NCBI GenBank assembly: GCA_028685185.1
Contig: JAQUEK010000002.1
Span: 180,520-244,519, forward strand
Source of the DNA: Candidatus Altimarinota bacterium
Lineage (GTDB): Bacteria > Patescibacteriota > Gracilibacteria > BD1-5 > UBA2023
DNA: 64,000 nucleotides
Reading direction: 5' to 3'
Position numbers and translations under genes: made by a program. Of the stretch, positions 1 to 64,000 are shown piece after piece (position 1 is the first letter of the stretch; every line of letters begins with the position of its first letter). Below the pieces are notes generated by a model. The model was not told where the DNA came from. It was given only the letters and a program-made list of their open reading frames with translations, and searched no databases.

Positions 1-15
1 CTTTATTGGTTATCT

Positions 16-1161
16 TTAGTTATTACTTACTATTTCAGAAAGGTTCATGATAGGCTGCATTATACCTATCGCTATGAATCAGATCACAACAGCCATGGTT
101 ACGATGATTATAGGCTCAAGAAGCTTTTGTATATTGTTGATGGTGGTTTCCACCTCATCATCGTAGAAGTCAGCTATCTTGATGATTATGGTATCAAGCT
201 TTGCGGTCTCCTCTCATACCTTTATCATCTGTACTAGCATATCAGGAAATAATGCATCGTCTTCAAGGCTCTCTCAAATCTTTATTCACTTCTTGATATC
301 CTCCCTAAGAAGCATTATCCTCTGCCTATAGACTTCATTTCATGCGATATCAGAAACTATTCTCAATGATTCTACTATAGAGATTCAGTTTCATAGAAGA
401 TTTGACAAGACCCTTGCAAATTTAGAAAGCACAACTTTCCTGTTCATACTTCAGAAAATCGGAATATAAAGCATGAATTGATCGAATTTATACTTTCAGT
501 AAGGGGTTTTCTTCCAGAATCATATGAATATGATGAATCAGATTACAAACATTATTATAAGCCAAAGGTAATTCACGAAAAAATCGCTCGTTCATATAAG
601 GATTTGTGTCAAAGGTGGTAATTTTGATTTATCTCAGAATATCTCAACTATTTTCGGCACTACCAAAGTCATCAGAACAGAAACTGCTCAAAACATTACA
701 AATATTATCGCAACCGGGTAAATCAGGGCACCTTTGATCTTCTTTGTCATATTCTCAATCTTTTCAACCTGATCAGCCAATTGTATAAGTGCTGAGTTAA
801 GCTTTCATGTCTTTTCACCTGATTCTATGATAGAACATTCTGAATCTGTAAAGTTATCATCATAATCCCTTAGGCAAGTGCTAAGATTCTTTCATGATCT
901 GATTCAATGTATGATTTCAGAATAAAGCTTTTTCAGAATCGGGTTCTGTTCTTGCTTATCAAGGATTGAAATTGCTTTCAATATTGATATTCAAGCATTT
1001 ACCATAGTTGACAGAAGCCTGAAAAACATAACCTTTCAATTCAGACTAATCCTTTGTCTTGCGATTATCCAATCATTAATGGATTCAAGGCTAAATGAAA
1101 AAGCCTTACCTTCCTTTTGATTTTCTATTCAAGAATCTAATATGATCAAATTTTCAGACAT
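16..1161 (-). CDS. pilC: Type IV pilus inner-membrane platform protein PilC (GspF family), copy 1
   Basis: Reads as 381 aa with TGA = Gly; under the standard code it is shattered. Family knowledge: PilC/GspF is the polytopic inner-membrane platform on which the PilB/PilT ATPases act. Seen: two related GspF-type halves, each with a cytoplasmic helical bundle followed by hydrophobic segments, including the ESGEKTG and KVGEETAKLD motifs typical of the family and a hydrophobic C-terminal segment near residues 350-365. Length fits the family (about 400). It follows pilB by 17 bases and is last in the operon seen here. It is paralogous to the platform gene at 33653-34879. No Shine-Dalgarno motif is visible before the ATG. 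Confidence 0.9.
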
Positions 1162-1178
1162 ATACCATTTATTAAATA

Positions 1179-2429
1179 TTAATTTTCCTTAACTGCACTA
1201 TAAACCTCTTCGATTGAAGTAAGTCAATTCAATGCTTTGATTATTCAGTCCTGTTCCAAAGAAATCATTCATTCATCTACTGCTGTTTCTCCTATCACAA
1301 CTGAACTTTCTCATTTTATTATCATTTGTTTCAGTATTGGTGTGATTTCCATTATCTCATATATTCAAAGCCTTCAAGAATATCATGACTTGTTGCATTT
1401 ATCGCATCATACTGGAATATAGAATATTGATTTTTTAAGCTTTTCAAGTCAAACCCTATTGATAAGTTCTTCTTTTTTTGTTTTTGATAATGCTTTTTTT
1501 ATCATTTCCTTGTAATTTTCAGGAAGTTCTTCAGCATTTACCTCTTTCTTACATGTACATAATTTTCTTATAAGCCTTTGTGCAATTATAGCATTTACAG
1601 AAGCAGGAAGTAGAAATGCTTGTATTCACATGTTTAATATCCTTGTTATCGTTTCAGCCGCAGAATTCGTATGAATTGTGGACATTACAAGATGTCACGT
1701 AAGAGATGCTTCAATTGCAATGTTTATGGTTTCCTTATCTCTTATCTCTCATACCATTATGATATCAGGATCCTGACGCAAAGCGGTCCTAAGTCCAGAT
1801 GCGAAAGTATATCAGATATCAGGAAAAACTTGGCTTTGACTGATTCAATCGATAGTGTTTTCGACTGGGTCCTCAAGTGTCATTATATTTACATTTGGCT
1901 TATTCAGGCTTGATAAGCAAGCATATAAAGTAGTTGATTTTCAGCTTCATGTAGGTCCGGATGTAAGTATGATACCATTTGGCTGACCTATTGCTTTTTC
2001 AAGGACTTCCCTATTATGCCCTTCGATTCAAAGCATTTCCATGGTAGGTATCTTCTTGCTCTTATCAACGATACGCATTACAATCTTCTCTCAATTCACC
2101 GTGGGCAGAGTTGAAACTCTGAGGTCAAGTCATTTCTGATCTATTATGGTTGATATTCTTCAATCTTGAGGCATTCTTGATTCATCGATCTTCAGGTTTG
2201 AAAGTATCTTATATCTTGCAACTATCTGAGGATGAAGAAAAACCTGATATTCAAGAACCTCATGCAATTGTCAGTCGATCCTATATCTGATCCTCACAAC
2301 ATTTGATAATGGCTCGATATGTATATCTGAACTTCATACTTCAACAGCAGAGGATATTATAAGATCACAGATATTCTGAGCATTGTCTCATTTGTATATT
2401 TCATCTTTAAGTTCGTCTATTTTTTTCAT
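1179..2429 (-). CDS. pilB: Type IV pilus assembly/secretion ATPase PilB (GspE family), copy 1
   Basis: 416 aa with TGA = Gly. Hexameric GspE-type ATPase expected to drive pilus extension at the cytoplasmic face. Seen: SSDIHIEP near the N-terminus, Walker A GPTGSGKST, EDPVE Asp box, RQDPDIIMVGEIRD Walker B region, STIHTNSA His box, and a CxC...CxxC tetracysteine zinc element in the C-terminal third. The N1 domain of classical PilB is missing, so it resembles the shorter GspE/PilT-sized forms. Its start overlaps the end of the upstream 387-residue gene by 13 bases, implying translational coupling. A second paralogue lies at 38452-39690. The extension role is inferred from motifs and neighbours. 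Confidence 0.93.
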
Positions 2430-3580
2430 TTTGTAATTTTATTAAAAACCTGCTTGTTTTTATCATAGATTGTCTGTATGCTTTGCATTGTAACATATAT
2501 CTGATATAAATTCTCAACTTCTTTGCTCGGATCCTCAATTTTCGTCTTTGATTGAGCATCTAATTTTAATTTTATCGCGTCCATCTGAGTAACTAAGGAT
2601 CTTATATCTGAAACCGCTTTATTTCATTCATTGTCAGCACAGATATCATTAACTCACTTGTCACATGTTTTTGAGTCTGTAAGTATTTTTGCAAAAAGTG
2701 CAATGAAATCTTTGCTTATCTTGTTTCTTATAAGGATATAATCCTCCATTCATATTCATTTTACATAGAATTGGAGAACTATGGATCAATTATTCTCATC
2801 ATTGCTGTTTATTATATTACTATCGAGTTTAAGATCATTTATCGAAATCAGGAGGTTATTCAGATTCGAGCTTGTATCATTTATACCAGTCACTCTTCAT
2901 GCTATCTTTCAGTTGTTGATCGTGATTTTTCCAGAATTCTGGATATAATCGATGAATCTCTTTATGTTATTATTCTTTCAAGTGAATTCAAGATTAAGTT
3001 TAAAGCTTCAGATATTCGCTAGATTTGTCTTTGAAGTATCGAAAATTATATTATCGATTCAGACAGAAGAGAAACTTTCAAGATTATATTTTTTCAATAT
3101 GTTATCTTCAATAAAACCTATGAATGTCTCAAGTGTAAGCTTATTATTAACTCAAGATGAAGTCAATATCGAGTAGTCAGGAAAAGTAGGAATGATATTT
3201 CATAATATATTCTTGTTCTTTTCAATCTCTGAATTATAGAAATCTATTTTTGATATCTCATCATCGACCCATTCATTATATGTCTTATTATAATTTTCAG
3301 GAATCTTTATAGCAATATCGATCTTATTCTTATCAAGGAAAAGATTTTTCGTATCGGTATATCAGGCAGCTAAAAATTTTGCCTGTACTTCATCTACGGT
3401 AAATCATTGTGTCTTGATCCTATTCAGGTCAATATTCAGATTATTTCACTCCAAAGAAGTGCTTGATATCACCTCATACTTTCATAAGGCATAATTATAT
3501 ACAAATAACACGAATAATATTATGAAGATTGAATTGAATATTATTCATTTTATATATTTTTGTTTTTCCTTTTTTTCCAT
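2417..3580 (-). CDS. Single-pass membrane protein of the pilus operon, possibly PilO-like
   Basis: 387 aa. Not confidently assigned. Seen: a lysine-rich cytoplasmic N-terminus, one membrane helix at about residues 12-32, then a long extracytoplasmic part containing a stretch with the pattern of PilO-type alignment proteins (a beta strand, then a lysine/phenylalanine-rich helix and another strand, about residues 190-240). The last third is helical and charged. It ends 13 bases inside pilB and begins 2 bases after the next gene upstream, so it is in the same operon. A PilN/PilO-like role in linking the motor to the envelope is inferred from topology and position only. It ends in TAG. Confidence 0.72.
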
Positions 3581-3581
3581 A

Positions 3582-5144
3582 TTACATTTTGTTATTATAG
3601 ATAAATTTAAGTTTTAACAGTAATGTTGTCTTAGTTGTAAAGGCTCATTTTATTCATCCGTCTCAGCTTATGAATTTGCTTATTCAGATTGTCTTAGGAA
3701 AATCCAAAACCATGAATCAGTTATTCTTATCCCTAAGGTTCTCCAAGAATTTGATTGCAGTTATCCTTGAACTCAACGAAGTCGATTGTGAGAAAATCGA
3801 TCCTCCATAGACATCACAGGAAATATCCATCTCTCATTTTTCATTCAAAGTCAAACTGCTACACTCTATATCCTCTCATTTATATGGACTCATCATCCTT
3901 ATCTCATCGAACTTTTCAAGCATATTCTTTATATAAATCCTTGAATCTCATGTTTTTTCCTGAATAAATTGAACTTCAGGAGAATTACTTATATTATCTG
4001 TCTCTAGTTTTCTTGGTAAAAGCGCATGAAGATTAGAAACTATATTTTTTTCAAGATCGCTCTTTTCTTTTTGCAGAGATGTTACAATCATAGGTAATGT
4101 CTTACAGTCAGTATTATCATATCAATCTATTGACCATGATAAATAAGGACATACTGGCAATGCTGAAACTATATAGTTATCGTTTGTTGTTTTAAGATAT
4201 ATATCAACAGTAAGCAGAATTATAAGGAAAATAGATAACAATGCAAAATTCGTTGATATCTTATATGCCACAAAAATAGGATGCTCCTTGATTTTTCTTT
4301 TTTCAATATCCTCTTCGGTATCGCTATTTTCGAAATTCAAGTTTTGAAGTTCTTGGAATATATCCTCTGTTCATGAATCATTTGATATGATTGTTTTAGT
4401 GGTGCTATTTACTATAGTATCGTTTTTTTCTTGTTCTATTGGTTGTATTGGTTCTTCAACAGTTTCAATGTTCGTCTTGCTATCTTTTTTGAAGATTTTT
4501 CAAAGCAGGGATTTCATAGATTTCTTGCTTTTCTTATCTTCCTGCTCCGACTCAACACCTAAATCTAAGATTTCAGATTTATCCTCTTTGGTTTTGGTTT
4601 GTTCTGCCTTAATTTCTTGAACCTTAGGGGTTTCAGGTTTTATATCATCTTCTGGATGATCGTTATGAAAATCAGATTCGAAGAAACTGTTTCAAGTTGC
4701 AGGAATATCTTCTGTTTGTTCTTCCTTGGATTCCAATACTACCATGATATCTTCATCGATGACTGAGTTTGTTTCAGCTGGAATATCAGTAACTTCATCC
4801 TCCATAGAATCAGAGGTATCGGATACATTGTCCAAAGATTCTGTATCAGTAACTTCTACAAGCTTATCTTCTGAATTAACTACAGCTTCGCTTTTAGATT
4901 CATCGGAAATCTCATCTTTTATATCAAGCGAATCATAAAAATCATCAAATTCATCTTTTCAATTTGATTTGTCTTTTTTCTTTTTAAAAATGTCTAAAAA
5001 AGATAATGACCCTTTCTTTTGTATAACCTCATTGATTCAGGTTCAGTCTGATTCAGGAGTCATATTTTTGTCATCTATAAAACCTTCAGAATTTTGACCT
5101 AAATCATCAATATTTTCAGGCCCCCCCTTATTTATATTTCCCAT
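3582..5144 (-). CDS. Acidic single-pass protein of the pilus operon
   Basis: 520 aa. Unassigned. Seen: about 290 residues of very acidic, low-complexity cytoplasmic sequence rich in Asp, Glu and Ser, interrupted by two short basic-aromatic motifs (LSFLDIFKKKK and SLLGKIFKKD), then one membrane helix at about residues 299-320 and about 200 extracytoplasmic residues. The extracytoplasmic part is helical then beta-rich, reminiscent of PilN/PilO-type proteins. It is the first gene of the pilB-pilC operon seen here. A run of seven G lies at codons 6-8. Similar basic-aromatic motifs in acidic linkers occur in the phosphatase at 34882-38436, which suggests a shared docking or membrane-contact role (inference). 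Confidence 0.7.
5121..5127. repeat. Seven-base G/C homopolymer at the start of the acidic pilus gene
   Basis: A run of seven C on the plus strand (seven G in the coding strand) gives two consecutive GGG glycine codons at codons 7-8. Both the run and GGG are unusual in this AT-rich region, where glycine is mostly UGA. Slippage here would shift the frame within the first ten codons. Confidence 0.85.
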
Positions 5145-5206
5145 AGAATACCAATTAAAATTAAATTCAAAGCCATATTAACACATTTGAAAAAATATTG
5201 CAAAGA

Positions 5207-7891
5207 TTATAGGTATTTACTTTTCAGTAAATTTAGGAATAATGAGGTTTTTCATGACTTGATTTTAATTCATTCCGGAAAGCTTTCTTTCACGATATTT
5301 CACCAAGATGTGTCAATTCTCTTATCTAGTATTATTATAATTCATTTATCAGTTTTTGTCCTTATTAGTCTTCCTAATCATTGTTTAAACTTCAAGATCA
5401 TATTCGGGAGGCTGTATTCATAGAAAGAATCGTTATATAATGTCGATCTTGCCTGAAAAATAGGATCTGATGGCACCATGAAAGGAAATTTGTATATTAT
5501 AAGCACTTCAAGGTCTGATCCTGGAATATCGACTCATTCCCAAAAACTGTCTGTTCAGAACAATACTGAATTCGAAGAGCTTGATTTGAAGTTTTCAAGA
5601 AGCTTATATTTTCATCATCATAATCATTGCACCAATAGATTGATTCAAAGCTTTTTCAATTCCGGAAAGATCTGCAGGAAAGCTTCTTTTATGGTTGAGA
5701 AAGATGTAAAAAGTCACAATGTCCTTCATCAAACTATGCAGATGACATCCTTTATGAATTCATTTATTCTTTTCCTTTCATTGTTCTTCCTTATGTCTCA
5801 GATATCAGAAGGGATATATATGAGGGCTTGCTTGGAATAATCGAAATCTGATTCAAGAACAAAGGTATTGAAATCCTTAAGTCACAATGTGTTTATTATG
5901 AAATCGAAAGATGTCGAGATTTTCAAAGTCGCACTTGTGAGGACTGCAGAATCAAGCTTTGACCAAAGATTTTCACTCAGATAAGATCAAACATTCAATA
6001 ATGTATGATATATTCAAATTCAATTCTTATTATCCTTATATACGACCTTTATGAATTTCGAATCGGATTCGCTTTTCAATATGTTTTTCAGAACACTAAG
6101 AAGTTCTTCTAATTCCTTAAGATATCACTCAATCTTTTCAAATGTTTCATCTCAGACTGTATAAAGATAATCTAGCAGGAAATGTATCTTTCATTCAAGT
6201 GAATTCAAGATGTTTAAGATGTTTCAGAATGATTCATTCTTATAAAGGTCACTTCAGATCAGGAAATCCCTTGAATCGAAATCTCTAGATTGATCTTTTT
6301 TTCCTTCAACATAAGATTCCAGAAAATCAAAGATTATTCAGACGTGCATTATTATTCATTCCTTCATCTCATAGAATTTTTCGATCTTTATGGATTCAGC
6401 ACTTTTACTTTTCTGCTTCAGTATAGCCTCTAGGATAAATAGGTTGGTTTCGAATTGAGCTATCGAACAATGCTTTTTCAGGCTATCTGTCACGCTTGCT
6501 TCTAGATTATGCGCCTCATCGATTATAAGGTTCTTGATTTTCGGCAAAATCATGCTGGATACATTTTCAAGATCCTGAAACAGCAGAGAATGGTTTACTA
6601 CCACAATATTTGAATTTTTACCGTTATTTCTGGCTTTAAATAAGAATTCATTATTCTTGAACGGATTCGTTGATGATAATACCCTCTTATCTCAAGAATT
6701 CACTTCTTTCAGCAAAACAAATTCCTTTCAGAAGAAATTCATTTCATCGAGCTCTCAGGTTTCTGTCTTCATAAGCCAAAAAAGAATCTTTCATATAAAT
6801 ATTATCTCTTCGTTTCATTTTTCATGATTATGGATGAATTCGAAGAATTTCAGGATGCTCAGATAATTATTCCTTCATTTTACCTTTGAATATGTAAAAT
6901 CAACGGTTTCAGGATGCTCAGATAATATTAGCTTCAGTTTCGGTATATCCTTATAGATTATTTGATCCTGAAGTCATTTTGTGTTTGTTGATATTACTAC
7001 TTGCGTTCATGTCTTTACAGAATGTATGATGGCTGGAATAAGGTATGCGAATGTCTTTCAGATTCAAGTCGGTGCTTCTATGAGAGAGAGTTTTTTATCC
7101 TTGAATGATCAATCGATTATCTCTATCATTTTTTTCTGTTCAATCCTTTCCTCGATATTTTCCTGGTTCTTGATATTATCAGAAAGAGTATCTAATGCAT
7201 TCAATCTGATATCAGCATCAACAATCAATTCTTGCTTCTTGTATTTTCATATCCTGTTTATAATCATATCTTCAATGATTTCAGTTTCTATGAAATTCAA
7301 ATTTTCTCAAAGGTATTCTTCAAGAATTATCGAAAACGATCATTTTTCCTTATACAGCGAATATATGAAGTATAGTATCTTCTTCCTTGATTCATCCAGA
7401 TTACAAAGAATTCATACAAGCATTTCAAGAAGCTTTGCAGTTGCGACAACATCGTTTCTTGCCCTATGAGCATCCTCAAATCCTGCTCATAGGCTTTTGC
7501 ATAAGCTTGTAAGACTAAGGCTCTTTTCTTCATAAAGAAGTATCTGTGATAATTCAAAGGTATCAATCGAATAATTATATGTGAGATCTACTCAATATGT
7601 CTTAAGAAAACCTATATCAAAGCTGACATTATGTCATACTACAATACTATCCCCAATAAATTCCCTTATCTTTTCCCTCAATGAAATGAAAGTTGGTGAA
7701 TTTTCAACATCATCATCTGTAATTCAAGTGATATAGCTGACCTCCTCAGGAATAGAAAACCCAGGGTTAACAAGGCTGCAGAACTCATCAGTGAGCTTGA
7801 AATCATCATATTTCAATAAGGCCACCTCAATTATGGCATCATTATCTTTATTCAATCATGTGGTTTCCAGATCTATAGCTACAAATTTCAT
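5207..7891 (-). CDS. dinG: DEDDh exonuclease fused to a DinG-like superfamily 2 helicase
   Basis: 894 aa. The N-terminal 170 residues form a DnaQ-like 3'-5' exonuclease: DLETTGL (Exo I), HNVSFD (Exo II) and HRARND (Exo III, DEDDh type). The rest is a DinG/XPD-like helicase with Walker A EAPTGIGKT, the DEAH box IIDEAHNLE, and a C-terminal motif VI of the form QGLGRLIR. This exonuclease-DinG order is known from Gram-positive bacteria. The cysteines that bind the Fe-S cluster in E. coli DinG are not evident; the region after KGRNNYL has Ser instead. The expected role is DNA repair or resolution of replication and transcription conflicts. It lies downstream of ftsZ behind a strong terminator, so it is probably a separate unit. 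Confidence 0.9.
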
Positions 7892-7942
7892 ATGTTTTTT
7901 TATTTAGTATTAATGCAGTTTATTTATTTTCAGTATTTATCA

Positions 7943-7992
7943 AATACAAAAAAAAAGAGATGCGATTAATCGCATCTCTTTTTTTTTGTATT
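7943..7992. terminator. Perfect 50-base palindrome, ftsZ terminator
   Basis: Two perfectly complementary 25-base arms without a spacer. The GC-containing core AGAGATGCGA pairs with TCGCATCTCT, flanked by nine A and nine T, so it terminates on either strand. It lies 8 bases after the ftsZ stop and about 50 bases before dinG. Confidence 0.93.
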
Positions 7993-8000
7993 CAATTTTA

Positions 8001-9197
8001 TTATTTCATCTTGTTTCTCAAGAAAGCTGGAACATCCAAATCGCTTGAATCATCAATGCTTGATTGAGGAGCTGGCTTATTGAAAGAGCTTTGCTGTCAA
8101 CCGCTAAGAGTTCTCTTACCGAATTGTGATCAGATAGTTGTCTTAGGTGTTTCCTGATATTTCTTGTTTGTCTCTTCGTTGAATCATGTTGCAACAACTG
8201 TAATCTTGATTTCTCCTGTATAATTCTCATTGATAGTAGCACCGAAAATGATATTTGCTTCACCGTCACATGCTTCAGTAATAATCTTAGCAGCTTCATC
8301 TACTTCAAACATTGAAAGATCCGATCCTCAAGTTATATTGAAAAGAAGTCATCTTGCTCAAGCGATTGAAAGCTCAAGAAGAGGAGAATCGATTGCAGAT
8401 CTTGCAGCCTCGATAGCCCTGTTTTCTCAAGAACCGTATCAGATACCCATTAAAGCGCTTCATGCATTTTGCATAACAGATTTAACATCGGCAAAATCAA
8501 CATTTATAAGTCCAGGATGAGTTATAAGATCCGAAACTCATTGTACTCATTGATTCAAAACCTCATCAACGATCTGAAAAGCATCTAAAAGTGGTGTTTT
8601 TTTGTCTATGATTGTAAGTATCTTGTCATTTGGTATAGTAATAAGAGTATCTACTTTTTCCTTTAACCTATCGAATCCGTCCAAAGCTTGTACCGATCTT
8701 CTCTGTCATTCGAAAGCAAAAGGTTTTGTAATGACTCAAACAACTAAAGCTCAAAGTCATTTTGCAATCTCAGCTATGACTGGAGCTGCTCCTGTACCTG
8801 TTCAACCTCACATTCCGCAAGTGATGAAAACCATATCAGCTCAAGCAAGTGCTTGTTTTATCTCTTCACTTGATTCTTCTGCAGCTTTCTTACCTACTTC
8901 AGGATTTGCTCCTGCTCAAAGTCATCTGGTTGTAGCTCTTCAGATATTTATCCTTATCTGAGCTTTTGAAGTGAATAAAGCTTGTGCATCAGTATTGATA
9001 GCAATGAATTCAACTCATTCAAGTCATGCAGCGATCATTCTGTTCACAGCATTCTGTCAACCTCAACCAACTCAAATAACCTTTATGTTCGCAACAGGAG
9101 AAATGTAATCAGATACATTGATCTCTTCAATAGGGTTTTTGGTGAAATCCCCTCTCAAGTAAGATTTAAGCTTGTCGTCAGTTTTTCTTATAGACAT
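8001..9197 (-). CDS. ftsZ: Cell division GTPase FtsZ
   Basis: 398 aa, read codon by codon with TGA = Gly. Tubulin-like GTPase that forms the Z-ring. Seen: N-terminal IKVIGVGGGGQNAVNRM, the signature GMGGGTGTGAAP, the catalytic-loop region NVDFADVKSVM, and a canonical C-terminal peptide DLDVPAFLR that in other bacteria docks on FtsA. Several signature glycines are TGA codons. Length is typical. It follows ftsA by 36 bases without a terminator, giving an ftsA-ftsZ operon; the rest of the dcw cluster is not here. The start ATG is chosen because it gives the standard N-terminal extension before the Rossmann fold. Confidence 0.97.
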
Positions 9198-9233
9198 AGT
9201 TAATGGAAATTAGAAATTAATATTTTATTTAAA

Positions 9234-10475
9234 TTATGCTTTTGGCACTATCTTATACCAAAGATTTTTCAATGAATTCCAGAAGCCTCAAATTGACATA
9301 TTGAACTTTATCCCTCATTTATGTGTGGAATATCTCTGAGAAAGTATAAGTGTTCAGATTACAGAAGAGAATTGAGGATCGGATATTGAAGTTCAGCTTA
9401 TGAAATCAGAATCTTCAGGAACTCAGATTGAAGCTGGAAGACGTAGGATTTCCTTTGACAGTTCAAGCAATCATTTCATCTTTGCTCAACCTCAGGTTAT
9501 AACAGCTCATTCAGGAAGCATTCAATCCTTTCAGATTTTCTTAAGCTCAACATTGACATAGTAAAGTATTTCAGAATATCTTGCTCTTGCTATCTCTGAT
9601 AGGTATTTCATTGCAAGGTTTCAAGTCTCATTCTTTGATAATTTTTCAAGCTCTATCTCTTCATCTTTCATTTTTTCTTGTTTGCATAGTGTCAAATCAG
9701 CATATTCAAGCTTAAGCTTTTCAGCTAAATCTATAGAGACACGAGCTCATAATGCGATATCAGAAGTTACATTCTCTCATCCGATAGGGATAATGGAAGA
9801 GAATATAAGCATTCATTCCTCATAAACCGTAACTCAAGTGGTGCTAGCTCAGATATCTATACATACAACTCATAGCTCTTTTTGCCTTTTTGTAAGTACC
9901 GCTTCTCAGACAGTTATAAGGTTCGGATATATATCAACTATATCAACTCAAACATCAAATATTCATTTCTTTATATTATTCAATACGTTTGATCAAACAG
10001 AAAAGATATGAGCTATTACTTCAAGTTTCTTTGCAGTCATTCAGATAGGATTTTTGATTCCTGATTCGAAATCACAACAAAATTGTTCAGGTATAACCTT
10101 AAGCACTACCCTATTTTGAAGATCAACTCAATTCTGAGCCATATCAAGACTTCTGTTTATATCATCTTCAGAAATCTCATGATCCATTATCGCAACTATT
10201 CATTTATTCGTTGCTACATCTATTCATGTTCAAGACAGACTAAGATATATATGAGAGACTTGCTCTCATGTCATTCTTTCAGCTTCAGACAAAGCTGTAT
10301 CGATGTTAGCCTTGAATTCATCCATATCTAGGATGTTTCATTTTCTAACTCATCATGACGCAGATACTCAAACTCATAAAACCCTTAATTTTTTCTCTTC
10401 ATTAAAAACTCAAATTATCGTTTTGATTTTATTGCTTCCAATATCTATTGCTGTAAAAGTTTCACCTGATACCAT
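9234..10475 (-). CDS. ftsA: Cell division actin-like protein FtsA
   Basis: 413 aa. Actin-fold ATPase that tethers FtsZ to the membrane. Seen: phosphate-1 motif AIDIGSNKIKT near the N-terminus, ALSEAERMTG and SGTGID in the 1C domain, phosphate-2 VVCIDIGASTTG, adenosine motif ITGGGAKMKGL, and a C-terminal amphipathic tail around FWNSLKNLWYKIVP. It is first in the ftsA-ftsZ operon, and a good promoter lies about 120 bases upstream. Divergent to the MFS gene at 10724. Confidence 0.95.
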
Positions 10476-10594
10476 ATATTGTGTTATATTGTTTAAAAAT
10501 AAATTACGTGTTCAAAAAATTTATTCAGCATTTTCACTTATCTAATGCTTGTTTTTTTACTATTAGGAATTTAGCATAGTTAAATGCTGGGCTT

Positions 10595-10622
10595 ATTATA
10601 TGAGACTTAGTGTTTTTTTCAA
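10595..10622 (-). promoter_or_regulatory. Sigma-70-type promoter for ftsA-ftsZ
   Basis: On the minus strand, TTGAAA and TATAAT are separated by 16 bases. The predicted start is near 10588, giving a leader of about 110 bases to ftsA. The gap 10476-10723 otherwise contains a plus-strand TATAAT at 10660-10665 that could serve the divergent MFS gene, and no gene. Confidence 0.7.
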
Positions 10623-10723
10623 ATTCATTATGAAAATTATTTCAAGCCAATAATGGTTATATAATAAAATTGATTTTTAAATAAAAACGATAAAATCATC
10701 GCGATGAATATTTTAAAAAACTG

Positions 10724-11845
10724 ATGAATAAAAAACTAATAGTATTGCTGTTCTCCATATTTCTTGATATTCTTTGATTCAGCTTCATTCTGCCTATAAT
10801 TCCTTTCATAATAGAAGGGTTCTGAGGAAATTCATTTACGATATGACTTATAATATCGGCCACAGCCATATGAATGTTTCTTGGTGGGATAATATTCTGA
10901 AAGCTTTCAGATAAATTCTGAAGGAAGAATATACTTATATTCACAATATTGCTCAATATAATCTGATATCTCATATTCTGATTCTCATCGAACATATATA
11001 TATTTTTCATCGCAAGATTCCTTTGCGGATTATGATGATGATGAGTAAGTGTCGTTCAAGCATATATAAGCGATATCTCAAATGATGATGAAAGGATCGT
11101 GAACATGTGATATATCTGAGCTTCAATTTGATTATGATTCACGCTATGACCGATATTCTGAACACTTCTGTCCTGAAAAGATCTGAAGCAGATGTGATTC
11201 ATATCGGCTTTCATATTATCATTAAGCCTTATATCAGTTGTTATATTCCTGACGAATTCAAAACCTGACCATGCTAAAGAAGAAAAATTAAGTATCAAAT
11301 GATCATCCATAAACCTCTTATCATTATTTGTGACATTTTTCTGAGTGACTGCAACATTCGCAGGTATCCAGACTATTTTCGCACTTTTCCTGAATAATAT
11401 ATTCGCTTTGAATACAAAGCAGATCGGACTGACATTCTGATATATATGAATAATTGCAATAATTTACCAGATATTATTCATAAAGCACGTCTACAGGAAA
11501 ATATGAGAGATCAAGATGATAATAGCCTGACTTGTTCTTATATCCATATGACTTTTCGCGATATGACTTAATTCGAATATATATCTTCTATATTTCATAC
11601 TTATAATATTCACGGTCTGATTAAGTAATACGAATTCAGCTATATATTCGCTTATCACACATTATTCGCATAAGAAAGACTTCTGAAAGAACCTATGACT
11701 CAACACTGCATTCTGAAGCATGGCAGACATAGCTGGACCTTTAGTTGCCTGAACTCTCTATCTTATATGAAAGAATCTTCCCTTCTATTTTTTCTGAGTG
11801 TTATTGATTCTGAATATATTTTTTCTGTTAAGGCTTAAGAAATAG
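10724..11845 (+). CDS. MFS transporter, drug:H+ antiporter type
   Basis: 373 aa, strongly hydrophobic, about 12 membrane segments. Seen: the MFS motif A variant GKLSDKFGRKNIL after TM2 and a motif C-like glycine-rich TM5 (YIGASIGLGFTLGP). Length fits TetA/Bcr-type exporters. Substrate unknown. A paralogue is at 59134-60300. It stands alone, divergent from ftsA, and ends in TAG. Confidence 0.88.
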
Positions 11846-11922
11846 TTCTATTCGGGGATGAAAATCAATTTGATAAAAATTCAAATGTCGTTAAACTCTG
11901 AAAAAACCATAAATCATATCAT

Positions 11923-12987
11923 ATGCAAAAGAGATTTCTTATACTTACAGCTTCGTATGGAACATGACATAATGCAGCCGCAAACACACTTAAAAGCTAT
12001 ATAGAGGATAGATGAGATATCTTCGAGAAGATCGATCTTACGGACCTATTGAAGAAGTGATGAGACAATTCCAGAAAATTCTACGCATTCACCGAAAAGG
12101 TTCCATTCATATGGGATGCTACATTCAATCTTCTTGATCAGGAATTCACCAACGAATTGCTGGATATAATATTCAAAAGCATCTATCAGAAAAAATTCAA
12201 CGAGATCGTAGATAGCTTCAATCCTGATTATATAATATGCACCTTCCCGAACTGGCCAGCATTCATAAGGAATTATTGCAAGACAAATGAGAAAACATTC
12301 AGAACAGCAGTAATAGTAACCGATTCGATAGAGATATGAATGCCTTGGTATTATTGAAAGGAGATAATCGACGATTTCTTCGTGATAGACAAATGGAGCA
12401 AAGAGGTCTTCATAAGCAAATTCATAAACAATGATTATAAGGACAATGTGCATGTCTCATTTTTTCCGCTTGAAGAGAAATATTTCACCGATAAGGAAAT
12501 AATCTGAAACAAGAAAATCCTAATCCTACTTACATGACTTAAGAAAACTTTCTGCTTAAAGCTTTTCGAGCAGCTGAAAAATGAGGAATTCTATGATGAG
12601 ATACTTGTGATAAAATGAAGAAATGATAGCTTATATAAGATAATTAAGGAAAAATTCGAAAGTTCAAACATCAGATTCACTGAGTTCGTAAAGATAAAGG
12701 AGATATTGAAGGATTATGATATCTTCATAGCAAAACCAGGATGAACGATAATGTGCGAATGCATAGCATCAGATGTTCCTCTTATATCGCCTAGTTTCAT
12801 TCCAGGTCAGGAAGAGTGAAATATCGAGCTAATAACAAAGGAAAACGTCTGAATATATGAATCAAATGCTGAAAAGATAATCTATTACCTGAAATTTCTA
12901 GATTTTTCAAGATTCCTGCCTAACTTCAAAAAAATAAAAAAAGTTGATTCGGTGAAATTTATCATAGATACCATAGAATCAAAATAA
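11923..12987 (+). CDS. GT28/MGDG-synthase-like glycosyltransferase
   Basis: 354 aa. Seen: N-terminal ASYGTGHNAAA, the GxGH loop of MGDG synthase and MurG-like enzymes, and a C-terminal KPGGTIMCECIA that matches the nucleotide-sugar donor-site KPGG motif. Such enzymes move a sugar from a UDP donor to a lipid acceptor at the cytoplasmic face. A role in glycolipid synthesis is likely; acceptor and sugar cannot be told. It could also be called MurG-like, but the N-terminus fits the MGDG synthase family better. Confidence 0.83.
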
Positions 12988-13055
12988 AGAATAATTTGAA
13001 TTTTTCATAATTTCCATATAATTTGGGGGTTATTTTTATAAACTAAAGATTTTTT

Positions 13056-14357
13056 ATGCAAAGTACAGTAAAAAGAATTAATCCATACACCATAGAACTT
13101 AATATCAAAGAAAGCTCAAAGGAATTCGAAAGATGCAAGGAAAAGGTAATGGAAGAGATAAGTGAACATGCAAACATAAAATGATTCAGAAAATGAGCTA
13201 AGATCCCAACAGAAATCATAGCCAAGAACTATTGAGAGGATTTCATAGAAAACCAAGCTATAGACAAACTAGTGAATGAGGTATATGGAAAAGCCCTGAA
13301 AAAGGAATGAATAGTCCCTACATGACCTGCAAACATAAAGGAATTGAAATCAACAAGCCCATTCGAGATCAATCTTGAAGTTGAAGTATTGCCAGAAATA
13401 GAGATAGATGAAAAGAAGATGAAAAAGATCAAAGTCAAGAAAACTAAGATAGAAGCAGATGCTAAAGATGTTGACGATACCATATCTGAAATCGAAAAGA
13501 GATTTACAAAATTCGAGATAATCGAATGAGCCATAATAGAGGCTTGAGATAAGATAACACTTGATACTCAGTGATTCGACAAGAAATGAGGTGTAGAAAT
13601 CCCAGAGACAAAAGTTAAGGCATTCCCTCTTGTGATCTGAAGCTGAGCATTCATTCCTGGATTTGAAGAAAAGCTTGTATGATCAAAGGTTTGAGATGTT
13701 GTAGAATTTGACATAACTTTCCCTAAAGATTATCATTCTCCTGATTTTGCATGAAGAAAGGTCTTTTTCATGACAACGATATTCAATGTTGAAAAAGCTG
13801 TAAAACCAGAATGGACGAATGAATTCATAGAATGACTAAGATGAGTGAATACTGATTTCGAATGATTCAAGAAAATCCTTGAAGGTGAGATAAGACAAGA
13901 AAAAGAACATAGAACAAGGCTTGCTGATGAACAGGTTCTGCTTGAAGAATTGGAAAAGATCTCTAAGATCGAGCTTTGAGAACATCTTCTGGCTCATGAG
14001 ATAGACAGAATATATAAGGAACAGGAAAATGACATACAATGAAGAGGAATGAGCATGGACCATTATCTTGAACACCTGAAAAAAGATGCACAATGATACA
14101 AACAGGAAGTGATAATGCCAGAAGCGCTTAGAAGACTAAAAGCTGAACTCATACTTGAAAAGCTGAAATCGATGATAGAGGTCGAAGTGAAAGATGAAGA
14201 GATCAATGTTGAAATCGAAAAGATATTGTCACAATACCAGAATAAGGAAGTTCTTGAGAGATTAAGGACAAAACTTATACCATGAGACACTTATTACGAA
14301 GATATTAAAAGCAGATTGAAATACAAGAAGATAGTTGATACCTTTTTTGAAGACTAA
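13056..14357 (+). CDS. tig: Trigger factor, ribosome-associated chaperone
   Basis: 433 aa. Seen: an N-terminal ribosome-binding domain with IKGFRKGAKIP (the GFRxGxxP signature), a central FKBP-type peptidyl-prolyl isomerase domain at about residues 150-240 (FIPGFEEKLVG...), and a long helical C-terminal arm. Binds nascent chains at the ribosome exit. A promoter-like pair TTGAAT/TATAAT (15-base spacing) lies at 12996-13022. Followed after 9 bases by the SH3b gene. Confidence 0.94.
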
Positions 14358-14366
14358 AAGAATAAT

Positions 14367-15296
14367 ATGAAAAAAATAGTATCTTTCCTATTAATCCTTC
14401 TTAATCTTTGATTAGATACTGTCATAGCGTCAGAAAAAATCACCGATGATGACTATAATAAAGCATCAGTAAATTCATACGCGATAAATATAAGGACATC
14501 TCCGAATTTCAATTCCAAGGTAATCAAGACTTTGAGGAAGAATAGTGTAATAAAGTATTATTGAAAGCTCAACGACTGATTCATAGAGATCAGATACACA
14601 TGAAAGGATTGAAAGGAATATTCATGATATACATTATGAAAGCTTCTTAAACCGGTTTTCACCAAGGTAGAAGAAAAGAAGGAAATCAATCCCTTAAGGA
14701 AAAATTGGAAGCTTGAATGAAAAAAGCTTTCAAGCGATGCTTTCAGAAATCCTGATTTTCCATATTCGCTGAATGTATTAAGCTATAAGAAATTTGAGAT
14801 AAAGCCTACAAAAAATCTGGAACAGGTTAATAATTCATATATTAAGCTTTCCAGATATTATGACGTTCTTGTGAAATTATATATGCAAGACAAACAGAAA
14901 GCTGTAGAAAAGGATATTCGCGCAAATGATGGCTTCATAATAGAATTGAATAAGATATTCTTGAACATGAACAACTATATCCTATATCTTACAGGCGATG
15001 AAAGGGATATGAACATAGCTTGAAACTGAAATTATGAATGACTTATAAAATCACCTAAAACCTGCATAATCTGATACACGAACCTGAATCTATGATGACT
15101 TAATGCGACAGCATGAATGATGCCAGTAGAATTGGATAAGGCTATATATAAGGATTATACTTGATTGTTTTTCGCTCTAGCCGACAATCAGGTTCTGGAT
15201 AAGAGCCAGATGGATGAATGCAGAAGCCAGATAAATGAAATAATGAAAGATAAGGATTTCATAGTAAAAACTTTGATAAATAATAAAATAAACTAA
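14367..15296 (+). CDS. Exported protein with a bacterial SH3 domain
   Basis: 309 aa. Seen: a signal peptide (MKK, then a hydrophobic segment to about residue 20), then an SH3b domain at about residues 35-95 (the NIRTSPNFNSKVIKTL pattern with a GYTLGKLLKP end). The remaining 200 residues are not recognised; they contain a helical region and Cys residues. SH3b domains usually bind cell-wall peptides. It overlaps the secA start by one base (TAATG), so the two are translated together. Confidence 0.78.
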
Positions 15297-18067
15297 TGAT
15301 AGAAAATTTAATAAAGAAAATATTCGGGGATCCGAATGAAAAACAGGTCAAGAAATATTTTGACCAGGTTGAAAAAATAAAGGAAATCGAGGAAAAATTC
15401 ATAAAGGAAATCGACACGATTGAGAAAGTACAGGAAAAAACCAAACACTTCATGTCTCTTTTCGAATGACTTGATCATACGAAACCAGATGAATATAAGA
15501 AAATCAAGGAAATCCTTGAGAGCATAAAATTCGAAGCTTTTGCATTACATAGAACAGCTTGCAGGCTTATAAATTGAAAGGAATTCGATCTATGAGACAA
15601 AAAATTCCTATGGAACATGGTTCCGTTTGATGTTCAGCTTGTATGAGCATTAAGCTTGAATGATTGAAACATATCTGAAATGAAGACATGAGAATGAAAA
15701 ACCCTTGTTGCGACAATATCAGCTTATCTGAACGCTTTAGCTTGATTCCCTGTCCATATAGTAACTGTGAATGATTACCTTGCATGACGTGATTCCAAGG
15801 AAATGTGAATCATATATAATACGCTATGATTGAGTGTTTGAGTTATCGTGCATTCCCAGAACAATTCCGAAAAGCAACAGAATTATTCCAGAAACATCGT
15901 ATATATAACGAACAATGAGTTAGGATTCGATTATCTTAGGGATAATATGGCGATCTGAAAAGAAAGAAGAGTTATCTGACCATTGTTTTATGCAATAGTC
16001 GATGAGGTAGATTCAATCCTTGTAGACGAAGCCAGAACTCCCCTGATAATATCATCTCCTGATATGGAGCCGACAAGCAAATACATCAAATTCGCCCAGA
16101 TATCTAAAGTCCTTAAGGAAACGACTCATTATAAGATCGATGAGAAACAGAAGACAGCTACATTGACTGAAGAATGAATTCAAGAGATAGAGAAGATGCT
16201 ATGAGTCGAAAACATTTATGTGTCTACTCATTATAATGATATACACCACATAGAAAATGCGCTTAAATCGCAAACTGTATATAAAAAGGATATCGATTAT
16301 CTGATAAGGAACAATGAGATCCTTATAATCGATGAACATACTTGAAGAGTCTTATCAGGAAGAAGATATTCCGATTGACTTCATCAGGCAATCGAAGCAA
16401 AAGAATGAGTAACTATACAACAGGAGTCAAAAACCCTTGCTTCGATAACTTTCCAGAACCTTTTCAGGCTTTATAGGAAACTTTCTTGAATGACATGAAC
16501 TGCAAAAACAGAAGAAGAGGAATTCATAAAGATATACAATCTTGAGGTTATGGTAATACCTACGAACAGACCTATGATAAGAGATGATAAATCAGATCTC
16601 CTATTTAAGAATGAAACTTGAAAATTCAACTATCTTGTGAAGGTTATCGATGAGTTCCATAAGAAATGACAGCCTGTACTTGTTTGAACGGTATCAGTCG
16701 CTAAATCCGAGTATCTTAGCGATCTACTGCAGAAGAAATGAATACCTCATGAAGTACTTAATGCCAAACAGGATTCCAGAGAAGCTGAGATCATCTGAAA
16801 TGCATGAGCTTTCTGAGCGATCACAATTGCAACCAATATGGCATGAAGATGAACCGATATTAAAATCGATGAAAGAGTTAAAGAACTGAAATGAGAGATT
16901 TCAGTCTGACTCCAGAATTATTCGCTTTGATGACTTGTAGTCATATGAACTGAAAAACATGAAACAAGAAGAATTGATAATCAGCTAAGATGAAGGTCAT
17001 GAAGACAATGAGATCCTGGATTAAGCCAATTTTTAGTTTCTCCTCAAGATGATATAATGAGGATTTTCGGTTGAGATAAGCTGTTTTCGATATTCAATTC
17101 TCCAATGTTCTCTTCCATTCAGGATGATGAACCGCTTATGGAAAGCACTATGCTGACAAAAAGGATAGATAGCGTTCAGAAGCAGGTTGAATGAAGGAAT
17201 TTCGATATACGTAAGCATGTATTGGAATATGATGATGTTCTGAATAGCCATAGGATGGTGATCTATTCTAGAAGGAATAAGATCCTTGACCAGGAAAATG
17301 TCCATGAGGAAATAATTGAAATATTGGATCTTCAGGTTGAAAGTTTCTTGGATTCAATCATTCTTGAAGAAAATATAGATAAGCTTGAAACAGAAGACAA
17401 GGAAAATATGGTAGGAGAGATTAATAATTTTGCAAATTCCGAAATTATCGATATAAATACACTAGAAAGCAATTATTCCAAACAAGAGCTAAAAGACATT
17501 ATACAGCCTTTGCTTCTTGAAAAGATTAAAAGTCTGAAAGCAAGGGTCGAAGAGACTGACTTTTTCAATTTTGAAAAAAGCATCTATCTTCAATCTATTG
17601 ACGAGTTATGGATGAGACATATAGATGATATGTCACACCTTAGGGAAGAAGTGGCTTTCGAATGATATGCTCAAAAGAATCCATTGGTCGTATATAAGGA
17701 AAAGGCTTACGATAAATTCATGGATCTTCTGAATGAAATCTGATTCAAGATAATCAAATGAATCCTTACAGCAAACCCATGACAGAAAATCGAGCAGATC
17801 GAGATAAATGAACAGAATCTTAAAGTATTGTTCGACGAAGCATCATTATCCTGAATAAATAGTCTCGATGATATCTGATGACTGCAGAATCTGCTTTCTG
17901 ATGCTTATGAGAAAAATTTCAAGATGAATCAGAGCGATAATGAATGAGTAAGGGTATATAAAGCAGATAACTCACAAGTAAATCAAACCCAATACAAATG
18001 AGTTTGAAGAAATGATCCTTGTCCTTGTGGAAGCGGCAAGAAATTCAAGCAATGTCATTGAAAATAA
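15296..18067 (+). CDS. secA: Preprotein translocase ATPase SecA
   Basis: 923 aa. ATP-driven motor of the Sec translocon. Seen: an N-terminal helical domain; Walker A MKTGEGKT at about residue 125 with both glycines as [33 protein letters not shown]; the arginine fingers in QLRGRSGRQGDPG; and a C-terminal zinc SEC-C motif [14 protein letters not shown]. Slightly longer than usual because of lengthened helical parts before the scaffold domain. It forms a run with lepB downstream (46-base gap), consistent with protein export. Confidence 0.97.
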
Positions 18068-18113
18068 CATGATATATAACTTAAATCAAATAACTTACAA
18101 TTAACTAAGACTC

Positions 18114-18908
18114 ATGGAAGAAAATGCAAATGTTGAAAATGAGATAGAATCAAATATCCCTGATACTGAAAATTCTCATAATAATGAAGTTAATACTGAA
18201 ATAACCGAGTTGAAGCCGGAAAAATCCAGGATGCAGGAATTTATAGAATTTTTGAGAGATCTGATTATCATTTTCATAATAGTGATGATAATAAGGACAT
18301 ATATAGCTGCTCCATTCCAAATTAGCTGAGGATCGATGGATACAAGTTACCATAACAATGAATTCATAATCGTAGATAAGCTTTCATATGTGAAGATATG
18401 AGCATTGGAAATCTGAAACCCTACAAGATGAGATGTTGTGATATTCAGACCTCATGCAAACAATTGAAAAGAGTTCTATATAAAAAGAGTCCTATGACTT
18501 CCTTGAGATACCATAAAGTTTGAGAACTGAGAAGTTTTCATCAAAAGGCCGAATGACAAGGATTTCATAAAGCTGAATGAAAGCTATCTTTCTGAAACTA
18601 ACATCAAAAGCACGTTCCTATGACCTGATATAAAAGAGAATAGTTTTACAGTTCCTGAATGAGATTATTTTCTAATGTGAGACAACAGGGTGAATTCATC
18701 CGATTCAAGGTCATGTTTCCTTTCCTGTTCAATCAAATGATCAAGTCATTTCATAAAAAGGGGTGATATATTATGAAAGGTATTCCTTGATTTCTGATAT
18801 TTCAACATATTCAAAGAATGAACCTTTGAACTTTGAGAACTGAAATGGAATTATCCGCCAAGGTTTCTGAATACTCCAAGAAAATGGATATATAAGGAGC
18901 TAAATTAA
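18114..18908 (+). CDS. lepB: Signal peptidase I
   Basis: 264 aa. Membrane serine protease removing signal peptides after Sec export. Seen: a 40-residue acidic cytoplasmic N-terminus, one membrane helix (about residues 48-63), the catalytic serine box ISGGSMDTS (Ser74), the catalytic lysine box FYIKRVLGLPGD, and MGDNRVNSSDSR. It follows secA, and the HD-domain gene begins 26 bases later. Confidence 0.95.
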
Positions 18909-18933
18909 TTTCATTTAAAATAACAGAATAACG

Positions 18934-19470
18934 ATGGTTTTAGTTACCAAGATAAGGAATAACAGGAGTAAGAAGCTTCAGGAGTTACACAAGGATATTC
19001 TTGATATAATTTGAGGAGTTATAAATGATGAGGATTTCAAAAAATTGAAATCCCATAGGCATCATGTTTTTTTCAATAGGTATGAACATCTCATAAATGC
19101 ATCTATAATTGCCCACAAGATCTCAAAATTCCTGAAAGCCGATGTTCATTCATGTACACTGGCATGAATCCTGCATGATTATCATTTCACTAAATTCAAA
19201 TGATATAAGCATTGATTGGAAGCAGCGAAGAATGCTGAAAAATTCAATGTTAATGAAAAAGTGTTGGAAATAATAAAATGTCATATGTATCCATTCTGAA
19301 GAAGTAAGATACCAAGGCATAAATGAATAGATTTTTGGGTTGTGAAATCAGCAGATTTCCTTTCCATGTGCTATGAGATATGATATTCCATTCTGTTTCT
19401 TTCATTCAAATGAAAAAATAAGATAAAACTGAAGAAAAACAGATTATTACTTGATCTACTTGAAAAATAA
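18934..19470 (+). CDS. HD-domain protein, putative metal-dependent phosphohydrolase
   Basis: 178 aa. Seen: spaced His residues followed by an HD motif (AGILHDYH near residue 90) and a later ECH-like element (IIKCHMYP) and an SADFLSM Asp, the pattern of HD hydrolases. Substrate unknown; relatives act on nucleotides or on tRNA ends. It ends one base before the truB start, so co-translation is likely. Confidence 0.8.
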
Positions 19471-19471
19471 C

Positions 19472-20371
19472 ATGTTCTATCTTTTGAATAAGCCATCTTG
19501 AATTTCAAGCTTTCAGGCAATAGCAAAACTGAGGAAAATACTGAATATCAGGAAAGTCTGACATACCTGAACGCTAGATCCCCTTGCAACATGATTATTG
19601 CTTGTCGCAACATGAAATTCTACAAAACTGATCCCCTATCTTGAAAAAGCACATAAGACCTATGTGTTTTCTTTCAATTTAGACTGATTCACTGAAACCT
19701 GAGACCTATGATCCGATATACGATATCTGCCCGAAAATCTGGTTGAGAAAATCGGAGCAAAAATGACTGAATCTGATATCATAAGGCTCATAGAAGAGAA
19801 ATTCAGCTGAAAGATATCGCAGATCCCACCAAAATACAGTGCCATAAGCATTGACTGACAAAGGGCATATAAATTGGCTAGAGATTGAAAAGATGTTGTA
19901 ATACCAGAAAGGATCATAGAAATATTTGGCTATAAGCTTTTAGAATTCAATTTTCCTAAAATTACCCTTGAAATGACAGTTTCAGCATGAACATATATCA
20001 GGACGATTGCAGAAGACATATGAAAAAGCCTTTGACTGAACGCTTATACTACAATGCTTCATAGATCAAAGCTTTGAGAATTGGATGAGTCATGAAGCTA
20101 TAGTCTAGTATTATCTTCCTGAGAGTGATGAAATGAAGTCCAAAAATCAGAATTGATTGAGATATGATATGAGAAGCTTTTTCCTGATTTCTGAAAAATA
20201 ACATTCGATCCTGAAAATGTCGATAAGATATCAAGGTGATTTATCATCAAAAACACATTCTGACTTACAGAATGAAGAAAATATTTCATTCTTGATAAAA
20301 ATTGAAAATATATTTCACTTATTGAAATCGAAAACAATATATTGAAAATTCTATCGAATAAGATAGATTAA
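19472..20371 (+). CDS. truB: tRNA pseudouridine-55 synthase TruB
   Basis: 299 aa. Makes pseudouridine at position 55 of the T-loop. Seen: MFYLLNKPSGISSFQ start, the catalytic motif GHTGTLDPLATGLL with the nucleophile Asp near residue 38, PPKYSAISIDGQRAYKLAR, and SAGTYIRTIAEDIG. The final 80 residues are variable. Its stop abuts the stop of a convergent gene with no base between them. Confidence 0.95.
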
Positions 20372-20785
20372 CTATTTAAGGAGACTTAAAACATAAGCTT
20401 TAGTGCTTGACGACTTATAATCTCAGCCTAATGCTCAGATCAATCACGGATAAGAGATGGGCAATTGGAATCATCTGCTTCTTACATTATTCTTTTTAAG
20501 GTTGAAATTTTTTGCATAATCAGGCCATCTTCTGTAAGTAAGGTATGATTCATGGATTTCGAATCCATTGAACAATGAGACTATCTGCTGCTTTGTTGCG
20601 AGCGGATATTGGTTTAATGGTTTATTTGCATCATCTGATGCTTTCAATCTCTTATAGATCTCTTCGGGACTTTGATTATCCATGATTTCAGCAGCATCGG
20701 ATCGCACAGCTGCAAGGCTCAATAATATCGGATCGATATCATTGAAACTACATTCTGATGATCTGTTGTTATCTTCGATTCACAT
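20372..20785 (-). CDS. Conserved-looking hypothetical protein
   Basis: 137 aa, not recognised. Soluble; mixed helical N-terminal half, then a YRRWPDYAKNF segment, a basic stretch and a glycine-containing tail that depends on reading TGA as Gly. Convergent with truB, the stops touching. The U32 peptidase gene ends 23 bases upstream of its start, so the two may share a transcript. Ends in TAG. The start is the ATG at 20785, which is followed directly by a TGA glycine. Confidence 0.68.
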
Positions 20786-20808
20786 TATATTTCAGTGATA
20801 TTTATTGA

Positions 20809-22110
20809 TTAAACGAACTTTCTTCTTAAAATAGCATATTCACCTGGATCTTCAGGAAGATTTATACGTACATTGAAGCTTCATCAGTGAGCGGATTCTT
20901 TTTCATTCAGATTCATGTCAGTAATCTTATCAAGCACGAATTCGAACTGACTTTCAGGAGTAATAAGCCTTAAAGTCTGTCATATATCAAATCTGTTCTT
21001 CACTTCGATTTCTGCCATCTTAGTCAATTCATCATATCATCTTACTATTCATACGAAATCTTCCTCCTTAAGTTCAGCATTCTTTTCATAATAAATGCTT
21101 TTTTCTCATACATCTCAAGTTATGAATCCTGGTATATATCATCTGTTTGATATGGCAAAAAGCTCTTTTATAAGCTCTCAAGTATCATATTGCTCTCATT
21201 TTTCAACAGCATCTATGGCTTGCCTATAAGCTCTTCAGACTCAAGCAAGATAATTTATCGTCTTACTTCTTCATTCGACTTTAAAGCTAATTATTCATGC
21301 ATCCTTAAGTTCCTCCATATAATCGAGAAGGCACATATCACGTGAATTCATTATATAAGTTCCGAATTCATCCTCATCAACAGGAAGTAATTCTCATTTT
21401 CTTTCCCTTTCTTCAAGGAAATATTCTCAATCCAAAGATTTATAGTCTTCTGGTCTTCATGTATTTTCATAAAGATCGTTTCATGTGACTTCATTCTTAT
21501 AAACCCTGTATTCCCATCGGCAGCTATGGGCACATGTTCATTGGTTAGGATCCCTATGAGCCATATAATTCGATAGCAGACATCTTCATGAATATGCCAT
21601 GCAAATAGCTCAATGAACAAAAAATTCTAATTCCATATCTGGACAGTTTTCATGTATCTCCTTAATTTCCCTAAGCGATATCTCGCGGCTTAGTATAATT
21701 CTCTTTATTCAGACTTCCTGCCAAAATTTGACCTGAGCCCAATTTGTATTATTAGCTTGCACAGAAAGATGAATTTCAGCATCTGGGTAATCTTTTCTTA
21801 CCATTCAGATAAGTCATGGATCACTCATTATGAAGGCGTCCGGTTTCATGGCATACATTTTCTTGAAAGCTTCCATGAAAGGTTTTATTTTCATATTATG
21901 AGCATATATGTTCGCGGTGAAATATATTTTCTTGGATCTGTCATGCGCATATTTTACAGCTTCTTCAAGATCTTCCCAGCTGAATTGGTTTTCGCGTGCA
22001 CGAAGGGAAAACATCGGAACTCACGCATAGACAGCATCTGCTCAATAAGCGAAAGCATATTTCATCTTCTCGAAATTTCCAGCAGGCATCAATAACTCTA
22101 ATTTTTTCAT
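20809..22110 (-). CDS. U32 family peptidase/collagenase-like protein
   Basis: 433 aa. Seen: N-terminal LLMPAGNFEKMKYAFAYGADAVYAG, the (beta/alpha) pattern, and the family signature ELEFFVHGAICMAYSGRCLLS with its conserved cysteines, then SRDMCLLDYMEEL. Members named YegQ/TrhP and RlhA are needed for hydroxylation of tRNA uridine-34 or 23S rRN; others are annotated as proteases. Here an RNA-modification role is as likely as proteolysis, so no gene symbol is given. Confidence 0.9.
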
Positions 22111-22125
22111 ATTTTTAAGTTAACA

Positions 22126-22154
22126 TTGAATATTTTTTTAACATACGATATTAT
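22126..22154 (+). promoter_or_regulatory. Promoter for the 57-residue ORF
   Basis: TTGAAT and TATTAT with a 17-base spacer, ending about 40 bases before the ATG at 22193. It occupies the divergent gap between the U32 gene and the small ORF. Confidence 0.6.
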
Positions 22155-22192
22155 ACAAAAAAAAATATTTAAACAAGTAAAACTGAATAATT

Positions 22193-22366
22193 ATGAATAC
22201 CGAATTGGAAGAATTTTCAAGATATGTAAATGATTGCGTTTCAAACTGAGATATACATCTGCTTGAAGCTGAGCTTTGAGTCTTATGAGCGCTCTGAAAC
22301 CATCAAGAACTGATAGCTGAAGTTCGTCAAGCGATAAACCAAATCAATAATAACAAGAACCCTTAA
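22193..22366 (+). CDS. Small hypothetical protein
   Basis: 57 aa, acidic, helical, five TGA glycine codons. Not recognised. Supported by a promoter upstream and a coherent amphipathic composition. The gap to the next gene (172 bases) holds only the promoter at 22480-22508. Confidence 0.55.
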
Positions 22367-22479
22367 ATTCAAAATTCATCTGAATGATTATGATTATCAC
22401 TATAAAATCAGTCCAAATTTCTGAAATTATCTAATTGAAAATCATAATCTGAATTTAATGTTTATTTAAGATGATATAC

Positions 22480-22508
22480 TTGACGAATCAGAACATTTAT
22501 CCTATCAT
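22480..22508 (+). promoter_or_regulatory. Promoter for the 79-residue ORF
   Basis: TTGACG and TATCAT with a 17-base spacer, about 30 bases before the ATG at 22539. Confidence 0.58.
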
Positions 22509-22538
22509 TTAAATATCTACATTATAAGCATAGGACCA

Positions 22539-22778
22539 ATGAATAAGTTAAGGATTACGCCATTAACGCCATACATTAGGAAATGCATCGAAAACAAGGA
22601 TCTGAAATGAATAATAGAGGAAGAAAAACACATGGAAGAAATACTTCAAGCTCTTCACAATAGAAGAATACAAACAGATAATGATAAAAATATAATTTGA
22701 GAAATAATCGAAATGGAAAACCATCTTCAAGTCGTAAAGGAAGTTAAAATGAATTATGACAGGATAATCTGACAATAA
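22539..22778 (+). CDS. Small helical hypothetical protein
   Basis: 79 aa, highly charged and predicted all-helical, with an N-terminal LTPYIRKCIE stretch. Not recognised. Own promoter before it and a strong terminator overlapping its stop codon. Confidence 0.62.
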
Positions 22779-22817
22779 AAAAACATCGAATGCAATGCAT
22801 TCGATGTTTTTTTATTG
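22773..22817. terminator. Bidirectional terminator between the 79-residue ORF and ileS
   Basis: Perfect 21-base arms around a three-base loop, with ACATCGAATGC in the stem and runs of seven A and seven T on the flanks. It includes the stop codon of the plus-strand gene and ends 2 bases before the ileS stop, so it serves both convergent genes. Confidence 0.92.
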
Positions 22818-22819
22818 AA

Positions 22820-25800
22820 TTATTTCTTCAGATGAATCGTAAATTTTAGGTCATCTATTTCCAGTTCCTTATCTACATCACATAAAGACATATTTTCCTC
22901 GATTTTCGATAATGTCTCAGATTCTATATAATTCTTGAAAAGCTCAAGAATATCAAGTGATTTGTCTCATCTTATATCAAGCCTTATCCTGTCAGACACA
23001 TTATATCAAGCATCTTTTCTGGCGTCCTGAATCGATCTGACAAGGTCTCTTGCATATCATTCCAGAAGAAGCTCATTTGTTATCAGAGTATCCATAGATA
23101 TCACCATTCAGAATCAAGCAAGCAAATCTCAAGTTTCTCAGTTTGTTTCAAAAGCTATTTCATATTCTCATTCATTAAGTTCATATTCTCACACTTTGAT
23201 TCATCAATTCGATAATTCCATGAAATCTCAATTTTTTGCAAGATTTATGATTTCTTGAACATTTTTTCAGAATCTTGGTCATATAAGCCTTGCGTTGGGT
23301 TTGCAGATTTTTTTTGCTATCTGGCTCATATCTTCCAAAACCAAGACATTCTTTACATTAAGCTCTTCCTTTATGATCTCAAGATAATAATCTTCAAGCT
23401 TTTCTCAGATTGTTATCGATTCAAGAGGTTGTCTTACTCTTATTTTCTTTTCTGCTCTCAGTTTCAGTCATAGATTGATTATTTTTTGTGTCTTATCCAT
23501 GTCCTCATTAAGATTCTCGAAGATAAGCTTTTCATTGTATTCAGGGAAAAATTCAAGATGCACAGATTCTTTTCAGGTAAGATTCTTGAATACTTCTTCG
23601 CTTATGAAAGGCATGACAGGAGCTATGATCTTAGATAATACGACCAAAACCTCATACAATGTGTTATATGCGAATATCTTGTCATTATCGTTTTCGGATT
23701 TCCAGAATCTCCTTCTTGATCTCCTAATATACCAATTTGTCAGATTATCCATGAAATCGAATATAGGACGTGTCACTCAATTTATATCATATGTCTCAAA
23801 TCAGTTCGTAACCTCCTTTATAAGCTCTTGAAGCTTTGAAAGTATCCATGAATCAAGCTTGTTGAAATTAGGGTCATCTAGGAATTTATAGACTTCTTCT
23901 TGCTTTCCTTCGAAATTATCTATATTCGCATAAGTCGTGAAGAATGAATAAGTGTTCCAAAATGGAAGAATGACTTTTTTTATGGTTTCTTCGACTCAAG
24001 CTTCTGCGAATTTCATATCATCAGCCCTAACTGCAGGTGAATTCATCATATAAAATCTTATAGCATCAGCTCAGTGCAGGTCTATAAGGTTTTCAGGATC
24101 CGGATAATTCTTCAATGATTTGCTCATCTTCCTTCAATCTTCAGCAAGGATAGTTCAGTTTACGATTACATTGAGGAAAGGGGTCCTTTCAAAAAGAAGG
24201 GTTCAAAGTATCAGTAAAGTATAGAACCATCATCTTGTCTGATCTATTCATTCAGCTATGAAATCAGCTGGGAATTTGAAAGTATCCTTATTTTCGAAAG
24301 GATAATGCTTCTCAGCATATGGCATGGAACCAGATTCGAACCAACAATCAAGAACCTCAGGAATCCTTGTCATCACGCTTCATGTTTCAGGATGTTTGAT
24401 CTTTATGGAATCGACAAAATGCTTATGCAGATCTATCTCTTTTCATGAATCCGCATAGAAGAACTTGTCTCATTTTTTCTCAATCTGAGCAAAATCCTTA
24501 TTTAGATCATATAATTCCTGGATAGATCCTATGCACCATTGTTCTGTCTTATCCTCAGATTTCCAGATAGGCATTGCTGATCCCCAGTATCTGTTTCTTG
24601 AAATGTTCCAATCCCTCGCATTCTCGATCCATTTTCAGAATCTTCAATGTTTTATGTTTTCAGGAAGCCAAGTTATCTCTTCATTGTTTTTCACTAATTT
24701 AGAGGATATTTCTTCAACCTTGACATACCAAGCTGAGATTCATCTGTATATCAGAGGAGTATGACATCTGTAGCAATGAGGATATGAATGGTTTATCGTG
24801 GATATGTTTATTATCTCTCACCTATCCTTCAATAATTTTATAACCGTTTCATTGAAATCGAAAACATAGATTCACATATATTCTGAAAGATTCTCAACAT
24901 TTCCAGTATCGTCTATATGAGACACGAATCATAATTTTTCTTTCTTCCCTATTATCGAATCATCCTCTCAATAAGCCGGAGCTATATGGACTATTCAAGT
25001 TCAGCTTTCAGTTGTGACATGATGACCTGCTATAACGCTATAGACATTTTTTCCTAATTCCAATCATTTAGGTAAACTTGATGCTTCATCAAGCAAAGTG
25101 AAATCATTGAAAAGAGGTTCATATCTTATTCATACAAGGCATTCTCATTTGTAGACCCTAACTAGGGTATAATCCTCTTCGCTTTTATAATAATGTCATA
25201 ACCTGTCATTCGCAAGCACATAAGTCTCTTTTGAAGCTTTATCCAATACCTCAGCATATTCTATATCATTTCAGACTGCAAGTCATAGGTTTGCAGGAAG
25301 TGTCCATGGAGTTGTTGTCCATGCAAGTACATATTTGCTTTCGGATCACTTGACCTTGAATTTAACCGTTACTGATTTATCCTGCTTATCCTCATATCAT
25401 TGGTTCACTTCGAAATTAGAAAGCGGAGTTGAACATCTAGGACAATAAGGCACTACCCTTTGGGATTCATATATGTATCATTTGTCATAAAGCGATTTGA
25501 AAACCCACCAGACAGACTCCATGAATGAAGCGTCTAGCGTCTTATAATCATTTTCCATATCAACCCATCTTCACATTTTTCCGACTATCCTTTTCCAGTC
25601 TTCAACATAAGAGAACACATTCGCCCTGCATTCCTCATTGAAAGCATAGACTCAGATCTTATCTTCGATATCCTTCTTTCAGGAAATCTTCAATTTCTTC
25701 TCAACTATATTTTCAATAGGAAGCCCATGACAATCCCATCAGAAATTCCTTTCAACTTTCTTTCATTTCATAGTCTGGTAACGAGGTATGACATCTTTTA

Positions 25801-25993
25801 TGGTTCAAGCCAGAAGATGCCCATAATGTGGAGTTCATGTAGCAAAAGGAGGACCGTCATAAAAATTGAATTCTAAGGAATCCTTTCTTATCTCTATGGA
25901 TTTTTTGAATGTATTGTTCTTTTTCCAGAACTCCAATATCTTTGCTTCCATTTCAGGAAATGATTGGCGTGAATTTACTTGTGGGTATGTCAT
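22820..25993 (-). CDS. ileS: Isoleucyl-tRNA synthetase
   Basis: 1057 aa. Class I synthetase charging tRNA-Ile. Seen: [15 protein letters not shown] at the N-terminus, [15 protein letters not shown] (HIGH box), the editing-domain motif [13 protein letters not shown], zinc-type CPRC and CYRC pairs, and [12 protein letters not shown] (KMSKS box). Length fits the eukaryal-like/type 2 IleRS. The start ATG at 25993 was chosen because TAA codons interrupt this frame just upstream; the reading upstream is a separate small ORF. The gene lies behind a T-box leader, so uncharged tRNA-Ile probably switches it on. Confidence 0.96.
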
Positions 25994-26026
25994 ATTATCT
26001 TTATGTTATGGGCTATTCGATTTATG

Positions 26027-26272
26027 TTAGATTTTCAGATTCTCTTCATATTCATTTATCAGAACCAGAGCTGTTTCCTTGTATTCTATCTCCTTAAGCT
26101 CTGCATACAAGGTGACTTCCTGAAGAATATTGTCAATTTCAAACAATATGTTTTCAGGGATTCATGACGTGAACATATATTCCAAAATGTAATCAATTGC
26201 TTCAAAATCATCTTTTTCTAAAATTTCTCTTATCTTAATCAGATAATTATTAAAGATTTCTTGTTTTTTCAT
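26027..26272 (-). CDS. Small ORF between the T-box and ileS
   Basis: 81 aa, acidic, helical, rich in Ile, Leu and Glu; not recognised. It begins 11 bases after the T-box terminator and ends in TAA 33 bases before the ileS start, in the same frame as ileS. One in-frame TGA is read as Gly. It may be a real small protein or a translated leader. Confidence 0.6.
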
Positions 26273-26282
26273 AGATTTTAAA

Positions 26283-26455
26283 AATAAAAAAAATAAACGC
26301 ATCGTAAAAACAATGCGCTTTCGGTCCCATTATGGGAAGGTACCACCTAAAGCAAGATACTTGATTTTCATTTGTTTACGGAGTTTTGTCACCGGAAGGT
26401 TCTACTCGATTTCTCTTTCTTCCCTCAGCTAATCCTGTGATATCAGGACTCGAAC
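26283..26455 (-). promoter_or_regulatory. T-box leader of ileS with an ultrashort stem I
   Basis: On the minus strand, in order: a hairpin of seven base pairs whose six-base loop AUAUCA contains the isoleucine codon AUC (26439-26441); a stem GGAAG/CUUCC enclosing an AGUAGAA element like the S-turn of stem II; the T-box sequence AGGUGGUACC (26339-26348), whose UGGU would pair with the ACCA end of tRNA-Ile; and a terminator stem GCGCAUUG/CGAUGCGU followed by U-rich sequence (26283-26320). T-boxes let uncharged tRNA block termination. The codon in a short hairpin loop resembles the ileS T-boxes of Actinobacteria, but here the output appears to be transcriptional. A promoter-like TACAAT lies near 26480. 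Confidence 0.82.
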
Positions 26456-26507
26456 GCTTTTGAATACGCATATATTGTACATATAAAATCAGAAAATCAA
26501 ATAAATT

Positions 26508-27374
26508 TTAATAAACGAACAGGATAAGTATCATCAAGGCAAATCATATTGTCACCATCTGTGCAGGATTAAGCTTTTCCTTGAAGAAAACATATAAGAA
26601 CAGAGGGGAAAATATCACAGTTGAGAGGCTGATAAAATTCACATAGTTTCAAGGTGAGAACTTATACCCTAAAAACAAAAACAATCATCACAAGAAAAGG
26701 CAAAATGAGACAATCATATAGCTTATGGCCTGTCTTATGCTTATATGGAATTCCTTATGATTGAATCTCCTTCACAATGAGAATATGAAAAATATCGATG
26801 CGAAGATGAATATTGAAAATTCAGCATAAAATATCATCTGCAAAGGTGAGAAAGAGTTGCTTTTGATAAGATAATTATTCAAACTGAAATATATGCTCCA
26901 TCAGATAGATGTCAGAAGCGCAAATGAAAGCCTTTTATTAATTCTGATCTTCTTGTCATCTCATTTTTCAAAAATGAAAACAGATATCGTAAAGAAATAG
27001 ATCATTCATAGCATGATCTTAATCAGAGAAAGTTTCTCGATATCTCACAAAAGGTAGATATTTGTGAAATATGAAAGGAAAACATAAGTATTTGCGACAA
27101 CTAGGACGATTCAGGTGTTTACATGCTTGATAGCCTTAAATAAAGACCAAATTGCCAGATATCAGGATAATCATATCAAAGAGAAAATAAGTATATTGGA
27201 AAGGCTGAAATCAAACTTGAAATATCAGAAAAAAAATACAAGCAATCATCATAAGAATGAGATGAACAGGTATTGGAAGAATAGGCTTTTGGATAAGTTG
27301 AAGTTGATTGTGATATATCTGCTTACCGCATTTCCTAAAGATAGCATTATAGCTCATATCAGTGCATATATCAT
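26508..27374 (-). CDS. EamA/DMT-family transporter
   Basis: 288 aa, about ten membrane helices in two related halves of the drug/metabolite transporter superfamily (for example NAVSRYI in TM1 and a PLQMIFYAEF element at the start of the second half). Substrate unknown. Begins 5 bases after the stop of the RdgB-like gene, so they form an operon. Confidence 0.86.
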
Positions 27375-27378
27375 GATA

Positions 27379-27984
27379 TTATCTTAGGTTATCCAATAAT
27401 TCAAACAGTCATTTCGTATTCAGCTGCTCTTCCCAGACAGGATCATCAAACGGGATATCCATCTCATGCCTTCAATCTTCAAAAACCCTGAGGGCGCTTA
27501 TCGGCCATCATTCCTTAAATGGAAATCTAGGTTCTCTTGAAAGCAGAAATCTTATCTTATCGGATTGGAAAAAATACCTTCAGTCAGGCATATATATGCA
27601 TCTTGAAAATGGGAAGCTGGCATGCAGGAATTCTCATCCTATATTTCTTGTCTTATTGAGATAAAAATCAATCCAATCGTCATCCTTAATGGTATCTGGA
27701 AATAATCATCACCATCTTCTAGCCATGATTCAAGGCTCTCATCAGAGTTCATCTATTTCGAATCCAGCATCATCTGCAAGTGCAGGGATATTATAATGTT
27801 CCGAGTAGTATTTTGCCTTCAGTAATGCATTTTCTTCAGGAGTGGCTCAATCTTCTGATGGAGACATCGGAATATCTTTAAAATCAGAAAGGAATAAGAA
27901 TTCTATATCGGAAATATCCTTGACCATATCCTTGAACATGCTGATCTTTCAAGGATTTCATGTAGCTATCAATAATTTAACCAT
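27379..27984 (-). CDS. RdgB/HAM1-like non-canonical purine NTP pyrophosphatase
   Basis: 201 aa. Seen: ATGNPGK at the N-terminus (substrate loop), TPEENALLKAKYY, ALADDAGFEIDELGGEPGIMARR (the catalytic acidic motif), and WPISALRVF near the end. Removes inosine or xanthosine triphosphate from the pool. The C-terminal part differs from typical RdgB (longer, with PFDDPVWEEQ), so a related HAM1-like specificity is possible. Confidence 0.87.
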
Positions 27985-28050
27985 TATGGCAAAATAGGAG
28001 TAAAGTTGATAAACTCTAAGAAAAAATAAAATTAAATCAAGTATTTTATA

Positions 28051-28078
28051 TTGAATAAAATCCAAATAGGCATATAAT
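28051..28078 (+). promoter_or_regulatory. Promoter for the pilin-like cluster
   Basis: TTGAAT and TATAAT separated by 16 bases, 21 bases before the first pilin ATG. Confidence 0.75.
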
Positions 28079-28098
28079 TTCCGAATAAATTCAAAATC

Positions 28099-29085
28099 AT
28101 GGAAAAAAGATCAATCAGAAATAAAATCATCTCTTCATTATCCCGAGAAAACAAAAAAGGTTTTACTTTAATAGAGCTTATTGTTGTGGTGGTCATATTG
28201 AGCGTTTTAGCAACGATATCATTCATATGATATCTATCGAACATGTCATCCGCAAGAGATACCACAAGAAAATCTGACGCATGAAAAATCAAGCAGGCAT
28301 TAAATGAATTCAAAAGCGCAACAAATAACTATCCGTTTCCTAAGGATTATCTGGCCATATCGAATTCCTGAACATCAAACCAGACCTGATCAACCAATAT
28401 ATACGCGCTTCAATGAATACTTTCAGACAAATTCGATATCAACTGATCATTCATGGTTCCGAAAGACCCTAAGATAAATAAGAGCTATCTGTATTCCATA
28501 ACCTGAAACCGAAAGGATTTCCAGATCTGATCAACGCTTGAAAACTGATGAAGGAATATAGCTTATATTGAATGAAGCTTCAAGACGGTTTCAAAGGATT
28601 ATTTCCCTAGTCTGCTTATCGCAGCATCTGGATCAGGAATTGTTATAGAGATACACAGCTGAACGCTTGATTGAGCAGAAAACAGGAAAAAATTCATAGT
28701 CAGCTGAGGAAGTTATAATCTTCCTTACGATTTTGCAACCTGAGGAATAGTCAATAATCCGGCATCGTATGATTCTATAGTGAATGAGACCTGAGTGATG
28801 ATACCGAAAGCAACTAATTATACCAGCTGCTCAAATATATACGAGAATTGAAAATATCTATGACCATGACAATATCAGGTCCATGTCTCAACCTGAACCA
28901 TAACTATAGATTGTACTAATTGGAGCTGCGGAATAAGACCATCATATGCTGCAACCTATTATGATGGATCCATATCAAATACAAACTTTCCTAGGACATT
29001 CGATGGCATATGGCAGAACATAGATGAGAATTCCCCATGTTACTACAAATGTACGAATCTTAGCCTTAATGCTGAATGTAACTAA
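28099..29085 (+). CDS. Type IV pilin-like protein 1
   Basis: 328 aa. Seen: a 21-residue positively charged leader and the prepilin peptidase/methylation motif KKGFTLIELIVVVVIL (cleavage after Gly21, Glu+5), one N-terminal hydrophobic helix, then a large extracytoplasmic domain with cysteines and a high content of Ser, Thr and Gly. A 120-residue stretch after the helix is shared with the next two genes (for example FPSLLIA and ENRKKFIVSGGSYNLPYDF). It is larger than a major pilin, so a minor or adhesive pilin is likely. First of three tandem paralogues. Confidence 0.9.
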
Positions 29086-29099
29086 TAACCGACTTATTC

Positions 29100-30548
29100 A
29101 TGAATAAAAGAAATTGACATCATAATGAATCCTGATTCACATTGATCGAGCTTATCGTTGTGATAGCAGTTGTTTCGATACTTACGACAGTCTCTTTCTT
29201 TTCATTCCAATGAAGTGTTGTGAATTCCCGTGATTCAGCAAGGAAAACCGACATGACGAATATAAAGGTGGCGTTGAAATCTTACAAGGAAAAGAACTGA
29301 TATGTCCCCGATCCATCAGAAATGTTCAGCATCACGAATTCATGAGTTTCGAATATTCAGGCATATCAATGAAAGATAGATGAGAATGTATCTCTAAACA
29401 CCATAAAGGAAATACCGAAAGACCCAAGATGATGAGTCAGTTATCCATATTCCGTAACCCAGAACAAGCTTGAATTCCAGATATGAATGACTCTTGAGAA
29501 TGATTGAAAGAATATAGCATACGTTGATTGAGAATATAAGACTGTCACAAAAAATATGTTCCCTAGCCTGCTTCTTGCGATTTCCTGATCATGACAGCAG
29601 ATAGAGATACATGACCTCGTATGAAGCTGAACAGAAAACAGGAAAAAATTCATCCTTGATTGATGAAGCTATAATCTGCCCTACGACTTCGACAAATGAC
29701 TTCCTGTCGCAAATTGAACACAAGTATGATTTTCCTGAATAACAAGCGAGATATGAGTCGATATACCGAAAAACAACACATACCTTAGCTGTGCTGAAAT
29801 ATATAATTGAGGGAAATACATGTGATCATGAACATACGAAATCCTTACCGATTATAAGAAAACCGTAAACAATGACTGCGATTGTTCTTCCTGAACCAAC
29901 ACCTGATCCTGCAAGAATACCGACAATACGCTTTTGTGATATTGGGACATGGAAACCCTTTCATGATGAACATTACAGGATTTGAGCTGAAATTGAAATG
30001 ATTGAACTTTTAGTTGAACAACATCAACATGATGAAAAATATGAGATGCAAGAAATTTTAATGGGGTCAATAATAATATTTTAATAACTAATATTAATAA
30101 TAAAATAACTGTAAAATCTAACTTTACAGTTTGAGCTTGGATATTTCCAATTTCATACAAACATCTTCCTTATCCTGATGATTTATGAATGATTATACAC
30201 AACTGATTTTTTCTATACATGGATAATGTATGATGAATAACATTCAATTCTCCTGAAGACAGTTGGGCTTGAGCATGATCGGCAGGTTTGTATGCTCCAT
30301 TATACTCATGGACATATATTACTTGAACATATGAAGAATCTTGAACTAGTTCTACTTTTCGTTTATATTTTAATGGTATATTAAAGCAAACAAGAATTAA
30401 ATCTATATTAACAAATAAAACATTTAATTTATATATTGGAACTGAAGGAGCTATTCGTTATTTTCCTGGTTCAATAGATGATGTTCGTATTTATGACAGA
30501 ACTTGGACCGATAAAGAAGTTACAGACTATTACAATGCAATCAAATAA
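29100..30548 (+). CDS. Type IV pilin-like protein 2 with LamG-like C-terminal domain
   Basis: 482 aa. Leader of 12 residues with SGFTLIELIVVIAVV; the Gly before the cleavage site is a TGA codon. Residues to about 300 are a paralogue of pilins 1 and 3. After GYWDMETLSGG begins a LamG/concanavalin-like beta-sandwich (about 300-482) ending in the typical SIDDVRIYDRTWTDKEVTDYY. Such domains bind sugars or proteins, so it may be a pilus-borne adhesin. The C-terminal part uses more TTA, ATT, CGT and GGT codons than the N-terminal part. Confidence 0.9.
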
Positions 30549-30567
30549 TATATAATAATCACTAGAG

Positions 30568-32433
30568 ATGAGAAAAAACATATCATGATTCACATTGATT
30601 GAGGTTATCGTAGTTATAGCTATTATTTCTATTCTCTCAACCGTTTCATTCATCTCATTCCAAGGCAATCTGGTCAATTCTAGAGATACCACAAGGAAAG
30701 CCGATATGGCAAACATAAAAGTGGCTCTTACTTCATCAAAGCAGAAAACATGAAGCTTTCCATATCCCTCGGAAAATTTCAGCATCATGAATTCATGATC
30801 CTTAAATATTGAGGCATACCAGGGTATTCTAGATGAGAATGTATCATTAAATACGATAAAAGAGATTCCGAAGGATCCTAGGATAAACATATATTATCCT
30901 TATTCCATAGTGAAAAATAAGCAGGATTTCCAGATATGAATGACATTGGAAAACAATTGAAAGAATATCGCATATGTTGATTGAACATATAAAACCGTTG
31001 CAAAAAACGTATTCCCTAGCTTGCTTCTTGCGGTTTCCTGATCATGACAGCAATTCGAGATACATGAACTAGTATGATCATGATCGGATAATAGGCAGAA
31101 ATTCATACTGGATGGATGAAGCTATAATATTCCATATGAATTCGAGAATAAGCTGCCTGTCGCTAATTGAACTTCTATTTGATTCTCATGAATGATAAAT
31201 GAGGCATGAATCAATATCCCAACAAACACGACATATTCAAGCTGTGCGGAAATCTATGACTGAGACAAATATCTTTGAGAATGAGAATATCAGATACTTG
31301 CAGATTATTGAAAGATTATAAACAATACATGCGATTGTTCATATTGAACCAATACATGATCATGCAGGAATGTCGATAATAATCTAGTGTGATACTGGGA
31401 TATGGATACTATGTCCTGAACATTACTCAAAGATATGAGCTGAAACGGGAATAATTGAACTTTAAGTTGAACAATATCAAGTTTATGAAAAATTTGAGAA
31501 GCAAAAAGTTTTGACGGTATCGACGACCAAGTAATCTTACCGAAAATATCATATGAAGATTTAACCGTGATGGGTTGGTTTTATTTGAAAAGTGATGGTA
31601 GTCGTTGATGAATATTTCAAAGAAGAGAATTGTCATTACCATATAATGGATTTTCCTTATGAAAAGGTGCTAATAATGATTGGGGTTGGAATGTAAATGA
31701 TGTATCCTGAAATTCATTAGTGATTACAACTCCTCAAACTTTAAATGAATGGATATTTTTAGCTTGAACATATTCATCATCAGAGAAAAAAATTCGTTTA
31801 TTCAAAAATTGACTAGAAGTATGAAATTTTACAAATCCTAGCTTTACAAATGATTTCAATTTTGCCAGTCAAGGTGAATTAAGATTTTGATGTAGGGATA
31901 ATTTAAATTATTTTAACTGATATATCGATGATATCCATATATATAATAGAACATTATCAGATACTGAAATTTCAGATTACTATAACTATAGCAGCAATGC
32001 GACATGATATAGTCTATTTAAAAAACTGACAAAGCCGAATTCAGTTGACACATGCATAATCTGGAACAATGATGTCTTCAGTTCATGCTATTGATTAGTC
32101 GATATATCATGATGACCGACAAGCTGGGAAAATGTGACGTTGCGTGCATGAAAATATATGATTTCCCATTATGCAAAAAATATGGGACCTACTGCTTGTA
32201 CTTTAACAGGTTTACCATGAAAACAACATATAGTCAGCTCTGACTGAAAATGATATGATTTCACATTCCCATATTCAGTATGAACTACGCTTACTAAAAT
32301 CACTAACATTTTCACTGTTCCTATGACATGAACATTCAATATCTGGATATATCAGAGCCCAGGAGTTTATACTCCTTTAGTATGCGATGATAATACATAT
32401 TTCGAGAAAATGGAATTATGGAAAAGAAATTAA
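30568..32433 (+). CDS. Type IV pilin-like protein 3 with LamG-like domain and extra C-terminal domain
   Basis: 621 aa. Seen: a 7-residue leader with SGFTLIEVIVVIAII (Gly as TGA), a body closely similar to pilin 2 up to GYWDMDTMSG, a LamG-like domain at about 310-470 with the ending YIDDIHIYNRTLSDTEISDYYN, and a further beta-rich domain of about 150 residues not present in pilin 2. It starts 20 bases after pilin 2. Probable adhesive minor pilin; ligand unknown. Confidence 0.9.
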
Positions 32434-32437
32434 TCCT

Positions 32438-32479
32438 AAAATAACAAAAAAAGACCCAAATGGGTCTTTTTTGTTATTT
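32438..32479. terminator. Bidirectional terminator between pilin cluster and pilT
   Basis: A stem AAAAAAGACCCA/TGGGTCTTTTTT with a two-base loop, continued by a flanking ATAAC/GTTAT pairing. It serves the pilin transcript (plus) and the pilT transcript (minus), whose stop lies at its edge. Confidence 0.9.
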
Positions 32480-33566
32480 AACTATTCACATTATCTTTAA
32501 GATATCTTGGATTGTTCGCATATTTCATTCATTCTTCCATGGAAATCTCTCATTCATTGATGAATTGAAGGATATCTTGTTCAAGAACCTGCATTCATTC
32601 CTTTCATCACATCTGCATCACAGAAGGTATCTGATGAAGCTCATTTTCCCTTATAAGGTTCGATACTGCGGTGTTCTTTATTAGGATTTCCTTTACCATC
32701 TTAACTCAGCTTCAATCGGTTTTCCTCAAAAGCCTTTGGGAAAATACTCAAGCAAGGGTATCTGCTAATTGTAATCTCACCTGATTCTGCTGTCATGATG
32801 GAAATGAATCTATTATACGTGAGATTGTCTGATAAGCGCTTCTTGTATGCAGTGTCGAGAAAACAAGATGTCATGTTTCAGCTAGCGTCAATGCCATCTC
32901 TATTTCTGCTGTATTTCTCATCTCTCAGAATAATATCACTTGTGGATTCTGTCTCATGGCTCAAATCAATGCCGTATTGTAATCGGGAACATCCCTTCAT
33001 ATCTCTTTCTGTTCGACAATCGATTTCCTATGGTCATGCACATACTCGATCGGGTCTTCGATTGTTATTATATGTTTTGCATAATTAATGTTTATCTCAT
33101 TTATCATAGCAGCCAATGTCGTGGACTTTCAGCTTCATGTAGGTCATGTAACAAGAACCAATCATTGACCGATCTTTGTTATTTCACTGTAGATGCTAGG
33201 CAGGTTAAGGTCTTTGATCGAAGGGATCTTTTCTGATAGAAGCCTTAATACGACCATTATATTGTTCATCTGGAAAGATATGTTTCATCTGAATCTTGAA
33301 CCTTGGAACAAAAACGAGAAATCAAGATTTTTTGTTTTTACAAGCTTATCATACTGATCCTGTGTTATTATGGATTTTGCGAATTTTTCGGTATCATCTG
33401 GAGTGACGATTTCAATCTCCTCATTTATATAGACTATCTCTCATGATATCTTTATCGCTGGAAAAGTTCAGACAGTATAATAGAAATCTGATCATTTGTT
33501 ATCTATTATCACTCATAATAGTGCGTCTCTTATAGGATGATTCCTTAATAATACATTTTCTAACAT
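32478..33566 (-). CDS. pilT: Type IV pilus retraction ATPase PilT
   Basis: 362 aa. Seen: Walker A GPTGSGKST with every Gly as [12 protein letters not shown] Asp box, [16 protein letters not shown] Walker B region, [20 protein letters not shown] His box and a helical C-terminus. The absence of the tetracysteine zinc element and the short length fit PilT rather than PilB. Drives pilus retraction and twitching. Own promoter at 33594-33622. In the second T4P block with pilC and pilB copies 2. Confidence 0.93.
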
Positions 33567-33593
33567 AAATTATGGCTAGGTTATAATAAATAC

Positions 33594-33622
33594 AATATAA
33601 CATTAAATGCTTTTTTAATCAA
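33594..33622 (-). promoter_or_regulatory. Promoter for pilT
   Basis: Minus strand TTGATT and TATATT with a 17-base spacer, about 28 bases before the pilT start, in the 86-base gap after pilC. Confidence 0.65.
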
Positions 33623-33652
33623 ATATGCACATATGAATGCGATATCAGAAAG

Positions 33653-34879
33653 CTACATTTTCTTCGCGACTTTCGCCAGATTGAAGAATGGCAGCATGAT
33701 AGCGATTACTATAGTTCAAACTATTGAACCTATGAATACTATTATAAACGGTTCAAGCATCGTCATCAGGTTCGCTATATATCTCTTCAATTCGGCAGAA
33801 TAATTCTGTCATATCTTATCTATCGTCTTTCATACTGTTCAGGTCTCCTCTCAGACATTTATCATATGCACGAAATCTTCATTGAAATACGGATTTGCAA
33901 ATGTTATCTCCTTATTGTTAACGTTCAATCACATCGCATTCGATAGTTTTATTCATGTTTCGACCTCATTCTTTATCCTTATGATATCTTTCTTGTAGAA
34001 GATGTTAGGAACTACATTCGATGTGATTTCCAGCGCCTCAAGAAGCAATACTCCTGAATCCAGAAGAAGACTGAAAGAATTTATGAATAATATAACATTG
34101 TTCTGCTTAACTATGAATCAGAATACAGGAAGCCTAAGATTTATATATCATATGCAAAGCTGACCCAGATAGGTCTTTTTGAATATCATGAAAAAAACCG
34201 AAAATCATATCACTCAGATTATTATGGCAATGTAGTTTCAAGTTATGAAATGCGAAATATTTATCAGAAATTGTGTCAATGCAGGAATCTCCACTCATGA
34301 TTTGACGAATGAATCAGTTACCTTCGGTATGATGAACGTCATCATGAATGTAACCATCGTAATGGTTATAAGAAGAAGGATGGCAGGATATATCAATGCT
34401 CCCTTTATCTTAGCTCTGAGCTCAATGCTCTCAAGTAATTTCTTCTCAAGCTCAGCCAATACCTTAGGAAGACTTCATGTCTTCTCTCAAACATCCAAAA
34501 GAGCGATTATAAGCGTATCGAAATATTTCGAATATTGCCTTAAAGTGTCAGTTATAGATAATCAGTGGTCAAGATTAAGCCTTATCTCATTTACGATTTT
34601 CTTAAGTCTTGGATTCTGCACCTGCTTATAAAGTATTCAAAATGCAGTCTTGATATCGATTCAGCTGTTCAGAAAATTCGATAATTTATTGATGAACTGC
34701 CAGATTTCTTTCGGAGAGATTCATCAGATGATTATTCATTCTGTTGTTTTCTTGATGATTCATGCAGGTTTTTTTCATGTCCTTAAAGCATAACGAGCAT
34801 TATCAAGCAATTGCAAAAATTTCTCACCATTGAAATTTCAGTTCCTGTCTATGTATTTTACCTTATTAAAAAAGCTCAT
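33653..34879 (-). CDS. pilC: Type IV pilus platform protein PilC (GspF family), copy 2
   Basis: 408 aa. Two GspF halves with hydrophobic segments, the DVGEKTGSLPKVL and NVGEETGTVGKTID motifs, and a hydrophobic C-terminal segment. Better match to canonical PilC than copy 1. It starts 3 bases before the end of the phosphatase gene's intergenic boundary (stop at 34882), so it is co-translated with it. Ends in TAG. Confidence 0.92.
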
Positions 34880-34881
34880 AT

Positions 34882-37800
34882 TTATATATTTCAATTTTTA
34901 AAAATAACATCTATCGCTTCCTTTATTACTATCTCATATTCTCACTTCTTATATAATTCATTCAACAGAGAATATTTCTTCTGCAATTTCTCATCCTGTT
35001 TCTTAAGCTGCATCTTCTGTTCATTCATTATTGATTTCTCAAGATAGAATTTCATCTTATCATGAGCATATCATTCCTTGAAATAGATCAATGTTTCTTG
35101 CTTAAGTTTTCAGAATTCTCATATCTTATAAAGCCTTTCAAGCCTTTCAAGCCTTATCTTCAATTCCCTGCTGTATTTTTCTTTCTTTGCAAGATTGATG
35201 ATTTCCTCTTTTGTCGCATTCTTCAAGGGTATCTTGAAATTCTTCACATTTATCTCCTGTAATATCTTGTCCAGTTCTTCTTTTCCAGAAACCATATCTT
35301 TATTGAAATCCCTTCAGAACAAAATTATTGTAACATCATCCTCGAATGAGTTGGCTCATTTGAAATCATTGAACTCCTTCATCAGGTATTCGAATATCTT
35401 TTCCTGATTCGTATAGAGCTTACATGCCTTCAGAAAACATGCTTCCAATTTATTTATATGATACATCTCTCAGATATCATTCTTGATTTCGATTATTCAA
35501 TCTGTATATGCGAAAATTATATCTCAATCCTCCAGATCCAATTCCTTTATCTTGATCGATGATGAATTGTTTATCATCCTGACTCATAAGGCAAGACCTC
35601 ATGCGATGACCCTTTCAATCCTACTTTCTTTTTTCCTGTAGATAAGAAGTGGTATATGTCATGCTCAGATTATATTCAATTTGCTTTTGATATTATTCCA
35701 TTCGAAAAATATAGATGTTATGAAAACCTTTCATTTTATCTTTTCCTTCAGATCATTATTGACTTTAAGGAAAAGCTCTTGAAAATCCCTGATTTTCTTT
35801 GTACATTCGAAAAATATCTTTGTCAAAAGTGCTACAGTGAATCAAGCTTGGATTCAATGTCATGTTGCATCTCAGAAATAGAACAATGTCTTATCATTTT
35901 CAATGTGCTTATATCAGAAAGTATCTCATACTATCCTATCCTTTCATATTATCCTTCAGAATACATTGAATCATTTAAGAGTGAATCATTCCAGATCCTT
36001 AACAAGTCACTTGCTTATATGATCAAAAAAATCATCATCTATTACCTTCAGATCTATATCATTTATGGTTCAATGCTTACTCAATAATCTCTCTATCTTA
36101 TTCAATGATTTCTGTCTCTTATTATCATCGTTTCTTGACCTCATCATCAAGACAAAATTAAGGAAAAATCTCAAAAATTTCTTATGTATAGGAATAGGTA
36201 GATTCTTATTCTTATTAAGATCGACTCAGATTTCATTCAATATATCATTTATCTTTTCATTTTTCTTTATCTCTTTTTCTTTATCTATCTGTTTATTGTT
36301 ATAGATTTTCTGAATTTTTGTAAGGATACTTAAAGATTCCTTATTGTTAGAGAAATCAGATGCAAGCTTTTTCGCTAAAGCTAAAGCCTTTGTATATTCC
36401 TTTTGCTTTATCAGGATCTTTATTTCCTTATCTTTTTCCTTGAATTTAAGCAGATCCTGTTTCCTCAGGTTCTTATCTTCCTGCTCTTGAAGATTCATCT
36501 TATTTTTCTGAAGCTTGGATTCAAGAAGCGATAATCTTTTTGAAAGCTCGTTTGATATCTCAATTATCTTCTTGATCTTTTCCTTTGCATTATCTGAAAC
36601 CTCTTTGATATTTGAAGATCTCAGAACATAAAGCTTCTTTATCTGCTCATCATTATTATTAAGGATAAACTTATGCTTCAATATCAATTCATTTATTGCA
36701 TTTATAGCGCTTTTGAAATCATTCTCCTTCTCATAGGCATCGACCAGCAATATAGCTTCTTTGAATCATTTTATGAATTCAGACCTATCTTTCTTTTCGG
36801 AAATGAAAATACCGGCAATTCTCTTGAAAAAAGTATTATTCTTCTTTATATTATCTATATTTTTCTGAATCTTAGACAAAAAATCCAGAAGCATCTTATT
36901 GTCAGGAAAATCTTTTATAAGTTTTTCTGTCAGATTTCATATATCATCATATTTCTCCTGTTTCATGAGATCCTTGAAATCCCTTTCGATTTCCTTGAAG
37001 AATTTCAGATCCTGATCATCTTTCTCTTTTTGGGTCTGCTGTTCTTTCTTCAATAGATTTTTTGCAAGCTTATCCTCAAGTAATGCTAATCTTTTGTTTA
37101 ATTCAGATGAAAAGCCATTTATCTTTTTTATCTTATCTTTCGCATTTATCGATACCTCTTCGATATTGGAAATCTCCAAAACATAGTATTTCCTTATGAG
37201 TTCCTCGTTATAACCTATTGCTGACCTATGTTTCAATATAAGTTCCCTTAAAGCGAATTCCGCGCTCTTAAGATCATTTTCCTTTTCATAATTCTTTATT
37301 ATATTAAGCGCTTTATCTAATTCATTCAATGAATCTGATTTTTCCTTCTTGAAAAACCTATTAAAGAAAAAATTCTTTTTCTCTTTCTTGTCTTCTGCGG
37401 AATTGATTTCCTTATCCTTATTCTCAGGGGTATTCTCTTCTTTTATCTTATCGATTTCTTTTTTAGGCTCTTCTGATTCTACTTTTTCAGTAGCTGGGAC
37501 ACTCTCAGAAGTCTCATTATCTTTATCAGTAGTTACTATTTCTGGTTTATCTCATCTGAAAAATCATGCTATATAGCTGAAAAATCATTGTTTAGAAACA
37601 TTTTCGATTACTGTTTCAGTAAAAATTTCCCCTTGTGATTCGATTACCTTTCATTTTTTCTTACGTTTTTTATTTTTCTTCTTTTCATTGTTATCTTGTG
37701 ATTCTGACATTGTAGGTTCTTGATTTTCCTGTTCTTGAACAATTATCTGCTCTTGTATTTTCTCTTGAGTCGCAATAATCTCAGGTTCTTTAATTATAAC

Positions 37801-38436
37801 CTGTTCTTTAGGTTCTTCAATGATTTCTTGTGCTTGAAAAATTGGTTCTTCTGATTCTTTTTCTTCTATAATTTCATCTGATTCTTGTTTCCCCTCTTCA
37901 TCTGCATTGTCTTTTCTTGAGAATAACCTGCTGAAGAAACCTGTTTTTTCAATTTGTTCTATTTCTGGCTCTTGAACTATATTTTCCTCCTGTTCATTTT
38001 CTTGAACTGTTTCTGATTCCTTAATTTTCTCTTCGGACGCAATTATCTCCAATTCTTCAATCATATCTGATTCTGGTACATTCTGCTCTTCCTGTTCTTG
38101 AATTTTAGATTCGATACCTTGTTTTTTTCAATTTAACTTTTCTATCCTAGATATAAGATCATCGGAAAAATCTCGGATCTTACTTATCTTTTCTGAAATC
38201 TCTTCATTATCTCATTTTTCAGAAATAATATTGTTCAACTTATTGATTAGCTTATCATTATTGATTAAGGCATTTTCATATTTTGATATATGTACATTTA
38301 TCTGATCGATAGCATCGTCATATTTGTTCTCTTCATCCAAAGAATCCAACAAATCCAAAACCCTATCGAATCAATTTGATTCAGGTTTTGCATTTATGTT
38401 TAAGATTTTTTTTATTTTTTGTAAAATCAAGAGCAT
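34882..38436 (-). CDS. Large SpoIIE/PP2C-like phosphatase in the pilus operon
   Basis: 1184 aa in one uninterrupted frame with TGA = Gly. Residues 1-120 helical; 125-360 an acidic Glu/Gln-rich linker with basic-aromatic motifs (GFFSRLFSRK, FFNRFFKKEK); about 365-560 and 560-740 two related helical repeats (YEKENDLKSAEFALRELILKH and YEKENDFKSAINAINELILKH); about 800-1045 a PP2C-type phosphatase of the SpoIIE/RsbU group with FGDATGHGIQAG, GAGHIPLLIY, FAYTDGIIEI and a final DDVTIILF; then a charged helical tail. No membrane helix. It lies between pilB and pilC with gaps of 15 and 2 bases. A phosphatase regulating pilus assembly through partner switching or direct dephosphorylation is inferred; no kinase or anti-sigma gene is seen nearby. 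Confidence 0.9.
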
Positions 38437-38451
38437 ATATGTGTTATTAAT

Positions 38452-39690
38452 TTAAATTAGCTTCATAACTTCATCTATTGTAGTCTTTCAAGTTGCAGAC
38501 TTTAGAAGTCAATCCTGCATTATAGTAATCATTCAAAGCTCTTTTGCTTTTTCTTCTATTTCAAATGCTGGCGCCTTATTCAATATAAGAGAATCAAGAT
38601 CTTCGGTTACAACCAATACTTCATGAACTCAGATCCTTCATCTATATCATGTATTGCTGCATTCCTCACATCATGTTCATTTATAGAAATTTATGTCTTC
38701 CACCTTTTCTTCTATTATGTTTCATAGATAATTAGAAACCTTATTTATGATGGCACTTTCATTAAGATGATATGCTCCGAGGCATTTTTCACAATTCTTC
38801 TTCACTAATCTCTGAGAAACTATAAGCTTTACTGCAGATGATATCAAAAATGGTTCTATTCACATATTTATAAGCCTTTGAATCGTTGCAGATGCGGAAT
38901 TCGTATGGATTGTCGATAAGACAAGATGTCATGTCAATGCAGCTTCTATAGCAAGCATCGCAGTCTCCTTATCCCTTATCTCTCAAACCATTATTATATC
39001 AGGATCCTGTCTTACCAAAGATCTCAGTCACTGGGCAAAATCGAATCAGATATCCTTTCTTACTTGTGTTTGGTTTACATTAGGCATGTTATATTCAACC
39101 GGATCTTCAAGCGTTGTGATATTGAAATCCAGCGGATTGAAATGTTTTAGCATACTGAAAAGTGTAGTTGATTTTCAGCTTCATGTAGGTCATGCGACAA
39201 GAATAAGTCAGAACTTGCTTTTCAGACTCTCTTTGATTTTTGATTTATTCACGTCAAGAAAGCTAAGTTTATCGAGATCCAACAATGAGAAATCCTGAAC
39301 AAGAACCCTCATTACCACTTTTTCTCAATCGATAACTGGAATGATGCTGACCCTTATGTCCACATTCTCATCAATCTTGTCATATTTGAAAGGAATCTTT
39401 CAATCCTGAGGCCTTTGCTTTTCATCTATCCTAAGGTTAGACATTATCTTTATCCTTGAAATAAGCTTGGCATATTCATCATGTGAAATCTTATCGACAT
39501 AGATAAAATCTCAGCTTTCCCTGAACCTTATGTTCACATATTCCCCTGTCGGCTCTATGTGGATATCAGAAGCTTTTGTTTTTATAGCTTCTATGAAAAG
39601 ATTTGAAGTATATTCGACTATATCTCAAACATCACTCTTTACAGGAAATTTAAGAAAATCTTTTTGGTTTTTTGTCTTGTTTTCAAACAT
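38452..39690 (-). CDS. pilB: Type IV pilus assembly ATPase PilB (GspE family), copy 2
   Basis: 412 aa. Seen: KASDIHIEPTG, Walker A GPTGSGKST, TLEDPVEYNMP, RQDPDIIMVGEIRD, STIHTNSASATIQR, and the zinc tetracysteine CEKC...CEEC. First gene of the pilB-phosphatase-pilC unit. Closely resembles copy 1 in the core but differs at the N-terminus. Role as the extension motor is from family knowledge. Confidence 0.93.
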
Positions 39691-39724
39691 TTTATTTTTG
39701 TTAAAATTTTTAAAATTCCTTTGC

Positions 39725-39753
39725 ATTATATTACATAATCAAGATGTATGCAA
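39725..39753 (-). promoter_or_regulatory. Promoter for the pilB-phosphatase-pilC operon
   Basis: Minus strand TTGCAT and TATAAT with a 17-base spacer, leaving a leader of about 30 bases to pilB. It shares the 283-base divergent gap 39691-39973 with the pilin promoter; no gene lies in the gap. Confidence 0.7.
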
Positions 39754-39896
39754 ATTTTAATAATTGCCAATTAGCCTGTGATATCTTTAATAGATTTTCA
39801 GTTAAAAATCAAAATCAATTTGATTTATTTATAAATTAAGTAAAATAAATCCCGAATTTAAGTTAAAACTTCTAATTCAAATTAAAACATATATTT

Positions 39897-39925
39897 TTGA
39901 CAAATAAAAATTTGTATGTTTTAAT
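39897..39925 (+). promoter_or_regulatory. Strong promoter for the pilin at 39974
   Basis: TTGACA and TTTAAT with a 17-base spacer. Downstream, GTTGAT and ATCAAC (39932-39949) form an inverted repeat followed by five T in the leader, which could make a small hairpin before the start codon. Confidence 0.75.
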
Positions 39926-39973
39926 AAGGATGTTGATATTTAAATCAACTTTTTATATTCTAATTATTACCCT

Positions 39974-40864
39974 ATGGTTTTAGAAAAAATAAAATCTACT
40001 AGCAATACTAAAGGTTTCACCTTAGTTGAGCTTATAGTTGTTATTACGATACTTGCGGTTCTTGCTGCAATCGCATTTATATCTATTTGAAATGTTACTT
40101 GAAGTGCTAGAAACTCAAAAAGACAGAACGATCTTAGTTCTATCAGTACAGCAATAAGGAATAAGGTTGAAATAAACGGTATGTCTATCGAACAAGTAGT
40201 TAACACAGCAAATACAAATGTTACATTATCATGAAAGACTGCTGATTATACTTGAGATACTATCTATCCTGATGCATATGCAACATATTATATTGCTTGA
40301 AGGAATCTATCAACTGATACTGAATTGAAATATAAAGCAGGAGATGTGAATTATGATGCGCTTTGAATAAAGTCAACAGAATTCCAAGATCCTAATGCTA
40401 TTCCTTATGTAGTATGAGCTACTAAATTAGCTTGACAGGTATTCGAGCTTTGAGCTTCTCTAGAATTGGATTGAAATAAGAAAGCGACTTACATAGTAGG
40501 TACTTATACTCCAAGAACATATCTATGAAGCTGAGTTACATTGACTTGAATGATTGACGGTCTTCATAAGAAAATCACTATCCAAGATGAGCTTCAGATC
40601 TGAAAATTGAAAATATTGGATAATGTTGTAATCGGTACTACCAATGCTCAGATAACAAACATCTCTTGAGACGGTAGGACAATAAGTTATTCTTGAAGTT
40701 ATGCTACTGATTGAGAAAAAGCTATAACACTATGAAATTATAGCGGTTCACTTATTGATGATTCAAAATTAGAGCCAGCATGACTTATTAGATGAAACGA
40801 TCTCTCTAAAAATTATTGTAATAAACCTGCTACAAGTGATAGTCAAGAATGTATTCCTTATTAA
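39974..40864 (+). CDS. Type IV pilin, candidate major subunit
   Basis: 296 aa. Seen: leader of 14 residues and NTKGFTLVELIVVITILAVLAAIAFISI, the best prepilin motif in the window, then a globular domain with Thr/Gly-rich strands and two cysteines near the C-terminus (a possible disulfide loop). Monocistronic, with a strong promoter before it and a strong terminator after it, as expected for an abundant subunit. It uses more GGT, ACT and GCT codons than neighbours, consistent with high expression. Divergent from pilB copy 2. Confidence 0.9.
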
Positions 40865-40882
40865 TATATAATCTTGCTTTCC

Positions 40883-40917
40883 ATAAACCTCTCATTTCTG
40901 AGAGGTTTATTTTTTTT
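40883..40917 (+). terminator. Pilin terminator
   Basis: Stem ATAAACCTCTCA/TGAGAGGTTTAT with a four-base loop followed by a run of T. Confidence 0.92.
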
Positions 40918-40985
40918 AAATTCTTGAAATTTTTGAAAAAAGCTATAGAATCAATCAAATACCATATTTTATAATAAATTCTAAT

Positions 40986-41597
40986 ATGAGAACTCAGAAA
41001 AAGCCTATCAAAAACACTTTGATTCCTACAGTCATAGATAAGACTCCAGGCGGATGAGAAAGGGTTTATGACATATATTCACGCCTTTTGGAAGATAGGG
41101 TCATATTCCTATGAGATGCAATAGATAGTATGGTTGCGAATACTGTAATCGCTCAGCTTCTGTTTCTGGAAAAGCAGGATCCTAAATCCCCTATCACAAT
41201 GTATGTGAATTCTCCAGGATGACATGTGACTGCAGGTCTTGCTATATATGACACTATGCAATATATCTCTTGCGATGTGGTGACTGTCTGTGTATGAATG
41301 GCAGCGAGCATGTGATCTATAATCCTTGCTTGATGAACAAAATGAAAAAGATACTCTTTGCCGAATTCTGAAATAATGATACATCAGCCTCTAGGTTGAG
41401 CTGAATGACAAGCTACAGATATCAGGATTGCAGCAGAGCATATAATAAGGACTTGAAACAGATTATATTGAATATTGGCAAAACATACATGAAAAGATAT
41501 CGCTCAGGTTGAAAAGGATTGTGACAGGGATAATTATATGACTGCAGAAGATGCTCTTGCATACTGACTTATAGATAAGATCATCAACAATAAATAA
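40986..41597 (+). CDS. clpP: ATP-dependent Clp protease proteolytic subunit
   Basis: 203 aa. Serine protease subunit. Seen: [49 protein letters not shown] with catalytic Ser108, IMIHQPLGG with the catalytic His near 132, and [12 protein letters not shown] with the Asp. Several active-site glycines are TGA. The gene overlaps the next ORF by one base (TAATG). Confidence 0.96.
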
Positions 41598-41893
41598 TGA
41601 CAGTTATAAATCTGAACAATTGAATCTCCGAGATATCAGAGGTTTTCTGACTAATTAAGGAAGTTGATACAGCTGAGAAAACAACTTGCATATACCGTGA
41701 TAGGATATACAAGGTAATTGTAATTTATAGCGATGTCGATTCCGCTAAAAAATACATTCAGCAGATGAAAAATGAATGATTCAGATCAATCAGTTTATGA
41801 TTATTACAAAAAACAATCTTTGATACAAAAGATCCGACATACAGGATACTTGAAATGCTTGATGAAGCTGAAAAAATGAAACGTTTCGCTTAA
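41597..41893 (+). CDS. Hypothetical protein downstream of clpP
   Basis: 98 aa, not recognised. Alternating strands and helices, no membrane segment. Translationally coupled to clpP and 29 bases before tyrS. Confidence 0.65.
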
Positions 41894-41922
41894 AATATAA
41901 AATACATCTTACAAAAAAACAT

Positions 41923-43125
41923 ATGAACAAACAAGAACAGATAAAAAACCTGCTTGAAAAATGAGTTTCAAGGATAATCGATAAGGAAAGCCTTGAGAAA
42001 AAACTTAATTCATGAAAAACCCTCAGGATAAAATTCTGAATAGATCCCACATGAACAACCATCCATATCTGACATGCTGTGCCTATCCTTAAACTTAGGG
42101 CTTTTCAAGAGCTTTGACACCAGATAGTACTTATCATATGAGATTCTACAGCTCAAGTATGAGATACTTCTGATAAAGATGCAGAAAGGCCGATGCTTCA
42201 GAGACAGGAGACATTGAAAAATGCTGAAGATTATCTGAATCAGATCTGAAAGATACTTGATATTTCGAAGGTTGAAGTTCATTACAATAGCGAATGGATG
42301 GATTCCACAAGCTTCAATATGGTCTGAGAGATTGCGAAGAATTTCTCCGTAGCCGAATTATTGGATAGGGATAATTTCTCAAAAAGATATAAGGCTTGAA
42401 TAAGGATTTCCCTTCAGGAATTCCTATATCCTCTTATGCAAGGTTGGGATTCTGTGAAGGTTAAAGCTGATGTTGAAATCTGATGAAACGACCAATATTT
42501 CAATCTTCTTGCATGAAGGCCAATCCAAGAGGCATTCTGACAGGAAAAGCAAGATATAATGACATTCAATCTGATAGAATGAACAGATTGAAGAAAGATG
42601 AGCAAAACATATAAGAATTTCATAGCTTTGAATGAGAAGCCTAATGATATGTTCGTTAAGATCATGGAAGTGAATGATGATCTCGTGTTGAAATATTTCG
42701 AGCAATGCACCACTCTTACGCTTGAAGAAATCAAGGCATTTGAAAAAAGATTCGAATCAGGGGAAAATCCAAGGAATATAAAGCTTGATCTCGCTTATGA
42801 GATGGTCAGATTATATAATTGAGACAAAGCTGCAAAAGAAGCTAAGATATACTTTGAAAAGGTATTGAGCGAATGAATGGTTCCAGACGAAAAAGATATA
42901 GAAGTATTGGTTTTAGATCAGAATAGCTACTGAATAGTCCAGATCTTGAAAGAAGCTAAGATATTCGCAACAACATGAGAAGCGAGAAATGCAGTTGAAT
43001 GAGGTTGAGTGAAGATAAATGGCGAGATTATAAATGATTTGAAATACGAAATCATTCTTGATTCCCAAAAAAAGACTTTGATTCAGGTATGAAAGAAGAA
43101 ATTTAAGAATATCCTATCTAAATAG
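41923..43125 (+). CDS. tyrS: Tyrosyl-tRNA synthetase
   Basis: 400 aa. Seen: FGIDPTGTTIHIGHAVPILKLR (HIGH box), LLDRDNFSKRY, SLQEFLYPLMQGWD, DVEIGGNDQYFNLLAGR, the GRKMSKT form of the KMSKS box, and a C-terminal S4-like domain (EARNAVEGGGVKING). The SLQEFLYPLMQ pattern fits the TyrRS-Z (long insertion) branch. Ends in TAG, one base before lspA. Confidence 0.95.
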
Positions 43126-43126
43126 C

Positions 43127-43567
43127 ATGTATTTTTATATAACTTTATTATTATCGATAATTATAGATTGGACTTCTAAGAGATTTATGGAGTCCTTTTT
43201 ATTGAATTGAAATATAAGCTTGATCTGAGATTTTCTTAGCCTGAAATTGGTCAGAAACACTTGAATAGCATTTTCTTTGCCGATAGAATGAGTTCCATTG
43301 AAGATAATGACAATCATACTGATTATTTCAATCTATTTCTATTATATGAAATATGAGAGCAAGAAAGATAATATGAAAGATATCTTATACGGATTGGTCT
43401 TATGATGAGCCATAGGAAACTGATTCGAAAGAGTGTTTCATTGAAGTGTTGTTGATTTCATAAGTTTAAAATATTTTGCAATTTTCAATTTTGCTGATAT
43501 ATTTATAAACGTTTGAATCATACTATTAATTTTCTCATACCTCAAAAATGAATCTAGAAGAAACTAG
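43127..43567 (+). CDS. lspA: Lipoprotein signal peptidase (signal peptidase II)
   Basis: 146 aa, four membrane helices. Seen: the catalytic Asp regions VRNTGIAFS, GGAIGNGFERVFHGSVVDFIS and FNFADIFINVG. Cleaves prolipoproteins after Lgt modification; lgt lies three genes downstream. Its end overlaps the next gene by 20 bases. Confidence 0.94.
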
Positions 43568-44300
43568 GGCAACAAATGAAGAGCTTCTTGGCCCACCGAA
43601 AGCTGACATGCTCATGGTCTGATTAAATGCAGTATGAAGCCTTATAGCTTGATTTGCATGATGACTTATAATTCTTGTTTCCGTTTATTTCTTCTTATGA
43701 AAAACACAGGCATTCAGCTGAGTTTATCCTTATATATTTTCGCTTACCTGATTTTTCGCAGTGCTTTTCACATCAGGATTGAATCTGATAATGAATAGGC
43801 TTTTGAATCCTGATAAATACAAGAGAGGAATGATAACATTTGTTCAGGTTTTCATATTCTCTACATTCCTATATATTTTCCTGGCTCCATGATATCTGTA
43901 TACTTCATATAATAATCAGGCGATGCTTATATATATCTTTACGATACATATCCTTGTCGGTATACTTTGAACATCTATTTTTTCTGAAGTATTATCCAAT
44001 TATAGATATATACTTCTTGGATTGTATTGAAGCTTCATATGATTCTTCGTTTCAATACTGATATCCATATTGATATTTCTGAATCTTACGAAATCCAACC
44101 AATCCCTATATATACTGATTTGAACGATAATCATAATAAATCTGACTATAAATACATGCAGAAGCTTATTCGAATATGTCTATTATATCATTTATAAGAA
44201 CACGGATTTCGACCAGCTTTGAGATATATTCTACCAGATAGAGCAGGAAGAGAAGGAGATAGCTGAAAATGCAAGAAAAAAACTGGAAAGATTCGAATAA
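43548..44300 (+). CDS. Polytopic membrane protein of unknown function
   Basis: 250 aa. A polar N-terminus of about 20 residues, then about six membrane helices and a charged helical cytoplasmic tail (QEEKEIAENARKKLERFE). No motif recognised. It overlaps the lspA end and probably belongs to the lspA-lgt group. Confidence 0.72.
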
Positions 44301-44332
44301 TCGTTCCAATTATCTGATAACTTAAAATCCAA

Positions 44333-44875
44333 ATGAATAATATAGCAAGAAAAGTTCTTGAAACATATCTGAATGAAAAGAAGATCCTCAATACCGATGA
44401 ACTATGATTAAGAGATCATGAAATGGCAAAGACAAAGGACTTATGCTTCGTAACCTTATATAAGGATGGAAAAATAATCGCATCAAGCTGAAGAGTTAGC
44501 ATAAAAAAACCTAATACTGCACAGGAGCTTATAGAAAACACTCTATTCTGCATAAAGGATCCGAGATTCGCAGAATCCATAAAAAATCCGCTTGAAATCA
44601 AAAAAATCAATTTCAGGGTTGATATAATGTCAAACGAACAAAGAAAAGTCGTGACAAGCCTAGATGAGATCGACCCAAAGATTAATGGAATCATACTCAT
44701 CAGCCAGAGCTTATGAAAAATATGAGTGATCCTTCCGAAAATAGCCAATCTTATATCTACCTCAAAAGATCTGTTTTCACTTGTATGCAAAAAAGCTTGA
44801 TTGGATGCAAAAGATCTGAAAGAAGAGGATTATGTGCTATATAAGATAGAATCCACAGTTTATTCAGATTTCTAA
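44333..44875 (+). CDS. AMMECR1-like domain protein
   Basis: 180 aa. Seen: LCFVTLYKDGKIIASSG in place of the family's FVTLxxxGxLRGCIG, then TAQELIENTLFCIKDPRF and a late GVILPKIAN, matching the AMMECR1 fold order. The conserved LRGCIG motif is replaced here by IIASSG, so the usual Cys is missing. Function of the family is unsettled. It lies 4 bases before lgt. Confidence 0.75.
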
Positions 44876-44879
44876 AACC

Positions 44880-45629
44880 ATGTCAATTTTCTCTATAAAT
44901 ATCTTCTGAATCCATATCGCACCGACATATTATTGACTTGCATATGCACTAGGATTCATACTTGGATACTATTTCCTAAGAAAGCTAAGATTCATAAAAG
45001 AAACGGAACTCGAAGATCTTATGATGTATGCTTTCTTTTGAGTCATATTAGGCTGAAGGTTCTGATATATACTTTTCTACAATCTGAGCTTCTATTTGAC
45101 AACCCCTTCTGAAATCCTAAAATTCTGGAACTGATGAATGAGTTTTCATGGTTGAGTCATATGAGTAATCATTGCTATGATCATATTCTCAAAAAGATAT
45201 AAAAAGGATTTCTTTGATATCTGAGATAATCTGGTCTGTGCATTGCCGATATGATTATTCTTATGAAGGATCTGAAATTATATCAATAAGGAACTGCTAT
45301 GAATGCCTTATGAATGATTTTTAGCAGTATATAAGGGTTGAATATGATATTTCCCTTCCCCTCTGCTTGAAGCCTTTTTGGAATGAATAATTCTTTTTTT
45401 CCTTATCAATCATCTATATAAGAAAAGGAAACATAAATGAGAGATCTGATGATTTTTCCTTTTGTTCTATTGAATATTCAGGTTTTCTGTAGAATTCATA
45501 AGGCAGCCGGATCCTCAGCTTTGATATATATCATGATTCCTTACTATGTGACAGATATTGAGCATTCCTATGATAATAGCATGAGTTTATCTTGTATATT
45601 TCTTTAAATGATATCCAAATGAAAAATAA
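44880..45629 (+). CDS. lgt: Prolipoprotein diacylglyceryl transferase
   Basis: 249 aa, seven membrane helices. Seen: HIAPTYYGLAYALGF, GGRFGYILFYN, FWNGGMSFHGGVIG and the signature IGLFLGRIGNYINKELLG. Transfers diacylglycerol to the lipobox cysteine. Overlaps the rhomboid gene by 11 bases. Confidence 0.95.
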
Positions 45630-46158
45630 GACATTTTCAAACATATTGATAATCATAAGTGCGGCTGTGACTTTTGTTTCATTCATCTATCCTCAGATAC
45701 TTGAATACTGAATGAATGATATGTATATTCAAAATAAGGATTATGTATGAATCGCTGTGCAGTTTCTGATGTATCAGTTCCTTCATTGATGAATACTTCA
45801 TCTTCTTTCGAATTGACTTTTCCTTTATATTTTCTGAAATCAGGTCGAATCCATGATATGAACCAGAAGATATGTGATATTCTTCATATTAAGCACATTA
45901 TTCATATGAATCTGCATCCTGCTTTTCACTTCATGAAATACTATCTGAATAAGCTGATTCGCTATGGCAATCTTAGGATATTATGCAATGGTATTGAAAA
46001 AGATAAATCATCCTGAATACAGATGAGCGATTTTTCTTCTCGCTATAAATATCTGAATAGGTTTCACATGAAACATAAGTTTGGTGTGACATCTGTTTTG
46101 AGCTATTTTCGGACTGTTGTTCTTTTATGGAAGCAGATTATACTTCAAAAAAATCTAG
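45619..46158 (+). CDS. Rhomboid-family intramembrane serine protease
   Basis: 179 aa, six membrane helices. Seen: QFLHGGILHLLSNGLFLYIFG (the HxxxxHxxxN element of TM2), catalytic GISGFAMA (GxSG) and the catalytic His in VGHLFGAIFG. Substrate unknown. Ends in TAG, one base before the end of the convergent helicase gene. Confidence 0.9.
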
Positions 46159-46159
46159 A

Positions 46160-49100
46160 TTATTTCAAAATATCTTTCCAAAACCCGATGTCATTTATCT
46201 TCTGCCAAGCTTCAATGATCTCCTGTTTAACCCTTTCTATATCAAGAGAATTGAAATCCAATATAATAAATGGATATTTTTGGTCCCTTCATTCTACGAA
46301 TTCTATAGCAAGCGAACCTACTTCGTATTTTTTTGATAGATCTTTATCAAGATCAAACATTATCTTATAGAATATCAGCTGACGGAAATATTTTCAATCG
46401 CCATTTTGGGTCAATCATTTTATTTCATTCGATGTTTTTGGCTTTCACGTCTTATAATCAGTCAGCATAACCTCCCTATCATTCATAAGATCTATCTTAT
46501 CTATCTTTCAGGTAAGAGGTATATTCTCAAAAACTATATTTCTTGACCTGAAATTATATTCAAGTTCAAGAGGAAGATCCAACGCTCATTTATTATCATA
46601 CCATCAATTGAGTCAATCTATTCATTTCTGTTTAAGCCTATCATGTTCCTCGGGAGACAATATCTCTTTGGACAGAAGCCATACGAAAGTCCTTTCAAGA
46701 TAATCCTTTTCAGGACTTACAAGATTTTTCTTATATTCCAGATAGAAATATTCCAAGGTCTTATGATAGACTTTTCAGAAAATGGTGAATTCATTATCTT
46801 TAAAAGGATATTTGAAGACAGTATCCCTAAGGAATAATCTAGGATCTTCGATTATCTTATTCAAATCACTGGGAGAAAGCTTATAATTTCTAAGAAAATC
46901 CTTTATGAAAAACTCTTCCTTTGAATTCAGCAATTGAGTATTATTTTTTGATTTGAACTGATTTCTTAAAATATCATCGGTATCTATCTCTCAAACCTGT
47001 TTGATAGGCAATTCCAATTCTTGAAGGAATTCAGACTGAAGCTTCGGTTTATTATCTATTCAAGCTGGCATTGAAAGGAAAAGCTTTCTTTTAGCCCTTG
47101 TGATCGCAACGAAGAAAAGCCTTCTTTCCTCCTGTAATCAATCCTCATCCGCGAGAGTTTCAGAAATCGATGATCATACGACTCAAAAAGGCAATTTTAT
47201 AAGATCATTCACTCTTCTTCATCACCAATTTCCATGATATAATCAAGGTATGAAGACTATTCAATATTCAAGTCACTTTGACTGATGGGCAGTCAATACT
47301 TGAATTCATGAATTATTCTCATTGATTATGTTTCTTGGGATTATCAGATTATATTTATAGTAATATCAGATTTTCTTGAAAAATGATTTGGAATCAATGT
47401 TCCTGTCTTTCTCCACCCAGTTCTTTATAATATTAAGCAAGGTGAAAAGATCTTCAACATCTCAAAAATCTCAGACCTTTTCCATGATTTCAACAACCTT
47501 GAAATTCTCTATTATACACTTGAAGAAATTATAGAAATTTGAATTAAGCTCATTCTGACAATAAAGTATGTTTCAGACAAATAATCTCAGGTTATCGATA
47601 TCAGACAGCTTATTGAAATCAGAATCATCATCTGTTGTAAATAAAGGTTTCTGAATGGATTCCTCTTTTATAATGGATTCCAGATATTCCGGATTTGATA
47701 TAAGATCAAAGAGTTTGATTTTATCTTTTTTAGTGTAATTGAAATTGTTCAGCTTTTTAAGAAGGACAAGAACGTCTATATTTTCGACTTCAGAGAATTG
47801 GCTTCTTAATACATTTATAAGTTTCTCATCATCAAACGGATCAAAGCAGATATAGACAAGATCCAAAATCAGATTAATATGTCTTGATTTCAAGATATTT
47901 GATTTCACCTTGCTTTCGACATTTATTCAACTTAGATGGAAAAAATCCGTCCATTCCTCAACTTCTTTATTGGTCCTGGTTATTATGGCTATCTCATCAT
48001 CAGGTATTCATTCTTTCCTGAATCCTTTTACAGTTTCCAGAATTATAGCCTTTTCCTCTATATCATTCTTGATTCAAAGGTATATCGGCTCGATGTCTTC
48101 AGAAAGATTTGATTTCAGATTCTTCACTATTCATGGTATATAATTCGAAATTCTTGAAGAATTGTTTGAAATGCTCTTTGAAGCCAAATCAAGGATATTT
48201 TGCGTTGATCTGTAATTTTCAGTGAGAACTACAAATTTCGTATTTTCATATTTTTTCGAAAAATTGAGCATATTTTCAAGATTCGCTCATTGGAAACGAT
48301 ATATGCTCTGATCATCATCTCAAACGGTCATTATATTCTTATCTTCTCATGCGCTCAATATCAAATCGACTATTTCATTTTGAGCATTATTGGTATCTTG
48401 ATATTCATCGACCATTATGAACTGATATTCAAGAGCATAATAATATCTGAGATTTTCATCTTCTTTAAATGCTTTCAAGACAAAATCAATCATATCCACA
48501 AAATCATACAGTCATTTCTCATTCAATATGCTTAGATATTGACCGTAGGCATCATTTAGTTCCAGAAGTTTTGAAATGTGTTTCTCTTGTGATAATCTTG
48601 TGTTTTCATATTTCTTCAGCTTTGGGTCTATGGAACATAATTCCTCCTCATAATCTTTCCTCTGTTTCTCTATTATTATCTTAAATTCACCTGGTGATAT
48701 TCATTCCTGCTTCAGTTTATTGATCTTGTCGATTATTGCCCGTATATAGAAATACCTGTCATAATCCGATTTTATCATCTTATAATCTGAGTTATCCAGA
48801 ATCTGTTCAAAAATCTCTATCTTCTCCACATCATCTATAGGCTTTATAGCTCTGTATTGAAGGAATTTTTCAGGAAAAGCCAGAATCACATCATTACAGA
48901 AAGAATGTATAGTTGAAACCTTTATCTTATAGCTGTCAGATCATATGATATCAAAAAGCCTGTTTTTTATGGAAATGATTCAGGCTTCCGTGAATGTGGT
49001 TATAAGTATATTCCTCGGATCGATTCATGTCTTCAATATAATATTTGCTGCCCTGAGACTTAAGATCTGTGTCTTTCATGTTCCAGGACCTGCAACCACC

Positions 49101-49189
49101 ATCAAGGGTCAATATATATTATCTACTGCATTTTTCTGCGCTTCATTAAGCCTTATATATTCCTTTTCAAATTTTTCTGTGTTTATCAT
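46160..49189 (-). CDS. UvrD-like helicase with C-terminal PD-(D/E)XK-type nuclease domain
   Basis: 1009 aa. Seen: Walker A VVAGPGTGKTQILS, FVDMIDF, the DEYQDTN Walker B, VGDDDQSIYRFQ, a TENYRS motif IV element, LTAHQSKGLEY, and EERRLFFVAITRAK (motif VI). The C-terminal 250 residues contain LTGKIDKIDL...LTDYKTGK, the acidic and lysine motif of AddA/RecB-type nucleases. An AddA-like double-strand-end processing role is inferred; no AddB partner is seen in the window. Convergent with the rhomboid gene. Confidence 0.9.
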
Positions 49190-49305
49190 CTATGTGTTTT
49201 TAATTATTTGCCTTTCATTATATTGAAATATTAAATATCTCAAATTTTGCGTAAATAAAAAAAATGTGATAATATTCAAATAAGTTAAAACATAACAAAA
49301 TCACT

Positions 49306-50166
49306 ATGGCAGAAAAATTCAAAAAAAACCCTGATAAAGTAAATATAAAAACATCAGTTCAAGAATGATTATCTGATAATAAGAAAAGATTGGAAAAGGT
49401 TCTTATCTGAAATATAAAATGAGGTTGTGAAATAAAGGAAGATTATCTGTATTGCCTATGAATAAAACTTGATTTAAGGCTTGAATGAAAAAGCCTTGTT
49501 GATATGGCAGAACTGACTGGCAAAAAGATAAAAGAATGAGAAGCTGATGTTACAGAATTCGGAATCGAATTTGAAAATTTCTATAAGAAGGTTTCAGAAA
49601 GAATGAAACAAGTACACCAGAAAGCTTGAGTGGTTTTCCCTGAAAATGCAGATAAAAGCATGGATAATTGAAAAAGGCTTGCAGAAACAGAAAGGAGGCT
49701 GAATCAAGAAATTCAGCGGATTTCATGAGATATGCTAATGCATTGCGGTGTATTCTTCTATGAAAACAAGGATTTATATATCCTATGATACAATTGAATA
49801 AAGCTTGATTATGATATGCATGATGAACTCAAAGTTAAAGAAATTGCAAAAGAGCTAAGCGAGCTGATAAAGAAGAATCCTAGATTAAACCAAGATGATT
49901 TAGATAAATTTGCGAAAAAACTCAAAAATAAAGGAGAAAAGAAAATAAATAGGAAAAGTAAAACCGAATCAAAAATCATTAGGTGAGAATTTGCTGGTCA
50001 GGATATACATGATTTCAGCCCTATCATAACAAAAGATAAGATAAAGAAATATCCTGTTAAACCCGCTCTTCATTCAAAAAGGGATCAGAAGAATCTTGAT
50101 GTATTGGTGAGATGACTTACATTAGATAATATATGACCGAATCTTGATGAACTGACAAAAAATTAA
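49306..50166 (+). CDS. Hypothetical soluble protein
   Basis: 286 aa, not recognised. Charged, with an N-terminal mixed region, a central part with two cysteines, and a lysine-rich C-terminal third. No membrane segment. Its TAA overlaps the stop of the convergent 62-residue ORF by four bases. About eleven in-frame TGA codons. Confidence 0.66.
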
Positions 50167-50351
50167 ACGATATCTCAAAGCAAGTCTTCAAATTCCTGAC
50201 TTGCTTTTTTTTGTTCTTCAGCTTCAAATTCTCTTGCTCTTGCCGATATCTCATCAGCCTTGGCAAAATTTTCTCTAAGCTTCTTCAAATCTTTCTTCGA
50301 TATGGGTTTCCTATAAGAACCTCATGCTGGAGTGAAATCTCAAAATCACAT
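50163..50351 (-). CDS. Small hypothetical protein
   Basis: 62 aa. Gly-rich first ten residues (several TGA), then a charged helix rich in Glu, Ala and Lys. Not recognised. It starts 32 bases after the sugar transferase gene and is probably on the same transcript. Its stop codon overlaps that of the convergent gene. Confidence 0.58.
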
Positions 50352-50383
50352 ATTTGTTAAATTAAGTTTTAGAGAATTATATG

Positions 50384-51844
50384 CTATCTTTTTATAATTG
50401 CAAAGATCGTTTTCAATAATATCTTGAAATCCAAAACAAGGCTCCAATTCTCGATATAGAAAATATCAAGATTAACCTCATCATCAAAATCATTATTATC
50501 CCTTCAATTCACCTGAGCCATTCAAGTGATTCATGGTTTTATGGTCAATACTCTTTTTTGGTGTTCTTTATAAAGATCCACTTCCCTTGGCTGATGCGGT
50601 CTCGGTCAGACCAAAGACATGTTTCATACAAAAACATTGAAAAGCTGTGGCAGCTCATCTATGGAAAACCTTTCTATCAGGCTTCAGATCTTTGTTTTTC
50701 TGGGATCGTTCTTAATCTTGTACAAGGCTCAATTCCTTGTGCTGCTTTTTTCAATAAGCTCTTTTTCTAGCTTTATCGCAGAATCCTTTTCCGGATTTAT
50801 TCAGTATGATTCTTTTGTGCAGAATTCCCATTTCATATATCTGAATTTGAAGCAATCGAACAATCTTCAATTGATTCAAACCCTTTTATTCCTGTAAATC
50901 ACAGGTCAATCAGGATCTTCGATCTTAATCAATAATCAGACAAAAATAAAAAGCGGAGATAGAATAAGAATTCACATGAAACTGGAAAAAATATCGAAAG
51001 TTCGCTTTATAACCCTTCCCCATGGTGTCAATCAAATGCTTTTTATTTCAATTATCGGGATTTTTCATAGGAACAATGTTTCTGTATTATTTTTTATCAG
51101 ATCGAAAGTGTTGGCAAGATATTTGTATCTTATTCAATATATCCTTGAATATTCAAATATCTCCTCAATCTGTTTAGTTGAAAAGTCGCTGTTGATATAA
51201 TAGATTTCATCCAAACCTCATCTCTTTATGAGATTCTTCAGATCCTTGAAATCTCAAAGATATGGGACTTCCATATCTTTTATGCAATCTTTATTTATAT
51301 ATCAAACCAAGTCATAATAGAAATTTCTCTTGATCTCATTTATTATCTCAAGCTCATTTGTCTTGGTTATAAGGATAACCTTGTATCTTTCAACGGTTCA
51401 TCTTTTCAAAAGATTCTCTATCACCTTATTTATCAGAAATCTTTCTATGATGATGAATACAAAAGATATCAGAAGCGAGAAGAATATTATAAGCCTCGGT
51501 ATCTCAGTGCTGTAAACATATCCGTTTGCCAGATAAAGGATCGCTATATAGAATATGAACCAGATTGATAGGCACTTTATTATATCAAAGAATTCCTTGA
51601 CCTTTGAATTTGATATCTTTATCTTATATAATCATGAGAAAATGAATACAAGAATGAAAACGAAGCTTCAGAACAATGCGAATTCTATAAGATTCTCTGT
51701 TGCGATGGTTTTGATGGGAAGATGGACCCTAGGTATAAGATCGGTTACAAGCCTTATTGATCTTGCTATAAAAAAAGAGAAGAAAACTATAAGGAATTCC
51801 ACCGGCAATCTCAATGTTCAGAATATTATCTCGTATCTTTTCAT
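50384..51844 (-). CDS. Polyprenyl-phosphate sugar-1-phosphate transferase (WcaJ/WbaP family)
   Basis: 486 aa. Initiates surface polysaccharide or glycan assembly on an undecaprenyl-phosphate carrier. Seen: four N-terminal membrane helices, a CoA-binding-like soluble middle part, then the catalytic domain with VIKRTFDIFSS (Arg as CGA), GPVIYRNKRVGING, FKFRYMK, and the C-terminal [29 protein letters not shown] and KPGITGMAQVNGRD. Sugar specificity not readable. Convergent side has small ORF; ends in TAG. Confidence 0.93.
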
Positions 51845-51983
51845 TTATGATTCATTAAACGCTTTTAATCATAATAAAAGTATATAAAATATAAAATAAT
51901 ATCAAGTTTATGTCACCAATAATGAAAATTAGTTTGATTTTATCCGTTTTTATATATTATTTATGCATCAATAAAAAAACACT

Positions 51984-52499
51984 ATGGAATTAAAGATTAT
52001 CATTTTCATTTCTATATCAATAATACTGATAGGATTTTTCATATTCAACCTTATAAGAATATATTCGATTTCTGATGCGATAAGAGAAAAGGAGCTTGAA
52101 GTGATTGAGCTTTTTTTCTGAAAGATAAACAAGATACCTTCAATGGTTGAGATAATGAAAAAGTATGTGAAGCATCAGGATGTCTTTGAGGAGATAATAT
52201 ACCTACATAAGCTTTGAATAATATATAATATAAAAAGTGTCTACGACCTTCTCGATCTGAATAACAGAATCCATAAGGAGTTCATATTCCTTATGAAGCT
52301 TTCTACTAAAATACATGATATACAGAAGGATTGAAATTTTCTATATATAAGAAATTATGTGATTTTCTATGAGAAGAACATTGAAAAGGAAATCGAAAAG
52401 ATGGATGTACTTATAAAGAAATACAACAGCTACAGGAGAATCAAAAACTTATCTGTAATATGATTGTTTTATCCGATTGAGGAAAAGATAGAATTTTAA
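51984..52499 (+). CDS. LemA-like membrane-anchored helical protein
   Basis: 171 aa. One N-terminal membrane helix (about residues 3-22), then four charged helices. The pattern KINKIPSMVEIMKKY and a late KKYNSYRRIKN matches LemA (which has NLxPNLVxxVK and YNxxxxxxN elements). LemA function is unknown. It precedes the GH26-like gene by 38 bases. Confidence 0.7.
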
Positions 52500-52537
52500 G
52501 AAATCCATATCATTTAAACTAAAAAATCAAGAATATC

Positions 52538-54151
52538 ATGAAGAAAATTTTCGTCGCCATAATTATGGTCTTTTATATATTCCAGACCAATTTAGCAAAT
52601 GCCCTTGAGAATTCGTATGTATTCTGACTCAGATTGCAGGATAATAATTATGATGTGATTCCGAAGATAGAAAATAAATTCAAGACTACAGTTCCCATCA
52701 TTTCAGTCATATATGATGATTTCAATGATGAGGAGGTTATAAAGCTCGCAAGGACATTCAAGGCTTTATGAAAGGATAAGGTTTATCATGTAGATGTGAA
52801 TCCTTTCTGATATTCACTTAAAGAGCTTATTGAAGATCCAACTCATAAGTGATGGGAAAGGAAATACAGAAACCTTTTCAAACTTATCAAAAAATATGAT
52901 GTAAAGGTGATTTTCAGGTTCCTGCATGAAATGAACTGATGATGGTACAGTTGGGCATCTGATCCTGAGAGCTTCAAGATTTTCTGGAAAAAGGTATGGT
53001 CATGGTCAAGAGAGGAATGACTGGACAGATCAAACATATTATTCGGTTTTTCTGTCAATAGCCAGGATTTGCCAGCAACACAGACATGAACGACCATAAA
53101 TCAGGAAACACCGGTGATAAATTGCAACCAGGATAAGAAGGAAATGATAGGCTGTCTTACTTTTGAGGATTTCTATCCATGAGATGATTATGTGGATTCT
53201 GTATGAGTTACAATGTATAATTGGTGAAAATGAGCCAGAGGTGAAAGTTGGGCAAGTTGGAGAACTCCAGAAGAGGTTATAAATGAACCTTGATATTGGA
53301 CTCTCGATAGGCTGAAGAGGATATGAAAACCTGTTTTCATAGATGAAGCCTGAACTACAAGCATATATATAGACTGAACATGAAGCTATAATCCTGAATC
53401 TGCAAGCAAGATGTATGATGCATATCATACATGAACTCCTGAAAAGCTTGCATTCTGAACGAAAGTGAAGAATGATTGGATAAAACAGCTACATGAGCTT
53501 TTGCTTACACCGAAAATAATCGGATGAGTTTATTTCAATGCAGATGTCACATATTGACTGAAAGACAGGTCACAGATATGAGAGCTTGATTGGACTGCTA
53601 TAGATCCAGAAAAAAACATACTATATCCTGCTATGCTTGAAATACTTTTCGATCCAAAGAATATAAAGAATCCTCAGATATATTTCGATTTGCCGAAAAA
53701 AATAACCGAAGGGAAAAAATGGATCAGTCCTGATTCCATGATGAAGATACAAGAAATGATCTCTCCAATCTTGGAGTTCAAAGAATGAACAGTCCTTACA
53801 GACCCTGATTTCCCATGACTGCAATCAAATATGAAATATCAATACTATCTTGAGAAGAAATTAGAATCCGATTATTTCCTATGCTCAAAAATAAAGAACA
53901 GTTTCCCTGAAATCGAATGTAAGATGAAAGATGATTGAAATTGATCATATAAGGAAATCGCATTGAAACTGATAGTAAATGCAAATAAGAATAATTCGTT
54001 CGACAAGATCAAAATAAAGGAAGACCTTAATTATTTCAAGGAACAGATAAAAGACAGGTACAGATGAAATAAAAACGTGAATATGCCACAAAAAAAGATA
54101 GATTGAATTCTATCTTATCTTAATTTTTATGAAAAGAATTATCTCAATTAA
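52538..54151 (+). CDS. Exported GH26-like glycoside hydrolase
   Basis: 537 aa. Seen: signal peptide (about 22 residues), then a TIM-barrel-like domain with RFLHEMNGGWYSWAS (the GH26 acid/base Glu near residue 130), VGVTMYNWGK, and PVFIDEAGTT (nucleophile Glu near residue 268). The C-terminal 180 residues are unrecognised and helical. GH26 enzymes cut beta-mannan or related glycans. In an organism with so few degradative genes it may act on host or own surface glycan; this is inference. Confidence 0.85.
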
Positions 54152-54154
54152 ATA

Positions 54155-54955
54155 TTACTTCATCAGATAATTTAGATTCAGCTTTGTCAAAGAAAGCATA
54201 CATGTGTTCTCGATATTATTCAATTCAAGGCTCTTTATAGATAAAACTCAATATAATGTCCTGTCATCGTTCAATATAGGAAGAGCGTTGATTCAAAGTC
54301 ATTGCATGATCTCTCATGCTTTTTCATTCGATATCTTCTGATTTCAGGAAATATCTATTTTCTGATCCATTATCGATTCAAGCTTTAGATTTTCATCGAA
54401 TTCAGCAAGCTGATGTTTTGTGAATATTCAAAGGAATCTGTTCTCATCATCCAATAATACCACACAATTATACTTGTTGTCCTTCATTTTTTTCAGTGAT
54501 TCTAAAACAGTGTTATCCTTTCGGACTACTATTCAAAGTTCCCTTTCAGGCGAATATATCTCATCTTTATTTGAAATTTCCTCTCTCTTGAAATTCCTGA
54601 TTCATCTTAGATATGCTTCAATATCTTCCCTATCCAATTCTGAACTGATTATCTCTGTAAGCTGATTATCATTATGATTCTTATCAACTCCGATAACCTT
54701 CTCCTCGAACTTTTCCTGCTCAAGATAAGTCCAAACTATGTTTCAATCCTTATTATTCTTTGATCTGTTTCTTTCGATTGAAATCAATAGATCATTGATT
54801 TTTGTTTTAGTATCCAAACCGATAGTAAGCCTATCGACTTTTTCCTTTAGCGCCTTAACAAATTCATTCTTATCGTTATAATATATTTTCTCTATATCCT
54901 TGCTGCTTAAGGAAGAATTTTCAGCTTTTGCTATCGGATCAAAATTATCAGCCAT
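54155..54955 (-). CDS. CBS-domain pair protein
   Basis: 266 aa. About 110 residues of charged helical N-terminus, then two CBS motifs (VLESLKKMKDNKYNCVVLLDDENRFLGIFT... and a second with GINALPILNDD). CBS pairs bind adenine nucleotides and regulate attached proteins; there is no other known domain here. Convergent with the GH26-like gene, 3 bases apart. Confidence 0.78.
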
Positions 54956-55050
54956 TTTTTGTTTTTAAAAGTTGTAATTGAGCTAATCTTATCATAAATT
55001 TGAATTTAATGCAAAAAAACATAAGTTTTCATATAAAAAATATCATGCGA

Positions 55051-55848
55051 TTATTTATATATCTCAATCATGGATTTCTTTATTATATCAGTGGAAGATG
55101 GCGGTAGAAGGTTATGTGTACTTGTCGGATAATTCCAGATAGCGGAATACAGGATATCTTCATTATATCTATATCACTTTCAGGATTTGGTTCACGGATC
55201 ATTAGTTATGAATTCCTTTTTGATTGGATCATATCAGATTACAACAAGCATATGCGAAACTGGGCCTGGAGAAGTATAGAATTTATTATGCAATCCTCTT
55301 CAATAAGCTGGGATAAGCAATATCTTTCAGTTTGACAGACTATCGATCATATCTTCTTTACTTATATTATCTACGACATTATATTTGCTGAAGGTATAGT
55401 ATTTCTGCAGGATCTTAGCTGTATCATAGATAGATGTGTTTATATAGCTTCAGAATATTTTAAGTTCATAGTTAGATATATCCTTTATTTCACTATCAGC
55501 TTTTTTTGCTGTGAGATTCAATCATTTAAACCAATAAACAGCCATTATTATAGACGCTTCCTCACATCATTCCTGATTCATGAAATCATTCCAGTTTCAA
55601 AGCGGCGCCTGAGATGTGAACGGAACATCATCAATGATTACAGGTTTCTTAACAATAACCTTTTTCGGCAAAGTTTTTTTTACGTCAATCACATCATTAT
55701 CGATTGTCTGATTCTTATTGTTATAATTCAGCACACTGAATACCTTCTGATTATTCGAAAAATTATCATAAAGAACGAGTCAAATAGACAAAATGATGCA
55801 AATTATCAGAAATGAAAGAAAATATATCAGAAAACCCTGTTTTTTCAT
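55051..55848 (-). CDS. Membrane-anchored C39-like cysteine peptidase
   Basis: 265 aa. One N-terminal membrane helix, a linker, then a papain-like C39_2 domain: QAPLGNWND...EGCEEASIIMAVYW with the catalytic Cys, SHMLVVIGYD with the catalytic His, and TNDPGT with the Asn/Asp. These face outward and may process peptides or surface proteins. Ends well separated from the CBS gene (95-base gap); the gap 55849-56003 upstream holds only the csoR promoter on the other strand. Confidence 0.82.
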
Positions 55849-55948
55849 TTTAAATGAGTTAGTTTGTAACTTGTAATTATATTTAAATAAATTTATTTGT
55901 AAATTATTTATATAACCTAAAATTTGGAAATTTAATAATCTAATTTAA

Positions 55949-55990
55949 TTGACTTTTAATAAAAATCGTATAACCTATACCCCAGGTATA
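55949..55990 (+). promoter_or_regulatory. csoR promoter with operator-like inverted repeat
   Basis: TTGACT at 55949-55954 and a TATAAC/TAACCT -10 region 14-16 bases later. Immediately downstream TATACC and GGTATA are inverted around a three-base spacer (55976-55990), placed so that a bound repressor would cover the transcription start. CsoR operators are often ATACC/GGTAT-type repeats, so autoregulation is likely. Confidence 0.68.
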
Positions 55991-56003
55991 ATTTAAACGA
56001 AAT

Positions 56004-56279
56004 ATGATAGAACCATACAAAGGTAAGCTGCTTACAAACATAAAGAAAACCAAATGACTTCTCGAAACCATACAGAAAATGATAGAGAATGAAAGATATT
56101 GCATGGATATAGCGCAGCAGATAAATGCTGCCGAATGATTATTGAAAAGCTCTAGCAATCTGATATTGCAGAGTCATCTGAATTCATGTGCTGCACATAA
56201 GTTAACTTCAAAAGATAATAAGGAAAAGGAAGAATTTATAGAACAATTGATAAAGGTATTTAACATTTCAAAAAGATAA
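56004..56279 (+). CDS. csoR: CsoR-family copper-sensing repressor
   Basis: 91 aa, all helical. Copper ligands Cys33, His58 and Cys62 have the same spacing as the C-H-C set of CsoR. Seen: RYCMDIAQQINAAEGLL and LQSHLNSCA. Cu(I) binding releases DNA in this family. It overlaps the next gene by one base (TAATG) and heads a copper-type cluster. Confidence 0.93.
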
Positions 56280-56671
56280 TGAGAAAGCTTATAGCACTTT
56301 TGACATTGATATGATTCATCATAGCATCGCATATACAATTCATACATGCGATGGATATGAATGAGATGCATTCGCACCAGGATATGGTGCATATCATGAA
56401 GGATTCAGAATCCCTTTTCTGCAATTCAGATCCCTTAAAGCAAAATCAAAATGAATGCTACAAAGAGATAATCCAAGATAAATGAATCAACTCACAAAGC
56501 AAATCAGAGCTTAAGAATGATAAGAAATCATCATATCCTAAATATGAGATGAAAAATGATATGATATCATGTTTTTTTTCAAAAACTTATGTCAATGCTG
56601 ATTTTTCAGATATATTCAAATCCGATTCAGATTACACACGGCTTATCTGAATAGTTAAAAATCTCAATTAA
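56279..56671 (+). CDS. Exported Met/His-rich small protein
   Basis: 130 aa. Signal peptide of about 24 residues, then a MDMNEMHSHQDMVHIM segment rich in Met and His, suited to bind copper, then a helical domain with three Cys. No family recognised. Coupled to csoR by the one-base overlap. The next gene is 150 bases away; that gap contains no gene. Confidence 0.75.
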
Positions 56672-56821
56672 CAATCAAGCGATATAATAATATCATGCAT
56701 TTTATAAAATATATTTTAGAAAACCGATATTAAATACTTGCTCCTAATGCCTTATAACCTCAATTATGGCTTTTAAGAACATGTTTTCGTTAGATTAATT
56801 TAGATTTTAATAACAATAAAA

Positions 56822-58642
56822 ATGAAAAAGATAAAGATAAATGTCGCTTGAATGCATTGTCATTCTTGTGAAATAATTTTAGAGAAATCCATCAAAAAGA
56901 TTCCAGGTATTTCAAAAGCCACTGCAAATCAGGCAAAATGAACCATTGAAATCCATTACGACGGAAAAGAGCCTTCAATGAAGGAAATAGAAAAGATAGT
57001 AATAGAAAGCTGATATGCATTATGAATTGAGAAAAAATTGCCATGGGTCAACAAGAACATCGATGATTATGTCGATATCCTGATGATCTGAATGTTCATT
57101 TATATAATATTCCTAGTCTTCAAATGATCATGATTTTCATTCTGAAGCCTTTGAAATGTAAGTTCACCTACTTTGGCGGTATCTTTCTTGATATGACTTA
57201 CGGCATGAATATCTAGCTGTATGGCACTTGTGTGATGACTTATACTTTGAATAAGCTCAAAATGGAATAAGGATATGGAGAATTCCTCAAGATGGTCAAG
57301 ATTCGAACCGCATCTGTATTTCAATCTTTGAAGAATCTTATGATTCTGATTATTCTGATGAATCTTATGAATATTCTGATCATTCATAAGTCTTTCGAAT
57401 GTCTTTCTATGATTCATGACATTCTTGGTTTGAGCGGTTATGCTTCTTCTATGAATAAATCTTACCAATATTTCACCAAGACTATGAAATTTTTCCATAA
57501 CATTACCTAAATTTATAGGTAGGAACCTATGAAATGATTCAGATTCTTCAAAAACATGAACAATGATCACATGAGCATTGTCATTTTTTCTACCTTGCTG
57601 ATTTACATTGGCTATGCAGATGTATGCGATAAGCACATGAAGCTTCATGATATGAGCTATGAGCCTTGCCTTGTTCGCATTATGAACTGCGCCATGACTT
57701 ATATGAATATGATGACTTACAGCGATATTGAAATGAAATATGGCTAAGAGATTCTTCCGTTTCACTTGAGTGATCGTACTTCTTCTATGATTATACAACA
57801 TATCGAACTGATATACGCTTCTTTCCTTATGAACAGGCCCTAAGATAAAACAGACGACCGATACATCAAACCTTCCAATTCAGGAAGTAAGGATGACACA
57901 GGATGATAGCTGATATAATCCAAGTGTAATAAGCATAAAGCCAAATACGAAAATAAAGCTTATAGTGACTTCTACGAATCCTTATACATGTGCAAGCCAA
58001 CTGATGATACCAAGCCTTGGAATAACCAAATCATTGGAACAATGAGAGAATATCATAGAATTCATATCACCTGAAAGTTGAGAGATAAAGTTCTCTTGCT
58101 CTATGTGAATGTATACCGGTAAATTCGTGATTGAATGAACTTCGGATTCATGAGACAGCACTTCTTCTGAACAAAATACAGATAATTGAATCCCGAAGGT
58201 AAATGCAGACCAAAAACAGGTTTGATGTTCTATGATGAACAATAAGTGAAATCAAGGATGAAGTACTACTTCTGCTTCTTGCTGAATTTCATGATGAAGC
58301 TGAGGATTATGCGGTGGATGAAACACAGCAAAAACACCTACTACAACAGTAAGTGCTGACAATGACAATACAGAAACAAAAACAATAAACCTAACATATA
58401 CTTCCGCTTGATTATCATGAAATATAGATGTGAAAAAATGATGAAGCTATAAGATAATCATAGATGTCAAAGATACGATTTCATGATGTATGAGCACTAT
58501 ATTGATTCCATGACTTGATGAGAATATCCAATCTCTGAATGCATGAAACCAGATAATATTCAATATAAATCCAAAGGAAGCATGAAGATTTCCGATCACA
58601 TGTGCGATGTGAGTTCCGCATTGATATCTTAATGTAAATTAA
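56822..58642 (+). CDS. HMA-UreH/DsbD-like permease fused to two cupredoxin-like domains
   Basis: 606 aa. Domains in order: a heavy-metal-associated domain (1-70) with GMHCHSC; a six- or seven-helix membrane domain of the UreH/DsbD group (about 80-370) with ISSCMALVGG and FLPCGFTLAM Cys-containing helices; a first cupredoxin-like domain (about 375-460) with NPYTCASQLMIPSLGI and SCSMGMYTG; a Gly/Ser/Cys/Met-rich linker; and a second cupredoxin-like domain (about 515-606) ending TCAMGVPHG. Each domain has Cys/Met/His ligands. Such a chain could pass copper from the cytoplasmic HMA side through the membrane to the outside. Similar fusions are known as UreH-domain metal transporters. Regulation through the upstream csoR is likely, though it has its own 150-base leader. 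Confidence 0.88.
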
Positions 58643-58751
58643 TTCATAGTATTCATATGATTAGCCAATAAAATTATTTAATCAAGGAATATTGCAAAAT
58701 TCATTCAAAAGAGTATAATTATCTGTTTTCATATCATAACCTCAATAAATT

Positions 58752-59084
58752 ATGAAAGCAGCTAAAAATATGATTTTGTTCGTGTATATTTCCCCTACTC
58801 TAGCTTTTGCTCAGAGCAATGACGGTTGTGCTTGAAATTCATTATTCAATAACCCATTCGATAATATGATGTACTGATATTGATGAGGCTTCGGATGAGG
58901 CCTGTTTTCCCTTATATTCTGGATACTTCTGATATGGCTTGCATTCATGCTGTTCCAATATTATAACAAAGATGATAAAAGCCAGAGATGAGGCGATCCT
59001 ATGAATATATTGAAAGAAAGGTATGCAAAGTGAGAAATTGATAAGAAGCAATTTGAAGAGATGAAAAAGGATTTAGAGAAATAA
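58752..59084 (+). CDS. SHOCT-domain membrane protein
   Basis: 110 aa. Signal-like N-terminus, a Gly/Tyr/Phe-rich segment, one strong membrane helix (about residues 50-70), and a C-terminal SHOCT motif (ILKERYAKGEIDKKQFEEMKKDL). SHOCT domains mediate oligomerisation. Last of the copper-type cluster; terminator follows. Confidence 0.82.
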
Positions 59085-59094
59085 TTATTTGAAT

Positions 59095-59126
59095 AAAAAA
59101 ACCAGACTCAAGAGTCTGGTTTTTTT
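59095..59126. terminator. Terminator after the SHOCT gene
   Basis: 15-base arms ending in ACCAGACTC/GAGTCTGGT with a two-base loop and flanking A and T runs; usable from both directions, next to the stop of the convergent MFS gene at 59134. Confidence 0.92.
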
Positions 59127-59133
59127 CTGTTGA

Positions 59134-60300
59134 TTATTCAGCAATCAATTTTTTTGGGTTAACGATTTTCAATACTATGAAAAAGCTAAAGGAAACGAAG
59201 AATGTGGACAACATGAAAATTGAGATATTCTTATCTATGAAAATTCATCATAGGAAAGGTCATATGAACATCGAGATAGCCTGCAAAGAAGAAAGGACTC
59301 AAATTATCTCTCATCTTGAATGATGCTCTGTATTTTCAATTATCTCTCACTGATAAACGGGATTCACAATGATTTGAATCGAAGCTAGGAATACAAACAG
59401 AAAAAGGAAATATGGTAAAGGCTTAATGAGCCATAATGCAAGAAAAAGCAAAAAAACTCATATATTGATGATATAGAGCAAAGTATTCAAAGAGAACCTC
59501 TTCAGCCAGAATTTCCTAAGCAGGAATGCCTGATTTATGAAAAATACCACTCAGATTCAAGCAAGGATATATCATGAGCTTGATCATGAAAGTCAATAAA
59601 CCTTATTGAGATACAAAGGAAGAATTCATTGATAAAATGAAAATGAAATCAATATTATCAGAAGCGAATATATATAAAGATTTATCTTAGGCATTTTTAG
59701 ATATTTGAATATCTGCCCAAAAGGGTTGTATTTAATCTTTTTAGGAGTTATATGCTCATTTGTCTCCTTTAGGAAAACAATAAGCACTATGGTTTCCACA
59801 AATGAAAGTATTGCCATGAACCAGTATGGTGCCAATATTCAGAAATGTAGAAGCATAGCTCAGAAAAGCGGTCATATTATGAATCAGGCTCAAAAAAGCA
59901 TTCAAATCAATCATAGGTTAACCTGCCTTTCTTCTTTGGTTTTTGATATATCTGAGATCATTGCCTGAAGTATACTTATATTTCATCAAGTGAGTCAGTT
60001 AATTATCCTTCATATCAGAAATACAGGATATAATCAAACCAAAGCTATCAGCAAAGAAGATAGAAATGATCCCGCTACACATATGGATAAAATCTTCTTT
60101 CTTCAGAATACATCTGAAAGCTGGCCTAAAATCGGAGCAGAAAGAAAAGAACAAAGCGCATATATGGTGATTCAATATGATATCAGATGAGCTGAAACTC
60201 AATAGTATTTTGCCAGATCAGGCAATGTAGGGATTATGATTCAGATTGAAAGGATATCAAGAAATCAAACAAGGATTATGATTAATTTGTTTTTATTCAT
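59134..60300 (-). CDS. MFS transporter, drug:H+ antiporter type
   Basis: 388 aa, about 12 membrane helices. Seen: GQLSDVFGRKKIL (motif A) and a glycine-rich TM5 (LGLIGMLFGLGFMIGP). Paralogue of the MFS gene at 10724-11845. Placed next to, but transcribed against, the copper cluster. Substrate unknown. Confidence 0.9.
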
Positions 60301-60347
60301 TTTAAATTTAATTCAAATATAATATGGTCTTGACGAAATTTATAGGT

Positions 60348-60893
60348 TTATTTCTTTAGCTTTTTAAGGGTACTAACCTCTTTCATTAATTCTTGAAGTT
60401 GTTTTTCCATCTTACCGAAATACTCCACAGTCTTATCGAAATCGAATTCCTCCTCATCTTCCTCTTCCTGGATTTCCTCAACATCTTCTTGTATCTCATC
60501 GATATCTTTTTCGATCTCATCGATATCTTTTTCTATTCATTCAACATCTTCCTGGATTTCCTCAACATCTTCTTGTATCTCTTCAACGTCTTCCTGGATC
60601 TCATCGATATCTTCCTGGATCTCATCGATATCCTTTTCAACCGAAGCAAGGGATTCGGTATTCCTATTCACAGTCATTTGTATGAAAATCGCAAGATATA
60701 TTGCTTCCAAAGAAACAACTGTAGTCAGAACAAGAAGGACTTTCTCAAGATCTATTCAAAAAAGCACAAGCACAAAGCTTCAAATGAAGAAAAACGTATG
60801 CACCAGAAGTGAATTTTTTGATCATACCCAGTTGGTGAATATGATTGCAAAATCCTTCTTTTCTTTTTTTATGGCTTTTTTCTTTTTTTTCAT
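60348..60893 (-). CDS. Two-helix membrane protein with acidic heptad coiled coil
   Basis: 181 aa. A Lys-rich cytoplasmic N-terminus, two membrane helices (about residues 30-75), then about nine copies of a seven-residue repeat of the form D(I/V)(D/E)EIQE, and a basic helical C-terminus. The N-terminal part resembles the low-affinity iron permease-like/DUF1003 group. The repeats form a long acidic coiled coil. Function unknown. Confidence 0.8.
60470..60640. repeat. Tandem 21-base repeat encoding acidic heptads
   Basis: About eight or nine near-identical 21-base units, each one protein heptad, in the middle of the 181-residue gene. Copy-number change is expected to keep the frame. Confidence 0.85.
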
Positions 60894-60937
60894 AAATTCG
60901 CTTTAAATTATCAAGTTCAAGCATTATAGGAAAAACG

Positions 60938-60971
60938 TGTCAGATTTCAATTTTCATATTGAAATCTGACA
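60938..60971. promoter_or_regulatory. 14-base inverted repeat in a divergent gap
   Basis: TGTCAGATTTCAAT and its exact complement in reverse, with a six-base loop. It lies between the divergent genes at 60893 and 61037, not after either, so a regulatory site or RNA hairpin is more likely than a terminator. The 143-base gap holds no gene. Confidence 0.6.
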
Positions 60972-61036
60972 TTTTGCAATTTAAATTATTTATGTTAAGA
61001 TAGAAGTAGTGAAAATTTAAAAATAATCAAATACAA

Positions 61037-61837
61037 ATGCCGAAAGATCATGTGCAAGATCCTGAATTGAAGATTCGATCAGATTCTAGTTCAATATTAT
61101 CAGAACCGACAAATAACTTAAGATGAATTGTTGCGGATAATATCTCTGAAACAATCTCAAATGAGAAATTGGATGAAGCTGATGCCTTGAAGAAAATAGA
61201 GGCCTTAGAAAGTGAACTTAAGGAAGCCTTGGAGATATATGATGATATCTATCCTGGTCAGATATTCTGAAATATCAGCTCCACCAAGGATGAGATAGAA
61301 GAGGGATATCATAATGAGGATTATCTGACAAAGAGTCTTATAGATATCTATGCGATGTTCTGAATGAGAGAGATAACCCAGGAAAACATACCAGCATATA
61401 GCAATGTAATTTCAATAATCAGATCAAGAAGCGATAATCCAGAATTGCAGGCGCATATGCTGAAATGCATCGATCTGTTCGAAAGATATATAATTTCAAT
61501 GAACGATAAAAAGGCTAAAGATTTCGAATCGAATCATTTCAAGAAAGCTTTGTTCGATATGCTGAATTCCGCAATTTTCGCAAAATACAATATCAATGCA
61601 AACAACGAGTCACTTGCTTGGGTAAAAGATTTCCGCAATATAAGCAAAAACAGCCTTTCAAAAGAATGCATAAGAATAATCAATAGCTATATTGAGATGC
61701 TGAACGAAAATACTGAATACATGTCAGAGATCACAAGATATCTGAGCAATGAAAAACTGAATATATGAGAAACCTGAAAAATTGAGCTGAAGGATATAGA
61801 CTTCGTAGCATCATCGCTTATGAGAGAAATAAATTAA
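61037..61837 (+). CDS. Hypothetical helical protein
   Basis: 266 aa, not recognised. Predicted almost wholly helical, acidic, no membrane segment. Contains KECIRIINSYIEMLNEN and NPELQAHMLKCIDLFERY stretches. A strong terminator follows. Confidence 0.72.
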
Positions 61838-61860
61838 TCATATTATCAATTCAGAATCAA

Positions 61861-61895
61861 GACACCCGCATCACATGTGATGCGGGTGTCTTTTA
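61861..61895. terminator. GC-rich terminator
   Basis: Perfect 30-base palindrome with core GACACCCGCATCA, then TTTTATT. It closes the 266-residue gene; the gap 61838-62018 otherwise holds the next promoter. Confidence 0.92.
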
Positions 61896-61986
61896 TTATT
61901 ATGTATTTAATATGAATAAATTGAAAAATAAATATAATATTGCCGTTTTTGTATTTATATTTTTACATTAACCTTACATTGCATAT

Positions 61987-62002
61987 TATAATCAACGTTG
62001 AT
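61987..62002 (+). promoter_or_regulatory. -10 box overlapped by a 12-base palindrome
   Basis: TATAAT (61987-61992) with a TTACAT about 18 bases upstream, and the perfect palindrome ATCAACGTTGAT (61991-62002) over the expected start site. This is a likely operator for the efflux gene at 62019. Confidence 0.6.
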
Positions 62003-62018
62003 ATAACTAAAAACCCAT

Positions 62019-64000
62019 ATGAAAAAATATCTTTCCGTTAAAAAAATCATCGCTTTCGTGATAATAGTATGAATCTGATATTCCATATACAGCTATTATT
62101 TCAGCTCCCCTGCTAAAACTGTAACAGTAACAAAAGAATATACAGTATCCACATGAAGCATAGAGAACTCCATAAAAGTTACAGGTAAGGCTTCACTTGT
62201 AAATGAGCAGAAGCTGAAATTCAATCAGGTATGAAAGGTTGAAAAAGTATATTTCAAAGACTGAAGCAAAGTAAAGCAATGACAGCTTATCGCTGAGCTT
62301 GAAAAAACAGACATAAACAGTACTATAAAACAGGCCGAGCTATCTCTTAGCGATGCACAGATAAAATTGCAAGACCTTCTTAATTGAGCCCAGTACAAGG
62401 ATATATTGAATTGAGAGAATAACGTAACCACTTCCGAAAACAAGATCCAAACTTTGGAAAACGACCTATCAAGCCTTATAGACGATAAGGAAAACAAGAT
62501 AAAAGATTATGCGAATCAGATTTCCCAAAGTGAAAACGACATAAAAAATAAGGAAGCCTCGTTATTGAATACCAAAAATGATTTAGCTACTCTTGAGAAG
62601 ATTGAAGAGAAATGATTGACTGACTATGATATAGACCTAAGAAAAACCATAAGCGATTCCTATACCAATGCTAAAAAACAGTTGATCGACCTGGAAAACT
62701 CATTATTCAAAGCGGATGAGATATTATGAATAAGCAATCTCAATAAAGACAAGAACGATTCTTTCGAAGTTTATCTCTGAGCTAAGAATTCATCGACTAA
62801 AGTTCAAGCCGAAAGGGATTGGAGCAATTCTAATACCTTATTACTAAGTGCTCAGACATATTATGATTCACTAAATTCAAACGAACAGTCTTCAACTGAA
62901 ATAATAGATTTTCTAGATAAGCTTTCAGAAAGTTATTTCAAGCTGATGGATCTCGGAAAAAGCTGACAGGAGATGATGAATGCAAGCATAGTTTCCTCGA
63001 ATCTCTCACAAAACGATATAGACAACAAATCTGCGGTATTCTGATCCATCCTTACCTCTGCGCAATCCACATATTCATCAGTCAAATCCACCATAGCTAA
63101 TATCCAGAAGCTTACGGATCCTGAACTAAAGAAGGCTCAGAGCCTGAATACGATAAATTCTAAAAAACAGTCCATTGCAGACCTAGAATACAATATAAGC
63201 AAATTGAAAAACGACCTTGAAAAAGCAAAATCTGACTTTGAATACACGCTGAAAAATTATGAATCACAGATAAAACAAAAGAATTTGGATATCGAAAGTG
63301 CTAAAAACAGCCTTGAATATTCAAAGGAAAGCCTGAAAGTCGTAAAGCAGTGAGCGACATCGGTAGAGCTATCACAAGCAAGGAACAATGTTGCGAAATC
63401 AAAGCTATCATTAGAGAATGCACGCAAATGACTTGATAAATATGAGCTTACAGCACCATTTGATTGAACAGTCAGAAAGATAGATTTCAAAGTGTGAGAT
63501 AATCTTACTGCAGATGAACAGAAATATATCTACATCGAGAATCCTAATCTGGTAGAGATATCAACCATCCTCGATCAGCTCGATATAGTTAAGGTTTCCT
63601 TGAATCAAAAAGCGAAAGTGGTGTTCGACTCATATCCTGATAAGGAATTCATATGAAGCATAAGCGAAAAAGATACAACACCAGCTGAAACATCGGGCGT
63701 AACATCATATACTATAACCATCGCATTGGACAAATGAGATGCTGAAATATACAGCTCCATGACTGCAAAGGTATCAATCATAGTTGAAAGCAAAAAAGAC
63801 ATATTAATCATACCGTCTTCATATATAGAGACAGCAGCCTGAATAAAATATGTGATAGTCAAAGAGAATTGATCTGAGATAAAAAAAGAGGTTGCAACTT
63901 GAATCACAGATGATTCAAATATCGAGATAACAGAATGATTGAACAAATGAGATGTTATCATCAAAAAGATAACATCGACTGTTAAAGCATGAACTTCAAG
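62019..64000 (+). CDS. HlyD/MacA-like periplasmic adaptor protein, cut by window end
   Basis: 660 residues seen, no stop before the edge. N-terminal membrane helix (about 8-25), a biotinyl-lipoyl-like half near 40-110 (ITGKA...VEKVYFKDGSKVKQGQLIAELE pattern), about 330 residues of alpha-helical coiled coil, the second half APFDGTVRKIDFKVGDNL, and a beta-barrel region with IPSSYIET and GLNKGDVII. Works with an ABC (MacB-like) or RND partner, probably encoded beyond the edge. The coiled coil is much longer than in ordinary MacA, suggesting a wide envelope span. Confidence 0.88.

Follow-up and report, generated by a model that had tools for sequence, protein, structure and literature searches.

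Analysis of the window, the whole 64,000-nucleotide stretch of Gracilibacteria DNA considered here, revealed a SpoIIE-type PP2C phosphatase encoded between pilB and pilC of a type IV pilus operon. In our genome comparisons the gene is fixed at this place in two families of one order, and its tie to one pilus system is strong. This suggests that the phosphatase may be an unrecognised on/off switch for the pilus machine. The bacteria carrying the gene are tiny or ultrasmall and probably host-dependent; if the phosphatase gates the pilus, it would provide a handle on when such cells grip. As for the mechanism, we tentatively propose, at a little under an even chance, that a fixed, pilus-docked SpoIIE phosphatase of the pilB1-pilC1 system (with pilT) dephosphorylates a STAS protein phosphorylated by an RsbW-type kinase, so that the pilus would be coupled to a partner switch.

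The phosphatase gene and the surrounding pilus operon

The first-pass annotation, which was made from the letters of the window, had placed a 1184-residue SpoIIE/PP2C-like phosphatase between pilB and pilC, and this was borne out. The frame at 34882-38436 on the minus strand encodes 1184 aa and is open throughout with translation table 25 (TGA=Gly, the Gracilibacteria code), in which 37 TGA codons are read as Gly. Reading the same interval with table 11 gave fragments only, so that table 25 is needed. The genome itself, also translated with table 25, comprises 1.17 Mb in 8 contigs with a completeness of 100%. The Pfam SpoIIE model PF07228 matches residues 848-1041 with an E-value of 2.5e-31 and 109.6 bits, against a cut-off of 25. 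The genes of the pilus locus are:

28099..29085, (+): type IV pilin-like protein (PF07963 N_methyl)
29100..30548, (+): pilin-like protein with a concanavalin-like (LamG) C-terminal domain (PF07963, PF13385)
30568..32433, (+): second pilin-like protein with a concanavalin-like domain (PF07963, PF13385)
32478..33566, (-): pilT, retraction ATPase, downstream of pilC1 (TIGR01420, 405.8 bits, above the cut-off of 319.1)
33653..34879, (-): pilC1, platform protein, PilC/GspF, with an ATG start at 34879 (PF00482, 9.1e-50; pilC1 clade in the tree)
34882..38436, (-): SpoIIE-type PP2C phosphatase of the pilus operon, 1184 aa (table-25 ORF, Pfam, alignment)
38452..39753, (-): pilB1, extension ATPase, PilB/GspE-type (PF00437, 1.9e-118; TIGR02538)
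39974..40864, (+): pilin-like protein upstream of pilB1, on the opposite strand (PF07963)

Given that pilB, pilC and pilT are all present, the locus is a type IV pilus operon with retraction. PilB1 scored 456.8 bits against TIGR02538, below the cut-off of 675.65, with model positions 157-560 of 564 matched. As the match begins at model position 157, PilB1 is without the N-terminal part of the PilB model, a part that binds regulators in other bacteria. The gaps to the phosphatase gene had been given as 15 bases for pilB and 2 bases for pilC. The former is exact, whereas the latter depends on the start of pilC1: it holds for the ATG at 34879, but not for the longest frame (33653-34894, minus strand, TTG start), which overlaps the phosphatase gene by 13 bases. 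Within the phosphatase gene, the following parts were delimited:

34885..35250, (-): conserved C-terminal domain, predicted to form four helices, residues 1063-1184 (alignment, AlphaFold2)
35314..35895, (-): SpoIIE/PP2C catalytic domain, residues 848-1041 (Pfam PF07228; AlphaFold2 core-model comparison)
36253..36807, (-): N-terminal helical domain, copy adjoining the catalytic half, residues 544-728 (profile of orthologue N-termini, i-E 1e-23)
36838..37365, (-): additional internal repeat of this N-terminal domain, residues 358-533 (same profile, i-E 4.6e-20)
37657..38136, (-): acidic linker, residues 101-260 (29% D/E, 14% K/R)

The acidic linker and the two internal repeats had both been noticed in the first pass, and both were recovered here; the repeats rest on the profile of orthologue N-termini, and self-BLAST of the N-terminal part gave no pair. 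The median length of the phosphatase is 638 aa, with eight of 42 proteins, including that of the window, exceeding 700 aa, and the linker and the duplication are an extension of the window's protein beyond the usual family form. The claim of a full PP2C catalytic set likewise agrees with the alignment, in which all 42 orthologues carry the Asp of columns 838, 856, 979, 1033 and 1034. We take these columns of the PP2C motifs to include metal-binding residues; their loss in any orthologue, which would have weakened the claim, was not observed. Alignment columns were used here, given that regular-expression patterns were too strict and missed 5 of 44 sequences. Judged from these residues, the phosphatase is probably catalytically competent.

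In the AlphaFold2 core model (19 sequences; pLDDT 80.5, pTM 0.49), the PP2C domain lies between helical arms, the placement of which is unreliable given the low pTM. The closest solved structure was SiaA-PP2C, which matched model residues 255-491 with a Z-score of 24.9 and an rmsd of 2.3 over 225 residues; the Z-scores for the RsbU domain of Rv1364c, SpoIIE (model residues 269-497) and PppA were 23.7, 22.5 and 16.9, respectively. By these comparisons (Z 22.5-24.9 to the SpoIIE, RsbU and SiaA domains), the predicted fold of the phosphatase core is that of a PP2C. A profile of the core gave no match to solved structures at E 1e-4, and the window protein alone found two weak response-regulator phosphatase entries.

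The C-terminal domain, with a mean column identity of 59% in the alignment and a pLDDT of 88.4, lies outside the matched stretch of SpoIIE proteins from beyond the order, whose matches end before it. Fold searches with this domain gave nothing clear: the best Foldseek E-value was 1.6, and the best Z-score was 6.7, to the C-terminal domain of FKBP52, such values being common for helical models. The models thus point, weakly, to a helical or TPR-like domain only. The strong conservation of this domain and the large predicted helical arms that flank the catalytic domain could indicate that the protein acts mainly at the PilB-PilC base, as a scaffold or in assembly, with catalysis being secondary. 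We consider this quite improbable, given that the PP2C Asp columns are invariant although identity to the window's core is only 29-49% among the orthologues sampled.

Linkage to pilC1 across genomes and a SpoIIE-PilC fusion

We compared the locus among 59 genomes, including that of the window, 56 of which contain SpoIIE domains. Re-called loci of this set yielded 104 SpoIIE ORFs, and 42 of them, in 42 genomes, touch pil genes. The order was pilB, phosphatase, pilC on one strand for all 42; in G026 the contig ends before pilC, the terminal part of the phosphatase being found on a different contig, upstream of pilC1. At most 50 bases separate the gene from pilB in every case, and from pilC (overlaps counted) in 35 of 41, the other six gaps being 52 to 389 bases. 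Two additional genomes, G020 and G025, are linked as well; in G025, the start of a contig encodes the last 69 phosphatase residues upstream of pilC1.

A pilC1 profile, the source of which was 14 phosphatase-adjacent proteins, so that the definition of pilC1 leans toward linked cases, detected pilC1 in 44 of the 59 genomes (38 at full length with at least 578 bits, six in pieces or split) and scored at most 224 bits in the remaining 15. The phosphatase lies directly upstream of pilC1 in all 44, and no full-length phosphatase was found in the 15 genomes without pilC1, some of which are incomplete. By family, the linked genomes account for 14 of 27 in f1 (the window's own family), 30 of 30 in f2 and none of two in f3. 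The first-pass annotation had read a tie to the pilus from the operon order, and this tie is upheld by the counts of 44/44 with and 0/15 without pilC1, together with the fusion described below. The pil operons of relatives spoke in the same direction: the other 13 sampled f1 genomes and both f3 genomes lack the phosphatase and also the whole pilB1-pilC1 type. Given that the arrangement is inherited by descent, the 44 genomes are not independent events.

We also searched 353 genomes of the class with a profile of the phosphatase core. Matches of at least 438 bits came from 58 genomes of the window's order (13 f1 and 45 f2), and the context, viewed for 48 of these full-length genes, showed that all 48 touch pilB or pilC. 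A full-length core match was absent in three f2 genomes (G114, G115 and G122; 77, 68 and 90% complete), and outside the order the best match in the class reached 201 bits and covered the SpoIIE region only. A draw of 379 genomes from the phylum gave 19 with a match, all of the same class, with a full-length one only in the window's own genome. In a scan of named genomes, 39 loci were found; the 18 strongest come from 16 Gracilibacteria and two unnamed or Patescibacteria records, and 17 of them carry pilB, phosphatase and pilC in order, the contig of L188 ending inside the phosphatase. Several of these loci belong to the same assemblies as the genomes above and therefore mainly add organism names. 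The other 21 loci have no pilB, pilC or pilT gene, and these genes were likewise absent from the fetched stretches around 14 loci (L160-L173, some of them short) that encode SpoIIE proteins from other families, mostly of 518-540 aa.

Compact genomes can retain gene order by descent, and the 44 genomes represent one origin. A general phosphatase might therefore merely be co-transcribed with the pilus genes, but we find this very improbable. The presence of the gene tracks that of pilC1 even as orthologue identity falls to 29%, all 48 full-length genes with a viewed context touch pilB or pilC, the window's genome already has a second SpoIIE, and a SpoIIE-PilC fusion exists in another family.

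This fusion was found in G136, a genome of family f8 in the same class, as a single 1059-aa ORF that lies 9 bases from pilB and encodes SpoIIE (214-407, 127 bits) followed by T2SSF (156.3 bits in two stretches). In a tree of 68 PilC-type proteins, from which 7 of 75 were left out as too short, the fused PilC is sister to 37 pilC1 proteins (100/99) on a long branch of 2.67, and 17 pilC2 and 13 pseudopilin-operon proteins fall into separate groups. In a tree of 145 SpoIIE domains, from which domains under 150 aa were left out, the 43 sampled pil phosphatases form one clade with a support of 1.0, and the fused SpoIIE domain groups with other paralogues (0.991) outside this clade. Given this conflict between the two halves, common descent of the arrangement with the pil operon is not established; the fusion reflects either an independent joining or fast divergence of the pil clade, and, as we see it, both readings favor a functional link between PilC and phosphatases of the SpoIIE type. 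A class-wide search, in which few candidates were scored per genome, gave no other SpoIIE-PilC fusion among the matches listed. Long SpoIIE-PilC frames at L063, L076, L082, L102 and L159 were rejected, as they arise from reading through stops and, when re-called, are two separate genes.

Candidate partners and a second SpoIIE protein

According to the first-pass annotation, no partner-switching proteins are nearby. This is correct for the pil operon genes of the window, among which no STAS or RsbW gene was found, but a search for a cognate kinase or STAS protein showed that the genome has an RsbW-type kinase and two small STAS proteins. A Hanks-type kinase was rejected as a partner, given that the genome has 0 matches to PF00069; across the 59 genomes, 17 have a match at E 1e-3, with 9 above the cut-off.

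The RsbW-type protein (G000:C8:14122-14643; HATPase_c_2, 32.2 bits against 27.4) was missed by Pfam alone (0 at E 1e-3) and was found with a profile from relatives. Its family occurs in 52 of 59 genomes, this copy included, and this putative kinase keeps the N box (Asp-Glu-Leu-x-Asn-Asn) and Gly-rich boxes; the solved structures that it matches are anti-sigma F factors. The three STAS matches of the genome comprise two small STAS proteins of 135 and 128 aa and a third match, within a 568-aa ORF whose sequence resembles that of a SulP transporter. In the alignment, a Ser of the 135-aa protein is in register with Ser58 of SpoIIAA, the phosphosite as numbered in a passage of PMC11418112. Some genomes that lack the pil phosphatase likewise have RsbW and STAS, and an RsbW match is absent in four phosphatase-bearing genomes (G016, G017, G024 and G025; 78-93% complete). 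Both f3 genomes are without RsbW and without SpoIIE, and in G136 the gap between an RsbW-like gene and a gene for a 396-aa SpoIIE is 7 bases. A partner switch very likely exists in this group. In the window's genome, the kinase, STAS and phosphatase genes are spread, and gene neighbourhood gave no link between the pil phosphatase and a STAS protein.

The second SpoIIE of the genome is a protein of 392 aa. Among the 58 ORFs of this type, in which one G017 gene is counted as two pieces, 45 precede a same-strand gene for an ATPase with TraG P-loop or CagE-TrbE-VirB matches, at gaps of 6 to 547 bases; of the 13 without this neighbour, at least two (G017 and G052) are at contig ends. By a crude distance test, no VirB4/TraG-like ATPase lies beside the 42 pil phosphatases. 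Both SpoIIE phosphatases may thus serve envelope machines. At nine positions, each of the two types conserves a residue of its own. Positions 899, 903 and 906, which we place close to the switch loop used in substrate docking, are invariant in the second SpoIIE and vary in the pil phosphatase. Such differences may reflect different substrates. In addition, ten f2 genomes (G031, G034, G035, G040, G041, G042, G044, G049, G053 and G056) show a single STAS match alongside two SpoIIE matches, and the role of STAS phosphatase may already be filled by the second SpoIIE.

Given that the two SpoIIE types are conserved differently and that these ten genomes show fewer STAS than SpoIIE matches, direct action on the pilus is a live rival. 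The phosphatase would then act on PilB1, PilC1 or PilT themselves and switch extension or retraction, as modelled on PppA of type VI secretion, and both the strict linkage to pilB1 and pilC1 and the fusion in G136 would fit such a role. We nevertheless rate it as rather unlikely, given that the genome has no PF00069 kinase and hence, by this search, no known kinase for PilB or PilC, and that the best-studied members of the subfamily act on STAS proteins according to PMC11418112.

Proposed mechanism and comparison with known systems

Because a candidate substrate and a kinase are both in the genome, a pilus-docked partner-switch phosphatase is the simplest mechanism. We propose that the SpoIIE-type Ser/Thr phosphatase would be the constant partner of a single retractable type IV pilus, docked by its helical N- and C-terminal arms on the PilB/PilC base. 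The RsbW-type kinase would phosphorylate a small STAS protein, the presumed substrate, from which the docked phosphatase would remove the phosphate. Pilus state and partner switch could then be coupled at the machine, in much the way that SpoIIE links its own switch to the division septum, with the signal passing either from pilus to switch or from switch to pilus. The observations behind this proposal are the domain, the catalytic motifs, the predicted fold, the strict linkage, the relative's fusion, and the kinase and STAS genes; counting against it are that our search of the pil operon turned up neither a STAS nor an RsbW gene and that the fusion is confined to one genome. The overall interpretation of the first-pass annotation, a dedicated phosphatase controlling the pilus, is thus partly supported, and the link to host attachment that it raised might follow from such control. 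In a broader and somewhat doubtful scheme, each motor would have a built-in SpoIIE, one for PilB1/PilC1 and the other for the VirB4-like ATPase, set against one RsbW-type kinase, and the former would gate extension at PilC, perhaps on host contact.

One close parallel is that of Bacillus SpoIIE and RsbU, which share the catalytic family and the predicted fold, and whose STAS and RsbW-type partners have counterparts in this genome. Unlike them, the pil phosphatase has its gene inside a pilus operon, has helical domains of its own, and has no adjacent STAS or RsbW gene that we could find. Excerpts of previous reports describe that SpoIIE is found at a cellular structure, namely the division site (PMC3517971), and that SpoIIE and RsbU act on folded STAS proteins, which are recognised via three loops and a switch element (PMC11418112). 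In Bordetella, an Rsb-like phosphatase, a STAS protein and a kinase (BtrU-BtrV-BtrW) control type III secretion, as stated in a passage of PMC8256260. That machine is a different one, and BtrUVW is a described set, whereas the genes here are scattered and would be linked only by their predicted functions. In the SiaABC module of Pseudomonas aeruginosa, which contains the nearest solved structure to the pil phosphatase (SiaA-PP2C), the output feeds a diguanylate cyclase and biofilm formation according to passages of PMC7278518 and PMC8457831. A STAS protein of the window's genome has a sub-threshold match to SiaC (18.9 bits against 24.5).

A phosphatase dedicated to one machine has a precedent in the PpkA-PppA-Fha system of type VI secretion. 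The kinase PpkA is of the Hanks type, which the window's genome lacks by PF00069, and PppA is not known to belong to the SpoIIE subfamily. An excerpt of PMC6082577 describes its PP2C phosphatase as acting post-translationally. In Synechocystis, the RsbU-type gene slr2031 is listed among pilus and motility genes and labelled as a sigma-factor regulation protein in a passage of PMC7076178, which, unlike what is seen in the window, gives no placement with pilB or pilC.

Among the matches listed from the open PubMed Central literature, the excerpts gave no description of a phosphatase in a pilB-pilC operon. The words phosphatase and SpoIIE are absent from the text of a Gracilibacteria proteome paper (PMC11452946). 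Phosphatase is also absent from the text of a review of PilB cofactors (PMC11656802), passages of which attribute control to cAMP, c-di-GMP, a chemotaxis-like system and two-component proteins, and from the main text of an account of type IV pili in Saccharibacteria (PMC12206443). Passages of this last account report two pilus systems, T4P-1 and T4P-2, one of them with PilT, and describe host binding as involving pili.

Further pilus-related and other genes in and beside the window

16-2429 (-), second pilB-pilC pair, without a phosphatase
3582-5144 (-), 520-aa protein
29100-30548 (+) and 30568-32433 (+), two pilin-like proteins with concanavalin-like LamG domains and an N-terminal methylation motif
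L248 (locus left of the window, own genome, G000:C4) 527-3280, PilB-like ATPase, 917 aa

Fifteen relatives do not carry pilC1; loci were fetched from 14 of them, all but G015, and each showed a pilC of the clade to which the window's second pilC belongs (pilC2). The 917-aa PilB-like ATPase has a long N-terminal part, in contrast with the short PilB1. A Pfam search of the 520-aa protein gave no match at E 0.01, and this is probably the acidic protein named in the first-pass annotation. The LamG-bearing proteins, which adjoin pilT, are candidate adhesive minor pilins.

Other SpoIIE phosphatases and their neighbours

L003 (own genome, G000:C7) 5948-9188, second SpoIIE gene and, downstream on its own strand, a VirB4/TraG-like ATPase gene

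Among the relatives, a same-strand VirB4/TraG-like ATPase gene follows 45 of the 58 ORFs of the second SpoIIE type. Machine ATPases thus adjoin both SpoIIE phosphatases of the window's group.

We also observed a third SpoIIE type (778-846 aa) on four contigs of the surveyed genomes (G011:C8, G018:C5, G020:C18 and G022:C107). At these loci, an RsbW-type gene and a STAS gene lie within a few kb of the phosphatase gene, a closeness that resembles a classical partner-switch operon.

Surroundings of the RsbW-type kinase gene

Thirteen loci with the RsbW-type kinase gene were fetched from family f2 of the window's order. At 11 of them (L249, L250, L252-L257 and L259-L261) the gene lies downstream of a pseudopilin/T2SSF operon, in the same orientation, a count that is biased because several of the loci were chosen for that very proximity. 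An HU-like gene often immediately precedes the kinase gene in the f2 loci.
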